In this document: piece after piece, positions 1-64,000 of the stretch
How positions within the stretch are numbered: the stretch's first letter is position 1
Layout: the number at the start of each line of letters is the position of its first letter
Source of the DNA: Janthinobacterium agaricidamnosum
Lineage (GTDB): Bacteria > Pseudomonadota > Gammaproteobacteria > Burkholderiales > Burkholderiaceae_D
Assembly (NCBI RefSeq): GCF_003667705.1
Contig: NZ_CP033019.1
Coordinates: forward strand, 5,952,001 to 6,016,000
Direction: 5' to 3'
DNA length: 64,000 nt
Notes under the pieces: generated by a model
Told to the model about the DNA's origin: nothing
The model's input: the letters and a program-made list of their open reading frames with translations, nothing else
The model's database searches: none
Made by a program: the position numbers and the translations under genes

Positions 1-1602
1 CTCGCCGATGGCCAGGCCATCCTGCAGCTTGCCCACGCGCTGGAACAGCTCGCCCGGACCTTCGCCAAACGGCGCCAGCAGCAGCATCAGCGCCAGCAGC
101 ACGACGATGGCGCGGCCGATGCCCGACAGCAGCACGGCCGCCTGGTCGCGCGCCTTGGGCGTGGCCAGCACAGGATGGGCGGCGTCCGGCGGCGGCGGGG
201 TCGAGGCCAGCAGCATGCAGATATCGTCAACCAGTACCGTCAGCAGATAGGTGCTGCACAGCACCACGATGACCCAGGCGATTTGCTTGGCAATAAAACT
301 GCCGAACGCCACATAGCCGACCAGCAAGCTGATGACGCTCGATGCCAGCGCCAGCCACAGCAGCACCGTGACGCAGCGCAGCCACAGCGGCGTGACCAGG
401 GTGGCGGGATCGGCCTCGCGCAACTGTCGCCAGCAGCGCTCGGCGCGCATCAGGCCGTAGGCGATGGTCGTGCTCATCACCAGGGCGACGATGCAGTTGA
501 CGGCCACGGCCGTCGACAAACCCGCATTGATGACGATGGTGACCCGTTCCGTGGCCCACACGAGCACGACGATGAAGGAAAACATCGATGGAAAATTGCG
601 CATGCGGTGCGCCAGCGCATCGGGCAGGGGCAGCAAGCGCCACGATACACGGCGTGGCGACAGCAGCGCGTGGCCGAGCCCTGCCGTAAAGCCGGCAAAA
701 CAGATGATGCCGATCAAGCTGCTGAGGAAAGTCGAGGTTTTTTCGGACAGACCGCCATCCCAGCGCAGCCCCATGGCCAGCAATTCGGCCACCAGGCCCG
801 GCGTGGCCGCCGCCAGCACCAGCACGGCCAGCGCATGCAGCGAACGGCGCAAACGGCCATGCGGCACGCGCGTGGCCGTGATCACCAACAGATAGCGCGA
901 AGCCCAGACGCTGGCGCCGAACACGGCCACGATGCCGGCCAGCAAGCCACCCCAGGCCGACCACGGCGTGGCGCTTGCCGCGTTCGTCAATTCCCCCTCC
1001 AGCGCCCGCAGGCGCTGCAGATTCTGCGGCAATTCCGCATGCAGTTGCTTCCAGAACGAACCGGCCAGTATCGACGCCGTGCGTTCACCCAGGCGCGCCT
1101 GCAACTGCGCGCGGCGCACCGTCGACACTTGCTCCGACGCCTGCGTCGCTTCCACGGCCAGCAAGCGCGCCAATTTCACCTGCGCATCGAGCGCGCTGCT
1201 GGTGCGATCCAGCTGGCTGCGCTGGGCCGCCACGTCGGGGGCGTCTTTCGTGCCCGCCGCCGGCTTGCCCAGCTCGGCCAGCCGCGCCTGCACGCTCGAC
1301 AGAGTGGGCACGAGCGCATCGGCCACCTTGTCGGCCTCGGCGCTGGCCGCCAGCGCATCGGCGCGCATCTGCGACAGGGTCGCGTCATCGAGTTCCGCCT
1401 CGCCATCGAGCGCCTTCTGGATGGTTGTAATCTGCTTGCGCAAGCCGTCGAGGCGCTGGTCGGCCGTGGCGGCGTCATCGACGGGTTGCGCCCAGGCGGC
1501 AGGTGTTGATAAGGAACAAGCCAGCAGCAGGCTCAATAGCAGCGGCAGCAGCCAGCCGCGCCGGCGCGCGGACAAACAGTGGGGGGTACGGAATGAAATC
1601 AT
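1..1602 (-). CDS. DUF3772/MscS-type mechanosensitive ion channel, C-terminus beyond left edge
   Basis: Partial gene entering from the left edge; 534 codons are visible. The start is the ATG at 1602, which gives a cleavable signal peptide (hydrophobic core about residues 16-35 ending in AAWAQ). A Gln/Ala-rich periplasmic helical region of about 170 residues follows, then at least five membrane segments. This order (signal peptide, coiled periplasmic domain, multiple TMs) matches large MscS-family proteins with an N-terminal DUF3772 domain, such as the YbiO/MscK type. The diagnostic MscS pore and beta domain would lie outside the window, so channel function is inferred. It is transcribed divergently from the MoxR cluster. 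Confidence 0.7.
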   Translation of the reverse strand, partial: MISFRTPHCLSARRRGWLLPLLLSLLLACSLSTPAAWAQPVDDAATADQRLDGLRKQITTIQKALDGEAELDDATLSQMRADALAASAEADKVADALVPTLSSVQARLAELGKPAAGTKDAPDVAAQRSQLDRTSSALDAQVKLARLLAVEATQASEQVSTVRRAQLQARLGERTASILAGSFWKQLHAELPQNLQRLRALEGELTNAASATPWSAWGGLLAGIVAVFGASVWASRYLLVITATRVPHGRLRRSLHALAVLVLAAATPGLVAELLAMGLRWDGGLSEKTSTFLSSLIGIICFAGFTAGLGHALLSPRRVSWRLLPLPDALAHRMRNFPSMFSFIVVLVWATERVTIVINAGLSTAVAVNCIVALVMSTTIAYGLMRAERCWRQLREADPATLVTPLWLRCVTVLLWLALASSVISLLVGYVAFGSFIAKQIAWVIVVLCSTYLLTVLVDDICMLLASTPPPPDAAHPVLATPKARDQAAVLLSGIGRAIVVLLALMLLLAPFGEGPGELFQRVGKLQDGLAIGE

Positions 1603-1973
1603 GTGGTCCTATGGGCCAGGTGAGACAAGTGGTATCAAGACGGCATCGCACCGGCGTGCGCGGCTGTGAAATGCCTCTGCAGGGGGCCGGAAACGACGGG
1701 TAGCACGGGAGTTGCTGAACTGTACGGCAAACATCGACAGACTAGCGCACTCCTGCGATCGCTGACGGATATTTTCGTGCGGCAAGAGCAAGCCCGTGCC
1801 AGCCAGCGGCCGCAGGGCGCCATTTCCATCCCGTATCATGCCCGTCCGGCGGCCCGCAAAAGCGGCGGCCAAGGACCGCAATGGTCTTGATGTTTACAAA
1901 AAAATTTCCACAAGACAATATATCAGCTTCTTGTTAAAATATTAAATTATTCTCTATATCAACGCGAGCACCC
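1603..1973. other. Intergenic region between divergent genes, promoter of the MoxR cluster
   Basis: This 371 bp gap holds no credible gene. The right 90 bp are sharply AT-rich and carry a possible sigma70 promoter for the MoxR operon: TTGTTA at 1931-1936 and TATATC at 1955-1960, an 18 bp spacer. The left 280 bp are ordinary GC-rich sequence without a clear signal. No strong Shine-Dalgarno precedes the ATG at 1974. Confidence 0.4.
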
Positions 1974-3095
1974 ATGACATTGCCTGTGAATCAAGCCGCG
2001 CAGCATTTACGAGCCGCCATTCGCGAGGCCACCGCAGGCCTGGTCGATCGCGAACAACTGGCCGAACTGATGATCCTGGCGGCCGTGGCAAGGGAACATT
2101 TGCTGGTGATTGGTCCCCCCGGCACGGCGAAGAGCGCTGTGGTACGGCGCGTGGCGCAGAGCCTTGGCGGACAGTATTTCGAATATCTGCTGGGCCGTTT
2201 CACGGAGCCATCCGAGCTGTTCGGCCCCGTCAACCTGAGCAAACTGCGCGTGGGCCAGGTGGAAACCGATATCGCCGGCATGCTGCCTGAAGCGGAAATC
2301 GCCTTCCTCGACGAAGTTTTCCTTGGCTCGACCGCCATCCTCAATACCTTGCTGGGACTGCTGAACGAACGCCAGTTCCGGCGCGGCCATACGCGCATTG
2401 AGTGCCCGCTGCGGGTCTGTGTCGGCGCCGCCAACGCGCTACCCGAGGATGAGGGCCTGGCAGCGTTCGCCGACCGCTTCCTGCTACACGTGTTTGTCGA
2501 GCCGGTGCCCGACAACCGTCTGGAGGATCTGCTGGCAGGCGGTTGGGCTGCCGGCCAGCACCAGGTGACGGCCATGCTCGACCTGTCCAGCCTCGACGTG
2601 CTGAACCAGGCCGTGCCGCAGGTCGACATGGAGGGCGTGCGGCTGGCGCTGGCACAGGCGATCCGCCTGCTGCGCCAGGCCCAGGTACAACTGTCGGACC
2701 GCCGCATCGTCAAGGCCCAGCAGCTGATCGCGGCGGCGGCCGTGCTGGCCGGCCGCAAGGCGGCCACCCGCGCCGACCTGTGGCCGCTGCTGTACGTGAT
2801 ACCGACGGCGGCAGGCCAGCTCAGCGCGCGCGAAATCCTGCGCGAACTGCTGGCGGAAGCCAGCCATCCACTGCTGCACGCGGTGGTCGAGCAGGCCGCC
2901 CAGCAGCCGATGGCGCGGCTGGCGCGCCTGGCCGAAAGCGCCGACCTGCTATTGGCGAACAGCGGCGCTGGTGATACCCGCCCGCGCATCGAAGCGCTGC
3001 TGCGCGAAATCGACGCCAACTTTGATGCCGTGCAACTACCCGAGCAACTGGCGCAGCGCCGCCAGCAGTTGATCGCCGCGGCGAGCACAGTCTGA
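1974..3095 (+). CDS. MoxR-family AAA+ ATPase of a bpX-type ternary system
   Basis: A 373-residue MoxR/RavA-class AAA+ ATPase. The Walker A motif GPPGTAKS lies at residues 47-54, Walker B with FLDEVF near 111-116, the sensor-1 segment GAANALPE near 151-158, and the arginine-finger-like FADRFLLH near 165-172. MoxR ATPases act as chaperone-like remodelling machines, usually with a von Willebrand A partner. It is the first gene of a tightly overlapping four-gene unit: its TGA overlaps the next ATG by one base. The partners downstream (small bpX-like protein, vWA-like protein, membrane-anchored beta-propeller protein) match the architecture of predicted MoxR-vWA-bpX ternary systems. The substrate is unknown. 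Confidence 0.85.
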   Translation: MTLPVNQAAQHLRAAIREATAGLVDREQLAELMILAAVAREHLLVIGPPGTAKSAVVRRVAQSLGGQYFEYLLGRFTEPSELFGPVNLSKLRVGQVETDIAGMLPEAEIAFLDEVFLGSTAILNTLLGLLNERQFRRGHTRIECPLRVCVGAANALPEDEGLAAFADRFLLHVFVEPVPDNRLEDLLAGGWAAGQHQVTAMLDLSSLDVLNQAVPQVDMEGVRLALAQAIRLLRQAQVQLSDRRIVKAQQLIAAAAVLAGRKAATRADLWPLLYVIPTAAGQLSAREILRELLAEASHPLLHAVVEQAAQQPMARLARLAESADLLLANSGAGDTRPRIEALLREIDANFDAVQLPEQLAQRRQQLIAAASTV

Positions 3096-3511
3096 TGCCG
3101 GTGATGGCATGGCAAACGCGCGTCACCGCGCTGGCGCCGGCCGGCATGGTGGCGCCAGCGACGCTGGCCCCCGTGCTGCTGGCGCGCCTGCGCACCTGCA
3201 CTGCCAGCCAGTTGCTGGCCTTGTCGGTGGTGGCGACGCGTGACCTGATGGTGCTGCTGGGCGCGAACGATGCATTGCCATGGGTGGACGGCGCGCGCTA
3301 CTGCGCCCCGCATCCGCAAGCCCCGAATCTGTGGACGCCCACGCATCTGGAGCCGGCGCTGCCGGCAGACCTGGTGCAAACCAATCTGATCGAACGGGCC
3401 GGCAGCAGCCCGGTACTGCTGTGGCCCGCGCCGGAGCTGCTGCTCCCGCTGGCTGCGGCCCAGACACTGACACCATCCTTGCTGGACTGGCTGGCCCAGG
3501 AGTTGGCATGA
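3095..3511 (+). CDS. Small bpX-type accessory protein
   Basis: A 138-residue protein with no catalytic motif that I recognise. It carries a distinctive central stretch, LPWVDGARYCAPHPQAPNLW (near residues 61-80), and a proline/leucine-rich C-terminal half (LLWPAPELLLPL). It is coupled at both ends: TGATG with the MoxR gene and ATGA with the vWA-like gene, so stoichiometric co-translation is likely. Position and size fit the small accessory bpX domains of MoxR-vWA-beta-propeller ternary systems, but the exact bpX subfamily cannot be assigned by eye. It has no signal peptide or membrane segment. Confidence 0.55.
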   Translation: MPVMAWQTRVTALAPAGMVAPATLAPVLLARLRTCTASQLLALSVVATRDLMVLLGANDALPWVDGARYCAPHPQAPNLWTPTHLEPALPADLVQTNLIERAGSSPVLLWPAPELLLPLAAAQTLTPSLLDWLAQELA

Positions 3512-5319
3512 CCTCGCTGCCAACCGCACTCGAGCCGTGGGCACCATGGCTCACGCTGTTTCCGCCCGACCTGGCGCCCGCCGTCGGCGCACTGCTGCTG
3601 CGCCTGCATCCGCTGGTCGGCAAACTCAGTACCGCCACCCTGGAGCGCGGTGCCGATCCGGCCGGTATCGGCAACATCGTGCGGCGCGGCCAGTACGAGC
3701 GCCTGCTGATGACGCAATGGGTGTATGCCGATGCCGAGGCGGATGAATTCCTGCGCCGCGCCGCCAGTGGCGAGCTGCTGTTCAACGGCCCCGAGCCGGC
3801 GGTACACCAGCGCTCGCTGCACAGCGTGGTGCTGTTCGACGCGGGGCCATCCCAGCTGGGCGAGCCGCGTCTCGCACATTTGGCGCTGTTCATCCTGCTG
3901 GCGCGCCGCGCGCAGCAGGCTGGCGCCCGGTTCAGCTGGGGCATCTGGCAGCTGCCCGGTATCCTGTCCGAAGACACGGAAAAAGAAGGCTTGCGCAAGC
4001 TGATCCAGTCGCGCACCCTGCACGCAGCGCCCGCCAACGCGCGCGAGCAGTGGCAAACCAGGCTTGGCGGCGACCTGGCCGACTGCTGGCTGATCGGCGT
4101 TGCCGGCGAGGCGCCCAGGCAGGCGCGTGAGCGGGTGGCGATTCGCCGCGCCCTCTGCGGCAACCATCTGAATGTCAGCCTGCGGCAGCGGCATGACTAC
4201 CGCACGGTGCAACTGGAATTGCCCGACGCGCCGACAGGCGTGCGCCTGCTGCGAAAACCGTTTGCGCCGCGCGCGCCAGCGGGCGTGATCCATCACCACG
4301 GCCACCAGCCGTCACGCGCACAGGCGCCGCGCTTCGCCAGCGGCGGCAATCTCGTGTGCGCGCCGCAACTCAATGGCGGCGCCATCGTCTATCACGTGCC
4401 CCAGTCGGCGTCCGTCAAACCCGGCAAGCCGCGCATCATCTCCGCGCCGAAGCATGGCGCCATCCTGGCAGCCGGCGTGTTCAAGCCGGCGCTGTCCTGT
4501 ATTACCTCGGCCGGCGGCACGCTGGGTTTTCACAACTTTCCCGGTCCCCTGTTTTCCAGCAAACCGATCATGTGCGACCGGCCGCCGCTGGAACAATTCC
4601 ATGCGCCGCCCGGCATGGGACGATGGTTGCAGACGTTCTATCTGCTGGCCAACCACAACGTCAATTGCTACGAACATGTCGTTGTACTCGATACCAAAAG
4701 ACGGCTGGTTTGCTGGCAGGCGGCTCCGGCGGCATCGCACAAGGTGGCGTCCACGGTTTCCTTCCGGGCTGTGCTCGACAATGTGATCGGCGCTGACCAG
4801 CTGGGCGACTCGCTGTATATCGGCTGCGCCGATGGCGACGGCGTGCAGCTGTATCACTGGCATCGCCAGAATGCGACCCCGTACAAGATGCAACGGATCG
4901 CGCAACAAGGCAGCAGGCTGCTGCATGGCGCCTTGAAAGGCGAGCACGCCGGGCACAGCGGCAACCTGCTGGCGCTCAAAACCGGCCCGAGCCGCTGGTG
5001 GGTCGGCAGCCACGCCATGGGCGAAGCGATGGACATCGACGACAACGCCGCCGTGCTGGGCGTGGCCATCAGCGAAAAACACCCCAAGCCCGGCCTGGTG
5101 GTGCTGCATCCGGGCCGCTACCGCATCGAATTGCGGGTCGGCCATCTGCGCTACACGCTGGCCACGTCACCCGAAGCGATACAGCAAGCCAGCATGGATC
5201 CTGCCAGCGCGCGCATCGCCTGGATCACGGCCAAGAGCAGCACCCTCGTCGTGCGCCATATCGATGACGAGCAGCCGCTGTTGCAAATTTCCTGCGATCG
5301 AGACATTGATGAGTCATAA
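3508..5319 (+). CDS. vWA-like / bpX protein of the MoxR ternary system
   Basis: A 603-residue protein starting at the ATG at 3508, which overlaps the previous stop (ATGA); the reading frame is open further upstream but those starts would lie deep inside the preceding gene. The N-terminal third has a von Willebrand A-like core: the strand VVLFDAGPSQLG (about residues 108-119) occupies the place of a MIDAS DxSxS motif but is degenerate, followed by a long helix and the strand FSWGIWQLPG. The C-terminal half is rich in short beta strands ending in W-G or G-D turns, consistent with propeller-like repeats. It is probably the scaffold bridging the MoxR ATPase and the propeller protein. Degeneracy of the metal site suggests a structural role. 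Confidence 0.55.
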   Translation: MTSLPTALEPWAPWLTLFPPDLAPAVGALLLRLHPLVGKLSTATLERGADPAGIGNIVRRGQYERLLMTQWVYADAEADEFLRRAASGELLFNGPEPAVHQRSLHSVVLFDAGPSQLGEPRLAHLALFILLARRAQQAGARFSWGIWQLPGILSEDTEKEGLRKLIQSRTLHAAPANAREQWQTRLGGDLADCWLIGVAGEAPRQARERVAIRRALCGNHLNVSLRQRHDYRTVQLELPDAPTGVRLLRKPFAPRAPAGVIHHHGHQPSRAQAPRFASGGNLVCAPQLNGGAIVYHVPQSASVKPGKPRIISAPKHGAILAAGVFKPALSCITSAGGTLGFHNFPGPLFSSKPIMCDRPPLEQFHAPPGMGRWLQTFYLLANHNVNCYEHVVVLDTKRRLVCWQAAPAASHKVASTVSFRAVLDNVIGADQLGDSLYIGCADGDGVQLYHWHRQNATPYKMQRIAQQGSRLLHGALKGEHAGHSGNLLALKTGPSRWWVGSHAMGEAMDIDDNAAVLGVAISEKHPKPGLVVLHPGRYRIELRVGHLRYTLATSPEAIQQASMDPASARIAWITAKSSTLVVRHIDDEQPLLQISCDRDIDES

Positions 5320-8017
5320 GATACGCCGCCCCCTGCATGACGGCATGCAGCTGGTGCATGCGCTGTGGTTCGACCTGGCCCTGCTGGGCGAGGCCGAGGT
5401 GCGCCGCCGCGTGCTGCGGCACTGGGCGCCGGGCGCGCGACTGCACCGGGTGCACGATGGTTTCCTGCTGTTGCTGGCGACGCCGCGCTACGGCCAGTGC
5501 GCCGCGCTGGACGGCTTGCCGCTGTGCGAACAGGCGGGCATCCTCAGCAGCGCGCCACTGGCGGCGGACGAACGGGCGGTCACGCCTCCGTCCGGCATCT
5601 GGCTGGTGCGCGCGGCGCAGGCGCAGCTGATCAGCCTTGCGGCGGCGCCGCGTATCGACCCGGCCGCCTGGCTCGATCTGCGCGCAATTCCCCTGCATGC
5701 GCCATTGCGCCCGCCGCTAGCCGCTGCGGCTGCGGCCACTGCGGCCTTGCTGGAAACGCTGCCCGTGCGCGACATCTTCGCGGGCGCGCTGGCACCGCCC
5801 AGCGACAAACGCGAAGCGTTTCTACGCCAGATGGACGAGGCGCAGCACGGCGCCAAGGCCATGCGGCGCGGCGCCGGCATCGCGCTGGCGGTGACGGGCG
5901 TGGCGGCCGTCCTGCTGGGCGCCATACCGCTGGGCTTGATCAAGCTGTTCGGCGGCGGCAAGCAGGCCGCATCCGCGCAGGCGGACAGCGGCCGGCAACA
6001 GCGACCGCCATCGGCGCTGCAGCAGCGCCTGGCCGCGCTGGCGACCCGGCTGGCGATCATGACGCGCGCCTCCACGGTGATCGGCTGGCGCCAGGCCGCT
6101 TATCTGCGCAAGATGATGCAGCTGCTGGAACAGGGCGACGTGAAAGAAGCCCTGCGCCATGCGATCCCGCTCGACACCCTGTCGCCAGCGCGCCGTCCCG
6201 CCTTCGGCACGCCGCGCCCGCGCACCAGCCTGGAAATTTCCGGCCCCGGCCAGGCGAGCAGCTCGATCAGCCTCGGCGGCGAGCTGGAGCAATACTTGCG
6301 CGCGACCTACCGCGCCACCTTCGAGCGGCTCGATCGTGAAGGCAAGATCGACGAAGCCACCTACGTGCTGGCGGAACTGCTCAAGTGCGGTAGCGAGGCA
6401 GTCGACTATCTGGAGAAAAAGGGCCGCATCAAGCAAGCCGCGCAGCTGGCGGAAACCATGGAGCTGGCGCCGGAAGTCGCCGTGCGCCTGTGGTGCATGG
6501 CAGGCGACGTCGAACGGGCGGTGAAGCTGGCCCGGCTCGGCCAGGCGTTTGCCGCGGCGGTCCAGTTGCTGGAACGGCGCAAGAGTCCGCAGGCACCGGA
6601 GATGCGCTTGCTATGGGCCGAGGATCTGGCCATGCGCGGCCAGCTGAGCGAAGCGGCGGAAGCCATCTGGCCATTGCCGGAGCAGCAGGACAAGGCGCTG
6701 GCATGGCTGCTGGAAGGCGAGCGCACGGGGGGCGTGCTGGGCATGCGTGCCCTCCTCAAAAAGCTGGCCTTGCTGCCAGCCAGCCTGGCCGACAGCGAAG
6801 CGGCCGTGCTGCAGCTGCTCGACGACGACAGCGACGAAGGCGCGCAGCAGCGCATGCGCCTGGGCACGGAATTGCTGGCGCTGTCGCTGCATTCGCCCGC
6901 CACCCGACGCGTGGCGGCGGAACTCATGCGCCCCTTGCTGGCCGACCGCATGGGCGAACGTATCGCATTCGACAAGAAGGCAATGGCCAAGCTGCTGTCA
7001 CTGTCCGACGGCGCCGTCCTGCGGGCCGATCTGTCGGCATTGACCCTGCCTGCCATGGTGCCGCCCCAGGAGCTGCGCAAGCGCCGCAAGCCGCTGCGGG
7101 TGCATCTGGCCGAACGCGGCCTGTTGACAATCCATGATGCCCGGCGCCTGCCGGACGGCCATTACCTGCTGGCGCTGGGCGAGGGCGGCGTGGTGCGCAT
7201 CGACCGGCATGGCCGGCAACTGGCGCAGTTCCCAGTGCCGGCGACGCAGCTGGTGATGGCGGCCGGCGGCCAGCGTGCGCTGGCGCTGGTGCAGCGCGAC
7301 AGCATGTGGCGCGTCAGCCGCATCGACTTGATCGCGCGCAAAGTGTCGGACTGGATCATCCAGCCACTGCGCTTCTGGGCCGACAACTATGACGGCCTGA
7401 TCTGGAACGCGGTGATCGACAACCGCCTCGTCGCCATCGACAGCAGCAAGGATCAGTTGTCGGTGAGCTGGCAAGTGGCCGACTTGCCAGGGCGGGTGGT
7501 CGCCTTCCAGGAAGAGCCTGGCGTACAGACCTTGCTGCTGGCGACGGCAGAAGGCATCCAGCAATGGCGCTATCAATTGCCCGCGCGCCGCCTGCTGCAG
7601 CGCGACAGCTTCCCGCATCCACGCGATCCAGTGCTGGCGCTGCTGCCGCATAGCGCGCGCGATGCGCCCACCCTGGTCTGCATCATGGGGGATGACGGGC
7701 CTCGCTACCTGCAAGTGCATCACGGCGGCGCCACTGCGCCCTTGACGCTGCCGTTGCAGGCGATTGCCTCGGTTCCCGAGGTGACCCAGGCGGCAGGCTT
7801 GCTGATGGTGCGCAGCCACCTCGACGACGACAGCCCCATGGAATGCCTGGTGGCCGATGGCGGAACGGGAACCGTCCTGGCCCAATTGCGGCTGGACGAA
7901 TGCGATGCGGCACGCGTGCATGTCAATGACGGCCACATCCTGCTGTGCGACGACGCGGGCCGGCTGATCGATATCGACTGCGAAAACAGCCAGGTCCACA
8001 CCTTGACGCTGGCGTAG
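5309..8017 (+). CDS. Membrane-anchored beta-propeller (bpX) protein of the MoxR ternary system
   Basis: A 902-residue protein using the ATG at 5309, 11 bp inside the previous gene. Domain order: N-terminal bpX-like domain (about 1-160), a single membrane segment at about 190-213 (GIALAVTGVAAVLLGAIPLG), a Gln/Ala-rich linker, a helical-repeat region (about 320-560, TPR-like with repeated LAE/AVKLARLG helices), then a C-terminal beta-propeller (about 590-902) with repeated blades such as HDARRLPDGHYLLALGEGG. The propeller follows the helical solenoid as in many scaffolds. It is probably the membrane-bound effector or sensor of the system. It ends 40 bp before a strong hairpin. Confidence 0.6.
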   Translation: MSHKIRRPLHDGMQLVHALWFDLALLGEAEVRRRVLRHWAPGARLHRVHDGFLLLLATPRYGQCAALDGLPLCEQAGILSSAPLAADERAVTPPSGIWLVRAAQAQLISLAAAPRIDPAAWLDLRAIPLHAPLRPPLAAAAAATAALLETLPVRDIFAGALAPPSDKREAFLRQMDEAQHGAKAMRRGAGIALAVTGVAAVLLGAIPLGLIKLFGGGKQAASAQADSGRQQRPPSALQQRLAALATRLAIMTRASTVIGWRQAAYLRKMMQLLEQGDVKEALRHAIPLDTLSPARRPAFGTPRPRTSLEISGPGQASSSISLGGELEQYLRATYRATFERLDREGKIDEATYVLAELLKCGSEAVDYLEKKGRIKQAAQLAETMELAPEVAVRLWCMAGDVERAVKLARLGQAFAAAVQLLERRKSPQAPEMRLLWAEDLAMRGQLSEAAEAIWPLPEQQDKALAWLLEGERTGGVLGMRALLKKLALLPASLADSEAAVLQLLDDDSDEGAQQRMRLGTELLALSLHSPATRRVAAELMRPLLADRMGERIAFDKKAMAKLLSLSDGAVLRADLSALTLPAMVPPQELRKRRKPLRVHLAERGLLTIHDARRLPDGHYLLALGEGGVVRIDRHGRQLAQFPVPATQLVMAAGGQRALALVQRDSMWRVSRIDLIARKVSDWIIQPLRFWADNYDGLIWNAVIDNRLVAIDSSKDQLSVSWQVADLPGRVVAFQEEPGVQTLLLATAEGIQQWRYQLPARRLLQRDSFPHPRDPVLALLPHSARDAPTLVCIMGDDGPRYLQVHHGGATAPLTLPLQAIASVPEVTQAAGLLMVRSHLDDDSPMECLVADGGTGTVLAQLRLDECDAARVHVNDGHILLCDDAGRLIDIDCENSQVHTLTLA

Positions 8018-8060
8018 ACGCGTGCCGGGTCAATCGGATGCCCGAACATATTGGGGAGGC

Positions 8061-8079
8061 GCGTCGCCCCGGGCGACGC
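8061..8079. terminator. Hairpin between convergent genes
   Basis: A perfect 8-bp stem (GCGTCGCC / GGCGACGC) with a 3-nt loop lies between the stop codons of the convergent propeller gene and mesD. There is no T-tract on either strand, so it may protect 3 prime ends rather than terminate efficiently. Confidence 0.45.
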
Positions 8080-8103
8080 ACCGGAACCGTACTTCACCTC
8101 CTG

Positions 8104-9129
8104 CTAGGCGAGTTCTCCGCGGATGATTGCCGCACCGGCGCTGAGCGCATTGAGTTTGCCTCTTGCCACGCCACGCGCCAAGGGCGCCATGCCGCAGTTG
8201 GTGCTCGGGTAGAGCTTGTCGGCATCGACAAAGCGCAGCGCCTTGCGCAGGGTGTTGGCCACTTCCTCCGGCGTTTCAATGGTATTGCTGGCCACGTCGA
8301 TGGCGCCGACCATCACTTTTTTGCCGCGTATGAGTTCAATCAGGTCGATCGGCACGCGCGAGTTATGGCATTCCAGCGAGATGATGTCGATACTCGACTG
8401 CTGCAGCTTGGGGAACGATTCCTCATATTGACGCCACTCGGACCCCAGCGTATTTTTCCAGTCCGTATTGGCCTTGATGCCGTAGCCATAGCAAATATGC
8501 ACGGCCGTTTCGCATTTGAGGCCTTCGATCGCCCGCTCCAGGGTGGCGATGCCCCAATCGTTCACTTCATCGAAGAACACATTGAAAGCGGGTTCGTCAA
8601 ACTGGATGATGTCGACGCCGGCCGCCTCCAGTTCCCGCGCTTCCTGATTGAGGATCTTGGCGAATTCCCAGGCCAGTTTTTCGCGGCTTTTATAGTGGCT
8701 GTCATACAGCGTATCGATCATCGTCATCGGACCTGGCAGCGCCCATTTGATCGGCTGCGTGGTCTGCTGACGTAAAAACCTGGCGTCGTCCACAAACACC
8801 GGCTTGGTGCGGCTCACGGCGCCCACGACGGTCGGCACGCTCGCATCGTAGCGGTCACGGATTCGGACGGTCTCGCGTTTGTCAAAATCGACGCCGCTCA
8901 GATGCTCGATAAACGTGGTGACAAAATGCTGGCGGGTTTGCTCGCCATCGCTGACGATATCGATGCCTGCCTGCTGCTGTTCCTGCAGCGACAAGCGCAA
9001 GGCATCCTGTTTGCCCTCAATCAATTCCTCGTCCTGTAATTTCCACGGAGACCAGAGTTTTTCAGGCTGCGCCAGCCAGGAAGGTTTGGGCAAGCTGCCG
9101 GCGGTTGATGTAGGCAATAATTTTTTCAT
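8104..9129 (-). CDS. mesD: Core methionine synthase MesD (folate-independent)
   Basis: A 341-residue MetE C-terminal-type (core) methionine synthase lacking the N-terminal folate-binding half of MetE. The zinc/homocysteine ligands are visible: H211 and C213 in VHICYGYG, E253 in SLECHNSR and C312 in STNCGMAP; IQFDEPAF (176-183) is the conserved substrate loop. MesD of aerobic bacteria makes methionine from homocysteine without methyltetrahydrofolate or cobalamin, but needs the DUF1852 protein and oxygen; its methyl donor is not known. Here it is the last gene of an operon with DUF1852 (24 bp upstream) and an FMN reductase. The start ATG at 9129 gives the family-typical MKKLLPTSTAGS N-terminus. 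Confidence 0.88.
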   Translation of the reverse strand: MKKLLPTSTAGSLPKPSWLAQPEKLWSPWKLQDEELIEGKQDALRLSLQEQQQAGIDIVSDGEQTRQHFVTTFIEHLSGVDFDKRETVRIRDRYDASVPTVVGAVSRTKPVFVDDARFLRQQTTQPIKWALPGPMTMIDTLYDSHYKSREKLAWEFAKILNQEARELEAAGVDIIQFDEPAFNVFFDEVNDWGIATLERAIEGLKCETAVHICYGYGIKANTDWKNTLGSEWRQYEESFPKLQQSSIDIISLECHNSRVPIDLIELIRGKKVMVGAIDVASNTIETPEEVANTLRKALRFVDADKLYPSTNCGMAPLARGVARGKLNALSAGAAIIRGELA

Positions 9130-9153
9130 GATCAGCGATTTCGTGTATTTGGA

Positions 9154-10134
9154 TTAATCAGCGAGCGTGGCGGCAGCCCATTGTTCAAGAACATGCTTGT
9201 ACGGCTTGATGAAGTGCTCTTCCGTATATTTGCCCTGCTTGACAGCCAGCTGGCTGCGCTCTTCCCGGTCATAGACAATTTGCGTCAACGAATAATCCTG
9301 ATTCTTCAGGCTGGGCTGATAGCATTTCCCCGCCGCGGCATTGGCGTTGTAAATTTCGGGCCGGTAAATCTTTTGAAAGGTTTCCATCGTGCTGATGGTG
9401 GCGATCAGTTCAAGATTGCTGTAGTCGGCCAGCAGGTCGCCGATAAAATAGAAAGCCAGTGGCGCGGCGCTGTTTGGCGGCATGAAATAGCGCACCTGCA
9501 TGCCCATTTTTTCGAAATAGGCATCCGTCGAGGAGAACTCGTTTTGCTGATACTCGACGCCCAGGATGGGGTGCTGGTTTTCCGTGCGCTGATAGGTCTT
9601 GCTGCTCGAAGCGCTGAGGCAAATGACCGGCGGCTTGCTGAAACGCTCTTGATAAGCATCGGATCTGACAAAGTGCTTGAACAGCTTGCCATGAAAATCG
9701 CCGAAATCATCGGGTGCACTGAATGCGGATTGATTATTGTTGTGCTCTGGCAGCACCACGCTGAAGTCGTAATCGCGCACGTAAGAGGAGAAGTTATTCC
9801 CCGCAATGCCGTCGATGCGTTGTCCGGTTTTTTTATCCAGGATATTCGGCTTCAATATCTCGATCAACGGGATATTGCCGCCTTTGACATCGATATTCAG
9901 CTCGACGGAAATGATTTCGAGCTCGACCGAGTAGCGGTCAGCGTTCGGGTTGTCCCAGTGCGCCAGGCTGTTGAAGCGGCTGTCGATCATTTTCAGGGTG
10001 TTGCGCAAGTTCTCCTGGCGGCTCTTTCCCCTGGCCAGATTGGCAAAGTTGGTCGTCAGGCGCGTAGTGTCCGATGGGTGATAGTTTTCATCGAAAACAA
10101 TGCTTTTAATGCTGAATACAAAGTCGTTGCTCAT
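9154..10134 (-). CDS. mesX: DUF1852 protein MesX, partner of MesD
   Basis: A 326-residue DUF1852 protein. I chose the ATG at 10134 (MSNDFVFSIKS) over an upstream in-frame start because it matches the family N-terminus and has AGGA about 12 nt before it. No cofactor motif is obvious. Genetics in Acinetobacter showed that MesD activity depends on this family and on oxygen, so MesX probably generates or transfers the methyl group through an oxygen-using step. The FMN reductase gene 70 bp upstream supports a flavin-dependent reaction (inference). It is soluble, with no signal peptide. Confidence 0.88.
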   Translation of the reverse strand: MSNDFVFSIKSIVFDENYHPSDTTRLTTNFANLARGKSRQENLRNTLKMIDSRFNSLAHWDNPNADRYSVELEIISVELNIDVKGGNIPLIEILKPNILDKKTGQRIDGIAGNNFSSYVRDYDFSVVLPEHNNNQSAFSAPDDFGDFHGKLFKHFVRSDAYQERFSKPPVICLSASSSKTYQRTENQHPILGVEYQQNEFSSTDAYFEKMGMQVRYFMPPNSAAPLAFYFIGDLLADYSNLELIATISTMETFQKIYRPEIYNANAAAGKCYQPSLKNQDYSLTQIVYDREERSQLAVKQGKYTEEHFIKPYKHVLEQWAAATLAD

Positions 10135-10204
10135 GGTGATCTGCTGTCCTGAATTCTGCGAAAAGATGAATGTGTTGCTTGCTTGGTACCCGCGGTGATG
10201 CGTC

Positions 10205-10786
10205 TCAGGCTGCGGCCAGCTCTTGCGTCGTGGCAGGTCTCGCATGGCGCGTCAATGCGATCACGGGCAAGGCCCGTTGCACCGCCAGTGCGGCCCGCTG
10301 GAGCAGCGCCTCGTCCTGCAGACGGTAGTCGAGGAAATCCTTGTCGGTCGCATAGATGCCCAGCGGCAAGGTGCGTGCCTGGAAAAAACTGAACAGCGGC
10401 CGCAACTGGTGGTCGATCATCAGGGCATGGCGCTCGCTGCCGCCGGTGGCCGCCAGCAAAACGGGCTTGTCGATCAAGGCATCCTGGTGAATGAAGTCGA
10501 AGAAGTGCTTGAACAGTCCCGTGTAGGCGCCGCGATAGACCGGGGTTGCCACCACCACGATGTCCGCTTGCTCGACCGCCGCAAGTTCCCGCTCCACCGT
10601 CTCGGGCAGCTGCGAGCGCCAGACGGCGCCGGCCAGCTGCGGTGCCAGCTGGCCCAGTTCGACCAGGTGTTGTTCGCACAGCACTTCGTCGGCGATCAGG
10701 TCCATCAGGTGCTCGGCCAGGGCTGCCGCCTTGGAAGGGCGTTGCAGCCCGCCGGAAACGGCGACTATACGCAATGGACGTGTCAT
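10205..10786 (-). CDS. NAD(P)H-dependent FMN reductase (MsuE-like)
   Basis: A 193-residue flavodoxin-fold reductase. It begins MTRPLRIVAVSGGLQRPSKA, with the phosphate-binding loop SGGLQRPSK near residues 10-18; ATPVYRGAYTGLFKHFFD (about 79-96) is the conserved flavin-binding region and GGSERHAL the second loop. Reductases of this group supply reduced FMN to two-component monooxygenases. As first gene of the mesX-mesD operon it probably feeds reduced flavin to MesX. The start at 10786 has GAAAG five bases upstream; an alternative in-frame ATG at 10798 adds four residues. It is transcribed divergently from a LysR gene. Confidence 0.82.
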   Translation of the reverse strand: MTRPLRIVAVSGGLQRPSKAAALAEHLMDLIADEVLCEQHLVELGQLAPQLAGAVWRSQLPETVERELAAVEQADIVVVATPVYRGAYTGLFKHFFDFIHQDALIDKPVLLAATGGSERHALMIDHQLRPLFSFFQARTLPLGIYATDKDFLDYRLQDEALLQRAALAVQRALPVIALTRHARPATTQELAAA

Positions 10787-10883
10787 GGTTGCTTTCATAG
10801 GGATGGATGCGCGAAGGCGAAGAACGCCGGCAACAGGGAAGTGGATGATAGCGGGGGAAATCGATGAAGTATAATGGTCATAT

Positions 10884-10899
10884 TTCATACATCCATGAA
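10884..10899. promoter_or_regulatory. LysR-type operator between FMN reductase and LysR genes
   Basis: The inverted repeat TTCATACATCCATGAA (5-bp arms, 6-bp spacer) lies 15 bp before the LysR start, in the 127 bp divergent promoter region. It fits the interrupted-dyad form of LysR/MetR sites (MetR sites contain TGAA...TTCA). A second dyad GAAT-N7-ATTC overlaps its right side, and a TATAAT box occurs at 10870-10875 on the plus strand. Confidence 0.5.
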
Positions 10900-10913
10900 T
10901 ATGGCTCATTCCA

Positions 10914-11813
10914 ATGCTTGAACGCATCCACCTCAGCATCGTCCAGCAGGTCGAAAAACAAGGCTCGTTGACGGCCGCCGCAGGCGTGCTGCACCTGACC
11001 CAGTCGGCCTTGAGCCACAGCATGAAGAAGCTGGAACAGCAGCTAGGCACCGACGTCTGGCTGCGCGAAGGGAGAAATTTGCGCCTGACGCAGGCCGGCC
11101 AGTATCTGCTGGCGGTGGCGAACCGGGTGCTGCCGCAACTGGACCTGGCCGAAGAACGCCTGGGCCAGTTCGCGCAGGGCGAGCGCGGTGCGTTGCGCAT
11201 CGGCATGGAATGCCACCCCTGCTACCAATGGCTGCTCAAAGTGGTGTCGCCGTATCTGACCGCCTGGCCCGACGTGGATGTGGACGTCAAGCAGAAGTTC
11301 CAGTTCGGCGGCATCGGCGCGCTGTTCGGCTACGAGATCGACCTGCTGGTCACGCCCGACCCGCTGTACAAGCCGGGGCTGGCCTTCGAACCCGTGTTCG
11401 ACTACGAGCAGGTGCTCGTCGTGGCCAAGGGCCATGCACTCGCTTCAGCGGCATATGTGCAGCCCCGGCAACTGACGCAGGAAGTGCTCATCAGCTACCC
11501 CGTCGACATCGAGCGCCTGGATATTTACAATCAATTCCTCTTGCCGGCCGGTGTCACGCCCAAGCGCCACAAAGCCATCGAAACGACCGACATCATGCTG
11601 CAGATGGTGGCCAGCGGCCGCGGCGTAGCCGCCCTGCCGCGCTGGCTGGTCGAGGAATACGCGGCCAAGATGGACGTGGTGCCGGTGCGCCTGGGCGCGC
11701 GCGGCATCGCCAAGCAGATCTTCCTGGGCGCACGCGAGACGGACACCGCCATCGACTACGTGCGCGCCTTCATCGCACTGGCGCGCCAGCCTGTCGTTGC
11801 GCCGGGAAGCTAA
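10914..11813 (+). CDS. LysR-family regulator, MetR-like
   Basis: A 299-residue LysR regulator: N-terminal winged HTH (residues about 3-62; SLTAAAGVLHLTQSALSHSMKKLE) and an effector-binding domain. The effector segment RIGMECHPCYQWLLKV closely resembles MetR, which senses homocysteine (family knowledge; sequence resemblance by eye). It is divergent from the FMN reductase-mesX-mesD operon and is the obvious candidate activator of it. MetR normally controls metE/metH, so here the homocysteine response would be redirected to the folate-independent enzyme (inference). Confidence 0.8.
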   Translation: MLERIHLSIVQQVEKQGSLTAAAGVLHLTQSALSHSMKKLEQQLGTDVWLREGRNLRLTQAGQYLLAVANRVLPQLDLAEERLGQFAQGERGALRIGMECHPCYQWLLKVVSPYLTAWPDVDVDVKQKFQFGGIGALFGYEIDLLVTPDPLYKPGLAFEPVFDYEQVLVVAKGHALASAAYVQPRQLTQEVLISYPVDIERLDIYNQFLLPAGVTPKRHKAIETTDIMLQMVASGRGVAALPRWLVEEYAAKMDVVPVRLGARGIAKQIFLGARETDTAIDYVRAFIALARQPVVAPGS

Positions 11814-11840
11814 GCACGCGCGCGTGTTCACTGGGGCCGG

Positions 11841-12992
11841 CTACCGCGCGCCTTCCATGGCTTCCACGGTGTCGAACATATGCGCCAGCGCGCTTTCCAT
11901 GGCGCCGGCCGTAGCGTCGCCGCTCTGATTGGTGATGATGAAGACGCCAAGCTGATATTTGGGAACGACGTAGGCGTAGCTTTGCGCACGGGGCACGCCG
12001 CCATGGTGGACATAATGCGTGCCCAGCTGGCGATTGCTGCCGATGTTCCAGAAATAGCCGATGCTGAAGTCGTCCTGAAAGCGCGCCAAAGGCTTGTGCG
12101 ATTCAACGACGGCAGGATGGGCGCTCAATTGCAGGCGCAGGTATTTCGCCATGTCCGGCATCGTCGACTTCAGGTTGCCTGCCGCCCCCCAGGGCAGTTG
12201 CGGCATCGGCGTGGTGACGACGGGATTGTCGCTGTGGTAGCCCGGCGCCAGCCGGCCGGCATCCGCGGCGGTGATGCTCAGCCTGGTATCCTGCATGCCC
12301 GCTTCGCGCGCGAGCCATTGCGTGAGCAGGACGTCATAGGGCATGCCATAGATTGTTTCGAGCGTGTGCGCCACGAGTTCGGTACCGGCGCTGGAATAGG
12401 CGTAGTCCTTGCCGAGCGGCCCCTTGATGCTGACGGTGTGCAAGTCCTGCCAGAATTGCCGTTGTCCGTAGTTGGCATAGGCGGCATTGAGCTTTGCCGG
12501 CGTGGCATGTGCCGTGAAATCCTTCAGGACCGTGTTCACCTGCAAGGGCAGCATGCCCGGCATATTGCTCGTGTGCGTGACCAAATGGCGCAAGCGTATG
12601 GGCTGCCCCTGCGACTGCAGGTTCGGGTAGGCGGCCGGCAGGTACGTTTGTATGGGATCGTCGAGCGCCGCCTTTCCGTCGAGCACGGCATTCGCCAGCA
12701 GCAGGCCGGCAAAAGTCTTGCTGACCGAGCCGATTTCATACAGCGTCGTATCGTTCGGCGGATTGGCTTTGCCGGTCTCCAGCTCGCCTTGATGCAGCAT
12801 GAATTGCTTGCCGCGATACACGACAGCAATCGAGGTCGCGTGCAGCAATGTCGACTGCAGCAGGGTGGTCGCGGTCTGGCGCATGGCCGCAGGAATATCG
12901 TGCGCAGGTGCCGTGGCTGCGGGCTTGCAAGCTGCCAGCACGAGTGTCATTCCAGTCATGATTGCGGCGAGTTTGGTCATCATGCGCACCAT
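11841..12992 (-). CDS. Serine hydrolase of the class C beta-lactamase / PBP fold, lipoprotein
   Basis: About 383 residues. A lipobox (LVLAAC, lipidated Cys near residue 22) predicts an outer-membrane or periplasmic lipoprotein. The acylation motif SVSK (S89-K92), the YSSAG motif and a late HHGGVP (KTG-equivalent region) define the AmpC/esterase-EstB fold. AmpC itself has YSN at the second motif; YSS here, together with the lipoprotein anchor, leaves D-Ala-D-Ala peptidase, esterase and beta-lactamase all possible. The start is uncertain among ATGs at 12992, 12983 and 12980; none has a clear ribosome-binding site. It lies downstream of glmS but a strong terminator separates them. Confidence 0.75.
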   Translation of the reverse strand: MVRMMTKLAAIMTGMTLVLAACKPAATAPAHDIPAAMRQTATTLLQSTLLHATSIAVVYRGKQFMLHQGELETGKANPPNDTTLYEIGSVSKTFAGLLLANAVLDGKAALDDPIQTYLPAAYPNLQSQGQPIRLRHLVTHTSNMPGMLPLQVNTVLKDFTAHATPAKLNAAYANYGQRQFWQDLHTVSIKGPLGKDYAYSSAGTELVAHTLETIYGMPYDVLLTQWLAREAGMQDTRLSITAADAGRLAPGYHSDNPVVTTPMPQLPWGAAGNLKSTMPDMAKYLRLQLSAHPAVVESHKPLARFQDDFSIGYFWNIGSNRQLGTHYVHHGGVPRAQSYAYVVPKYQLGVFIITNQSGDATAGAMESALAHMFDTVEAMEGAR

Positions 12993-13072
12993 CGAAGGGG
13001 GACGGGCATTCTCGCACAATGGCTTCGGCGGCGGCAGAAAAAAGTCACGCGCATGGTTTTTCCAGACTAAAA

Positions 13073-13100
13073 GAAAACGCCACCCGGAGGTGGCGTTTTC
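13073..13100 (-). terminator. glmS terminator
   Basis: A perfect 12-bp stem (GAAAACGCCACC / GGTGGCGTTTTC) with a CGGA loop lies 39 bp after the glmS stop. The A/T ends of the stem allow it to work on both strands. Confidence 0.85.
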
Positions 13101-13138
13101 TTTCTATTCCCGGCGGCCCGGGGCGGCCCCCGCCAGGC

Positions 13139-14968
13139 TTACTCCACCGTCACCGACTTGGCCAGATTCCTTGGCTTGTCCACATCCGTGCCGCGCGCCA
13201 GCGCCGTGTGGTAGGCCAGCAATTGCAGCGCGACCACGTGCAGGATAGGCGACAGGTCGCCGTAGTGCTCGGGCAGGCGGATCACGTGCAGACCTTCGCC
13301 GGAGCTGATGCGCGAGTCGACGTCGGCAAAGACGTACAACTGGCCGCCGCGGGCACGTACTTCCTGCATGTTCGATTTGAGCTTTTCGATCAGGGCGTCG
13401 TTGGGCGCGATGGTAACGACGGGCATTTCATTCGTCACCAGGGCCAGCGGGCCGTGCTTCAGTTCACCTGCCGGATACGCTTCGGCGTGGATGTACGAGA
13501 TTTCCTTCAGTTTCAAGGCGCCTTCCAGGGCGATCGGGTAGTGCATGCCGCGGCCCAGGAAGAGGGCGTTTTCCTTGCGCGCGAATTCTTCGGACCAGGC
13601 GATGATCTGCGGCTCGAGCGCCAGCACGGACGCGATGGCGACGGGCAGGTGGCGCATGGCTTTCAGGTGCGCCGCTTCCTGCTCTTCGGAGAGGTGGCCA
13701 TTGACTTGCGCCAGGCACAGCGTCAGCAGGAACAGGCCGGCCAGCTGCGTCGTAAACGCCTTGGTCGACGCCACGCCCACTTCCACGCCGGCGCGCGTGA
13801 TGTAGGCCAGCGCGCATTCGCGCACCATGGCGCTGGTGGCCACGTTGCAGATGGTCAGGGTGTGCTGCATGCCCAGGCTGCGCGCATGTTTCAGGGCGGC
13901 CAGGGTGTCGGCCGTTTCGCCGCTTTGCGAAATGGTCACGACCAGGGTGTTCGGATGCGGCACGCTGTCGCGGTAGCGGTATTCGCTGGCCACTTCCACG
14001 CTGACGGGCACCTTGGCGATCGACTCGATCCAGTACTTGGCCGTCATGCCCGCATACGAGCTGGTGCCGCAGGCGAGGATCAGCACGCGGTCGATCTGCT
14101 TGAAGATTTTATACGCGTCGTCGCCGAACAGTTCCGGCATGATGCCCGTCACGCCTTCGAGCGTGTCGCCGATGGCGCGCGGCTGCTCGAAGATTTCCTT
14201 CTGCATGTAGTGGCGGTACGGGCCCAGCTCGGCCGCGCCCGTGTGGGCGTGCACGGTTTTCACTTCGCGCTCGACGGGCTTGCCGTCGACGTCGACGATC
14301 CAGCAGCGCGACAATTGCAGGTCGACCACGTCGCCTTCTTCCAGGTAGATGATCTGGTCCGTCGTGCCGGCCAGCGCCATGGCGTCCGACGCGACGAAGT
14401 TTTCACCGTTGCCCAGGCCGACGATCAGGGGCGAGCCCTGGCGCGCGGCGACCACGCGGTGCGGCTCGTCGCGGCAGAAGACAGCGATCGCATACGCGCC
14501 GTCGAGGCGTTTCACGGCCTGCTGCACGGTCTCGAACAGGTCGCCGTTATACATGTGCTCGACCAGGTGGGCGATCACTTCCGTGTCCGTCTGGCTCTGG
14601 AAGACGTAACCGAGGGCCGTCAGTTCGGCGCGCAGTTCGTCATGGTTTTCGATGATGCCGTTATGCACCAGTGCCACGCGGGCGTTCTCTTCCGTCGGGG
14701 AAAAGTGCGGGTGGGCATTGAACGAGACCGGGGCGCCATGCGTGGCCCAGCGCGTGTGGGCGATGCCCGTAAAACCGCTCAAGCCTTCTTCGGCGATCTG
14801 CTTTTCCAGCTCGGCCACACGCGCGGTGGAACGCGAACGCTGCAGCCGGCCATCCGCATGCAGGGCGATGCCGCAGGAATCGTAGCCGCGGTATTCCAGG
14901 CGCTTCAAGCCTTCGACCAGGATGGGAGTGATATTACGTTGCGCTACCGCGCCGACGATGCCGCACAT
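13139..14968 (-). CDS. glmS: Glutamine-fructose-6-phosphate aminotransferase
   Basis: A 609-residue enzyme that converts fructose-6-phosphate and glutamine to glucosamine-6-phosphate, the first step to UDP-GlcNAc for peptidoglycan and LPS. The class II glutamine amidotransferase domain starts at the catalytic Cys2 ([10 protein letters not shown]) and includes RLEYRGYDS. Two SIS isomerase domains follow (SQSGETADT near residue 350; CGTSSYAG near 300) and the C-terminus ends KSVTVE. Length and motifs are complete. Unlike many proteobacteria, glmS is not adjacent to glmU; an Lrp gene and a DnaA-box region lie between them. I see no glmS ribozyme in the 160 bp upstream. Confidence 0.97.
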
Positions 14969-15058
14969 GGAAACCTCTGTCTAAAATTTAATCAATGCAC
15001 GCATGCTAATGCAGAGTGCGTGAAATATGCTTTCTAAATCCTTATATTTTTGACCGAA

Positions 15059-15094
15059 TATTTCATGACTATTTCATGGTGAAATATTATTTCA
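15059..15094. promoter_or_regulatory. TATTTCA operator array between glmS and an Lrp-type regulator
   Basis: Three direct copies of TATTTCA begin at 15059, 15070 and 15088. An inverted copy TGAAATA at 15080-15086 forms a perfect dyad with the second (TATTTCA-TGG-TGAAATA, 15070-15086). The array lies in the divergent AT-rich promoter region, 36-71 bp before the Lrp start and about 90 bp from glmS. Multiple phased half-sites fit binding by an Lrp/AsnC octamer; autoregulation and control of glmS are inferred. Confidence 0.5.
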
Positions 15095-15129
15095 TTTATA
15101 CTCGATATATTTTCCAATTCATCAAAATT

Positions 15130-15603
15130 ATGAGCGAGCACAATATTACCCTCGATGAAATCGATCGTCGCATCCTGAATGCCCTGCAAATTGATGCGTC
15201 GCAAACCAACAGCGAGCTGGCGCAAGCCGTACACGTCTCGGCGCCCACATGTTTGCGGCGGGTCAAGCATTTGCGGGAAAGCGGCGTCATCGAGCGGCAA
15301 GTGGCCATCGTCGCGCCGCAGCTGGTGGGCGCGCGCCTGACGGCCATCGTGGAAATCACGCTCGACGTGCAGGCAGCGGAACGCATGGCCGAATTCGAGC
15401 AACTCGTGGCGGACGAGCCCGCCGTGCTGCAATGCTACCGCGTCTCGCCCGGGCCCGACTTCGTGCTGATGGTGCAGGTGGCCGACATGCCCGCCTACCA
15501 CGCGCTGGCGCACCGCCTGTTTGCCGCGCACGCGAATGTGCGCAACGTAAAAAGCTATTTTTCCACGTTTCGCAGCAAGTTCGAGACCCGCATCGCGGTA
15601 TAA
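15130..15603 (+). CDS. Lrp/AsnC-family transcriptional regulator
   Basis: A 157-residue Lrp/AsnC protein beginning MSEHNITLDEIDRRILNALQ. The N-terminal HTH (NSELAQAVHVSAPTCLRRVKHL, about residues 24-45) is followed by the RAM/ACT-like ligand domain (about 68-145, with VLQCYRVSPGPDFVLMV). The upstream in-frame extension is AT-rich promoter sequence, so the ATG at 15130 is preferred. It is divergent from glmS and flanked by a TATTTCA repeat array, suggesting autoregulation and possible control of glmS. Ligand unknown; amino acids are typical for the family. Confidence 0.9.
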   Translation: MSEHNITLDEIDRRILNALQIDASQTNSELAQAVHVSAPTCLRRVKHLRESGVIERQVAIVAPQLVGARLTAIVEITLDVQAAERMAEFEQLVADEPAVLQCYRVSPGPDFVLMVQVADMPAYHALAHRLFAAHANVRNVKSYFSTFRSKFETRIAV

Positions 15604-16255
15604 ATCCGGCTGGAAGAGAAGTTATCCCCGCTTATCCCAGCCTTTCTGCCCGCTTATGCACAAGTTTATCCACAGTATGAACATCACGGATTTCCACGGC
15701 TGCCGCCATCCAGCCGCGCATGAGGCCTTTCAATAAATAGACATCAGTTCCCGGACAAAACTTATCCCGGCTTATCCAGCGTTTGCCCACGCTTTAATCA
15801 CAGGCTTTTGCACAGCTTTACCCACAGTCTGGCTTTACAAATTTGTCTTAAATATCCTTGCAATACAATGACTTATAAGTTATTCATGACTTATTATTCA
15901 ATTACGCACAAGCTTATCCACAATCCAGAAAAGCAAAAATCTGAGGCTACTTTCATAGCCTGCGAGATTAGCTTTCCTCCTCAGGCGCCAAACTTCGCCA
16001 GATAACTTATCCCGTCTTTTCCACAGGTTTTTCACCATTTATACGCAGCTTATACCGGGCTTATCCATCGCTTGTCCGCCTGCTTGTTCACATGTTTATC
16101 CACACACCAAAATACAGCAGAAATACTTGATGGAAATAAGGCCCCGACTTATCCCAGGTTACCAGCCAGCTTTCCACAGGATTATCCACAGGCGAAAAAA
16201 AACGCCGCCAACCCGGACAGGCTGGCGGCGTCATGCCGGGTGAGGGCGATGTCGC
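15604..16255. other. DnaA-box cluster in a gene-free region
   Basis: This 652 bp stretch between the Lrp gene and glmU has no credible gene. It contains five perfect DnaA boxes (TTATNCACA), all in the same orientation: 15654-15662, 15666-15674, 15914-15922, 16096-16104 and 16182-16190. One-mismatch boxes lie at 15818-15826, 15902-15910 and 16017-16025, with many more partial CTTATCC repeats. The density is far above chance for a 9-mer. It could be a DnaA titration site, a DnaA-regulated promoter region, or part of a bipartite origin with the modules near 30 kb. Confidence 0.75.
16195..16230 (-). terminator. glmU terminator
   Basis: On the minus strand an 8-bp stem (CGCCGCCA / TGGCGGCG, 12-nt loop) is followed by eight consecutive T residues, 25 bp after the glmU stop. 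This is a typical intrinsic terminator. Confidence 0.85.
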
Positions 16256-17632
16256 TTACTTGGGGATTTTCACGGGACGCGTCCAGCCGTCGATGGTCAC
16301 CTGCCGCGCGCGCGACACCGTCAGCTTGCCGGCCGGGGCATCCTTCGACAAGGTCGTGCCGGCGCCCAGGGTGGCGCCCTTGCCGACGGTGACGGGCGCG
16401 ATCAGCTGGCTGTCGCTGCCAATGAAGGCGTCGTCTTCAATCACCGTGCGGAACTTGTTCACGCCATCGTAGTTGCAGGTGATCGTGCCGGCGCCGATGT
16501 TGACCTTCGAGCCGATGGTGGCGTCGCCGATGTAGGCCAAATGGTTGGCCTTGCTGTGCGCGGCGACCTGGCTGTTTTTCACTTCGACGAAGTTGCCGAT
16601 GTGCACGTCTTCCGCCAGAACCGTGCCCGGGCGCAGGCGCGCGTAAGGGCCGATGATGGAAGCGGCGCCGACGACGGCGTCCTCGAGATGACAGAAGGGC
16701 TTGATGTGCGCGCCAGCGGCCACGGTGGCATTGATGATGACGTTGTTGGCGCCCACGCGCACGCCGTCGCCCAGTTCCACGCGGCCTTCGAACACGCAGC
16801 CGACGTCGATGGTGACATCGCGGCCGCAAATGAGTTCGCCGCGCACATCGATGCGGGCCGGGTCCAGCAAGGTCACGCCGCGCTCGAGCAAGGCTTGCGC
16901 GATATTGTTCTGGTGGATGCGTTCCAGTTGGGCCAGTTGCACCTTGCTGTTGACGCCCGCCACTTCCCACACGGCCGCCGGGTGGGCCGAGGTGACGGCC
17001 ACGCCGTCGGCGACGGCCTGGGCAACGATATCGGTCAGATAGTATTCCCCTTGCGCATTGTCGTTCGACAAGGCCGACAGCCACTGCTTCAGCTGCACGG
17101 TGGGCGCGACCATGATGCCGCTGTTGATCTCACGGATGGCGCGCTCGTCTGGCGTGGCATCTTTTTCCTCGACGATGCGCACGATGGCGCCGTGCTCGCG
17201 CACGATGCGGCCCAGGCCGAAGGGATCGTCCTGTTCCACGGTCAAAATGGCCAGCTTGTCCTTGCCGGCCGCCTGCACCAGTTGCTGCAGGGAAGCGGCG
17301 CTGGTCAGCGGCACGTCGCCGTACAGGATCAGGGTGGGCACGCTGTCATCCAGCAACGCCACCGCTTGCTGCACGGCATGACCGGTGCCCAGCTGCTGCG
17401 TTTGTTCCGCCGCGTCGATCGCCAGGTCCTGCTTGGTCTTGTAGCCGTCCAGCAACTTCAGCACCGCTGCGCCCCCATGGCCGTAAATCACGCATAATCG
17501 GGACGGCGCCAGGACGCGCGCCGTGTCGATGACGTGCGACAACAGCGGCTTGCCCGCCAACGGGTGCAATACCTTGGGCAGTGCCGACTGCATGCGTTTG
17601 CCCATACCGGCAGCGAGAATGACAACGTTCAT
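16256..17632 (-). CDS. glmU: Bifunctional GlcNAc-1-phosphate uridyltransferase / glucosamine-1-phosphate acetyltransferase
   Basis: A 458-residue enzyme making UDP-GlcNAc. The N-terminal pyrophosphorylase domain has [20 protein letters not shown] (about 6-25) and YGDVPLTSA; the C-terminal half is a left-handed beta-helix of hexapeptide repeats ([35 protein letters not shown]) for acetyl transfer. The length is typical. It is 26 bp from the divergent DUF6279 lipoprotein gene, so their promoters must overlap. Confidence 0.97.
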
Positions 17633-17658
17633 AGACCGTAATTTTATAAGTTAAGAAT

Positions 17659-18564
17659 ATGAAAAAGTTTAACACGCAGGCCCCGTCTTCCACGTCCTTC
17701 CAGCGGTTTACTTATGCCGTGCTGGCCATCATGCTCGTCGTCATGGCCGGCTGCAGCGGCTTGCGCCTGGCCTACAACAACGGCGATACCGTGCTGTACT
17801 GGTGGCTGAATGCATATGTCGACCTCGACCGCGACCAAAAGGGCTGGGTGCGCGAAGACATCGACAAGCTGTTCGACTGGCACCGCAAGACGCAATTGAA
17901 GGATTACGTGGAAATCTTGCGCACGGGCCAGAAACAGCTGCAAGGCAATATCACGCAGGCAGACCTGATGGCCGACTACGGCGAGATCAAGCAGCGCACC
18001 CAGGCGCTGCTGCTGAAGGCGGCGCCCGACCTGGCCGACCTGGCGCGCTCGCTCAAGCCCGAGCAGATCGCGCAGATGGAAAAGAAGTTCAAGTCGAACA
18101 ATGACGATTACCGCAAGAAATACCTGAGCGGCGACCAGGACAAGCGCCAAAAACTGCGTTACAAGAAAGCCATGGAGCAATTCGAACTGTGGTTCGGCAG
18201 CTTCAGCAGCGAGCAGGAAGCCATCATCCGCAAGGCGTCCGACGCGCGTCCGCTGAACAATGAGATCTGGCTCGACGAACGCATGCGGCGCCAGCAGAAT
18301 GTGTTGACCCTGGTCAAAAAAGTCCAACAGGAAAAACTCGGCAAGGAAGCGACCGCGGCCTTGATCACGACCCTGATCAAGGACAGTTTCGAGCGCCTGG
18401 AACACTCGGAACGCAAGGCCTTTTTTGACGCCTACGAAAGCAGCACGGCACAGATGATCTTGACGGTGATCAAGATCGCCACACCGGCGCAAAAAGCCCA
18501 TGCCGTCAAGCGCATGCAGGGCTGGATCGACGATTTCAATTCCCTGGCCACGCAAGCCAAATAG
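17659..18564 (+). CDS. DUF6279-family lipoprotein
   Basis: A 301-residue predicted lipoprotein. A signal sequence with lipobox (VVMAGCSG, Cys at about residue 32) is followed by the family signature LRLAYNNGDTVLYWWL and a long, charged, mostly helical domain. Members are widespread in Beta- and Gammaproteobacteria and have no established function. It is divergent from glmU and 69 bp upstream of rsmD, but no operon signal ties it to either. Confidence 0.8.
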   Translation: MKKFNTQAPSSTSFQRFTYAVLAIMLVVMAGCSGLRLAYNNGDTVLYWWLNAYVDLDRDQKGWVREDIDKLFDWHRKTQLKDYVEILRTGQKQLQGNITQADLMADYGEIKQRTQALLLKAAPDLADLARSLKPEQIAQMEKKFKSNNDDYRKKYLSGDQDKRQKLRYKKAMEQFELWFGSFSSEQEAIIRKASDARPLNNEIWLDERMRRQQNVLTLVKKVQQEKLGKEATAALITTLIKDSFERLEHSERKAFFDAYESSTAQMILTVIKIATPAQKAHAVKRMQGWIDDFNSLATQAK

Positions 18565-18633
18565 GCAGCCAGCGCCAGCAGGGGGGATGGGGCCATATGC
18601 TATAGTGGCCGCCATCGAATTGAAGAAATCCCC

Positions 18634-19293
18634 ATGCAAAAAAAAATTAAAAAACCCGCCAAAGTCCCCGTCCACCACGCGCCGCCACCGAACCAGGTGC
18701 GCATCATCGGCGGCCAGTGGAAGCGCTCCGTGCTGCCTGTTTTGCAGGCACTGGGCTTGCGCCCGACGCCGGACCGCGTGCGCGAAACCGTATTCAACTG
18801 GATCAACCACTTGCGCGACGGCGACTGGGCCAACGCCCAGGTGCTGGACCTGTTTGCCGGCAGCGGCGCACTGGGCTTCGAGGCGGCCAGCCGCGGTGCG
18901 GCGTCCGTCACCATGGTCGATACGCATACGCCCGTGATCCGCCAGCTGGAAGAAAACAAGACGAAATTGCGCGCCGACAATGTCCAGCTGCTGCGCGGCG
19001 ACGCCCTGCTGACGGCGCAAGGCCTGGCAGCGCGCGGCCAGCGTTACGACCTGATCTTCCTCGATCCGCCTTACCAGCAGGATTTCCTGGCGAAAGTGTT
19101 GCCGATGTGCGCCAACCTGCTCAAGGAAGGCGGCATCGTGTACGCGGAATCGGGCTTGCCGCTGGTCTTCGATGAAGCCAGCGCACTGGAAAAGCCCGAG
19201 TGGATGGCGCCATGGGAAGTCATCCGCGCCGACAAGGCGGGCACCGTTTATTATCATTTACTAACTTACAACAAAGTGCCGGCAACTGCCTGA
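18634..19293 (+). CDS. rsmD: 16S rRNA (guanine966-N2)-methyltransferase
   Basis: A 219-residue Rossmann methyltransferase. Motif I is DLFAGSGALGFEAASRG (about residues 72-88) and the catalytic motif IV is LDPPY. RsmD methylates G966 of 16S rRNA on the 30S subunit using SAM. A lysine-rich N-terminus (MQKKIKKPAK) aids RNA binding. rsmD-coaD adjacency, seen here with a 112 bp gap, is common in bacteria. Confidence 0.95.
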   Translation: MQKKIKKPAKVPVHHAPPPNQVRIIGGQWKRSVLPVLQALGLRPTPDRVRETVFNWINHLRDGDWANAQVLDLFAGSGALGFEAASRGAASVTMVDTHTPVIRQLEENKTKLRADNVQLLRGDALLTAQGLAARGQRYDLIFLDPPYQQDFLAKVLPMCANLLKEGGIVYAESGLPLVFDEASALEKPEWMAPWEVIRADKAGTVYYHLLTYNKVPATA

Positions 19294-19369
19294 ATCTGCC
19301 TATAAATGAGGCAAAAAGGCTCCCTGGCCCGAGGCGCAGCACCAAGGTGGTCACCAATTTCAGGCATAA

Positions 19370-19903
<534 letters not shown>

Positions 19904-19917
19904 GTAAGAGTGAAATC

Positions 19918-20184
19918 ATGGCATTACTGATCACCGACGAATGCATCAATTGCGACATTTGCGAGCCCGAGTGCCCGAATGACGCGATCTACATGGGCGC
20001 GGAAATCTACGAAATCGATCCCAACAAGTGCACCGAATGCGTGGGCCACTTTGACGAGCCGCAATGCCAGCAAGTGTGCCCCGTCAGCTGCATCCCCTTC
20101 AATCCCGCCTGGCGCGAAAGCCCGGAGCAATTGATGGCCAAGTACGAACGCCTGCAGGCGGAACTGCCTGCCGCCAAACCCTAA
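19918..20184 (+). CDS. YfhL-type 2[4Fe-4S] ferredoxin
   Basis: An 88-residue dicluster ferredoxin. The first cluster motif is CINCDICEPECP; the second is CTECVGHFDEPQCQQVCPVSC, with the six-residue insertion between Cys residues that marks the YfhL/Allochromatium type of very low-potential ferredoxins. The electron partner is unknown. coaD-fdx adjacency is a recurrent pairing in Proteobacteria. Confidence 0.95.
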   Translation: MALLITDECINCDICEPECPNDAIYMGAEIYEIDPNKCTECVGHFDEPQCQQVCPVSCIPFNPAWRESPEQLMAKYERLQAELPAAKP

Positions 20185-20256
20185 GCATTTCTTCCTCGCC
20201 ACTTCTGCGTGGCGCCAGCTTCTGCCAACTGTTCTACACTGTGTGCTTGTGCGGAC

Positions 20257-20265
20257 TTATCCACA
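20257..20265 (+). other. Isolated DnaA box
   Basis: A perfect TTATCCACA lies in the 108 bp gap before the chalcone-isomerase-like gene, 28 bp upstream of its start. A single box could be chance or a site of local DnaA regulation. Confidence 0.35.
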
Positions 20266-20292
20266 GCACATGTTTCTCTACGGAGGCAGAAG

Positions 20293-20889
20293 ATGCAAAT
20301 ACGCACATCCCGTTTGGGCCGCTCCCTGGCCGCCGCCTGCCTGTGTGCCGCCCTGGCGCAACCTACGCTGGCCGTCGAAGTGGGCGGCGTCAGGCTGGAC
20401 GACACGGTGCAGCTGGCCAGCCGCGAATTAAAACTCAACGGCGCCGGCGTGCGCTACAAGGTCATCTTCAAGGTCTACACGATTGCGCTGTACCTGCCGG
20501 AAAAGAAAACCCAGCTGGCCGACATCCTGGCGCTGCCCGGGCCGCGCCGCCTGGAAATCGTCATGCTGCGCGACATCACTTCCGACGAGCTGGGACAAGC
20601 GTTCATGCAGGGCTTGAAGCGCAGTTCCGACCAGGCCGACCGCACGCGCCTGCTGAGCCAGACGATGCAGTTCGGCGCCATGTTCGAAACGGTGCCCGGG
20701 CTGAAAAAGGGCGACATCCTCACCGTGGACTGGCTGCCGGAAGAGGGGACCTTGTGCAAGCTGAACGGCAAACAGGTGGGCGACATGGTGCCGGACCTGG
20801 CTTTTTACAATGCGCTGCTGAAAATCTGGATCGGCGCCCATCCGGCCGACACGGTGTTACGCGCGCATTTGCTGGGCGACGTGGCGTAA
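20293..20889 (+). CDS. Periplasmic chalcone-isomerase-family protein
   Basis: A 198-residue protein with a cleavable signal peptide (residues 1 to about 27, cleavage after PTLA) and a chalcone-isomerase-like fold (RYKVIFKVYTIALYLPEKK, VMLRDITSDELGQAFMQGL). Bacterial members of this family are secreted, lack the flavonoid-cyclising activity of plants and have no proven role; some bind fatty acids (general knowledge). The ATG at 20293 is preceded by GGAGG, better than an upstream in-frame start without signal peptide. Confidence 0.82.
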   Translation: MQIRTSRLGRSLAAACLCAALAQPTLAVEVGGVRLDDTVQLASRELKLNGAGVRYKVIFKVYTIALYLPEKKTQLADILALPGPRRLEIVMLRDITSDELGQAFMQGLKRSSDQADRTRLLSQTMQFGAMFETVPGLKKGDILTVDWLPEEGTLCKLNGKQVGDMVPDLAFYNALLKIWIGAHPADTVLRAHLLGDVA

Positions 20890-20905
20890 TCGGCTGGCGG
20901 CGGGC

Positions 20906-20932
20906 GTAAAAAAAGCCGGCGCAGGCCGGCTT
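20906..20932 (-). terminator. Bidirectional terminator
   Basis: The stem AAGCCGGC / GCCGGCTT with loop GCAG lies between convergent genes. The minus strand reads into seven T residues, so it chiefly serves the small membrane-protein gene ending at 20955. Confidence 0.75.
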
Positions 20933-20954
20933 ATCATTTGCAACAGTTGATCGC

Positions 20955-21260
20955 TCAGGCGCGCGTCGACAGGGCGCGCAATTCGGCGGCGTTGCTTGGC
21001 GACACGCCATCCATCTTGCCCAAGGTACGTTGCAAGGCTTGCGCTTCGCGCATCTGCTGGCGCGCCAGGCGCTCTTCGCGGCTCAGCTTGGGACGCACCA
21101 CCAGCACCATGGCGCGGGCGATGCCCACCAGCAATGGCTTGAACAGCAGGGCGAAGGCGCCCACGGCAACGATCACCAGCACGAGTTGCAGGGCGTTCAG
21201 CAGGGAAATCTCCAGCACGGGTGCGGATACTGCGTACAGGGCGGAGGCGAAGGTAGACAT
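20955..21260 (-). CDS. Small membrane protein of unknown function
   Basis: A 101-residue protein, start chosen at the ATG at 21260 (MSTFASALYAVSAPVL). One strong membrane segment (about residues 18-45, ALQLVLVIVAVGAFALLF) may form a re-entrant hairpin; the C-terminal half is charged and helical (PKLSREERLARQQMREAQ). No family is recognised. It has its own terminator and stands alone between convergent and divergent neighbours. Confidence 0.6.
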   Translation of the reverse strand: MSTFASALYAVSAPVLEISLLNALQLVLVIVAVGAFALLFKPLLVGIARAMVLVVRPKLSREERLARQQMREAQALQRTLGKMDGVSPSNAAELRALSTRA

Positions 21261-21417
21261 ACTGTTCCAGTGCATTATAGAATTTGCCAGTACTATAGTG
21301 CAGTGCAACATATAAATCTAATTCCATTTCTTGATACCAATTATATGAATCGTGAATGGAAAACTGTAATATTTTTTAACGAGTGAAAATATTCGTGCCC
21401 GGCGCGGTTTACACTCC

Positions 21418-21444
21418 TAAGTAATCAATTTTAAGTAATCAATT
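21418..21444. repeat. Tandem 14-bp repeat upstream of a LysR gene
   Basis: TAAGTAATCAATT occurs at 21418-21430 and again at 21432-21444, ending 22 bp before the LysR start. It overlaps the expected promoter or ribosome-binding region and may be an autoregulatory site. Confidence 0.45.
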
Positions 21445-21466
21445 CAACTTTTATCTTGGGCTTTCC

Positions 21467-22447
21467 ATGAGTTTTCTGACGCTGGATCTGAACTTGCTGC
21501 GTGTTTTCGACGCCGTCATGACGGAACAAAACCTGACGCGCGCAGCGGGCCACCTGGCGATGACGCAGCCGGCGGTATCGAACGCCATCAAACGGCTGCG
21601 CGAGAGCCTCGGTGACGAATTGCTGATCCGCACGGCGTATGGCGTGAAACCCACGCCCCGCGCCGAAGCGCTGTGGCCGTCCGTACGCTCGGCCCTGGCC
21701 AGCCTGGAAGCGGCCGTCACGCCGGAAACCTTCGACGTGTCGAAGACGCACGCCACCTTCCGCATGGCCATGGCCGACGCGACGGCCGCGTTCTGGCTGC
21801 CTTCATTGATGCGCTCGATCGAACGCGAAGCGCCAGGCGTCAACGTGCGCATGATGCCGCTGACGACGCGCGAACCGCGCCCGATGCTGCTGCGCGGCGA
21901 TATCGACCTGGCCGTGGGCTTCTTTCCGGGCGTGGCGGCGCAATTGTCGAGCGAGACGGGTTCGCCCATCCGCCACGAGCGCCTGTATTCCGGCAAGTAT
22001 GTATGCGTGATGCGGCGCGGCCATCCGCTGGCCGACAAGGAATTGACCCTGGATAACTATTGCGCGGCCAACCATTTACTGGTGAGCTTTTCCGGCCGCG
22101 CGCATGGCTTGATCGACGAGGCGCTGTCGCAGATCCACCGCGAACGGCGCATTTTGTTGACGGTCAACCAGTTCTTCACGGCCGGGCGCGTCGTCGCCAA
22201 TTCCGACCTGATCACGGTCTTGCCGCGCCATCTGATCGCCTCGACGGGCATGACGGAGTCCCTGCTGTACAAGGATTTGCCGTTGACCTTGCCGGCCGTC
22301 CACCTGGACATGCTGTGGCACGAACGCGACGCCCGCAGCCCCGCCCACAAGTGGCTGCGCAACCACCTGGAAAGCATGAACACGCCCACCCTGCGCACGG
22401 CCACGGCGGCCGGCGGCGGCGTGGCACCGAAGCCGCACGTCGAGTAA
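21467..22447 (+). CDS. LysR-family transcriptional regulator (NodD/NahR-like)
   Basis: A 326-residue LysR protein. The N-terminal HTH begins LDLNLLRVFDAVMTEQNLTRAAGHLAMTQPAVS and is of the NodD/NahR/LinR subgroup; the effector domain contains DIDLAVGFFPGV. No divergent metabolic gene accompanies it: the upstream neighbour is a small membrane protein 206 bp away in the opposite orientation. Target unknown. Confidence 0.85.
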   Translation: MSFLTLDLNLLRVFDAVMTEQNLTRAAGHLAMTQPAVSNAIKRLRESLGDELLIRTAYGVKPTPRAEALWPSVRSALASLEAAVTPETFDVSKTHATFRMAMADATAAFWLPSLMRSIEREAPGVNVRMMPLTTREPRPMLLRGDIDLAVGFFPGVAAQLSSETGSPIRHERLYSGKYVCVMRRGHPLADKELTLDNYCAANHLLVSFSGRAHGLIDEALSQIHRERRILLTVNQFFTAGRVVANSDLITVLPRHLIASTGMTESLLYKDLPLTLPAVHLDMLWHERDARSPAHKWLRNHLESMNTPTLRTATAAGGGVAPKPHVE

Positions 22448-22460
22448 GTGACTGCCAGCA

Positions 22461-22496
22461 AAAAAAACGCCTGATGAAACATCAGGCGTTTTTTTT
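22461..22496. terminator. Strong bidirectional terminator
   Basis: A 10-bp stem (ACGCCTGATG / CATCAGGCGT, loop AAA) is flanked by seven or more A residues on the left and T residues on the right. It serves both convergent genes (LysR and the chemotaxis receptor). Confidence 0.9.
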
Positions 22497-24054
22497 ATGC
22501 GTGAGTGCTGGATCTATAGCCAATTCTAAAACCGCCCCAGTGCTTGCCCTCGACGTGAATCGGCACGGATAAATCGTGCATGACTTCGCCCGTATCGCGC
22601 TTATAGGTCTGCAACAGGAAGGGCTTGGTATTGCTGCCGCAGCGCTTGCCCGTACGGTCGCTGAAGATGCGCTTGGTGCGGTTATTCACGATATCGGTGG
22701 CGTAGTCGCCCGTCAGCGGCTGGGAAAACTTCTTGTTATGCGTTGGAAAATAGCCATTGTTGTCGACGGCGCCCGCATAGGCCAGATGGGGTAACGCCGC
22801 CAGCACGCCTTCCTGCAGGTCGGGCAGCACCTTGTCCGTAAAGGCATCGAACTTGGTGTTGTGCTTGGGCGGATTGGTGTTCGGGATGGGGCGGTAGTGG
22901 CGGTCGAACAGGGCTTCGCGCGTGATGCGCCCCGAGGCGATCGCCTGCTCGAACAGTTTGCCTACCTCGCGCGCGGCGCGCTGGGCCGCCTCGCGGATCT
23001 CGTCGTGCGGCGTGGCCACGCTCGATTCGCCCAGCGCGCCGGCGATCACTTCGGCCCGCTCGGCCAAGGCCATGGCCGACTGTGTGGCGCGCGGCAATTC
23101 GGCATTCGTCGACAACATGCTGTCGCGGATTTGCAGGATGGCGTCGGCGATCAGCTGCGTCGTGTCGACGTGCTCGCGCGAGGCGCGGGCGATTTGCCCG
23201 ATCTCGTCTTCCGACTCGCCCGACGATTCCTCGATATGGCTGAGCGAGGCATGCACGCTTTCCACATTGCGCGCCGCTTCCGTGACACCGGTCGCCAGCG
23301 AACTCATGCCACGTGCGGCTTTTTCCGCCTGTTCATTGATTTCGCGCACCATCACGCTGATTTCATCGGAGGCTTCCTTGGTGCGCTGCGCCAATTGCCG
23401 CACTTCGCCGGCCACCACGGCAAAACCGCGCCCGTGTTCGCCGGCGCGCGCCGCTTCGATGGCAGCGTTCAGCGCCAGCAAGTTGGTGCGCGCGGAAATA
23501 TCGGAAATGGCTTCCGTAAAGCCGGTGATGCGTTTGGATTTTTCCTGCAAGCTCAGCATGTTGCTGGAGGCGCCTTGCGCTTCCTCGCGTGCATGATTGA
23601 TGCGGCGCAAGCCCTGGTCCACTTCGGCGCGCGCCGCCACGCTTTCCACACGCACACCGGCGGCCACCTTGGCGGCCCGTTCCGCATTGGCGGCGATCTT
23701 TTCCGTCATCGCGGCATTTTGCACGGAGCTGTCGGCAATGTCGCTGGCCGTGCGCACGTCGAGTTCCACCTTCTGTTTGACGGAATCGACAAAATACGAG
23801 GTTTCCGCCGCGCCGATCATGATGGCGTCGATGGCGTTGCCCACGGTGCCGGCGAACTCGTGCAAGCCCGGTTCACCGCGCACACGGCTGACGAACGCCA
23901 GCAGCGCGGCGCCGATGGCGGCGGCCACGCAAGCGATCAGATACGGATGGTCGCCGCCCGAGAGCAGCAACAGATAGGCCAGGCAACAGGCGATGGCCAT
24001 GGCCAGGATCGTGAATACAAAGAAACGCACCAGCTGATGCTGCAACTGCTTCAT
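22495..24054 (-). CDS. Methyl-accepting chemotaxis protein with C-terminal cytosolic sensor
   Basis: A 519-residue receptor; the start ATG at 24054 has GGGGGA upstream. Two closely spaced membrane helices (about 11-31 and 38-55) leave almost no periplasmic loop. A cytoplasmic signalling domain follows, with the canonical tip [20 protein letters not shown]. After it comes an extra domain (about 385-519) containing [29 protein letters not shown] and HWGGFRIGY, a PAS/Cache-like pattern. The sensor therefore follows, rather than precedes, the signalling module and would detect an internal cue. Orphan gene without neighbouring che genes. Confidence 0.87.
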
Positions 24055-24258
24055 TTGTCCCCCGCTGCGCGAACCCGTCACGTCCCGTTGAAGGGACGTG
24101 CTGTAACCGTATGCGGGTGGGCACGATTGCCCGCCTTGCACCCTGAACGTCACGTCTATGCGGCGTTTCAGGCGGCTACCGGATAGCAGAATTGTGGTTC
24201 TACCCTACAACATTTGTTCCGATAGCTCAATCAGAAAAGTGGGGCGGCTACACCAGGG

Positions 24259-24714
24259 TCACTTAATTGGCAATTTGGTGGTGTTTTTGACCTCTTCCAT
24301 GACGGCATAAGTGTGGGTTTCCCGCACACCTTTTTGCAGCAAGGTCTTGCCCAGGAATTCGCGGTAGGCGGCCATGTCCTTGACGCGCGCCTTGACCAGG
24401 TAATCGAAGCCGCCGGCCACCATATGACATTCCAGTACCTCTGGAATGATTTGTACGCTATGCTTGAAGGCGTCGAACACTTCCGGTGTCGTGCGATCGA
24501 GCACCACTTCGATGAACACCAGCAGCGACACGTCGAGCAACTGCGGGTTCAACTGGGCCGTATAGCCCATGATGTAACCGGATTCGTGCAACTTGCGCAC
24601 GCGCTCCAGGCAGGCGGCCGGCGACAGGTTCACGCGCGCGGCCAGCTCCACATTGCTGATGCGTCCATCGCTCTGCAATTCCATCAAGATTTTCTTACTG
24701 ATCTTGTCCAGCAT
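24259..24714 (-). CDS. Lrp/AsnC-family regulator, probable PutR-like activator of putA
   Basis: A 151-residue Lrp-type regulator starting MLDKISKKILMELQSDGRIS at the ATG at 24714 (GGGGGTG seven bases upstream). HTH: NVELAARVNLSPAACLERVRKL; ligand domain VLECHMVAGGFDYLVKARV. It is divergent from putA across 207 bp. In alphaproteobacteria a divergent Lrp-type PutR activates putA in response to proline. The neighbouring PutA here has no DNA-binding domain, so this gene is the logical proline-responsive regulator. Confidence 0.85.
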   Translation of the reverse strand: MLDKISKKILMELQSDGRISNVELAARVNLSPAACLERVRKLHESGYIMGYTAQLNPQLLDVSLLVFIEVVLDRTTPEVFDAFKHSVQIIPEVLECHMVAGGFDYLVKARVKDMAAYREFLGKTLLQKGVRETHTYAVMEEVKNTTKLPIK

Positions 24715-24921
24715 TCCTATCACCCCCAAATTAATATTATTTGGTTAAATTGTCGCATCAAAAACTATCTATTGCTAGTCCCCTGTATTACCAGAATTAA
24801 TCCATAAGAATCCCCTTTACAATCGAATCATCTTAACGTCCGACTTTCTGTATTTTTTTGCACCAAAAAAGAGCAAGAATTACGTCAGTTTTCGTCCCCT
24901 TTTTCCTTGTAAAGAGCACTT

Positions 24922-27900
24922 ATGCACCCTGCAGGCCCCTCGGCTTTTACCCCGATTCCTTTTGCTGCGTTCCAGGCAGAAATCCTGCCCGAAGCGACAC
25001 CCCAGCGCGCCGCCATCACTGCCGCCTATAGGCGCGATGAGGTTTCCGCGGTGCAGTGGCTGTTGCAACAAGTGCGCCCCAGCAGTACCGAAACGATCGC
25101 CGAAGGACAAGCGCTGGCGCATCGTCTGGTCTCGAACGTGCGCCAAAAACGCACACGCGCGTCCGGTGTCGATGCACTGATGCACGAGTTCTCGCTGTCG
25201 TCGGAAGAGGGTGTTGCATTGATGTGTCTGGCTGAAGCGCTGTTGCGTATACCCGACAGTCAAACGGCCGACCGTTTGATCGCCGACAAAATCAGCAAGG
25301 GCGACTGGAAGAAGCACCTGGGCGAATCGCCGTCGCTGTTCGTCAATGCGGCCACCTGGGGCTTGCTGATTACGGGCAAACTGGTCAGTACCAGCAGCGA
25401 ATCGGGCCTCGGTTCTGCCATGACCAAGCTCATCGCCAAAGGCGGCGAACCGCTGATCCGCAAGGGCGTCGACCTGGCCATGCGCATGCTGGGCAACCAG
25501 TTCGTCACGGGGCAAACCATCGAGGAAGCGTTGAAGAACAGCCGCGAGAATGAAACGCGCGGCTACCGCTACTCGTACGACATGCTGGGCGAGGCAGCCC
25601 TGACGCAAGCCGACGCGGCCAACTACTACGCCTCGTACGAAACGGCGATCCACGCGATCGGCAAGGCGTCGAACGGGCGCGGCATCCGCAACGGCCCCGG
25701 CATTTCCGTGAAACTGTCGGCCCTGCACGCGCGCTACAGCCGCGCCCAGCGCGCCCGCGTCATGGAAGAATTGCTGCCGAAGGTCAAAGCGCTGCTGTTG
25801 CTGGCAAAACAGTACAACATCGGCTTCAACATCGATGCGGAAGAGACGGACCGCCTGGAACTGTCGCTCGACCTGATGGAAGCACTGGCCTTCGATGCGG
25901 ACCTGGCCGGCTTCGACGGCATCGGCTACGTGGTGCAGGCGTATCAGAAGCGCTGCCCGTTCGCCATCGATTTCCTGATCGACCTGGCGCACCGCAGCGG
26001 CCGCAAGTTCATGGTGCGCCTGGTCAAGGGCGCGTACTGGGATGCGGAAGTCAAGCGCGCGCAAGTCGACGGCCAGGAAGGCTATCCCGTCTACACGCGC
26101 AAGGTCTACACGGACGTCTCTTACCTCGTGTGTGCGCAAAAACTGCTGGCTGCCAGCAGCCTGATCTACCCGCAGTTTGCCACGCACAACGCGCAAACCC
26201 TGTCGACCATTTATACCTGGGCAAAACGCGACGGTATTACCGACTATGAATTCCAGTGCCTGCACGGCATGGGCGAAACCCTGTACGACCAGGTCGTCGG
26301 CCCCGACAACCTGGACAAGCCGTGCCGCATCTACGCCCCCGTCGGCTCGCATGAAACCCTGCTGGCCTACCTGGTGCGCCGCCTGCTGGAAAACGGCGCC
26401 AACTCATCGTTCGTCAACCAGATCGTCGACGAAAGCGTGGCCATCGATAGTCTGATCCGCGATCCGCTGGAACAGGCACGCCTGCAGGGCGGCTTGCCGC
26501 ACCCGTCGATTCCGCTGCCGCTGGACATGTTTGGCAGCGAGCGCAGGAACTCGGCCGGCCTGGACCTGTCGAATGAAGACACCTTGCGCACCCTGGCCAC
26601 CGGCCTGGCGCAGCAGCAGACATGGCAGGCGGCGCCGCTGATCGATGGCGCCGTCAGCCTGAATACGCCGATGCAAGTCATCCACAATCCGGCCCAGCAC
26701 GACGATGTCGTGGGCAAGGTCATGGAAGCCGGTCCGGCCGACGTGGAAACGGCGCTGGCCAGCGCCAGCGCGTATGCCATGGATTGGCAAACGACGGAAC
26801 CGTCGGTCCGCGCGCAAGCGTTGCTGCGCGCCGCCGACCTGTTCGAGGAACACCATATCGAGCTGATGGCCCTGGCCGTGCGCGAAGCGGGCAAGTCGCT
26901 GCCGAACGCGGTCGCGGAAATCCGCGAAGCCGTCGACTTCCTGCGCTACTACGCGGCGCAGGTGGAACATGCGCCGAACACCCTGGCGCTCGGTCCCGTC
27001 ACCTGCATCAGCCCGTGGAACTTCCCGCTGGCCATCTTTACGGGCCAACTGGCCGCCGCTCTGGCAGCGGGCAACGTAGTGCTGGCCAAGCCGGCCGAGC
27101 AAACGCCGCTGATCGCCCACCGCGCCGTGCAATTGCTGCATGCGGCCGGCGTGCCGCGCGGTGCGCTGCAATTCTTGCCCGGCAGTGGAGAAGTGGTCGG
27201 TGCCGGCCTGTGCAATGACGCGCGCGTGAAAGGCGTGATTTTCACGGGCTCGACGGAAGTGGCGCAATTGATCAACCGCAACCTGGCCGCGCGCGCCGTG
27301 GCCGAAGGCATCGACATTCCCCTGATCGCCGAAACGGGCGGCCAGAACGCGCTGATCGTCGATTCGTCCGCCTTGCCGGAACAGGTAGTGCAGGACGTGA
27401 TGTCGTCCGCTTTTGACAGCGCCGGCCAGCGCTGCTCGGCCTTGCGCGTGCTGTTCCTGCAAACGGAAATCGCCGACAAGACCATCCATATGCTGAAAGG
27501 TGCGATGCAGGAATTGCGCGTTGGCAATCCTGACCGCCTGGCGACCGATATCGGTCCCGTCATCGATGCGGAAGCGCAAGGTAACTTGCTGGCGCATATC
27601 AACAAGATGAAAACCATGGCCATCGACCATTATTCGCTCGATTTGCCGACCGTCAAAGGCACGTTTGTTGCCCCGACCGTGCTGGAAATTAAGTCGCTGG
27701 CGCAATTGACGCAGGAAGTCTTCGGCCCCGTGCTGCACGTGATCCGCTACAAGCGGGCCGAACTGCCGCAACTGGTGCAATCGATCAACGACAGCGGTTA
27801 TGGCTTGACCCTGGGCATTCATACGCGCATCGACGAAACCATCGCTTTCATCACCCAGCGCGCGCACGTGGGCAATATTTATGTCAACCGTAACATCGTT

Positions 27901-28575
27901 GGCGCCGTCGTCGGCGTGCAACCGTTCGGCGGCGAAGGCAAATCGGGCACCGGTCCGAAGGCGGGCGGTCCCCTGTACCTGAAACGCCTGCAGCGCAATG
28001 CGCCGGCCGGCGCGCAGCACCAGCGCCAGGCGCCGCCCGCGCTCGACGCGCTGACCGTGTGGGCGAAGATGCATGGCCACGACAAGGTGCAGCAACTGGC
28101 GCAGGAATACGCACGCACCACCTTGCTGGGCAGCACCACCGTCTTGCCAGGCCCGACGGGCGAGCGCAATACCCTGAGCTTTGCGGCACGGGGCACGATT
28201 CTGTGCGCGGCGGCCACGTCCGGCACCTTGATGAACCAGCTGGCGGCCGTCCTGGCCACCGGCAACCAGGCCCTGGTGCTGGCGCAAGCGCCGGAGCTGA
28301 TCCCGGGTGATTTGCCGGCCGCGCTGAAGGACCGCATCCAGATCGTCAGCAGCCTCGAGTCGGTCAAGCAGGATTTCCAGATCGCCATGATCGAGCCTAG
28401 CCTCGATGGCCAGCTCAAACCGCTGCTGGCGGCACGGGAAGGGGCCCTGGTGGCCACCATCGCCACCACGCAGGACGGTGCCATCCCCCTGTGGCGCCTG
28501 GTCGCTGAGCGGGCGCTGTGCGTGAATACGACGGCGGCCGGTGGTAACGCGAGTCTAATGATGTTAAGTGTCTAA
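24922..28575 (+). CDS. putA: Bifunctional proline dehydrogenase / P5C dehydrogenase PutA
   Basis: A 1217-residue PutA oxidising proline to glutamate. An N-terminal arm is followed by a proline dehydrogenase barrel (about 180-470; FNIDAEETDRLELSLDLMEA, RLVKGAYWDAEVKRAQ) and an aldehyde dehydrogenase domain (about 570-1010; TCISPWNFPLAIF, ETGGQNALIVDS, catalytic Cys838 in AGQRCSAL). A C-terminal ALDH-like extension resembles the long-form PutA class. The roughly 80-residue ribbon-helix-helix DNA-binding domain of E. coli PutA is absent, so this is a non-regulatory form; the divergent Lrp gene probably controls it. Start at 24922 with AAAGAG upstream. Confidence 0.95.
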   Translation: MHPAGPSAFTPIPFAAFQAEILPEATPQRAAITAAYRRDEVSAVQWLLQQVRPSSTETIAEGQALAHRLVSNVRQKRTRASGVDALMHEFSLSSEEGVALMCLAEALLRIPDSQTADRLIADKISKGDWKKHLGESPSLFVNAATWGLLITGKLVSTSSESGLGSAMTKLIAKGGEPLIRKGVDLAMRMLGNQFVTGQTIEEALKNSRENETRGYRYSYDMLGEAALTQADAANYYASYETAIHAIGKASNGRGIRNGPGISVKLSALHARYSRAQRARVMEELLPKVKALLLLAKQYNIGFNIDAEETDRLELSLDLMEALAFDADLAGFDGIGYVVQAYQKRCPFAIDFLIDLAHRSGRKFMVRLVKGAYWDAEVKRAQVDGQEGYPVYTRKVYTDVSYLVCAQKLLAASSLIYPQFATHNAQTLSTIYTWAKRDGITDYEFQCLHGMGETLYDQVVGPDNLDKPCRIYAPVGSHETLLAYLVRRLLENGANSSFVNQIVDESVAIDSLIRDPLEQARLQGGLPHPSIPLPLDMFGSERRNSAGLDLSNEDTLRTLATGLAQQQTWQAAPLIDGAVSLNTPMQVIHNPAQHDDVVGKVMEAGPADVETALASASAYAMDWQTTEPSVRAQALLRAADLFEEHHIELMALAVREAGKSLPNAVAEIREAVDFLRYYAAQVEHAPNTLALGPVTCISPWNFPLAIFTGQLAAALAAGNVVLAKPAEQTPLIAHRAVQLLHAAGVPRGALQFLPGSGEVVGAGLCNDARVKGVIFTGSTEVAQLINRNLAARAVAEGIDIPLIAETGGQNALIVDSSALPEQVVQDVMSSAFDSAGQRCSALRVLFLQTEIADKTIHMLKGAMQELRVGNPDRLATDIGPVIDAEAQGNLLAHINKMKTMAIDHYSLDLPTVKGTFVAPTVLEIKSLAQLTQEVFGPVLHVIRYKRAELPQLVQSINDSGYGLTLGIHTRIDETIAFITQRAHVGNIYVNRNIVGAVVGVQPFGGEGKSGTGPKAGGPLYLKRLQRNAPAGAQHQRQAPPALDALTVWAKMHGHDKVQQLAQEYARTTLLGSTTVLPGPTGERNTLSFAARGTILCAAATSGTLMNQLAAVLATGNQALVLAQAPELIPGDLPAALKDRIQIVSSLESVKQDFQIAMIEPSLDGQLKPLLAAREGALVATIATTQDGAIPLWRLVAERALCVNTTAAGGNASLMMLSV

Positions 28576-28599
28576 ATTTTAAGCAGGTAGTTAACAAGG

Positions 28600-28632
28600 A
28601 AGGGCAGAACCAGTGGTTCTGCCCTTTTTTTA
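28600..28632 (+). terminator. putA terminator
   Basis: A 12-bp perfect stem (AAGGGCAGAACC / GGTTCTGCCCTT, loop AGT) followed by a T-run, 25 bp after the putA stop. Confidence 0.9.
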
Positions 28633-28650
28633 TGCACGCTAGCTGAAACA

Positions 28651-29427
28651 TCAGCCAGCCAGGCGCTGGCATAGCTGCTGAATCACCGCAAACGCATACG
28701 GCGAAGCGACGGATTGCACGAAACGCATGAAGTCGACGGCCGCCTCCTCATTCGCGTTGTCGGAAATGGTGCGCATGACCGTAAACGGCACGCCGAGTTC
28801 AAAACACACTTGCGCCACGGCGGCGCCTTCCATTTCGACGGCCAGCAAGTCAGGGATATCCGCTTTCAGCTGGTTGATATGCGCGGCGCTGCCGATGAAC
28901 TGGTCGCCGCTGGCGATCAGGCCGCGGTGTACTTTGGCGTGCTGCAAGCCAAATGCCGCGATATCGGCCGCCTTGAGCACGCTGGAAACATCGTCACGCA
29001 GGAAATCTTCCGCGGCAGCTGCCAGTTGCGTGCTCAGTTCCAGGTCCGTGGCGAAGCGCTGCAGTCCCGTCAGCGGCACTTCGAAGCGGGGAAACAAAGG
29101 TCGGGCGTCCATATCATGCTGCAGCAGCGATTCGGCCACCACGATGTCGCCCACTTTCACGTGTTTATCCCCACTGCCGGCCACGCCGGTGAAGACGATG
29201 TGGGTAACTCCGTACTTTTCCACAAGGATAGAAGCTGTCATGGCAGCGGCAACCTTGCCCAGACGCGACAGGACGCACACAGCGTCGATATTCCACAGGT
29301 TCCCCAGGGTGTAGTCACGCATGCCGTGCGAACGCCTCTGGGGGCCTTGCATGGCTTCTACCAGCCCCTGCTGTTCTTCGTGCAAGGCACTGATGATGCC
29401 TAAACGCATTTTTTTGTGTGAATTCAT
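28651..29427 (-). CDS. mtnN: 5-methylthioadenosine / S-adenosylhomocysteine nucleosidase
   Basis: A 258-residue nucleosidase of the MTAN/PNP family that hydrolyses MTA and SAH. It begins RLGIISALHEEQQGLVEAM and carries the ribose-binding VEMEGAAVAQ and the catalytic-Asp region RTISDNANEEA. Its substrates arise from polyamine synthesis (see speD and the aminopropyltransferase in this window) and SAM-dependent methylation. The start is either ATG 29427 or ATG 29409, neither with a clear ribosome-binding site. It is transcribed away from the origin-like region. Confidence 0.9.
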   Translation of the reverse strand: MNSHKKMRLGIISALHEEQQGLVEAMQGPQRRSHGMRDYTLGNLWNIDAVCVLSRLGKVAAAMTASILVEKYGVTHIVFTGVAGSGDKHVKVGDIVVAESLLQHDMDARPLFPRFEVPLTGLQRFATDLELSTQLAAAAEDFLRDDVSSVLKAADIAAFGLQHAKVHRGLIASGDQFIGSAAHINQLKADIPDLLAVEMEGAAVAQVCFELGVPFTVMRTISDNANEEAAVDFMRFVQSVASPYAFAVIQQLCQRLAG

Positions 29428-29445
29428 GCTGTTTTTACAGGTTTT

Positions 29446-29742
29446 TGAGATTGCAAAACGGTTTACAGGGTGAAAACAGCCGTTTCGGTGACTTTTCCAC
29501 CGTGCGCGTTTGTCTCTGTGTTTTAAATAAAGATGTATACATAAAAATAGTAGTGATAGTAAACGGCCATTTTTTTGTGGATAAGTCGGTATACCATCGA
29601 AAAATCATCAACTTAGCGCACAAAAAAGTAGGCGCACAAGCATTGTATCCAGCGAGGACTTGTTTGGGATAAAAATTGGCTTGTGGACAAAGATCGACTT
29701 TTCCCACATCTCATCCTGTGGATATGCAGGCACTTATCCACA
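29446..29742. repeat. Origin-like module 1
   Basis: Triplet tract TAGTAGTGATAGTAA at 29548-29562; perfect DnaA box (minus orientation) 29576-29584; one-mismatch boxes 29682-29690 and 29717-29725; perfect plus-orientation box 29734-29742. A GCAAAACGGTTT element near 29452 starts the module and is echoed before modules 2 and 3. Confidence 0.7.
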
Positions 29743-29883
29743 CCGGCAAGCAAAAATCGCGTTTTTTCTTGCTGCAGTGACATGTTTGACGGGATTTGTG
29801 TGTACTGACTCCTGTCTGGCAATTGAAGCTGAGCGATCATGAACGCTGTTCTTTCACGAACATCGGCTTCCAGGTGATTCCTG

Positions 29884-30205
29884 GAAGACGGTTTGGCAGT
29901 GGGTAGCACTGTTGCCGTTGGCTTTTTTTTTGACGGTTTTTGCATGCTTTTTGGAAATATCCCCGGACTTCCGCTTTTTTTGTCGTTTTACAATAGAGCT
30001 ATATATAAAAATAGTAGTAATAGTAAACGCGTTTTTTTCTGTGGATAAGTCACTTTTTTTCAACAGGATCAACCGTTTACGCGCAAAATAAAGCGTGCAT
30101 AATCGCTGTATCCCGCGAGGAGCAAAATTGTATAAAATGCGGGCCTGCGCAAAAGTTCGTGTTTACTCACAAGTCATCCTGTGGATATCAAGTGACTTAT
30201 CCACA
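29884..30205. repeat. Origin-like module 2
   Basis: Triplet tract TAGTAGTAATAGTAA at 30012-30026, preceded by TATATATAAAAA; perfect DnaA box 30040-30048 (minus orientation); TGTGGATAT 30180-30188; perfect TTATCCACA 30197-30205. Starts with ACGGTTTGGCAGTG near 29889. Confidence 0.7.
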
Positions 30206-30283
30206 ATCGTCTCAAATACCCCCTCTTTTCGACATCGCACCGTCTCTCGGCCGAATACCTGGCCAGGACGGTTGACGTTTCCA

Positions 30284-30683
30284 TTTTGCAAAACGGTTTG
30301 GCAGTGCAGTGCGCGTGATGCCGGCCGTGCCGGTTTTCGTCGCTCAGTTGTTGGCGCGATTTTTTTTTGTCAGTCAAAGCAGCTCGCCGTTTTTTTTTTT
30401 GAAGACAGGTTTGTGAACCTTCCCGAAGGAAAAGGGCAGACAAAGCGCGCGTTGTCCGGTTTACCTTAACAAGATCGTATACAAGAATAGTAATAGTAGT
30501 TAACGGCGACATCTTCTGTGGATAAGTCCTGATTTATCCTTGTAAACAATCGCTTGGCGTACGGATAAACGCTGAGTAAGGGTTGTATCTGCCGGGGATG
30601 GTTTTGGGATAAAAAAAAGGCGTCCAAAAAAATTTTCGTTTACTCACATATCGTACCTGTGGATATCCATACGGTTATCCACA
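30284..30683. repeat. Origin-like module 3
   Basis: Triplet tract TAGTAATAGTAG at 30488-30499; perfect DnaA box 30517-30525 (minus orientation); TGTGGATAT 30658-30666; perfect TTATCCACA 30675-30683. It starts with GCAAAACGGTTTGGCAGTG near 30288 and ends about 200 bp before the GMC oxidoreductase gene. Confidence 0.7.
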
Positions 30684-30885
30684 GCTTGGCGGCCTTGTTT
30701 TTGAGCTTATCGTGACGCTCGCCCATATCGCTGGCCACGATTAATGTCGCCCTGGCCCGGCACTGGTGGTAATCTCAAGGCGGCTCAGCAGCCATGCATG
30801 CATGAAGAAAGACAGACTCTGGTAGCGGAACGCGGTGGGGAGACACGCCGCGCGACAGCTTGATGGCATACCGAAAGGAGCTTCA

Positions 30886-32511
30886 TTGGAATCGGCAGGC
30901 GAATACGACTACATCATCGTGGGCGGCGGCACGGCAGGTTGCGTGCTGGCCAACCGGCTCACGCGCGACAAGGATGCCAACGTTTTGCTCGTGGAAGCGG
31001 GCGGCAAGGACGATTACGTGTGGATCCACATCCCCGTCGGCTATCTGCATTGCATCGGCAATCCCCGCACGGACTGGCTGTATTCCACGCAGGCGGACGC
31101 GGGACTGGGCGGGCGCAGCCTGATCTATCCGCGCGGCAAAGTCCTGGGCGGCAGCTCGTCCATCAACGGCATGATCTACATGCGGGGCCAGGCCGGCGAT
31201 TACGATCACTGGGCCGACCTGACGGACGACGCCTCCTGGCGCTGGGACAAGGTCTTGCCGCTATTTAAACAAAGCGAGGATTATTACGGCGGCGCCTCGG
31301 AAAACCATGGCGTCGGTGGCGAGTGGCGCGTGGAAAAACAGCGCCTGTCGTGGGATATTTTGAATGCGTTCCGCGACGCGGCGCAGCAGGTGGGCATCCC
31401 GAAAACCAGCGATTTCAATGGCGGCGACAATAGCGGCAGCGCATATTTCGACGTCAATCAACGCCGCGGCATCCGCTGGAATACCTCGAAAGCATTCTTG
31501 AAACCGGCCGCGCGCCGCCCGAACCTGACCATCATGACGGGCTGCCACGTGGAACGTCTATTGATTGAAGCTTCGGAGTCGGGGCTCCGTTGCACGGGCA
31601 TCGTGTTCACGGGCGGCGGCACGCAGTGGCAGGCGACGGCCAAACGGGAAACCTTGCTGACGGCGGGTGCCATCGGTTCGCCCCAATTGCTGCAATTGTC
31701 CGGCATCGGCCCGGCCGCCTTGCTGCGCGAACACGGCATCACGCCCGTGCTGGACTCGCCTGGCGTGGGCGGCAATTTGCAAGACCATCTGCAGCTGCGC
31801 ATGGTGTACAAGGTGCAGGGCGTCAAGACCTTGAATGTGATGGCCAGCAATATCGTCGGAAAAATGCAGATCGGCTTGCAATATGCGTTGTTCCAGAGCG
31901 GGCCCATGTCGATGGCGCCATCGCAGCTGGGCGCGTTCGCCAAGTCCGATCCGCGGCAAGCCACGCCGAACCTGCAATACCACGTGCAACCCTTGTCCTT
32001 GGACAAATTCGGCGAACCCTTGCACGCGTTTCCCGCGTTTACGGCCAGCGTCTGTAATCTGCGCCCGACTTCGCGCGGCCATGTGCACATCGCCAGCGCC
32101 GACAGCTATGCGGCGCCGAAGATCGTGCCCAATTACCTGAGTACCGAGCAGGACCGCGCCGTGGCGGCCGACGCCTTGCGCCTGACGCGGGCCATCGCCG
32201 CCGCGCCGGCCCTGAAAAAATTCGCTCCCGAAGAATACAAGCCGGGCGTGCAATTCCAGAGCCAGGAGGAGTTGGCGCAGGCGGCCAGCCAGATCGGCAC
32301 CACCATCTTCCACCCGGTGGGCACCTGCCGCATGGGTCTGGCCAGCGAGGCCTCTAGCGTGGTCGACAGCTCCTTGCGCGTGATCGGCGTAGATGGTTTA
32401 CGTGTCGTCGATGCCTCGATCATGCCGTACATTACTTCTGGTAACACGAACTCGCCCACCGTGATGATCGCGGAAAAAGCGGCGCAAATGATACACGCGG
32501 CCTGGAAATAG
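30886..32511 (+). CDS. GMC-family FAD-dependent oxidoreductase
   Basis: A 541-residue glucose-methanol-choline oxidoreductase resembling choline or alcohol dehydrogenases. FAD-binding YDYIIVGGGTAGCVLANRL (about residues 6-24), the GMC signature GKVLGGSSSINGMIYMRG (about 80-97) and C-terminal FHPVGTCRMG with SGNTNSPTVMIAEKAA are intact. The start is taken as TTG 30886 because a strong AAAGGAG lies 5 bp upstream; the in-frame ATG 51 bp earlier has no such site. Substrate unknown. It is the first of a long run of forward genes right of the origin-like region. Confidence 0.88.
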   Translation: MESAGEYDYIIVGGGTAGCVLANRLTRDKDANVLLVEAGGKDDYVWIHIPVGYLHCIGNPRTDWLYSTQADAGLGGRSLIYPRGKVLGGSSSINGMIYMRGQAGDYDHWADLTDDASWRWDKVLPLFKQSEDYYGGASENHGVGGEWRVEKQRLSWDILNAFRDAAQQVGIPKTSDFNGGDNSGSAYFDVNQRRGIRWNTSKAFLKPAARRPNLTIMTGCHVERLLIEASESGLRCTGIVFTGGGTQWQATAKRETLLTAGAIGSPQLLQLSGIGPAALLREHGITPVLDSPGVGGNLQDHLQLRMVYKVQGVKTLNVMASNIVGKMQIGLQYALFQSGPMSMAPSQLGAFAKSDPRQATPNLQYHVQPLSLDKFGEPLHAFPAFTASVCNLRPTSRGHVHIASADSYAAPKIVPNYLSTEQDRAVAADALRLTRAIAAAPALKKFAPEEYKPGVQFQSQEELAQAASQIGTTIFHPVGTCRMGLASEASSVVDSSLRVIGVDGLRVVDASIMPYITSGNTNSPTVMIAEKAAQMIHAAWK

Positions 32512-32644
32512 CGGGGCAAGCGTGCGAGTTTGCGCCATTCGGGCTGGCGAAAAATCCCCGTAGTTATACTGTATTGTGCGTTAAATTTAAGTTGTGTATT
32601 ATAAAAATGACTAAGTAGTACAAAAAGTACAACTAGGAGACACG

Positions 32645-33415
32645 ATGTCAAACGTAATCTTGGAAACAAGAAATTTGACCAAGGAATTCAAGGGTTTCAC
32701 CGCTGTGAGCGAGGTGAACCTGAAGGTAGAGCGGGGCCATATCCACGCCTTGATCGGTCCTAACGGCGCCGGCAAGACCACGTGTTTCAACTTGCTCACC
32801 AAATTCCTGGTCCCCACATCCGGAGAGATCCTGTTCAATGGGAAAGATATCACGGCCGCCAAACCGGCCCAGATCGCGCGTATGGGCGTGATCCGTTCCT
32901 TCCAGATTTCCGCCGTCTTCCCCCATCTGTCCGTGCTGCAGAATGTGCGCATCGGCTTGCAGCGCCAGCTCGGTACCTCGTTCCATTTCTGGCAAAGCGA
33001 ACGCGCTTTGAACCAGCTCAACGACCGTGCCATGGCCTTGCTGGCCGAAGTCGACCTGACGGAGTTTGCCGACACCATCACGGTCGACATGCCCTACGGG
33101 CGCAAGCGGGCGCTGGAAATCGCCACCACTCTGGCGATGGAGCCGGAAATGATGCTGCTCGATGAACCGACGCAAGGCATGGGCCACGAAGACGTGCACC
33201 GCGTCACCGAGCTGATCAAAAAGGTGTCGGCCGGCCGCACGATTTTGATGGTGGAACACAATATGAGCGTGGTCTCTGGCATCTGCGACAAGATTTCCGT
33301 CCTGCAGCGCGGCGCCATGCTGGCCGAAGGCAGTTACGCGGAAGTGTCGCGCAATCCGCAAGTGATGGAAGCCTACATGGGCACCACCCACGCCGAACTG
33401 GAAGGGGCGCATTGA
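32645..33415 (+). CDS. livG: Branched-chain amino acid ABC transporter ATPase LivG
   Basis: A 256-residue ABC ATPase. Walker A GPNGAGKTT (about 40-48) and Walker B MMLLDEPTQGM are visible; the position of the signature motif reads MPYGRKRALEIA, divergent as is usual for LivG. It pairs with LivF to energise a LivHM permease for branched-chain amino acids or related substrates. SD AGGAG precedes the ATG at 32645. Its TGA overlaps the livF ATG (TGATG). Confidence 0.92.
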   Translation: MSNVILETRNLTKEFKGFTAVSEVNLKVERGHIHALIGPNGAGKTTCFNLLTKFLVPTSGEILFNGKDITAAKPAQIARMGVIRSFQISAVFPHLSVLQNVRIGLQRQLGTSFHFWQSERALNQLNDRAMALLAEVDLTEFADTITVDMPYGRKRALEIATTLAMEPEMMLLDEPTQGMGHEDVHRVTELIKKVSAGRTILMVEHNMSVVSGICDKISVLQRGAMLAEGSYAEVSRNPQVMEAYMGTTHAELEGAH

Positions 33416-34143
33416 TGGGGACACAAGTGAATGGCGGCGCACCCGCGCTGGAAATTTCGCAACTGCACACCTGGTATGGCGAATCGCACATCCTGCACGA
33501 CGTCAACCTGAAAGTGGAGCAGGGCGAAGTGGTGACTTTGCTGGGTCGCAACGGCGCCGGCCGCACGACCACCTTGCGCGCCATTATGGGGCTGACGGGC
33601 GCACGCACGGGCTCCATCAAAGTCAATGGCAGCGAAGCGATAGGTTTGGCCACGCACAAAATCGCCCACCTGGGCATCGGGTATTGTCCCGAAGAGCGCG
33701 GCATTTTCTCGTCGCTGTCGACCGAGGAAAACCTGCTGCTGCCGCCGACCCTGGCCAGCGGCGAGAAGGGCATGTCGGTGGAGGAAATCTACGCCATGTT
33801 CCCGAACTTGCAGGAGCGCCGCCACAGCCAGGGCACGCGATTGTCGGGCGGGGAACAGCAGATGCTGGCCGTGGCGCGCATCCTGCGCACGGGCGCGCGA
33901 TTGCTGCTGCTCGATGAAATTTCCGAAGGCCTGGCACCCGTCATCGTGCAGGGCCTGGCGCGCATGATTACCACCCTGAAGGCAAAGGGCTACACCATCG
34001 TCATGGTGGAACAGAATTTCCGGTTTGCCGCGCCGCTGGCGGACCGGTTTTATGTGATGGAGCACGGTCAGATCGTCGAGACTTTTGCTGCATCCGAACT
34101 GGAAGCCAAGATGCCGGTATTGACCGAGCTGCTTGGCGTGTAA
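33415..34143 (+). CDS. livF: Branched-chain amino acid ABC transporter ATPase LivF
   Basis: A 242-residue ABC ATPase. The Walker A motif reads GRNGAGRTTT, with Arg in place of the catalytic Lys. Walker B LLLLDEISEGLAP and signature LSGGEQQ are intact. The R-for-K change recurs in LivF-type proteins I know from Burkholderiales, so it is probably a lineage trait rather than inactivation; LivG next door keeps the Lys. The start ATG 33415 overlaps the livG stop; a TTG three bases upstream is an alternative. Confidence 0.92.
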   Translation: MGTQVNGGAPALEISQLHTWYGESHILHDVNLKVEQGEVVTLLGRNGAGRTTTLRAIMGLTGARTGSIKVNGSEAIGLATHKIAHLGIGYCPEERGIFSSLSTEENLLLPPTLASGEKGMSVEEIYAMFPNLQERRHSQGTRLSGGEQQMLAVARILRTGARLLLLDEISEGLAPVIVQGLARMITTLKAKGYTIVMVEQNFRFAAPLADRFYVMEHGQIVETFAASELEAKMPVLTELLGV

Positions 34144-34213
34144 TGCCCATGTAGTTCCGTATCGTCGTCGAGCAATCGTTTAAATAGCAAACAATAATCC
34201 CAACGGAGACACT

Positions 34214-35422
34214 ATGAAACGTAACGCTATCGCCATTGCCACCGCCACTCTTTGCGCCCTGGGCTTTTCCGCCGCCGCGCACGCCCAGGTATCGGGCGAT
34301 ACCATCAAGATCGGTTTTATTTCCGACATGTCAGGCGTGTATTCCGACGTCGACGGCCTCGGTGGCGCGGAAGCCATCAAGATGGCGATCGCCGATGCCG
34401 GCGTGGTACTGGCCGGCAAAAAGGTGGAATTCATTTCCGCCGACCATCAAAACAAGGCCGACATCGCCGCCTCGAAGGCACGCGAATGGTTCGACCAGCA
34501 GGGCGTCGACATGCTGATTGGCGGCACCAATTCTGGCGCCAGCCTGGCCATGGCCAAGGTCGCGGCTGAAAAGAAAAAAATCTTCATTGCCATCGGTGCC
34601 GGCTCCTCGCGCCTGACGAATGAAGAGTGCACGCCGTACACCGTGCATTACGCCTACGACACAGTGGCGCTGGCGCGCGGCACGGGCGGCACCATCGTCA
34701 AGCAGGGCGGCAAGAACTGGTATTTCATGACGGCCGACTATGCGTTTGGCCATTCGCTGGAAAAAGACACGGCCGAGGTCGTCAAGGCGGCCGGCGGCAA
34801 GGTGCTGGGCAGCGTCAAGCATCCGCTGGGCGCCTCGGATTTCTCGTCCTTCCTGCTGCAGGCGCAAGCGGCCAAACCGCAGATCCTCGGTCTGGCCAAT
34901 GCGGGCGGCGACGCCATCAACAGCATCAAGGCGGCCAACGAGTTCGGCCTGACGAAATCGATGAAACTGGCCGGCTTGCTGATCTTCATCAACGACATCC
35001 ATTCGCTGGGCCTGAACCTCACGCAGGGCATGTACCTGACCGATGGCTGGTACTGGGACTTGAATCCTGAAACGCGCGCCTGGTCGAAACGCTATTTCGC
35101 CAAGATGAAGAAGGAGCCGTCGATGCTGCAGGCGGCCGACTATTCGGCCGCGGCGAACTACCTGAAAGCCGTCAAGGCCGTCGGCACGGATGATACGGAC
35201 AAGGTCATGGCCTACCTGAAAAAGACCAAGATCAACGACATGTTTACCCAGAATGGCGAAGTACGCCCCGATGGCCGCATGGTGCACGATATGTATTTGA
35301 TGGAAGTCAAAAAGCCATCCGAGTCGAAATACCCATGGGATTACTACAAGGTGGTCGCCACCGTGCCCGGTGCACAGGCGTACGTGACCAAGGCCGAATC
35401 GAAGTGTTCGCTGTGGAAGTAA
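34214..35422 (+). CDS. Periplasmic binding protein of the Liv-type transporter
   Basis: A 402-residue type I periplasmic binding protein with a signal peptide (MKRNAIAIATATLCALGFSA, cleavage after AHA). Core features: GDTIKIGFISDMSGVYSDVDG, DMLIGGTNSGASLAMAKVA. It delivers substrate to LivHM. The Leu/Ile/Val specificity is by family only; this subgroup also includes aromatic-acid and amide binders. A stable hairpin follows the gene, fitting the usual excess of binding protein over permease mRNA. Confidence 0.88.
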   Translation: MKRNAIAIATATLCALGFSAAAHAQVSGDTIKIGFISDMSGVYSDVDGLGGAEAIKMAIADAGVVLAGKKVEFISADHQNKADIAASKAREWFDQQGVDMLIGGTNSGASLAMAKVAAEKKKIFIAIGAGSSRLTNEECTPYTVHYAYDTVALARGTGGTIVKQGGKNWYFMTADYAFGHSLEKDTAEVVKAAGGKVLGSVKHPLGASDFSSFLLQAQAAKPQILGLANAGGDAINSIKAANEFGLTKSMKLAGLLIFINDIHSLGLNLTQGMYLTDGWYWDLNPETRAWSKRYFAKMKKEPSMLQAADYSAAANYLKAVKAVGTDDTDKVMAYLKKTKINDMFTQNGEVRPDGRMVHDMYLMEVKKPSESKYPWDYYKVVATVPGAQAYVTKAESKCSLWK

Positions 35423-35440
35423 CGCTGTAGCAACATCCAC

Positions 35441-35468
35441 GGAGTGCCCGCCGCCGCGCGGGCGCTCC
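35441..35468 (+). terminator. Intercistronic hairpin after the binding-protein gene
   Basis: An 11-bp stem (one G-T pair) GGAGTGCCCGC / GCGGGCGCTCC with a 6-nt loop and no T-run, 18 bp after the stop. It probably stabilises the upstream mRNA or attenuates read-through into livH. Confidence 0.55.
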
Positions 35469-35583
35469 GTCCTGCATGCGCTTCGCTCGCAGGGTTCGCC
35501 TTGCGCCGCCGCACCCGTTTGCGGTGGCGCGTTTCCCTTGATACCACACCGCTACCCGGCGGTGCTTTTTATACTGTGATGCC

Positions 35584-36468
35584 ATGGAAATTTTCGGCGT
35601 TCCATTACAAGCGATGATGAGCCAGCTGCTGCTGGGTCTCGTCAACGGCTCGTTCTATGCCATGTTGTCCCTCGGTCTGGCCGTCATCTTCGGCTTGCTC
35701 AACGTTATTAATTTCTCGCACGGCGCCATGTACATGATGGGCGCCTTCCTGGCCTGGATGGGCCTCAGCTATTTCGACATCAATTACTGGGCCATGCTGG
35801 TCATCGCCCCGATCCTCGTCGGCCTGGTCGGCATCCTGATCGAAAAAACCATGCTGCGCTGGCTGTACAAACTCGACCACCTGTATGGCTTGCTGCTGAC
35901 GTTCGGCATCACCCTGATCATGGAGGGCGTGTTTCGCTCGTTCTATGGCGTCTCGGGTCAGCCGTATGCCGTGCCCGAGGCGCTGGCCGGCGCGACGGAC
36001 CTCGGCTTCATGATCTTGCCGAACTACCGCGCCTGGGTGGTGATCGCCTCGCTCTCCGTCTGCCTGGCCACCTGGTTCGTCATCGAGAAAACCAAGCTCG
36101 GCGCCTACCTGCGGGCCGGCACGGAAAACCCGAAACTGGTGGAGGCGTTCGGCATCAACGTGCCGCTGATGGTGACCTTGACCTTCGGCTTCGGCGTGGC
36201 GCTGGCCGGTTTCGCCGGCGTGCTGGCGGCGCCGATCATCCAGGTTTCGCCGCTGATGGGCTCGAACCTGATCATCGTCGTGTTTGCCGTGGTGGTGATC
36301 GGCGGCATGGGTTCCATCATGGGTTCCATCCTGACGGGCCTGGGCCTGGGCGTGATCGAGGGCCTGACCCGCGTGTTCTACCCGGAAGGCTCGGCCACCG
36401 TGGTGTTCGTGGTGATGGTTATCGTGCTGCTGCTGCGTCCCGCCGGCCTGTTCGGCAAAGAAAAGTAA
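35584..36468 (+). CDS. livH: Branched-chain amino acid ABC permease LivH
   Basis: A 294-residue inner-membrane permease with about eight membrane segments, beginning LLLGLVNGSFYAMLSLGLAVIFGLLNVINFSHGAMYMMGAF. It ends LLRPAGLFGKEK, the usual LivH end. It is 161 bp downstream of the binding-protein gene and 31 bp upstream of livM. Confidence 0.92.
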   Translation: MEIFGVPLQAMMSQLLLGLVNGSFYAMLSLGLAVIFGLLNVINFSHGAMYMMGAFLAWMGLSYFDINYWAMLVIAPILVGLVGILIEKTMLRWLYKLDHLYGLLLTFGITLIMEGVFRSFYGVSGQPYAVPEALAGATDLGFMILPNYRAWVVIASLSVCLATWFVIEKTKLGAYLRAGTENPKLVEAFGINVPLMVTLTFGFGVALAGFAGVLAAPIIQVSPLMGSNLIIVVFAVVVIGGMGSIMGSILTGLGLGVIEGLTRVFYPEGSATVVFVVMVIVLLLRPAGLFGKEK

Positions 36469-36499
36469 TCCTCATCAGTCATGTATTGGAGCTACCACG

Positions 36500-37480
36500 A
36501 TGAATAAGAATGTAGGCTACGCCATTGCCCTGCTGCTGGCGTTGGCGGCCCCGTTTTACGGCTACCCCGTCTTCCTGATGAAGTTGCTGTGCTTTGCCCT
36601 GTTTGCCTGCGCGTTCAACTTGTTGATCGGCTACACGGGTTTGCTGTCGTTCGGCCACGCGGCCTTCTTCGGCGGCGCCGGCTATGTCACCGGTTATGCG
36701 CTGCGCACCTGGGGCTGGCCGACGGAACTGGGCTTGCTGGCCGGCGTCGCCACGGGCGCCTTGCTGGGCCTGGTGATCGGCGGCCTGGCGATCCGCCGCC
36801 AGGGCATCTACTTTACGATGATCACCCTGGCGCTGGCGCAGATGGTGTACTTCCTGGCCTTGCGCCTGCCGTTCACGGGCGGCGAGGACGGCTTGCAGGG
36901 TGTTCCACGTGGAACCTTGCTGGGCACGATAGACCTGGCCAACGATACGGTGCTGTACTACGTCGTGCTGGCCATTTTTGTCGCCGGCTTCGCCCTGATC
37001 GTGCGCACCATCCATTCGCCGTTCGGACAAGTGCTCAAGGCCATCAAGGAAAACGAACCACGCGCCATCTCGCTCGGCTACGACGTCAACAAGTACAAGC
37101 TGATGGCCATCGTGCTGTCGGCGTCGCTGGCCGCGCTGGCCGGCGCCACCAAGACGCTGGTGCTGGGCTTTGAGACCTTGACCGACGTGTACTGGGGCAT
37201 GTCGGGCCTGGTCGTGCTGATGACCCTGGTGGGCGGCATGGGCACCTTGTCCGGTCCCATCCTCGGCGCCGTATTGATCATCGCGCTGGAAAACAAGCTG
37301 GGCGATGTCGGCACCTACCTGGCCACGCACACGGGCATCGAGTGGTTCGGCACCCTGGGTGAATCGGTGGGCATGGTCACGGGCGTGATCTTCGTCATCT
37401 GCGTGCTGCTGTTCCGGCGCGGCATCGTCGGCGAAGCCATCGCGCGCTTCGGCGGCAGAAGTGCCAAAGCCGCTGTCTGA
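36500..37480 (+). CDS. livM: Branched-chain amino acid ABC permease LivM
   Basis: A 326-residue permease with multiple membrane segments; signature ACAFNLLIGYTGLLSFGHAAFFG (about 34-56) and IKENEPRAISLGYDVNKYKL. It completes the LivGFJHM transporter. The coding sequence contains a parS-like 16-mer at 36901-36916. Confidence 0.92.
   Translation: MNKNVGYAIALLLALAAPFYGYPVFLMKLLCFALFACAFNLLIGYTGLLSFGHAAFFGGAGYVTGYALRTWGWPTELGLLAGVATGALLGLVIGGLAIRRQGIYFTMITLALAQMVYFLALRLPFTGGEDGLQGVPRGTLLGTIDLANDTVLYYVVLAIFVAGFALIVRTIHSPFGQVLKAIKENEPRAISLGYDVNKYKLMAIVLSASLAALAGATKTLVLGFETLTDVYWGMSGLVVLMTLVGGMGTLSGPILGAVLIIALENKLGDVGTYLATHTGIEWFGTLGESVGMVTGVIFVICVLLFRRGIVGEAIARFGGRSAKAAV
36901..36916. other. parS site inside livM
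   Basis: TGTTCCACGTGGAACC matches the conserved bacterial parS palindrome (TGTTTCACGTGAAACA / TGTTCCACGTGGAACA type) at 15 of 16 positions of the second form. It is one of four such sites within 5.8 kb of each other and near parAB. Confidence 0.85.
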
Positions 37481-37490
37481 TTTTCAAGCA

Positions 37491-37517
37491 ACGCCGGACG
37501 GATCGTCCGGCGTTTTT
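37491..37517 (+). terminator. liv operon terminator
   Basis: A 10-bp stem ACGCCGGACG / CGTCCGGCGT (loop GAT) followed by TTTT, 10 bp after the livM stop. Confidence 0.85.
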
Positions 37518-37556
37518 CATTGTGCGTCCACTGTTACTTCAACGGAGAGAACCACC

Positions 37557-39626
37557 ATGCAAATGACGATCACGCGCGCGGGCACTGTTGGCACGAGCCT
37601 GTGCACCCTGCTGGCGTTGGCAGCCTGCGGCAGCAACCATGCGCCGGAAGAGCTGAACCAAATGCCCGGCTACCTGGGCACCATCACGCGCGCCGACTAC
37701 GACGGCAAGACGAACGATCTGCTGACGGCAGGGCTGGGCAAGACGGGGCTGGCGGGCGCCACCCCCGCGTATGCGAATGCGGAACAGCCGACGCCGCTCG
37801 AGCTGCGCCGCAATGCGATCTATGCCAATTACCGCGCCGTGCTCGACATCGCCGCCAACAGCGGCTACGGCACCCTGTACGGGCCGAACGTGGATGCGGC
37901 CGGCAACGTGGGCAGCGGCGAGGGCCTGGTGGCGGGCAGCGAATACCTCGCCTATGCCGACGATGGCACGGGCAAGAAGAATGTCACCTTGATGGTGCAG
38001 GTGCCGGCGAGCTTCGACCCGGACCGCGCCTGCATCGTCACGGGCACGTCCAGCGGCTCGCGCGGCATTTACGGCGCCATCGGCAGCTCGGGCGAATGGG
38101 GCCTGAAAAAAGGCTGCGCCGTGGCGTATGCCGACAAGGGTTCCGGCACGGGCCTGTATGTGTTCGAGGACGACAGCGTCAACCTGCAGAACGGCGTGCG
38201 CGCGGGCAGGGTCGCCGCCGGCAAGAACGCGCTCTTCGCGCCCGACTTGAGCGACGCGGACCGGCTGGCCTGGTCTGGCGCCTATCCGAACCGCATCGCC
38301 TTCAAGCATGCGCACTCGCAGCAAAACCCGGAGAAGGACTGGGGCAAGGTCACCTTGCAGGCGGTCGAGATGGCGTTTTACGTCTTGAATGAACGCTACG
38401 GCGTGCTGGCCCGCGACGGCAGTTCGCGCATCGTGCGCTTGACGCCGAAGAACACCATCACGATCGCCTCAAGCATTTCCAACGGCGCTGGCTCGGCCTT
38501 GCTGGCGGCGGAACAGGATACGAAAGGCTTGATCAGCGGCGTGGCGGCCAGCGAACCGCAAATCCAGCCGGCGGCATCTAACGCCTACAGCGTGCGCCAG
38601 GGCGGGGCGGTGGTGGCCAATCCGGGCCGCGCGCTGTTCGACTACGCCACCTATGCGGCCCTGTATCAGCCTTGCATCGCTTCCGTGGCCGGCAATGCGG
38701 GACGCTGCACGGCGCTGGTTGCCAAGGGCTTATTGAACGGCGCCGACCTGGCGGCGCAGCAGGCGGACGCGAAGCAGCGCTTGCGCGCGTATGGCTGGTT
38801 GGTCGATTCCGATCCGCTGCAGGCTTCGCACGCGGGTACGAACATCCTCGTGGCCGTCACGTATGCGTATGCCTACGGGAAATTTTCCGTGACCGATAAA
38901 GTCTGCGGTTTCACGTTTGCGCAGACGGATGGCAGCGGCAATCCGATCGCGTTCACGTCGGCGCAAAAGGCGGCCAGCTTTGCCGCGCAAAACGGCATCC
39001 TCGGCAATGTCGTGTACGAGAACAGCGTGGGCGGCGCCAAAGTCTACACGGCCGGCGTGTCGCCATCGACCAGCCTGGCGGACCAGTCGCTCGACGGCTT
39101 CCTGTGCCTGCGCAGCCTGGCGACGGGGCGCGACGCCGTCAGCGGCGCCAACTTGCAGGGCACCCTGGGCGGGCAGAGCGTGCGCGTGCGGGCTGGCATG
39201 GCCGAAGTCGCGGCCAGCGGAAAGTTGCAGGGCAAGCCGGCCATCATCGTGCACGGCCGCAGCGACACCTTGATTCCCGTCAATCATGCTTCGCGCGCCT
39301 ATCTTGGCCTGAACGCCGCCGTGGAAGGGGCCGCCAGCCGGCTACGCTATATCGAGGTGACCAATGCCAACCATTTCGATTCCTTCAGCAGCGCCTTGCC
39401 GACCCTGATCGTACCGCTGCACGTGTACCTGAACCGGGCGCTCGACGCCATGTATGCGCACTTGAACGCCAAGCAAGCCTTGCCGCCATCGCAGGTGGTG
39501 CGCACGGTGACGCGCGCCGATGCGTCGACACTGATCACGAATGTCAACGTGCCGGCGATCGCCACGGCGCCGGCGCCCGCCAATGCCGTCAGCGTGACGG
39601 GCACGCAGGTGGATATTCCGAACTAG
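37557..39626 (+). CDS. D-(-)-3-hydroxybutyrate oligomer hydrolase
   Basis: A 689-residue secreted lipoprotein-like hydrolase of the 3HB-oligomer hydrolase family that cleaves soluble oligomers from poly-hydroxybutyrate degradation. A lipobox (LLALAACGSN, Cys24) ends the signal; the mature part carries GTSSGSRGIYG and SSISNGAGSALL, whose Ser308 is the likely nucleophile, and IIVHGRSDTLIPVNHASRAY and TNANHFDSF supply acid and His. The ATG at 37557 follows ACGGAGAG. PHB storage is common in this family of bacteria. Confidence 0.88.
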   Translation: MQMTITRAGTVGTSLCTLLALAACGSNHAPEELNQMPGYLGTITRADYDGKTNDLLTAGLGKTGLAGATPAYANAEQPTPLELRRNAIYANYRAVLDIAANSGYGTLYGPNVDAAGNVGSGEGLVAGSEYLAYADDGTGKKNVTLMVQVPASFDPDRACIVTGTSSGSRGIYGAIGSSGEWGLKKGCAVAYADKGSGTGLYVFEDDSVNLQNGVRAGRVAAGKNALFAPDLSDADRLAWSGAYPNRIAFKHAHSQQNPEKDWGKVTLQAVEMAFYVLNERYGVLARDGSSRIVRLTPKNTITIASSISNGAGSALLAAEQDTKGLISGVAASEPQIQPAASNAYSVRQGGAVVANPGRALFDYATYAALYQPCIASVAGNAGRCTALVAKGLLNGADLAAQQADAKQRLRAYGWLVDSDPLQASHAGTNILVAVTYAYAYGKFSVTDKVCGFTFAQTDGSGNPIAFTSAQKAASFAAQNGILGNVVYENSVGGAKVYTAGVSPSTSLADQSLDGFLCLRSLATGRDAVSGANLQGTLGGQSVRVRAGMAEVAASGKLQGKPAIIVHGRSDTLIPVNHASRAYLGLNAAVEGAASRLRYIEVTNANHFDSFSSALPTLIVPLHVYLNRALDAMYAHLNAKQALPPSQVVRTVTRADASTLITNVNVPAIATAPAPANAVSVTGTQVDIPN

Positions 39627-39648
39627 GCTGTATCGCTTGTGAAACCTG

Positions 39649-39674
39649 CGGCCACGTTTCACGTGGCCGTTTTT
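39649..39674 (+). terminator. Terminator of the 3HB oligomer hydrolase gene
   Basis: An 8-bp stem CGGCCACG / CGTGGCCG with loop TTTCA followed by TTTTTATT. It overlaps the stop of the convergent EAL gene by a few bases. Confidence 0.75.
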
Positions 39675-40512
39675 ATTCCCAGGCCGACTCGGCGATCTGG
39701 CCCAGTCCCTGGAAGACGGGCTTGGAAAACCAGTAGCCCTGCATCAGTGAAATGCCGCAGCTGGCCAGGAAGTCGCGCTCGGCGCGTGTCTCGATGCCTT
39801 CGGCCAGCACGCGGATACCAAGCTCATGGCACAGGCTGGCGATGGCGCGCACGATCGCCTGGCGCGGCGCCTGCGTATCGATGCCGCGCACCAGGTCCAT
39901 GTCGATCTTGATGATGTCGGGCTGGTATTCGGCCAGCAGGTTCAAGCCCGCATAGCCGGCACCGAAATCATCGATGGCCGTCTGGAAACCGAAGCGCCGG
40001 TAGGCGCGGAAAATCTCGACCAGGTGGGGACGGTCTTGCACCCGTTCGCCTTCCGTCACTTCAAAGATGATTTTATCGGTGGGGAAGCTGTGCAGCCTGG
40101 CCGCTTCCAGGGTGCTGCGGATGCACACTTCCGGGCGGTAGACGGCGTTGGGCAAAAAATTGATCGACAGGAAGCCCTGCATGCCGAGGCGCGCTGCGCC
40201 GGCCACGGCCTTGACGCGGCACGCCTGATCGAAGCGGTAGCGGTTGGCGTCGTTGACTTGCGCCAGCACGCTGGCCGCGCTTTCGCCGTTCGGGCCGCGC
40301 ACCAGCGCCTCGTGCGCATAAATGCTGCGCGTGGCCAGGTCGACGATGGGCTGATAGGCATACTCGAAGGCAAACGGCAGCGGCGCGCTGTCATGGCAGC
40401 CGGCACAGGCACCGTACGGAAAGTGGGTGCTGTCGGGATGAATGGGGATGTCGGGAGGCGTCATGGCGTCAGTGTAGCTGGGCGGGTTGGCAGATTCCGT
40501 CTGCTGGTTCAC
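39673..40512 (-). CDS. EAL-domain cyclic-di-GMP phosphodiesterase
   Basis: A 279-residue stand-alone EAL protein. Catalytic features are present: EALVRG, INFLP (metal Asn), FEVTE, the DDFGAGYAGL metal loop, KIDMDLVRG and AEGIE, so phosphodiesterase activity is likely. The N-terminal 40 residues hold a CAGC pair before the EAL domain and no known sensor. Start at GTG 40512, which overlaps the upstream alcohol dehydrogenase stop (GTGA); an internal ATG at 40464 is an alternative. Confidence 0.88.
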   Translation of the reverse strand: MNQQTESANPPSYTDAMTPPDIPIHPDSTHFPYGACAGCHDSAPLPFAFEYAYQPIVDLATRSIYAHEALVRGPNGESAASVLAQVNDANRYRFDQACRVKAVAGAARLGMQGFLSINFLPNAVYRPEVCIRSTLEAARLHSFPTDKIIFEVTEGERVQDRPHLVEIFRAYRRFGFQTAIDDFGAGYAGLNLLAEYQPDIIKIDMDLVRGIDTQAPRQAIVRAIASLCHELGIRVLAEGIETRAERDFLASCGISLMQGYWFSKPVFQGLGQIAESAWE

Positions 40513-41666
40513 AGTGCGGCCGCATAGATGGCGCGCGCATCGGCGCGCATGAGGGGACGGGGATTGTTGCCCAGCAAGCGCGTTTGCAGCATGGCTTCAT
40601 CGGCCAGGCGGTCCAGGTCGCCGGACGTGATGCCCACTTCGCGCAAGGTGCGCGCGATACCGGTAGCTACGGCAATGTCCTGCATGGCGTCGATCAGGGC
40701 CTCGGCCCGCGCTTCCTCGCTGCCCGTGATGCCGGGTTGCAATACGGTCGCCAGTTGCGCATACAGGGGCGCCGCATGGGATAGATTAAAACGCAGCACG
40801 TGCGGCAACACCAGCGCGTTCGACAGGCCATGCGGCACGTGGAACAGGCCGCCGATGGGATAGGCGAGCGCATGTACGGCAGCCACGGGTGCGTTGGCAA
40901 ACGCCTGGCCGGCCAGCATGGCGCCCAGCAGCATGGCTTGCCGCGCCGGCAAGTTGCTGCCATCGCGGCAGGCTGCGAGCAAGTTGCTGGAGAGCAGCGA
41001 CAGCGCCTGGGTGGCCAGCATGTCGGACAAGGAATTTTTCAGCAGGCGGCTGGTGTACGCTTCGATCGCATGCACCATGGCATCGATGCCGGTGGCGGCC
41101 GTCACTGCGGGCGGCAAACCCAGGGTCAGGCTGGCGTCGAGGATGGCCAGGTCCGCATACAGTTGCGGCGCGACCACGCCCATCTTGCTGGTGGCGCCCG
41201 TGGTGACGATGGCGATGTGGGTGACTTCCGAGCCCGTGCCGGCCGTCGTCGGCAATTGCACCAGCGGCAGGCGCTGACCGTGCACATTGCCGATGCCGTA
41301 CAGCTGGGCCAGTTCCTGGTGACCGGGCGCCAGCACGGCGATCAGCTTGGCCACGTCCAGTGAGCTGCCGCCTCCAAGGCCGATAATCAGTTCCACGTGA
41401 AACATCTGGGCCTGGGCCACGCCAGCCAGCACGACGGCTTCGGGCGGATCGGCTTGTACATCGGAAAAGACATGCGCCTCGATGCCCGCCGCTTGCAAGC
41501 TGCGCAACGGTGCATCGGCCAGACCCGTGCGCAAAAAGCCCGCGTCGGTGACGAGCAGGGCGCGGCGCACGGCGGGGAAGTGGTGGGCGATATGGGCGCC
41601 CAGTTGGGCAGCGGCGCCCGGTTCAACGATCAGATGCGGCACGGTACGGAACTGGAAGGCGGACAT
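40509..41666 (-). CDS. Iron-containing alcohol dehydrogenase
   Basis: A 385-residue group III (Fe-type) alcohol dehydrogenase. NAD-binding GLGGGSSLDVAKLIA (about 93-107); metal ligands in GIDAMVHAIEAYTS and HVPHGLSNA. SD AGGAG lies 8 bp before the ATG at 41666. It is coupled to the EAL gene downstream, though no functional link is evident. The coding sequence contains a parS-like site at 41389-41404. Confidence 0.9.
   Translation of the reverse strand: MSAFQFRTVPHLIVEPGAAAQLGAHIAHHFPAVRRALLVTDAGFLRTGLADAPLRSLQAAGIEAHVFSDVQADPPEAVVLAGVAQAQMFHVELIIGLGGGSSLDVAKLIAVLAPGHQELAQLYGIGNVHGQRLPLVQLPTTAGTGSEVTHIAIVTTGATSKMGVVAPQLYADLAILDASLTLGLPPAVTAATGIDAMVHAIEAYTSRLLKNSLSDMLATQALSLLSSNLLAACRDGSNLPARQAMLLGAMLAGQAFANAPVAAVHALAYPIGGLFHVPHGLSNALVLPHVLRFNLSHAAPLYAQLATVLQPGITGSEEARAEALIDAMQDIAVATGIARTLREVGITSGDLDRLADEAMLQTRLLGNNPRPLMRADARAIYAAAL
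41389..41404. other. parS site inside the alcohol dehydrogenase gene
   Basis: AGTTCCACGTGAAACA: 15 of 16 positions match TGTTCCACGTGAAACA, the exact form seen intact at 42619. Confidence 0.8.
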
Positions 41667-41724
41667 GCGTGCTCCTGACAGTAAGGACAGAAGTCCAGCA
41701 TACTCCGCTTTCCTGCCACGTGCC

Positions 41725-41740
41725 TGTTTCACGTGGAACC
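41725..41740. other. parS site between alcohol dehydrogenase and nuoA-like genes
   Basis: TGTTTCACGTGGAACC, one base from a mixed parS 16-mer, in an 85 bp intergenic gap. Confidence 0.88.
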
Positions 41741-41751
41741 AAATGCGGCGC

Positions 41752-42111
41752 TTACTCCCACTCGAGCGCGCCGCGTTTCCATTCATAGGCCAGGCCAATG
41801 GCCAGCACGCCCAGAAAGCCCATGACGGCTCAGAAGCCGACCAGGCCCAATGCGTTGACGTTGGCCGCCCACGGCATCAGGAAGATCACCTCGATATCGA
41901 ACAGGATGAACAGGATGGCGACCAGGTAGAAGCGGATGTCGAACTTCATGCGCGCATCGCCGAACGCCTCGAAGCCGCATTCGTACGGTGACAGTTTTCG
42001 CGCATCGGGCTTGTGCGGCCCCAGTACGCGTCCCAGCAGCATGGGCACGATGCCGACCAGGATGCCGATCAGAATGAACAGCAGGACGGGAAAATAGTGT
42101 TCGAGGAGCAT
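41752..42111 (-). pseudogene. nuoA: Orphan nuoA interrupted by an in-frame TGA
   Basis: From the ATG at 42111 (AGAGGA 6 bp upstream) the frame encodes a typical NADH-quinone oxidoreductase subunit A ([49 protein letters not shown]) to residue 93. A TGA at 41830-41832 interrupts it. The same frame then continues AVMGFLGVLAIGLAYEWKRG and ALEWE to a TAA at 41752-41754, giving 119 codons, the normal NuoA length. The TGA sits where homologues carry Trp, so one TGG-to-TGA change explains it. No other nuo gene is nearby, so this is a stray copy. Nonsense mutation, sequencing error and read-through remain open. Truncation would remove the third membrane helix. Confidence 0.82.
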
Positions 42112-42122
42112 GGGGATTCCTC

Positions 42123-42443
42123 TCAGTGGCTCGATGACAGTTTCATCAGTACGATGCCGCACACGATGAGGACGGCGGCGAACACGCGCATGGTATTGAC
42201 TTGCTCGCCCAGAAAGACGATGCCAACGATAAAGGCGCCGACGGCACCGATGCCCGTCCAGATGGTGTAAGCCGTGCCCAGGGGCAGGGTGCGCATGGCC
42301 AGCGACAGCAAGCCGAAGCTGGCGATCATCATGACCACAGTAATCACGGAGGGAGTGAGTCTGGTGAAACCCTCGGAGAGTTTCATCGAGTATGCCCACA
42401 CGACTTCAAACATGCCGGCAATTATTAACAGTATCCAGGCCAT
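42123..42443 (-). CDS. gdx: SMR-family guanidinium exporter (SugE/Gdx)
   Basis: A 106-residue four-TM small multidrug resistance protein. It has the Gdx signature rather than that of Emr[21 protein letters not shown] with central Glu13, and [19 protein letters not shown]. It is close to E. coli SugE (Gdx), a proton-coupled guanidinium exporter. The upstream guanidine-II riboswitch independently supports this specificity. The stop lies 11 bp before the nuoA remnant start. Confidence 0.93.
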
Positions 42444-42459
42444 GGCGGCTCCTATACAG

Positions 42460-42507
42460 AGCGGGCCGTCCCGGTGTGTTCCCATGATGGGGGAGGCCGT
42501 CCTCCTG
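42460..42507 (-). promoter_or_regulatory. Guanidine-II riboswitch (mini-ykkC)
   Basis: On the minus strand, two small hairpins each carry an ACGG loop: GGAGG-ACGG-CCTCC (plus-strand 42492-42505) and CGGG-ACGG-CCCG (42462-42473). A short linker joins them, and the second is followed by TAGGAG and the gdx ATG. Two ACGR-loop stem-loops just before the ribosome-binding site are the full definition of guanidine-II riboswitches, which turn on guanidine exporters by exposing the ribosome-binding site. The downstream gene is a SugE/Gdx exporter. Confidence 0.93.
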
Positions 42508-42618
42508 GATGATCGTCGCGCTGGCCACTGGCGTGAGCACGGGGCGAACGATGCGGCAATTGTAGCAAACATTGCCGGACCCCGCAGCGCGGCGCGGGCC
42601 TGTCCTGGCGCCTGGGCG

Positions 42619-42634
42619 TGTTCCACGTGAAACA
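42619..42634. other. parS site upstream of mnmG
   Basis: TGTTCCACGTGAAACA, an excellent parS 16-mer, in the 324 bp divergent region between gdx and mnmG. Confidence 0.9.
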
Positions 42635-42689
42635 AAAATCGCTGTCGACTTGCCCTCGCTGAGTAAAAATTAAGCAAAAATTGGCCCGT

Positions 42690-42721
42690 GGAAGGTTGCG
42701 TTCGCAAAAAGACTCTATAAT
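42690..42721 (+). promoter_or_regulatory. mnmG (gidA) promoter
   Basis: A consensus TATAAT at 42716-42721 lies 47 bp before the mnmG ATG; the -35 is weak (AGGTTG at the 17-bp position, 42693-42698, or TTGCGT at 42696-42701). This 324 bp gap otherwise holds the riboswitch and a parS site. Confidence 0.55.
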
Positions 42722-42767
42722 CGGAGCTCTCTTCCCGCATTTTTACTTGCACTGTTACCTATTTATC

Positions 42768-44717
42768 ATGTTATTTCCTACAGAATTCGACGTCATCGTT
42801 GTCGGTGGTGGTCACGCCGGTACCGAGGCGGCCCTCGCTTCCGCCCGCATGGGGCAGAAGACGCTATTGCTCACGCATAATATTGAGACACTGGGCCAGA
42901 TGTCGTGCAACCCCTCCATCGGTGGCATCGGCAAGGGCCACCTGGTCAAGGAGGTCGATGCCATGGGCGGCGCGATGGCGATTGCCACCGACGAGTCCGG
43001 CATCCAGTTCCGCATCCTGAATTCCTCGAAAGGCCCGGCAGTCCGCGCCACGCGCGCCCAGGCCGACCGTATTTTGTACAAGGCCGCCATCCGCACGCGC
43101 CTGGAAAACCAGAGCAACCTGTGGCTGTTCCAGCAAGCGGTCGATGACTTGATCGTCGAAGGCGACCGGGTCGTCGGCGCCGTGACGCAGATCGGCCTGA
43201 AGTTCCTCGCGCGCGCCGTCGTGCTGACGGCCGGCACTTTCCTCGACGGCAAGATCCACGTGGGCTTGAATAACTATTCGGCCGGCCGCGCCGGCGACCC
43301 GCCCGCCATCTCGCTGTCGGCCCGCCTGAAAGAGCTGAAACTGCCGCAAGGGCGCCTGAAAACGGGCACGCCGCCGCGCATCGATGGCCGCACGATTGAC
43401 TTTTCCGTGATGCAAGAACAGGCGGGCGACCTCGATCCCGTGCCCGTGTTTTCCGTCATGGGCAACACGGCCATGCATCCGCGCCAGGTGCCGTGCTGGG
43501 TCACGCACACGAATAGCCAGACGCATGACATCATCCGCGCCGGCCTGGACCGCAGCCCCATGTACACGGGCGTCATCGAAGGCGTGGGCCCGCGTTACTG
43601 CCCCTCGATCGAAGACAAGATCCACCGTTTCTCGGGCAAGGAATCGCACCAGATCTTCCTCGAGCCGGAAGGTTTGACGACGCACGAGTTCTATCCGAAC
43701 GGTATCTCCACCAGCCTGCCGTTCGACGTGCAGATCGCCCTGGTACAGTCGATGAAGGGCATGGAAAACGCCCATATCCTGCGCCCCGGCTATGCCATCG
43801 AATACGATTATTTCGACCCGCGCGGCTTGAAGGCGTCGCTGGAAACGAAGGCCGTCGCGGGCCTGTTCTTCGCCGGCCAGATCAACGGCACCACGGGCTA
43901 CGAGGAAGCGGCCGCGCAAGGCATGCTGGCGGGCCTGAATGCGGCCTTGCTGACGCAGGACAAGGAAGCCTGGGTACCGGGCCGCTCCGAGGCCTATCTG
44001 GGCGTGCTGGTCGACGATCTGATCACCCAGGGCGTGCAGGAACCGTACCGCATGTTCACCAGCCGCGCCGAGTACCGTTTGAGCCTGCGCGAAGACAATG
44101 CCGACATGCGCCTGACGGAAATCGGGCGCGCGCTGGGCTGCGTGGGCGACACCCAATGGCAAGCGTTCGAGACCAAGCGCGAAGCGGTGGCGCGCGAGCT
44201 CGAGCGCCTGCGTTCCACGTGGGTCAATCCGCGCATCCTGGCGGCCGCCGAATCGGAACGCATCGTCGGCCAGGCCATCGAGCGCGAGTACTCGCTGGCG
44301 GACCTGCTGTGCCGCCCGAACGTGGCCTACGACACCCTGATGAGCATGACGGGCATGGAAGGCCAGGTCCTGGCCGGCCCCGGCGTGGAAGACCCCGCCG
44401 TGCGCGAGCAGGTGGAAATCCAGCTCAAATATGCGGGCTACATCGAGCGCCAGAGCAAGGAAATCGAGCGCCATGAACACTATGAAAACCTGGCCTTGCC
44501 GGAAGGTTTCAATTACCTCGATATCGGCGCGCTGTCCGTCGAAGTGCGGCAAAAACTCGACAAGCAGCGCCCTGAAACCCTGGGCCAGGCATCGCGCATA
44601 TCGGGCGTGACGCCGGCGGCGATTTCGCTGCTGCTGGTGCATCTGAAAAAGCGCGGTTTTGGCGCAGGGCAAGCCGAAATACAGACCACCACTTTAAAGG
44701 ACGAGGTTGTTGAATGA
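42768..44717 (+). CDS. mnmG: tRNA U34 carboxymethylaminomethyl-modifying enzyme MnmG
   Basis: A 649-residue FAD enzyme (GidA) that, with MnmE, makes cmnm5U34 in tRNA anticodons. FAD-binding [34 protein letters not shown] and the C-terminal RLKRGFG-like end are complete. The ATG at 42768 gives MLFPTEFDV; no clear SD. It heads the classic gidA-gidB-parA-parB-atp block and overlaps rsmG by four bases. Confidence 0.96.
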
Positions 44718-45358
44718 AGCAGTTTGACCGGGCCGCATTGGCCCCCATTTTGAATGAAGGCATCGCCGCGCTGGGGCTGGACCTGAGCGCGGATCAGACG
44801 GAAAAACTGCTCGATTACCTGGCCTTGCTGGCCAAATGGAACAGCGTGTACAACCTGACGTCGGTGCGCGATCCGATGCAGATGCTGACCTTGCACGTGC
44901 TCGATTCGCTGGCCGCCGTGCCGGCGTTCGCGGATGCAAAGCATGTGCTCGACGTGGGCGCCGGCGGCGGCTTGCCGGGCATGGTCCTGGCCATCGCGCG
45001 GCCCGATGTGAAGGTGTCGATGATCGACACGGTGCATAAAAAGACGGCTTTTCTGACGCAAGTGAAGGCGGAACTGGGCCTGGCCAACGTCACCGTGTAC
45101 ACGAAACGGGTGGAACAGCTGGAAGTGGCGCAAAAATTCGACGTGATCACCTCGCGCGCCTTTGCCGACCTGTCCGACTTCGTCAACTGGTCGCACCACG
45201 TGCTGGCCGAGGGCGGGCAATTCATCGCCTTGAAAGGGGTGGCGCCGCCAGACGAGCGCGAGCGACTGCCGGCAGACTGGAAAGTGACGGAATTACGAGC
45301 GATCCAGGTGCCAAGGCTAAATGCAGAGCGTCATCTGGTCTTTATAGCAAGAATTTAA
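44714..45358 (+). CDS. rsmG: 16S rRNA (guanine527-N7)-methyltransferase
   Basis: A 214-residue SAM methyltransferase (GidB) modifying G527 of 16S rRNA, with SAM motif [17 protein letters not shown] and [11 protein letters not shown]. Translationally coupled to mnmG by an ATGA overlap. Its last codons adjoin the AT-rich repeat region before parA. Confidence 0.95.
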
Positions 45359-45373
45359 AAGTCGAAATAAATG

Positions 45374-45463
45374 ATATAAACAGTTTATACGGTATAAATA
45401 ATATAAACCGTATAAACAATTTATATCGTATAAATAAAATAAACAGTATAAATCGTTTCGGCC
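45374..45463. repeat. 18-bp tandem repeat array upstream of parA
   Basis: The element RTATAAA starts at 45374, 45392, 45410, 45428 and 45446, an exact 18-bp period over five units. Each unit reads approximately RTATAAAYARTWTAWAYV and is itself partly palindromic. Superimposed is an 11-bp perfect inverted repeat, GTTTATACGGT (45383-45393) and ACCGTATAAAC (45407-45417). It ends about 50 bp before the parA start, over the likely promoter. It resembles an iterated operator; the bound protein is unknown (ParA, ParB or a replication regulator are candidates). Confidence 0.75.
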
Positions 45464-45514
45464 AGATGCCGGGGCGCACGATGAAGTTTGCATCTCTTTA
45501 CAACTAGAAGATAC

Positions 45515-46285
45515 ATGGCCAAAATTTTTTGTGTAGCAAATCAAAAGGGTGGTGTTGGTAAAACCACAACGAGCGTCAACCTCTCCGCCGGTCTGGCCAA
45601 GTTGAACCAGCGCGTGCTGCTGGTCGACCTCGACCCGCAGGGCAATGCGACCATGGGCGCCGGCATTAACAAGGCCGGCCTGAAGGCGTCGACCTATGAA
45701 GTCATGCTGGGCGAGTCCGATGTCAAGACGGCACGCCAGCGTTCGGAAGCGGGGCGCTTCGATGTCTTGCCGTCGAACCGCGAGCTGGCCGGCGCCGAAG
45801 TGGAGATGGTCGAACTCGACAACCGCGAACGCCGCCTGAAGGATGCGCTGGCCGAAGTCGACAGTGAATATGACTTCATCCTGGTGGATTGCCCGCCGGC
45901 ATTGTCGATGCTGACCTTGAATGGCCTGTGCGCCGCGCATGGCGTGATCATCCCGATGCAGTGCGAGTACTACGCGCTGGAAGGCTTGTCCGACCTGGTC
46001 AACACCATCAAGAAGGTGCATGCGAACCTGAACCCGGATTTGAAGATCATCGGCTTGCTGCGCGTGATGTTCGATCCGCGCATGACATTATCGCAACAAG
46101 TGTCGGCGCAGCTGGAACAGCACTTCGGCGACAAGGTCTTCAATACCATCATCCCGCGCAACGTGCGCCTGGCCGAAGCGCCGTCGTACGGCTTGCCCGG
46201 CGTGACCTTCGACCCCAGCTCGAAAGGTGCCCAGGCGTATATCGCCTTCGGCGCCGAGATGGTCGAGCGCATCAAACATATGTAA
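45515..46285 (+). CDS. parA: Chromosome partitioning ATPase ParA
   Basis: A 256-residue ParA/Soj ATPase. It has the deviant Walker A KGGVGKTT (residues about 10-17), the switch DLDPQGNAT and DCPPALSM. No N-terminal HTH, so it is the chromosomal (type Ib-like) form. It positions ParB-parS complexes near the origin. ATG 45515 gives MAKIFCVANQKG; an upstream in-frame start is less likely. Confidence 0.96.
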   Translation: MAKIFCVANQKGGVGKTTTSVNLSAGLAKLNQRVLLVDLDPQGNATMGAGINKAGLKASTYEVMLGESDVKTARQRSEAGRFDVLPSNRELAGAEVEMVELDNRERRLKDALAEVDSEYDFILVDCPPALSMLTLNGLCAAHGVIIPMQCEYYALEGLSDLVNTIKKVHANLNPDLKIIGLLRVMFDPRMTLSQQVSAQLEQHFGDKVFNTIIPRNVRLAEAPSYGLPGVTFDPSSKGAQAYIAFGAEMVERIKHM

Positions 46286-46349
46286 ACAAGAGGCGGGCGC
46301 CTGCACGGTTTGATGTAAGCGCTTACTCTGAAAACACGATTAGGACAGC

Positions 46350-47234
46350 ATGGCTACGAAAAAATTAAAAGGACTGGGTCGCGGACTCGACGCCCTGTTG
46401 GGCGGCGGCGGCGATTTTGCCAGTCCGGACACGACACAACCGTCGAACTTGCCCGTATCACAAATGCAAGCCGGCAAGTACCAGCCGCGCACGCGCATGG
46501 ACGAGGGGGCCTTGAATGAACTGGCCGCTTCGATCAAGGCGCAAGGGCTGATGCAGCCGATCCTGGTGCGCCCGATCGGGCAGGACACCCTGAGCGGACT
46601 TGTCAAATATGAAATTATCGCAGGCGAGCGCCGTTTCCGCGCCTCGCAGCTGGCCGGCCTGACGGAAGTGCCGGTGCTGGTGCGCGACGTGGACGACCTG
46701 GCCGCCGCCGCGATGGCGCTGATCGAGAACATCCAGCGCGAAGACCTCAATCCTTTGGAAGAGGCGCAGGGCATCCACCGCCTGATCGCCGACTTCAGTT
46801 TTACGCATGAGCAAGCGGCCACTGCGCTGGGACGCTCGCGCAGCGCCGTGTCGAACCTGTTGCGTTTGATGAACCTGGCCAACCCCGTGCAAACCATGCT
46901 GATGGCCGGCGATATCGACATGGGCCATGCGCGCGCGCTGCTGGCCGTCGATGCGGCCAGCCAGATCACCCTGGCGAACCAGGTCGTGGCCAAGCGCCTG
47001 TCGGTGCGCGAAACGGAAAAGCTCGTCACCCGCACGCTCGAGGAAGCGGCCAACCCGGTTGAGCCGCGGCAAAAGGAAAAGTCCGGCGACATCGCGCGCC
47101 TGGAAGAAGAGCTGTCCGATGCGCTGGCCACGCCCGTGGTGTTCAAGATGGGCAACAAAGGCCGTGGCCAATTGGTCATCGATTTTGCCGATCTTGACGT
47201 GCTCGATGGCTTGTTGACACGTTTGCGTGGTTAA
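46350..47234 (+). CDS. parB: Chromosome partitioning protein ParB
   Basis: A 294-residue ParB/Spo0J CTPase clamp. Start MATKKLKGLGRGLDALLGGG; CTP-binding boxes including GERRFRASQLAGL and ENIQREDLNPLEEAQG; HTH FTHEQAATALGRSRSAVSNLLRL; C-terminal dimerisation domain ending FADLDVLDGLLTRLRG. Its targets, four parS sites, lie 4-9 kb upstream. SD AGGA before the ATG. Confidence 0.96.
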   Translation: MATKKLKGLGRGLDALLGGGGDFASPDTTQPSNLPVSQMQAGKYQPRTRMDEGALNELAASIKAQGLMQPILVRPIGQDTLSGLVKYEIIAGERRFRASQLAGLTEVPVLVRDVDDLAAAAMALIENIQREDLNPLEEAQGIHRLIADFSFTHEQAATALGRSRSAVSNLLRLMNLANPVQTMLMAGDIDMGHARALLAVDAASQITLANQVVAKRLSVRETEKLVTRTLEEAANPVEPRQKEKSGDIARLEEELSDALATPVVFKMGNKGRGQLVIDFADLDVLDGLLTRLRG

Positions 47235-47432
47235 ATAGCAAGCTGCAAAGACAGGGGCCATGCGGGTGTGGCCGATCCGGCCATGCTTTCCAGATGCACC
47301 ACGTGATTCCTTGATAACACGGCTGGAAGCGGCCAGACAAGCGACTTTGCCATATAGTGGTGCAAATGGCGGCGAATAGTCGGTAAAGCGTCAGTTTCAC
47401 GCAGCAATTGCCCTGCTGCGGTGCACCAACGT

Positions 47433-47462
47433 TTGACTCTATAGATCAAAGCCAACTATAAT
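47433..47462 (+). promoter_or_regulatory. atp operon promoter
   Basis: TTGACT at 47433-47438 and TATAAT at 47457-47462, an 18-bp spacer, located 43 bp before atpI. A near-consensus sigma70 promoter in the 270 bp gap after parB; I see nothing else definite in that gap. Confidence 0.8.
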
Positions 47463-47504
47463 CCCGTGTCTTTGCGTGTGTAGATTTTTCTGGGAACTTG
47501 GCAA

Positions 47505-47873
47505 TTGAGTGATTCACAACAAAGTATTGCCAAGCCAGTCTACAAAGTAGTTGCATTGCAGCTAGCAATCGCTATCAGTTTTGCCACGGTTACCCTGTTT
47601 TTTGGTGGCAGTGTCAGAGGCTGGTCCGCCGCATACGGCGGCGCTATCGCAGTCATCGGTAGCCTGGTGTATGCCCTGTTGGTGGTTCGCGGTTCTAGCG
47701 ACGCCAACAAGGCATTCCGGGCGCATTTGCGCGCAGAAGTGGTGAAAATATTTATCACAGCGGTGCTGTTTATATTGGCACTGGTGTTGTTTCAGTCGGC
47801 CGCCTGGTTATGGCTGATCTTGGGTTTCGCGGTGGCAACCTTAGCATACTGGTTTTCATTGCTCGCTGTTTAA
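47505..47873 (+). CDS. atpI: ATP synthase assembly protein AtpI
   Basis: A 122-residue four-helix membrane protein. First gene of the atp operon; AtpI assists c-ring assembly. The start is a TTG (47505) giving MSDSQQSIAKPVYKVVALQ, since no ATG lies near the N-terminus. Confidence 0.85.
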   Translation: MSDSQQSIAKPVYKVVALQLAIAISFATVTLFFGGSVRGWSAAYGGAIAVIGSLVYALLVVRGSSDANKAFRAHLRAEVVKIFITAVLFILALVLFQSAAWLWLILGFAVATLAYWFSLLAV

Positions 47874-47903
47874 TCATTGGTTTTGGGGCCTGTTGAGCTC
47901 TGA

Positions 47904-48734
<831 letters not shown>

Positions 48735-48784
48735 TCATTAACTTTATATTTTGTTTTTTTAGTATCTTTCGTTTTTAAATTTAG

Positions 48785-49072
<288 letters not shown>

Positions 49073-49115
49073 TTCGCTCCAACCCTAGGAGAAACTTTTA
49101 GTTAGGAGCAAAGGT

Positions 49116-49586
49116 ATGGACATCAATATGTCGCTCATCGGCCAGATGATCACCTTCGCGGTGTTGGTCTGGTTCTCGATGAAGTTCGTATTTCCAGCGC
49201 TGAACAACGCGCTGGATGAGCGTGCCAAACGAATCGCGGATGGATTGGCTGCGGCCGATCAAGGTCAGGCTTCGATGGCAGTCGCTGAAAAGCGTGCGCA
49301 AGAGGCATTGAACAGTGCACGTGAAGAAGCGTCGCAACGCGTTGCGGACGCTGAAAAGCGCGCGCAGCTGGTTGCTGAAGAGATCAAGCAAAATGCACAA
49401 GCTGAAGCTGCGCGTATCATTGCGCAAGCCCAGTCGGACGCCGAACAGCAACTGTCGAAAGCACGCGAACAATTGCGCGCTCAGGTGGCTGACCTGGCTG
49501 TCAAGGGTGCCGAGCAGATCCTGAAGCGTGAAGTCAACGCTACGGCTCACGCCGAAATGTTGCAGCGTCTTGCTGTCGAGCTGTAA
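49116..49586 (+). CDS. atpF: F0F1 ATP synthase subunit b
   Basis: A 156-residue peripheral-stalk subunit: one N-terminal membrane helix ([20 protein letters not shown]) and a long Ala/Glu/Arg/Lys coiled coil. Confidence 0.96.
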
Positions 49587-49588
49587 TC

Positions 49589-50134
49589 ATGGCAGAACTC
49601 GCAACCGTCGCCCGTCCCTACGCGGAAGCTTTGTTCCGCGTAGCCCAAGCTGGTAAGGAGTCAAGCAACCTCGCGGCGTGGTCCGAGCTGGTGTCCGAAC
49701 TGGCACAGATCGGTAGCCACCCCGAGGTACAGGCGTACGCGCGCAATCCGAAGGTTTCGGAAAGCGACGTCGCCGCCACCATCCTGTCGTTGTTGAAATC
49801 GCCGCTCAATGAGGAAGTGAAAAACTTCGTCACGATGTTGATCGAAAATGGCCGCATCAGCCTGCTGCCGGAAATCGGCGCGCAATTCCATGCCTTGAAA
49901 AATGGCCTGGAAGGTGCGGCTGACGCCGAGATCACGAGCGCTTTCGATCTGAGCGAAGGCCAAACGGCCGAGCTGGTCGCAACGCTGGAAAAGAAATTCA
50001 GTCGTAAGCTCAACCCTGCCGTCACAGTGGATCCATCGCTGCTCGGCGGCGTGCGCGTGGTTGTTGGCGACCAAGTGCTCGATACCTCGGTGCGCGCCAA
50101 GCTGCAGCAACTGCACGCTGCACTGGTGTCGTAA
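49589..50134 (+). CDS. atpH: F0F1 ATP synthase subunit delta
   Basis: A 181-residue stalk subunit; [15 protein letters not shown]-terminus and C-terminal [20 protein letters not shown] are the family signature. Only 2 bp after atpF. Confidence 0.96.
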
Positions 50135-50212
50135 GACACGCGCTTCGGCAGGCCAGCTTAGACAGACCCTTACCCCTCGCGCAAGCTGAGAGAAACACTT
50201 TTAGGAGTTAGT

Positions 50213-51754
50213 ATGCAACTCAACCCATCTGAAATCAGCGAGTTGATCAAGAGCCGGATCCAAGGTCTTGACGGCGGCGCTGAAGTGCGTAATCAAGGCA
50301 CGGTTATTTCCGTCGCCGACGGTATCTGCCGCATCCACGGTTTGTCGGACGTGATGCAAGGCGAGATGCTGGAATTCCCAGGCAACACGTTTGGCCTGGC
50401 AATGAATCTGGAACGTGACTCCGTCGGTTCCGTGATTCTGGGTGCCTACGAGCACATCTCCGAAGGCGACACGGTGAAATGCACCGGCCGCATTCTGGAA
50501 GTGCCAGTCGGTCCTGAGCTGCTCGGCCGCGTTGTCAACGCGCTGGGCCAGCCGATCGACGGCAAAGGCGCCATCGAGACCAAACTGACGGCCGCGATTG
50601 AAAAAATCGCTCCGGGCGTGATCGCCCGTGAATCCGTTTCGCAACCAATGCAAACCGGCCTGAAGTCGATCGATGCGATGGTTCCAGTTGGCCGCGGCCA
50701 GCGCGAACTGATCATCGGCGACCGTCAAACCGGCAAGTCGGCCGTGGCGATTGATGCGATCATCAATCAAAAAGGCCAGGGCATGAAATGTATCTACGTC
50801 GCGATTGGCCAAAAAGCCTCGTCGATCAAGAACATCGTGCGCTCGCTGGAACAGCACGGCGCGATGGAATACACCATCGTTGTCGCCGCTTCCGCTTCGG
50901 AATCGGCCGCCATGCAATACATCTCGCCGTACTCCGGTTGCGCCATGGGCGAATACTTCCGTGACCGCGGTGAAGATGCACTGATCGTCTACGATGATCT
51001 GTCCAAACAAGCTGTTGCATACCGTCAAATCTCGCTGCTGCTGCGCCGTCCACCAGGTCGCGAAGCGTACCCAGGCGACGTGTTCTACCTGCACAGCCGC
51101 CTGCTGGAACGCGCAGCACGCGTGAACGCCGACTACGTCGAGAAGTTCACCGACGGCGCCGTCAAAGGCAAGACCGGTTCCCTGACGGCACTGCCGATCA
51201 TTGAAACGCAAGCTGGCGACGTGTCCGCATTCGTTCCAACCAACGTGATTTCGATTACCGACGGTCAGATCTTCTTGGAAACCTCGCTGTTCAACGCCGG
51301 TATCCGTCCTGCGATTAACGCCGGTATTTCCGTATCGCGCGTCGGTGGCGCCGCCCAGACCAAGGTCATCAAAAACCTGTCCGGCGGTATCCGTACCGAC
51401 TTGGCGCAGTACCGTGAACTGGCCGCGTTTGCGCAGTTCGCTTCGGACCTGGATGAATCGACCCGCAAGCAGCTGGACCGCGGTGCCCGCGTAACGGAAT
51501 TGCTCAAGCAAGCCCAGTACTCGCCACTGTCGATCTCGCTGATGGCCGTATCGCTGTTCTCGGTGAACAAAGGCTTCATGGACGACGTGCCAGTCAAGCA
51601 AGTGCTTTCGTTCGAAGCTGGTGTCCACGCTTACATGAAGACCAAGCAAGCTGCTCTGCTGGCCAAGATCGAAGAAACCAAGCAACTCGACAAAGACAGC
51701 GAAGCAACTCTGTCGGCGGCCATTGCTGATTTCAAGAAATCCGGCGCATATTAA
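50213..51754 (+). CDS. atpA: F0F1 ATP synthase subunit alpha
   Basis: A 513-residue non-catalytic nucleotide-binding subunit with Walker [10 protein letters not shown] (about residues 169-177) and [14 protein letters not shown]. Complete length. TAGGAG before the ATG. Confidence 0.97.
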
Positions 51755-51761
51755 GCGGCCA

Positions 51762-51791
51762 GGCGGCGCCCACCTCGAGTGAGGCGCCGCC
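51762..51791 (+). other. Intercistronic hairpin atpA-atpG
   Basis: A 9-bp GC stem (GGCGGCGCC / GGCGCCGCC) with a CACCTCGAGTGA loop; no T-run. Likely an mRNA-stability or differential-expression element. Confidence 0.6.
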
Positions 51792-51816
51792 CTACGCGCA
51801 GAAGGAGTAAGGACTC

Positions 51817-54122
<2,306 letters not shown>

Positions 54123-54137
54123 GTTAAGTCTGGGCCT

Positions 54138-54163
54138 AACCCCGCCCGTTAGACGGCGGGGTT
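54138..54163 (+). terminator. Hairpin between atpD and atpC
   Basis: A 9-bp stem AACCCCGCC / GGCGGGGTT with an 8-nt loop and only a weak T stretch. A likely attenuator or processing hairpin that lowers atpC expression relative to atpD. Confidence 0.55.
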
Positions 54164-54184
54164 CTTCAACCCGATAGGACACAC

Positions 54185-54604
54185 ATGGCACACACAATTC
54201 ACGTTGACGTGGTTTCCGCTGAAGAACTGATTTTTTCAGGCGAAGCAGAATTCGTCGCGTTGCCGGGTGAACAGGGCGAGCTGGGTATCTACCCACGCCA
54301 CACGCCTTTGATTACCCGCATCCGTCCGGGCGCGGTCCGCATCAAGGTAGTCGGCCAGGCTGAAGAAGAGTTCGTCTTCGTTGCCGGCGGCCTGCTGGAA
54401 GTGCAACCGGATACCGTGACCGTCCTGGCCGATACCGCGATCCGCGGTCACGACCTCGACGAAGCGAAAGCGCTGGAAGCGAAGAAGTTGGCGGAAGAAA
54501 ATATCCACAACAAGGATTCGGGCATCGACTACGCGCAAGCGCAAGCCGAGCTGGCCAGCGCGATTGCGCAGCTGGCAGCGATCCAGAAGCTGCGCAAGCA
54601 TTAA
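54185..54604 (+). CDS. atpC: F0F1 ATP synthase subunit epsilon
   Basis: A 139-residue regulatory subunit: [23 protein letters not shown] start and [14 protein letters not shown]. Last gene of the operon. Confidence 0.97.
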
Positions 54605-54628
54605 TTTGCTCGCACGCAGTAATACAAA

Positions 54629-54656
54629 AAGGCAGCCTGCGGGCTGCCTTTTTTTT
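54629..54656 (+). terminator. atp operon terminator
   Basis: A 9-bp stem AAGGCAGCC / GGCTGCCTT (loop TGCG) with an eight-T tail that starts inside the stem; A-run on the other side allows use by the convergent rsgA. Confidence 0.92.
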
Positions 54657-54665
54657 CAGCAGAAA

Positions 54666-55730
54666 TTAGCGGCGCTTGTCCTTCCCCCTTTCCAGCCCCG
54701 CCTTCAAGATCGTCTTCCACTTGGCGCGCGCGGCAATGCGCTCGAGCGGCGTCTCCTCGCTGCGGCGCGCGTCGCGCAGCAGCTTGTGATAGTTGCGCAG
54801 GCGGTCCCCGTCGACGGCGCCACGCACCTGGCAACCGGGTTCGCTGGCATGCTGGCAATCGCGGAACTGGCACGTTGCGGCAAGCGCCGCGATGTCGTCG
54901 AACGTGGCCGCCAGGCTCTGCGCATCGGCGTCGGCGCGCCAGCTGCGCAAGCCCGGCGTGTCGATGATGCAGGCGCCATCCGCACACAGGTGCAGCGAGC
55001 GGGCCGTTGTCGTGTGCCGGCCGCGGCCGTCGCCGTGGCGCACGCCGTTGGTCGCTTGATCCGCCGCGCACAAGGTATTGGTCAGGCTGGACTTTCCCGC
55101 GCCCGATGAGCCGAGCAGTACCAGGGTCTGGCCGGCACCCAGCCAGGGTTCCAGGATGGCCACGTCATACGCGTGGCGCGTATCGACGGCAAACAGCGGC
55201 ACGTGCTGCGGCAGGCGCTGCCTGAGCTGGGCCAGTTTTCCCGGCACGTCGTCGGCCACGTCGGCCTTGCTCAGCACCACCACGGGGCTGACCTGGGCCG
55301 CCAGCACGATGGTCAGGTAACGCTCCAGGCGGCGCGGATTAAAATCCTCATCGAGTCCCATCACCAGCAGGGCCGTGTCGACATTGCTGGCCAGCACCTG
55401 GCGCCGGCCGTCATTGCCGCGCCGCGCGATCTGCGTGACTGGGGATAAGTGCGCCGTTATCCACAGCGTGCCCTGACCATCGGGTTCGGCGGCGATCCAG
55501 TCGCCGACAGCAAGGATGGTGTCGTGTTCCAGCAGCGCGTGCAGCAGGCGTGGCAGGATCTGCGCCGGCTGTTCCAGGCTGCCGTCGTGCACGCCGATGC
55601 TGTCGCGGTGCACGGCGCTCACGCGCATCAGCTGCGCGGTGGTGGAAGATACGTTGAGTTGGGTGGCCGCGCCGGCGATAGCCTGCTGCAGCCCGATAAG
55701 GCGTAGTTGCGCAAAATCGAATGCGATCAT
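54666..55730 (-). CDS. rsgA: Ribosome small-subunit-dependent GTPase A (long form)
   Basis: A 354-residue circularly permuted GTPase that checks late 30S assembly. N-terminal OB domain (about 30-110); G4-like VLSKADV; G1 GSSGAGKSSLTNTL; G3 DTPGLRSW; C-terminal zinc finger CQFRDCQHASEPGC. Longer than the usual 300 residues, which suggests the paralogous form often present beside a canonical rsgA elsewhere. Its 276 bp upstream region is unusually structured (separate entries). Confidence 0.92.
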   Translation of the reverse strand: MIAFDFAQLRLIGLQQAIAGAATQLNVSSTTAQLMRVSAVHRDSIGVHDGSLEQPAQILPRLLHALLEHDTILAVGDWIAAEPDGQGTLWITAHLSPVTQIARRGNDGRRQVLASNVDTALLVMGLDEDFNPRRLERYLTIVLAAQVSPVVVLSKADVADDVPGKLAQLRQRLPQHVPLFAVDTRHAYDVAILEPWLGAGQTLVLLGSSGAGKSSLTNTLCAADQATNGVRHGDGRGRHTTTARSLHLCADGACIIDTPGLRSWRADADAQSLAATFDDIAALAATCQFRDCQHASEPGCQVRGAVDGDRLRNYHKLLRDARRSEETPLERIAARAKWKTILKAGLERGKDKRR

Positions 55731-55753
55731 GGTAGCGTGATTCCAAATTCTGT

Positions 55754-55847
55754 CGTCCGCATGCGGACGTGTAGCCTGCGCGTGCAGGCACCGCCAGTCG
55801 TTATGACTGGCACGAAAGAAGGGAAGTCGGCTACGCGATCACGCGTA
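55754..55847 (-). ncRNA. Hairpin-rich leader of rsgA
   Basis: Four compact perfect hairpins lie in 94 bp: CGTCCG-CATG-CGGACG (55754-55769), GCCTGC-GCGT-GCAGGC (55774-55789), GCCAGTC-GTTAT-GACTGGC (55793-55811) and TACGCG-ATCA-CGCGTA (55832-55847). They would form the 5 prime leader of rsgA if transcribed from beyond 55931. No known riboswitch pattern is recognised; a cis-regulatory RNA is inferred. Confidence 0.45.
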
Positions 55848-55892
55848 TGGGGAATGGCGAGCTAAAAAATGCTTAGCAGGGGAAAACAGTGA

Positions 55893-55931
55893 TCAGGCAG
55901 CCGACAGCACGGCAGTATCCGAATGGCGCAT
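55893..55931 (-). CDS. Possible 12-codon leader peptide upstream of rsgA
   Basis: ATG at 55931 encodes MRHSDTAVLSAA then TGA, with GGAG 8 bp upstream of the start. It precedes the hairpin array and a further small hairpin (55861-55877, GCTAA / TTAGC). Placement is that of a leader peptide controlling a structured 5 prime UTR. Chance occurrence of a short ORF with an SD cannot be excluded. Confidence 0.3.
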   Translation of the reverse strand: MRHSDTAVLSAA

Positions 55932-56006
55932 GTTGTCTACTCCTGTTGTGTGATGGAAAACGCCAGTGTGCCAGCGGCATGCGCCGCCGTCAATGGATGG
56001 TGTGGC

Positions 56007-56561
56007 TCAGCTGCACATGCCGTATGCCTGGCGTTCGGGGAAATAGCGGTACGTAAACGTGCGTACCGGGTAGCGCTTGCCGCCGACGAGCATGTCGGGC
56101 ATGGACAGATCAAAGCGCTGCGGCAGCTGGCGCGGCAGTTGCAGGCGCAAGCGCCACTGGGTTTCCTTGCTGTTGCCGACGGCGGCAAACATGATGGGCA
56201 GCTGCTCGATGACGTCGACGATCTCCGCCTTCTGGTTCATGCCGCGCTGGTAAATGGTGAGTATCTTGGCTTCCGCGAAAGGCGGCTTTTTCGGTTCTTC
56301 CAGCAGGAAGGACAGGCGCGTAAAACTGGCTTGGGTGCCGACGGGCAAGGTAAAAATCAGCGCCAGCTCCGTGCCGCCTTCCTTCAAGGTGACAGGCGGC
56401 GTGGCGTAGATGCTGATACCGCGCGGCAGTTCGAAACGCGAGCCATCCGTCCACGTCTTGCACTCGGGCGTGGTGGCCTGGTACAGGCTGGGCGCCGTGT
56501 AGTCATCGCAGGCGGAAACCAGCAGCAGCAGGGGCAGGGCAAGGAGGGCGGAACGGCGCAT
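56007..56561 (-). CDS. Putative lipoprotein of unknown function
   Basis: A 184-residue protein with lipoprotein signal (MRRSALLALPLLLLVSACDD, Cys about 18). The mature part is beta-rich with no recognised domain (GTELALIFTLPVGTQASF; RYPVRTFTYRYFPERQ). ATG 56561 is preferred over a TTG nine bases upstream. It lies 69 bp after speD and may be the last gene of the polyamine/SPFH operon. Confidence 0.6.
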   Translation of the reverse strand: MRRSALLALPLLLLVSACDDYTAPSLYQATTPECKTWTDGSRFELPRGISIYATPPVTLKEGGTELALIFTLPVGTQASFTRLSFLLEEPKKPPFAEAKILTIYQRGMNQKAEIVDVIEQLPIMFAAVGNSKETQWRLRLQLPRQLPQRFDLSMPDMLVGGKRYPVRTFTYRYFPERQAYGMCS

Positions 56562-56630
56562 GGGAGTCAAGGTTGGGGGATCAGCCGACAGTGTAAGCGA
56601 TCCCCGCGCGATCCACCAGCGACGCCAGGC

Positions 56631-56996
56631 CTACCCGGGCGGGGCGCGCCGCACGGACTGCAGCTGGCAATGCGCCGGTTGCAGCGCCGCCTGGATGATG
56701 TCCAGTGCCAGCTGCGGCTGGGCCGCGCCGCACATGAAGATGTCGACGGCGGCAAAGCCCACTTCGGGCCAGGTATGCAGCGAGATGTGCGACTCGGCCA
56801 GCAGCAGCACGCCCGTGACGCCCTGGCCCGGGCCAAAGCTGTGGAAATGGCCGTGCAGTACCTGCGCACCGGCCGCGACGGCCGCCTCGCGCAACAGGCG
56901 CTCGAGCGCGGCGCAGTCGCGCAGGCGTTCCGGCGCGATGCCCGACAGGTCGGCCAGCAGATGGATGCCCAGGGGCAGATGCGGTGCGGACGCCAT
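56631..56996 (-). CDS. speD: S-adenosylmethionine decarboxylase proenzyme
   Basis: A 121-residue bacterial-class SpeD that self-cleaves to form a pyruvoyl enzyme. Cleavage is before Ser69 in LAESHISLHTWPE; catalytic His52-region GHFHSFGPGQG and Cys89 (FMCGAA). It provides decarboxylated SAM, the aminopropyl donor used by the aminopropyltransferase gene encoded divergently in the same cluster. It starts 2 bp after the small membrane-peptide stop. Confidence 0.93.
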   Translation of the reverse strand: MASAPHLPLGIHLLADLSGIAPERLRDCAALERLLREAAVAAGAQVLHGHFHSFGPGQGVTGVLLLAESHISLHTWPEVGFAAVDIFMCGAAQPQLALDIIQAALQPAHCQLQSVRRAPPG

Positions 56997-56998
56997 GC

Positions 56999-57175
56999 TT
57001 ATTTGTGGCTGCCGCCGCTGGAGCCGCCGCCATAGCTGCCGCCGCCGCCGCCCGTGCGCGAACTCCAGCTGCTGCCGCCGCTGCTGCCGCTGCCGGCCAC
57101 CTTGAACATGCGCACCCAGTTGGCGGCCGTGACGGAAAACGTCACCATCAGGGCGTAGATCACGTATTTACTCAT
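56999..57175 (-). CDS. Small Gly/Ser-rich membrane peptide
   Basis: A 58-residue peptide (MSKYVIYALMVTFSVTAANW) with one membrane helix followed by a Gly/Ser-rich tail (GGSSWSSRTGGGGGSYGGGS). It overlaps the DUF4178 gene by 8 bp and abuts speD by 2 bp, so it is firmly within the operon. The low-complexity tail ending in GGSHK is reminiscent of small membrane proteins in SPFH/DUF350 clusters. No function known. Confidence 0.7.
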   Translation of the reverse strand: MSKYVIYALMVTFSVTAANWVRMFKVAGSGSSGGSSWSSRTGGGGGSYGGGSSGGSHK

Positions 57176-58634
57176 GGGGATTCTTTGCATTTTTGTCGAG
57201 AAAAGCGGCGGGCAGGAACAGCGCCAGGCAGCCCAGCAAACTCCACATCAAGGTGCTGGAGAACGACACGAACATGGGGATCGCATTCAAGACCAGCACG
57301 ATGACGATGAAGACCTTGGCGATGCCTCGGTGACTGAGCTGGATATTCGTCGTTTTGATGGCGCCATGGAAGGCGGCGCCGAACCAGGCGGCCATCTGGT
57401 CGTAGGCGACGGGCACGGAGCGCGACCAGGTCATTTCCTCGCCCGTGAGTTCCGCCGCCAGCTTGGTCTGTCCCTGCTCGAATTCATAGACGCGCGTGCT
57501 GTCGCCGACGGCCACCTTCCAGTTGAAGGCGCCGGCCGCATACACGACCTGCGAGCCGTAGTCATACAGTTTGCGGTAGGTGGCGCCATCGAGCGTGCAG
57601 CTGGCGGCGTCCAGCGAGGCCCAGCTGGGCCAGTTCGGCAGCACGTTCGAGCGCGACCAGCCCTCGTCCGTTTCCACCAGCCAGAAGAAGCCGGCGCGCG
57701 CGTTGTACAGCAGGTATTCGTTCCACTCGCTGCCCTCGTCGTCGGCGCGGCGCATCATGCCGATCACCGTGAAATCCACATTGCTGATCTTCGCGCTGGC
57801 GCCCAGTTCCAGCGTGATGTCGGCGTTCTCGTGCACCTGCTTGCCGATGGCCAGCACCTGCGCTTCCGGGCCGCTGGCGTCGAGCTGCGCGTGGCAGGCG
57901 GGACACACGAGCTGCGCCGCCGCACCCGGCACATATTGAATGCCGCTGCCGCAGGAGGGGCAGTCGAGCGCATCGAGCTTGCCGCGGTACTTGCCGGCGC
58001 TCCTGGCGATGGCCTCGTCGTCGCGCAGCAGCTGGCACTGCAAACTGTCCAGGGTGACGGCGACGCCCTGGTAGACGACCGGTTGCGGGCCATCCGTGTA
58101 GTCGAGCGTGACGAAGCTCGCGTAGTTGCGGAAGTCCGCCACCTGGATGCGCCAGCCGGCGCCCACCTTGAAGGGCAGCTCGCCCTGGCCGGCGATGCAT
58201 TCGGCATTGCGGATCTCGGCCGCCGTGTACGGTTCGCCGCAGATTGTGTAGCGCCTGCCCGGCGCCAGCTCGCCAAAGGCGGGCAGGGCATCCTGCGTGC
58301 CGCGCTCGCGCGTCAGCGTGTACAGGCCGGACGAGTCGCCCAGCCACGCGGTGCTGGCGTCGTCGAACAGCAGATACCACTCGTTCCACGTGCCGGCGCT
58401 GTAGCGCTGCTGGATGCGCCCGACGACGGTGAAGTGCACGCCGTCGTGCACGCCGGCCGTGCCGATCTGGATCGGCGAATAGTCTTCCAGGACGGCCGAC
58501 ATCTTGCCCACGTCCCTGACGGCATCGGCGTCCTTGAGGATGGTGCTGTGGCAGTACTCGCACACGGCGAGCACGGAAGCGTGCGAGCGGAAATGCACTT
58601 CCGCGCCGCAGCTGGGACAGGAAACAGTTTGCAT
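57168..58634 (-). CDS. DUF4178-domain protein with zinc ribbons and C-terminal membrane segments
   Basis: A 488-residue protein. An N-terminal zinc ribbon (CPSCGAEVHF...CEYC, residues 6-33) is followed by a first DUF4178 domain (about 55-190; WNEWYLLFDDASTAWL), a second zinc ribbon (CPSCGSGIQYV...CPACH, about 225-250), a second DUF4178 domain (about 270-420; WNEYLLYNARAGFFWLVE), then two C-terminal TM helices (about 440-480). The internal duplication is clear. The family is uncharacterised but recurs beside DUF350, SPFH and polyamine genes. It lies 20 bp after the SPFH gene stop. Confidence 0.82.
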   Translation of the reverse strand: MQTVSCPSCGAEVHFRSHASVLAVCEYCHSTILKDADAVRDVGKMSAVLEDYSPIQIGTAGVHDGVHFTVVGRIQQRYSAGTWNEWYLLFDDASTAWLGDSSGLYTLTRERGTQDALPAFGELAPGRRYTICGEPYTAAEIRNAECIAGQGELPFKVGAGWRIQVADFRNYASFVTLDYTDGPQPVVYQGVAVTLDSLQCQLLRDDEAIARSAGKYRGKLDALDCPSCGSGIQYVPGAAAQLVCPACHAQLDASGPEAQVLAIGKQVHENADITLELGASAKISNVDFTVIGMMRRADDEGSEWNEYLLYNARAGFFWLVETDEGWSRSNVLPNWPSWASLDAASCTLDGATYRKLYDYGSQVVYAAGAFNWKVAVGDSTRVYEFEQGQTKLAAELTGEEMTWSRSVPVAYDQMAAWFGAAFHGAIKTTNIQLSHRGIAKVFIVIVLVLNAIPMFVSFSSTLMWSLLGCLALFLPAAFLDKNAKNPHE

Positions 58635-58654
58635 GCAGTCGTATTTCGCCCTAA

Positions 58655-59683
58655 TCAGCCGATCAGTTTTTTCAGCAGTTCAGCCTTGGCGCCATCGTAG
58701 TCGGCCGGCGAAATGAGTCCCTTGTCCAGTAAACCCTTGAGTTTTTCCAGGCGCGCCTCGACCGGTTCTTCCGCGGGTGCGGGTGGCGCCGCCGGAGCGG
58801 GCTGCTGCAGCGCACCGCCCATGCTTTGCGCCATCACCTGGCCGATCGACAGCCCGGCGCCGAGGCCCGCGCCGATACCGGCCATGCCGCCCTCGTTCTG
58901 CGCCGCCAGCGGGATCGCGTTGGCCACCTGGAATTTGGTGTAGCCGCTCATCTTGTCGGCACCCAGGCCGCCCTTCATGCCGGCGGAAATACGCTCGTCG
59001 AGCGCCGCCTGCAATTCCTCGGGCAGGCTGATGCTGGCCACGTTGAATTCATCGAGGCCCACGCCGTAGCGGGCAAACGCCTGCGTCAGGCCATCCTTGA
59101 CCTCTTGCGCCATCAGCGCCTGGTTGGCCGCCATGTCGAGGAAGGGAACATTCGCGCCGCCCAGCGAGCTGGCCATGCTCGACATCAGAATGCCGCGCAA
59201 CTGATCTTCCACCTCGTCGCGCGTATAGACTTCGCGCGTGCCGCTGATCTCGGTGAAGAAGGTGCGGGCGTCGGCGATGCGGTACGAATACATGCCGAAG
59301 GCGCGCACGCGGATCATGTCGAAATCCTTGTCGCGGATGGTGATCGGCTGCGGCGTGCCCCACTTGCGGCCGGTCTGCACGCGCGTGCTGAAGTAATACA
59401 CGTCCGACTTGAACGGCGAATCGAACAGCTTGTCCCAGTTTTTCAGGTTGGTCAGCAACGGTAACGTTTGCGTCGTCAGCTTGTGCGTGCCGGGACCGAA
59501 GACGTCGGCGATCTTGCCTTCATTGACGAAGACGGCGACCTGCGATTCGCGCACATTCAGGATGGCGCCGTTCTGGATCTCGAAATCCTGCATGGGGAAG
59601 CGCCAGGCCAGCACGCCTTCCGTCTCTTCGTTCCACTGCAGTACGTCGATAAACTGCTTCTTGATAAAGCTGCCGAGGCTCAT
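58655..59683 (-). CDS. SPFH-domain protein with C-terminal SHOCT domain
   Basis: A 342-residue YdjI-like SPFH (band 7) protein. MSLGSFIKKQFIDVLQW start; SPFH core about 25-250 (LNVRESQVAVFVNEGKIADVFGPG); a Gly/Ala/Met linker; Pro/Ala-rich segment; a C-terminal SHOCT motif (LEKLKGLLDKGLISPADYDG). AAGGA upstream supports ATG 59683. SPFH proteins form membrane microdomain scaffolds. It lacks a canonical membrane helix, like other YdjI proteins. Confidence 0.86.
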   Translation of the reverse strand: MSLGSFIKKQFIDVLQWNEETEGVLAWRFPMQDFEIQNGAILNVRESQVAVFVNEGKIADVFGPGTHKLTTQTLPLLTNLKNWDKLFDSPFKSDVYYFSTRVQTGRKWGTPQPITIRDKDFDMIRVRAFGMYSYRIADARTFFTEISGTREVYTRDEVEDQLRGILMSSMASSLGGANVPFLDMAANQALMAQEVKDGLTQAFARYGVGLDEFNVASISLPEELQAALDERISAGMKGGLGADKMSGYTKFQVANAIPLAAQNEGGMAGIGAGLGAGLSIGQVMAQSMGGALQQPAPAAPPAPAEEPVEARLEKLKGLLDKGLISPADYDGAKAELLKKLIG

Positions 59684-59714
59684 GATGGATGTCCTTGAAT
59701 AAGATAAAGCGGTG

Positions 59715-60101
59715 TCAGGAAATGCAGGCGGCGTTGATGGCGCCGATCGACAGCGAAATGGCGCCCAGCAGGCCGCCGAAGGCGCTGTTGTTCGATTCGA
59801 TCTGATCCTTCGACATGCGCAGCAGGCGCGTGGTGACCACATACGCGAGCAATTGCACCACCATGGCGCCGAAGGCCCAGGCGAAGAATTGCTGGTAGTC
59901 GGCCGTGTGCATCAGGGACGAGGCAATGGTGGCGGAAAATCCCAGCAGCGCGCCGCCCAGCGACAGGGCCGCCGCCTGGTTGCCCTGGCGGATCAGCAGC
60001 ACTTCGTTATACGGCGTGACGCGCGTGTAGATGATAAAAAATACAATCAACAGCCCGGCGGCCAGTAAAAGATGGATCAGATAGTTTAGGATGGCGGGCA
60101 C
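59715..60101 (-). CDS. DUF350 membrane protein
   Basis: A 128-residue integral membrane protein of DUF350 (YjfL-type) with four predicted helices (LLLAAGLLIVFFIIYTRVTP; ALSLGGALLGFSATIASS; FAWAFGAMVVQLLAYVV; AFGGLLGAISLSIGAINAA). GTG start at 60101 with GAGGAAA upstream. First gene of the minus-strand operon, divergent by 59 bp from the aminopropyltransferase gene. Confidence 0.88.
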   Translation of the reverse strand: MPAILNYLIHLLLAAGLLIVFFIIYTRVTPYNEVLLIRQGNQAAALSLGGALLGFSATIASSLMHTADYQQFFAWAFGAMVVQLLAYVVTTRLLRMSKDQIESNNSAFGGLLGAISLSIGAINAACIS

Positions 60102-60160
60102 GGCTTTCCTCGCAATGAGTATTTGATAACGTCAACGCATATTAGAACAAAAAAAGTCCA

Positions 60161-61672
60161 ATGAACAAAAAGATTCTGATCTTGTCCGTCTTCGTGGTCG
60201 CCTCCTGCGGCCTCGCGTATGAGCTGATCGCCGGCGCCATGTCCAGCTACCTGCTCGGCGATTCGATCCTGCAGTTTTCCACCATCATTGGCTGTTACCT
60301 GTTTGCCATGGGTGTGGGTGCTCACTTTTCCAAGTATGTAAAGGACGACGATGTGCTCTCGCGCTTCGTCGACATCGAGCTGGCCGTGGGCCTGATCGGC
60401 GGCCTGTCGGCCGCCATCCTGTTCATGACGTTTTCGTGGATGGCCGCGCCCTTTCGGACCTTATTGTATGTGATGGTGTTCCTGATCGGCGCACTGGTCG
60501 GCATGGAAGTGCCGCTGGTGATGCGCGCGCTGAACACGCGGCAAACCGAATTTTCCGAACTGGTCAGCCGCGTGCTCACCTTCGATTACCTGGGTGCGCT
60601 GGCCGTCTCCCTGCTGTTTCCGCTGGTGCTGTCGCCCTACCTGGGCCTGGTGCGCACGGGCTTTTTGTTCGGCATGCTCAATGTGGGCGTGGGCCTGTGG
60701 ACGATTTACGTGTTCCGCGCGGAGCTGAAGAACCTCACGGGGCGCTTCCTGCGCGCCTGCGCCGTGATGCTGGTGCTGGTCGCCGGCTTTGCCATGTCCG
60801 ACCGCATGGTGGCCTGGGGCGAGCACGGCCTGTTCGGCGACCAGATCGTGTATTCCACCACCACGCCCTACCAGCGCCTGGTGATCACGCGCTGGAAGGA
60901 CGATACGCGGCTCTACATCAACGGCAACCTGCAGTTTTCCTCGCGCGACGAGTACCGCTACCACGAGGCGCTGGTGCACCCCGTGCTCGAAGCGCTGCCG
61001 TGGGCGCGCCGCGTGCTGGTGCTGGGCGGCGGCGATGGCCTGGCGCTGCGCGAAATCCTGCGTTATCCACAGATCGAACACGTCACCGTGGTCGACCTCG
61101 ATCCTGCCATGACGGCCGCGTTTACCACGCGCCCGGAACTGGCAAAGTTAAATAACAACGCGTTCTCGGACAAGCGCGTCACCGTCGTCAATGCCGATGC
61201 CGCCGTCTGGCTGCGCAACAACGGCGACATGTTCGACGCGGCCATCGTCGATTTCCCCGATCCGTCCAGCTTCGCGCTCGGCAAACTGTATTCGGTGCCG
61301 TTCTACGACCTGGTGAAAAAGCACCTGGCGGCCAAGGGCTTGATGGTGGTGCAATCGACGTCGCCGTTCTTTGCCCCGCACGCCTACTGGACCATCAATT
61401 CGACCCTGCGCGAAGTGGGCATGCGCACCTGGCCCTACCACGCCTACGTGCCCTCGTTCGGTGAATGGGGTTTTATCCTTGCCTCGCCCCAGCTCGACTA
61501 CGCACCGCCGACGCAATACCGCCTGCCGATGCGCTACCTGAATGCGGACACCACGCGCGAGATGTTCATCTTCCCGCCCGACATGCAGCCGCTGCCCATG
61601 GCGCCGAACCGCTTGAATACCCAGTCGCTCGTGCATGAATTCGAGCAGGACTGGAACCGGGTGATCCGCTGA
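60161..61672 (+). CDS. Membrane-embedded polyamine aminopropyltransferase (spermidine synthase-like)
   Basis: A 503-residue fusion: N-terminal block of about seven membrane helices (residues 5-215) and a C-terminal spermidine synthase-type Rossmann domain (VLGGGDGLALREILRY, VVDLDPAM, DFPDPSSFALGKLYSVPFY). It transfers an aminopropyl group from decarboxylated SAM, made by SpeD in this cluster. The membrane domain suggests a membrane-bound or lipid-linked acceptor rather than free putrescine (inference). Its TGA overlaps the next ATG. Confidence 0.88.
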   Translation: MNKKILILSVFVVASCGLAYELIAGAMSSYLLGDSILQFSTIIGCYLFAMGVGAHFSKYVKDDDVLSRFVDIELAVGLIGGLSAAILFMTFSWMAAPFRTLLYVMVFLIGALVGMEVPLVMRALNTRQTEFSELVSRVLTFDYLGALAVSLLFPLVLSPYLGLVRTGFLFGMLNVGVGLWTIYVFRAELKNLTGRFLRACAVMLVLVAGFAMSDRMVAWGEHGLFGDQIVYSTTTPYQRLVITRWKDDTRLYINGNLQFSSRDEYRYHEALVHPVLEALPWARRVLVLGGGDGLALREILRYPQIEHVTVVDLDPAMTAAFTTRPELAKLNNNAFSDKRVTVVNADAAVWLRNNGDMFDAAIVDFPDPSSFALGKLYSVPFYDLVKKHLAAKGLMVVQSTSPFFAPHAYWTINSTLREVGMRTWPYHAYVPSFGEWGFILASPQLDYAPPTQYRLPMRYLNADTTREMFIFPPDMQPLPMAPNRLNTQSLVHEFEQDWNRVIR

Positions 61673-63303
61673 TGCAGCGCCGCTCCTTCATGCTGTGGGC
61701 CGCCGGCGGCACCGCGGCGGCGGCGGCCGGCATCGGCAGCATCGCCGCGTATCTGCGCTGGCAGGAAATCACGCCCAAGGTGCTGTATCCGGGCCGCAGC
61801 GAGGGGCATTATTTGCGCAAGCTGCTGCGCGAGGGCACGGCGCTGCCGCCGCCTGCACGCACCTTGACGACCGACGTGGCCATCCTCGGCTCCGGCATCG
61901 CGGGCCTGACGGCCGCCTGGCGTTTGAACAAGCTGGGGCACAGGGATTTTCTCATGATCGATGGCCCGCAGCCGTATGGCAACGCGGCCGGCGGCCACTT
62001 CGGCGACCTGGCCTATCCGACCGGTGGCCATTACCTGCCGTTGCCGTCGCCCGAATCGACCCATGTGCGAGAGATCCTGTTCGACCTGGGGATTATCCAG
62101 CGCGATCCGCAGGCGGAAAAGCCATATTACGACGAGCGCTACATCCTGCACGCTCCGGAAGAGCGATTGCTGTTCAACGGCCACTGGCAGGACGGCTTCA
62201 TTCCCACCGAAGGCGTGCCGCCTGCGGAACTGGCGCAGCATGAACGCTTCTTTGCCGAGGTGCGGCGTTTGCGCCAGGCGCATGGCAACGATGGCAAGCG
62301 CGTCTTCGTCTTTCCTACCGTGGCGTCGTCGCAAGATCCGGCCTGGCAGGCGCTCGACACCATCACCTTGAAGCAGTGGATGGAGCGCGAAGGCTATACC
62401 TCGCCCACCCTGCACTGGTATCTGAATTACTGCTGCCGCGACGATTACGGCACGCGCTACGACCAGGTCTCGGCCTGGGCCGGCCTGCATTACTACTGCA
62501 GCCGCTGGGGCCAGGCCGCCAATGCGGGCAATGGCGCCTGGCTGACCTGGCCGGGCGGCATGCAACCGGTCGCCACGGCCATGGAACAGGCGTCCAAGGT
62601 CCGGCGCCACGCGGGCACGGTGGTTTCCCTCACGACGACGGCCAACGGCGTGGAAGCGCTGTGCCTGGAACTGGTCGACGGCCAGCCGCGCACCTACCTG
62701 GTCAAGGCGCGCAAGGCCATCTGCGCCATGCCGCTGTACGTGGCGGCGCGCGTGGTGAAGAACATCGCCGACTATGGCTTCGACGCGAAACGCGATACGC
62801 CCGCGTATGCGCCGTGGCTGGTGGCGAATTTTTTACTGAAACGCTTTCCCGACGAACTGCCGCATGCGCCCCTGTGCTGGGACAACGTGGTGTACCAGGA
62901 ACCGGGCCTCGGCTACGTCGTCTCGACCCACCAGGACATCCGCGTGCGCCCGCCCGAGAAAACCGTCTTCAGCGCCTACGTGGCCCTGTCCGACCGCACG
63001 CCGCAGCAAGCGCGCAAATGGTTAGATGTGGCCAGCCCCGAAGAACTGCTGGCGCTGGCCAGCGTCGATTTAAAGACGGCGTATGGGCGCGATTTTGCCA
63101 GCAGCGTAGAGCGCGTCGACATCACCGTGCGCGGTCACGCCATGGCGGCGCCCTTGCCGGGCTTTCGCAGCAACGCGGGCTTGAAGGCCTTGCGCGAACA
63201 CGACGGCGCCATCCTGTTCGCGCATGCGGATTTGTCGGGCTTTTCCGTGTTCGAGGAGGCGGCATGGTGGGGGGATAGGGCGGCGCGGCTGGCGGCTGTC
63301 TGA
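61672..63303 (+). CDS. FAD-dependent amine-oxidase-like oxidoreductase
   Basis: A 543-residue flavoprotein. N-terminal RRSFMLWAAGG resembles a twin-arginine-type signal or membrane anchor (only RR-S-F present); FAD-binding TDVAILGSGIAGLTAAWRL (about 67-85). A C-terminal FAD-closing stretch (GAILFAHADLSGFSVFEEAA) matches flavin amine oxidases. One-base overlap (TGATG) with the aminopropyltransferase gene. Polyamine oxidation is the simplest guess; the substrate is not known. Confidence 0.82.
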   Translation: MQRRSFMLWAAGGTAAAAAGIGSIAAYLRWQEITPKVLYPGRSEGHYLRKLLREGTALPPPARTLTTDVAILGSGIAGLTAAWRLNKLGHRDFLMIDGPQPYGNAAGGHFGDLAYPTGGHYLPLPSPESTHVREILFDLGIIQRDPQAEKPYYDERYILHAPEERLLFNGHWQDGFIPTEGVPPAELAQHERFFAEVRRLRQAHGNDGKRVFVFPTVASSQDPAWQALDTITLKQWMEREGYTSPTLHWYLNYCCRDDYGTRYDQVSAWAGLHYYCSRWGQAANAGNGAWLTWPGGMQPVATAMEQASKVRRHAGTVVSLTTTANGVEALCLELVDGQPRTYLVKARKAICAMPLYVAARVVKNIADYGFDAKRDTPAYAPWLVANFLLKRFPDELPHAPLCWDNVVYQEPGLGYVVSTHQDIRVRPPEKTVFSAYVALSDRTPQQARKWLDVASPEELLALASVDLKTAYGRDFASSVERVDITVRGHAMAAPLPGFRSNAGLKALREHDGAILFAHADLSGFSVFEEAAWWGDRAARLAAV

Positions 63304-63423
63304 CGCGATGCAAAAGTCGCCTTAGATGATTTCTGTCAACCTCTTCATTTTTTTCCAAAACATAATAAATAGCTGTACCGCTTGTGCGGACAGCTTTCTT
63401 TTTGTGTTAACAATGGAGCGAAA

Positions 63424-63939
63424 ATGAAGCAGACAAAGCATCGGTTTGAGGACGGCAGGATGGAAAAAATACGCCGTAGTGTCACGTCTATTTTCTTTCC
63501 GCTAGCAAAGTGGCGCTACTTTGTGCTGTTTCAATCCAAGGCCCAGGCAACTTCCTGGATCGTTACCCTGCTGATATGCATGGTAGCCATCACTTATCTT
63601 TTTTCTCTGGATCGTGAATCGAAGGCGCCACTTGAGGTGGTATTGCTGGGGGCGGGGATAGGATCGTTGTTCTCGCTGATAGCCGTCCTTCCGGCCGCAT
63701 TCAAGGTACGGGATAATGGACTTGGCATGCTTGGGGAAATAGAAGTGCGTCTGTTAAAAATGCATTATGTCGAGGAAGCGCGCCATACTGGCATCGTTAT
63801 CTATCGGCAGAATTTGCCGCGCTTGCTGCGCTGGGATGAGGGCAATATCGAGATCAGGAACGAGGAAGGTGTTTTCGTGGTCAGTGGTGGGTATCTTTCG
63901 TTGCGAAAGCTTCGTGGTGGCTTGCTGAAATCATATTGA
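63424..63939 (+). CDS. Hypothetical two-TM membrane protein
   Basis: A 171-residue protein starting at ATG 63424 (GGAG 6 bp upstream). Two membrane helices: about 43-61 (WIVTLLICMVAITYLFSL) and about 73-95 (LLGAGIGSLFSLIAVLPAAF); the C-terminal soluble part (IEVRLLKMHYVEEARHTG) has no recognised domain. Its base composition looks lower in GC than that of its neighbours, which may indicate transfer. It does not appear to belong to the polyamine cluster. Confidence 0.6.
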   Translation: MKQTKHRFEDGRMEKIRRSVTSIFFPLAKWRYFVLFQSKAQATSWIVTLLICMVAITYLFSLDRESKAPLEVVLLGAGIGSLFSLIAVLPAAFKVRDNGLGMLGEIEVRLLKMHYVEEARHTGIVIYRQNLPRLLRWDEGNIEIRNEEGVFVVSGGYLSLRKLRGGLLKSY

Positions 63940-63954
63940 TGATGTGAATGGAAT

Positions 63955-63980
63955 AAAAAAGGCCGGCGCGAACGCCGGCC
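63955..63980 (-). terminator. Terminator of a gene beyond the right edge
   Basis: An 8-bp stem GGCCGGCG / CGCCGGCC with loop CGAA; the minus strand reads into six T residues, indicating a minus-strand gene ending just outside or at the window edge. Confidence 0.7.
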
Positions 63981-64000
63981 AGAGCCCCCTAAGGCTCGAA

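Follow-up and report, generated by a model that had tools for sequence, protein, structure and literature searches.

A conserved, tandemly repeated E. coli-type unit at the very probable chromosomal origin of Janthinobacterium agaricidamnosum

A real, conserved and tandemly repeated unit, recognised from its sequence, occupies the very probable oriC of J. agaricidamnosum, where three copies lie within a 1.4-kb intergenic stretch between mtnN on the minus strand and a GMC oxidoreductase gene on the plus strand. Textbooks give a bacterial chromosome a single oriC and, within it, a single unwinding element. The reading favoured here, which we consider probable, is that the locus is an oriC of three complete E. 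coli-type modules in direct tandem, each able to open alone. The copies lie in a window of 64,000 nucleotides (the whole stretch of DNA analysed, from whose first letter the coordinates below are counted), which is part of a complete, single-contig chromosome of 6.36 Mb, rated 100% complete, from a genus that NCBI places in the Oxalobacteraceae of the Burkholderiales.

Structure of the repeated unit

From left to right, each unit is composed of an AT-rich DUE, a TAG/TAA tract, the DnaA box R1, an IHF-like site and the distal boxes TGTGGATAT and TTATCCACA. The features of the region are as follows:

24922..28575, plus strand: putA, proline dehydrogenase / glutamate semialdehyde dehydrogenase, beyond mtnN
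28651..29427, minus strand: flanking gene mtnN, MTA/SAH nucleosidase
29428..30834, no strand: intergenic region, very probably oriC, with three modules in tandem; GC 45% (window 61%)
29531..29742, plus strand: module 1, putative DUE to distal box pair
29531..29575, plus strand: AT-rich stretch of module 1, 27% GC
29548..29562, plus strand: DnaA-trio-like tract of module 1, TAG TAG TGA TAG TAA, interrupted by TGA; gap to R1 13 nt
29576..29584, plus strand: R1 box of module 1, TGTGGATAA
29603..29615, plus strand: IHF-like site of module 1, 8 of 9 specified bases, +27 from R1
29717..29742, plus strand: distal box pair of module 1, TGTGGATAT / TTATCCACA, starts 29717 and 29734
29995..30205, plus strand: module 2, putative DUE to distal box pair
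30012..30026, plus strand: DnaA-trio tract of module 2, TAG TAG TAA TAG TAA, uninterrupted, 13 nt from R1
30040..30048, plus strand: R1 box of module 2, TGTGGATAA
30067..30079, plus strand: IHF-like site of module 2, 8 of 9, +27 from R1
30180..30205, plus strand: distal box pair of module 2, TGTGGATAT / TTATCCACA, starts 30180 and 30197
30472..30683, plus strand: module 3, putative DUE to distal box pair
30488..30499, plus strand: DnaA-trio tract of module 3, TAG TAA TAG TAG, last TAG 17 nt from R1
30517..30525, plus strand: R1 box of module 3, TGTGGATAA
30544..30556, plus strand: IHF-like site of module 3, 8 of 9, +27 from R1
30658..30683, plus strand: distal box pair of module 3, TGTGGATAT / TTATCCACA, starts 30658 and 30675
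30835..32511, plus strand: flanking GMC oxidoreductase gene

The 45 bp before R1 have 27, 24 and 36% GC in modules 1, 2 and 3, against 61% for the window. In each module TGTGGATAT begins 140-141 bp after R1, TTATCCACA starts 17 bp from the start of TGTGGATAT, and the distal pair ends at about +166. A preliminary description of this DNA had located R1 and both distal boxes in all three modules, and its coordinates were right when the box positions were recomputed. The gap of 13-14 bp that it gave between tract and R1 holds for modules 1 and 2 (13 nt) and fails for module 3, where it is 17 nt and becomes 14 only if an extra TTA is counted; the TAG/TAA triplet tract that it saw three times is indeed present in each module, though broken by TGA in the first.

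The flanking genes recur in relatives: the NCBIfam family of mtnN also adjoins the modules in G106, and putA does so in G033. An RNA or tRNA feature was looked for in the window and rejected as an identity, none being found there.

The pair pattern TGTGGATAWN{4,12}TTATCCACA has three matches in the 6,357,735-bp genome, all at the modules, and the reversed box-pair pattern, taken as a control, has none in the whole genome. A scan of the window for tract, R1 and pair together finds three on the plus strand and none on the other; the plus-strand scan came up empty on all 100 order-1 Markov versions of the window and on all 2000 simulated intergenic stretches. Chance clustering was rejected on the empty simulations and the empty reversed control. 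The genome contains 28 exact copies of TTATCCACA, six of them at the modules, and 11 of the reversed pattern; the cluster of DnaA boxes expected of an oriC is thus found at the modules.

The placing of the IHF-like site and the distal box is shared with related genomes. From 97 candidate modules a tract filter dropped eight, and the remaining 89, from 41 genomes, were scored for the IHF consensus WATCAANNNNTTR at offsets of -60 to +149 from R1. At exactly +27 from the R1 start, 72 of the 89 carry at least 8 of the 9 specified bases and the average is 8.0 of 9, every other offset averaging at most about 4.8-4.9. The oriC of E. coli K-12 likewise has a 7 of 9 match at +27, the only offset between +10 and +59 with at least 7. 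Of the 89 modules, 77 have an exact distal TTATCCACA between +156 and +160. On these features, each module is predicted to be a full E. coli-type origin unit, and of the readings offered in the preliminary description a duplicated oriC is accordingly the one best supported.

Evidence for the position of the origin

Cumulative GC skew, sampled in 60 stretches of 20 kb taken every 106 kb, has one minimum, in the stretch 5,936,001-5,956,000, whose end runs 4 kb into the window; the skew peaks at around 2.5-2.8 Mb. A contiguous 424-kb profile places the minimum at window position 28,489, about 1 kb from module 1. A dif-like site at 2,839,810, with two mismatches to a dif core sequence and the only one in the genome within three mismatches of it, lies nearly opposite the modules; reckoned from this site, the replichores measure 50.6/49.4% for the modules and 56/44% for dnaA. 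The single dnaA match of the genome falls within the arm of negative skew, about 353 kb away from the modules. The preliminary description had staked its proposal on whether the skew minimum would map elsewhere, for example at dnaA; the minimum falls at the module region and not at dnaA. The module locus is, on this evidence, very probably oriC.

It is very improbable that the modules form a DnaA-binding regulatory array and that replication starts at dnaA or at a cluster of boxes at window 15.6-16.2 kb. Some observations do point that way: there is one perfect box upstream of dnaA, the cluster has four, and a two-segment skew fit breaks equally well at window 5-6 kb and 28-29 kb (residuals 336,516 and 337,304). 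Gene orientation to the left of the modules is also not as expected, since the adjoining 150 kb hold 58 long ORFs on the plus (lagging) strand and 47 on the minus strand; the expected bias is seen 150-200 kb to the left (7 plus, 17 minus) and in the 150 kb to the right (65 plus, 44 minus, favouring the leading strand). The second break and the orientation just to the left also weigh against the favoured reading, to which the genes on that side lend no support. Against such an origin, neither dnaA nor the cluster has a match to a DUE-R1-IHF sequence model that has three in the genome, dnaA lies well within the negative arm and would leave unequal replichores, and in G106 the lowest cumulative skew (3,528,001, from 20 sampled stretches) is also next to the modules (3.636 Mb), dnaA being at 4.0 Mb. 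An origin at dnaA was rejected here on skew, replichore arithmetic and model search together, and one at the cluster for want of a model match.

The distance between dnaA and module was followed in 32 genomes, counting across contig ends where a genome is nearly a single contig. The two are on separate contigs in G025 and 3.79 Mb apart on one of the four contigs of G100; in the remaining 30 the largest distance is about 720 kb (G001), with 363 kb in G048 and G106, 19 kb in G033 and about 7 kb in three g26 genomes (G026, G129 and G142). Separation of dnaA from the modules is common, not universal.

Other loci rich in DnaA boxes are present in these genomes. The window cluster (15622-16190) has eleven TTATCC motifs on one strand, along with its four perfect boxes, and is found upstream of the glmU end and beyond glmS; an array like it occupies 349302-349863 in G048. 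At window 55440-55465, inside an ORF at 54666-55730, the pair TGGGGATAA / TTATCCACA, with one mismatch, resembles the distal pair. Elsewhere in the genome, at C1:1139162-1140093 (L273), a unit of one IHF-like site (7 or 9 of 9) and one DnaA box occurs seven times with a period of 136-170 bp, the IHF-like site starting 41-42 bp before the box. Their pattern CACAATCTTRTCCACA has matches in 28 of 31 Janthinobacterium genomes, with six copies together in 23, and in this genome, G048 and G123 such an array is separated from the modules by 1.44-1.52 Mb. This locus looks like a datA- or DARS2-like locus of DnaA control.

Conservation and history of the copies

Conservation was compared with three relatives, namely G048, G123 and the most diverged, G072. 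Module identity is 92-99% against G048 and 94-97% against G123, the two linkers standing at 80-83% and 86-89% and the neighbouring coding DNA at 94% and 92-96%, respectively. Against G072, modules 1, 2 and 3 retain 85, 83 and 81% and the neighbouring coding DNA 84 and 80%, while both linkers and the tail fall to 49%. All four genomes have the full set of nine intact boxes. Since the modules are kept where the linkers fall so far, all three look separately selected. Copies can decay, as in G070, where the R1 of the third copy reads TGTGGACAA.

The trio tracts differ among the copies. All three R1 boxes are perfect, where the BUS rules (PMC8287927) allow up to two mismatches. The strict BUS trio rule, as given in the available text of the same source, asks for at least three contiguous NAN trios at no more than 16 nt from the box. 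Module 2 passes, with seven NAN trios at spacing 13. Module 1 fails, having at most two contiguous trios at spacings of 0-16 where TGA interrupts, as does module 3, with at most one within 16 nt and a tract that ends at 17. Fewer than three contiguous NAN trios are found in 38 of the 89 modules at spacings of 8-20, and the count is therefore not a clean test. The first module of an array tends to have an interrupted tract (the GATAGTAAAC type, at window 29548-29562 and in related genera) and later modules often end in TTAAC, a possible specialisation by position.

These differences bear on a second alternative, that unwinding is the work of a single module, most likely module 2, and the others are old DnaA- and IHF-binding clusters with a regulatory or titrating role, likened to the second box cluster that helps one DUE in bipartite origins. 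Only in module 2 does a tract without interruption come within 16 nt of R1, and its passing the strict BUS rule by itself counts against the favoured reading and is what this alternative predicts; extra box clusters do serve one DUE in Bacillus subtilis and Helicobacter pylori, according to the available text of a published account (PMC8235120). We nevertheless think it unlikely, because modules 1 and 3 equal module 2 in the conservation of their DUE, tract and R1 (93, 85 and 85% against G072 for modules 1, 2 and 3), and sites of pure titration would presumably need no AT-rich tract at a fixed distance from R1.

The history of the copies was traced with a tree of 48 modules from nine genera and an alignment of 40 modules from five. 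Janthinobacterium modules 1, 2 and 3 fall into separate groups, and module 1 is joined by G144's first module (g40; support 99/99). First and later modules of g4 and g11 group by position (support 89/94 and 94/90), the second module of G063 also falling in the first of these groups, and the three g18 modules pair by position. Copies group within the genome in G001, G012 and G033, where a separate or later duplication is possible. Because modules otherwise group by position and not by genome, the duplication is, as read from the tree, old among the closer genera; a recent tandem duplication was rejected within g1, g4, g11, g18 and much of g40.

Distribution in the family and beyond

The sequence model comprises 90 positions and was built from 78 module cores (78 of the 89 modules entered, near-duplicates being left out); its calibration was shortened, so its E-values are rough. 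It has exactly three matches in this genome, at E-values of 3e-19 to 7e-17, the next best being 0.81. Across 294 sampled genomes of the GTDB family, each at least 95% complete and scored at E <= 1e-4, 277 match; the model had been trained on modules from the family, and 180 of the matching genomes belong to five genera (g1, g18, g26, g32 and g40). Three matches are found in 81, two in 174 and one in 22; the 17 genomes with none include 12 of 1.7-2.6 Mb. Multiplicity is therefore not essential. The GTDB family appears to be wider than Oxalobacteraceae (44 genera), and genomes that match more than once are seen in 21 of the 34 genera sampled.

Within Janthinobacterium itself, 36 of 37 genomes have three matches and the exception, in 160 contigs, has two. 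The preliminary description had suggested looking for the three-copy layout in relatives; three matches are nearly constant in the genus, and two are the commonest count family-wide. Its word "unusual" is apt against the textbook single DUE and does not carry over to the family, where two or three matches (255 of 294) are the rule.

How close together the matches lie was examined in the 41 genomes whose loci were read, since the family count gives positions for part of its matches. These 41 were chosen for pattern matches, so that their split of 4, 26 and 11 genomes with one, two and three modules is biased and the 294-genome count is the fairer. They contain 48 neighbouring pairs of modules: 43 are direct at 350-900 bp, two are direct at 2263 and 3570 bp, and three are inverted at 1.1-2.9 kb (G127, G115 and G128; loci L234, L241 and L235). 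Inverted modules surround a gene of the Pfam family of mtnN (PNP_UDP_1) in G127 and aldehyde dehydrogenase genes in G128, and in g40 (L222 7821-11036; L223 8967-10928) the genes between modules encode GGDEF-EAL in G144 and GGDEF in G040. Spacing that varies and genes that can intervene favour self-contained units.

The same geometry weighs on a third alternative, in which the modules cooperate, either because neighbouring DnaA-IHF complexes touch or because two DUEs open at once and receive one helicase each. The Janthinobacterium modules are suited to this in lying all on one strand, 464 and 477 bp apart, and the inverted pairs of G115, G128 and G127 would be a natural layout for one helicase per module. 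Yet direct neighbours are anywhere from 350 to 3570 bp apart in the 41 genomes and may have genes between them, so no fixed joint geometry is kept, and we regard cooperation as decidedly improbable.

Matches outside the family are scarcer and weaker, and a few of them form close pairs. A class-wide search of 369 genomes, insensitive to diverged origins, returned matches at E <= 0.01 in 77 of the 368 genomes other than this one, 69 matching once and eight more than once; close same-strand pairs are seen in G368 (439 bp apart), G366 (641) and G397 (290), and G203 has two matches on opposite strands, 153 bp apart. In a sample of 60 genomes of the order, three of them in the family, 13 of the 57 outside it match at E <= 0.001, including G716, with two matches 245 bp apart on one strand, and G739 and G742, whose two matches are 136 kb and 58 kb apart.

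Proposed operation of the array

If the locus is an oriC of three modules able to open alone, ATP-DnaA would bind R1 and the distal box pair in each, and IHF would bend the DNA at its site 27 bp after the R1 start, joining R1 to the distal pair. From R1 a DnaA filament would grow along the TAG/TAA tract; the adjoining AT-rich DNA would melt, and the helicase would be loaded. Any module could do so independently; the first to open would start the round, and its forks would sweep the others, all within about 1 kb. We propose that an array working in this way would give redundancy and set the threshold of initiation.

Extended to the family, this becomes a tentative scenario, somewhat less likely than not: most members would start their chromosome at an array of two or three complete origins. 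The duplication would be older than the split of the closer genera, selection would have kept the copies distinct, and each could fire alone, so that the cell would choose among neighbouring start sites in every round; in some genera the copies would be inverted or separated by genes. A repeated and separately conserved unit makes it testable what a single origin module suffices for, how the cell keeps competent origins that lie side by side from firing together in one round, and how the dose of DnaA and IHF sets timing.

Comparison with known systems

The oriC of E. coli shares the order of the modules described here (DUE, R1, IHF site, distal inverted TTATCCACA) and, with modules 1 and 2, a last TAG that ends 13 nt from R1. 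It differs in being one unit and not three, and in its distal inverted box at +180, whereas the exact TTATCCACA of modules 1, 2 and 3 stands at +157/158 and is paired with TGTGGATAT. DnaA boxes, IHF bending, trios and DUE opening are all known from work on E. coli and BUS, as the available texts present it (PMC8287927, PMC10380432), and a study of Thermotoga maritima oriC reports three TAG repeats as essential for unwinding (PMC10316083). The BUS as set out in the accessible text, a DnaA box followed by a spacer and 3'-GAT-5' (TAG) trios, resembles the present units, with a spacer of 13 in modules 1 and 2, and is unlike modules 1 and 3 in its strict rules (PMC8287927). The screening in that survey, by the same text, leaves almost every genome with one candidate, and multiplicity would therefore not show there; an array of this kind would escape any prediction method that retains a single candidate origin per genome.

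Bipartite origins, such as those of B. subtilis and H. pylori, also have more than one DnaA-box cluster at the origin, but in the available description two unlike clusters flank dnaA and serve one DUE (PMC8235120). That arrangement is not what is found at the modules, where the full unit is repeated, a DUE-like tract is present in each copy and dnaA is about 353 kb away.

No description of repeated complete origin modules in this group was found in the open-licence literature, searched by titles and the beginnings of abstracts, with subscription papers mostly outside the search. The nearest published cases, to judge from the available parts of the papers, are Cupriavidus metallidurans (PMC2864759) and Burkholderia cenocepacia (PMC4948915). 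In C. metallidurans CHR1 the GC-skew transition lies about 90 kb from dnaA, directly after 213 nt with three perfect DnaA boxes, roughly the size of one module; unlike here, the text available describes no repeated unit, tract or IHF site (PMC2864759). The array may help to explain why origins in the family are hard to place, since they often lie tens to hundreds of kilobases from dnaA, and their spread over half a kilobase to several kilobases may add to the difficulty. The origin region oric1 of B. cenocepacia resembles the present locus in its DnaA boxes, IHF site and AT-rich block, elements that its authors, in the accessible text, considered too dispersed to place the origin (PMC4948915); by analogy with the array described here, a reading in terms of several modules could explain that dispersal.
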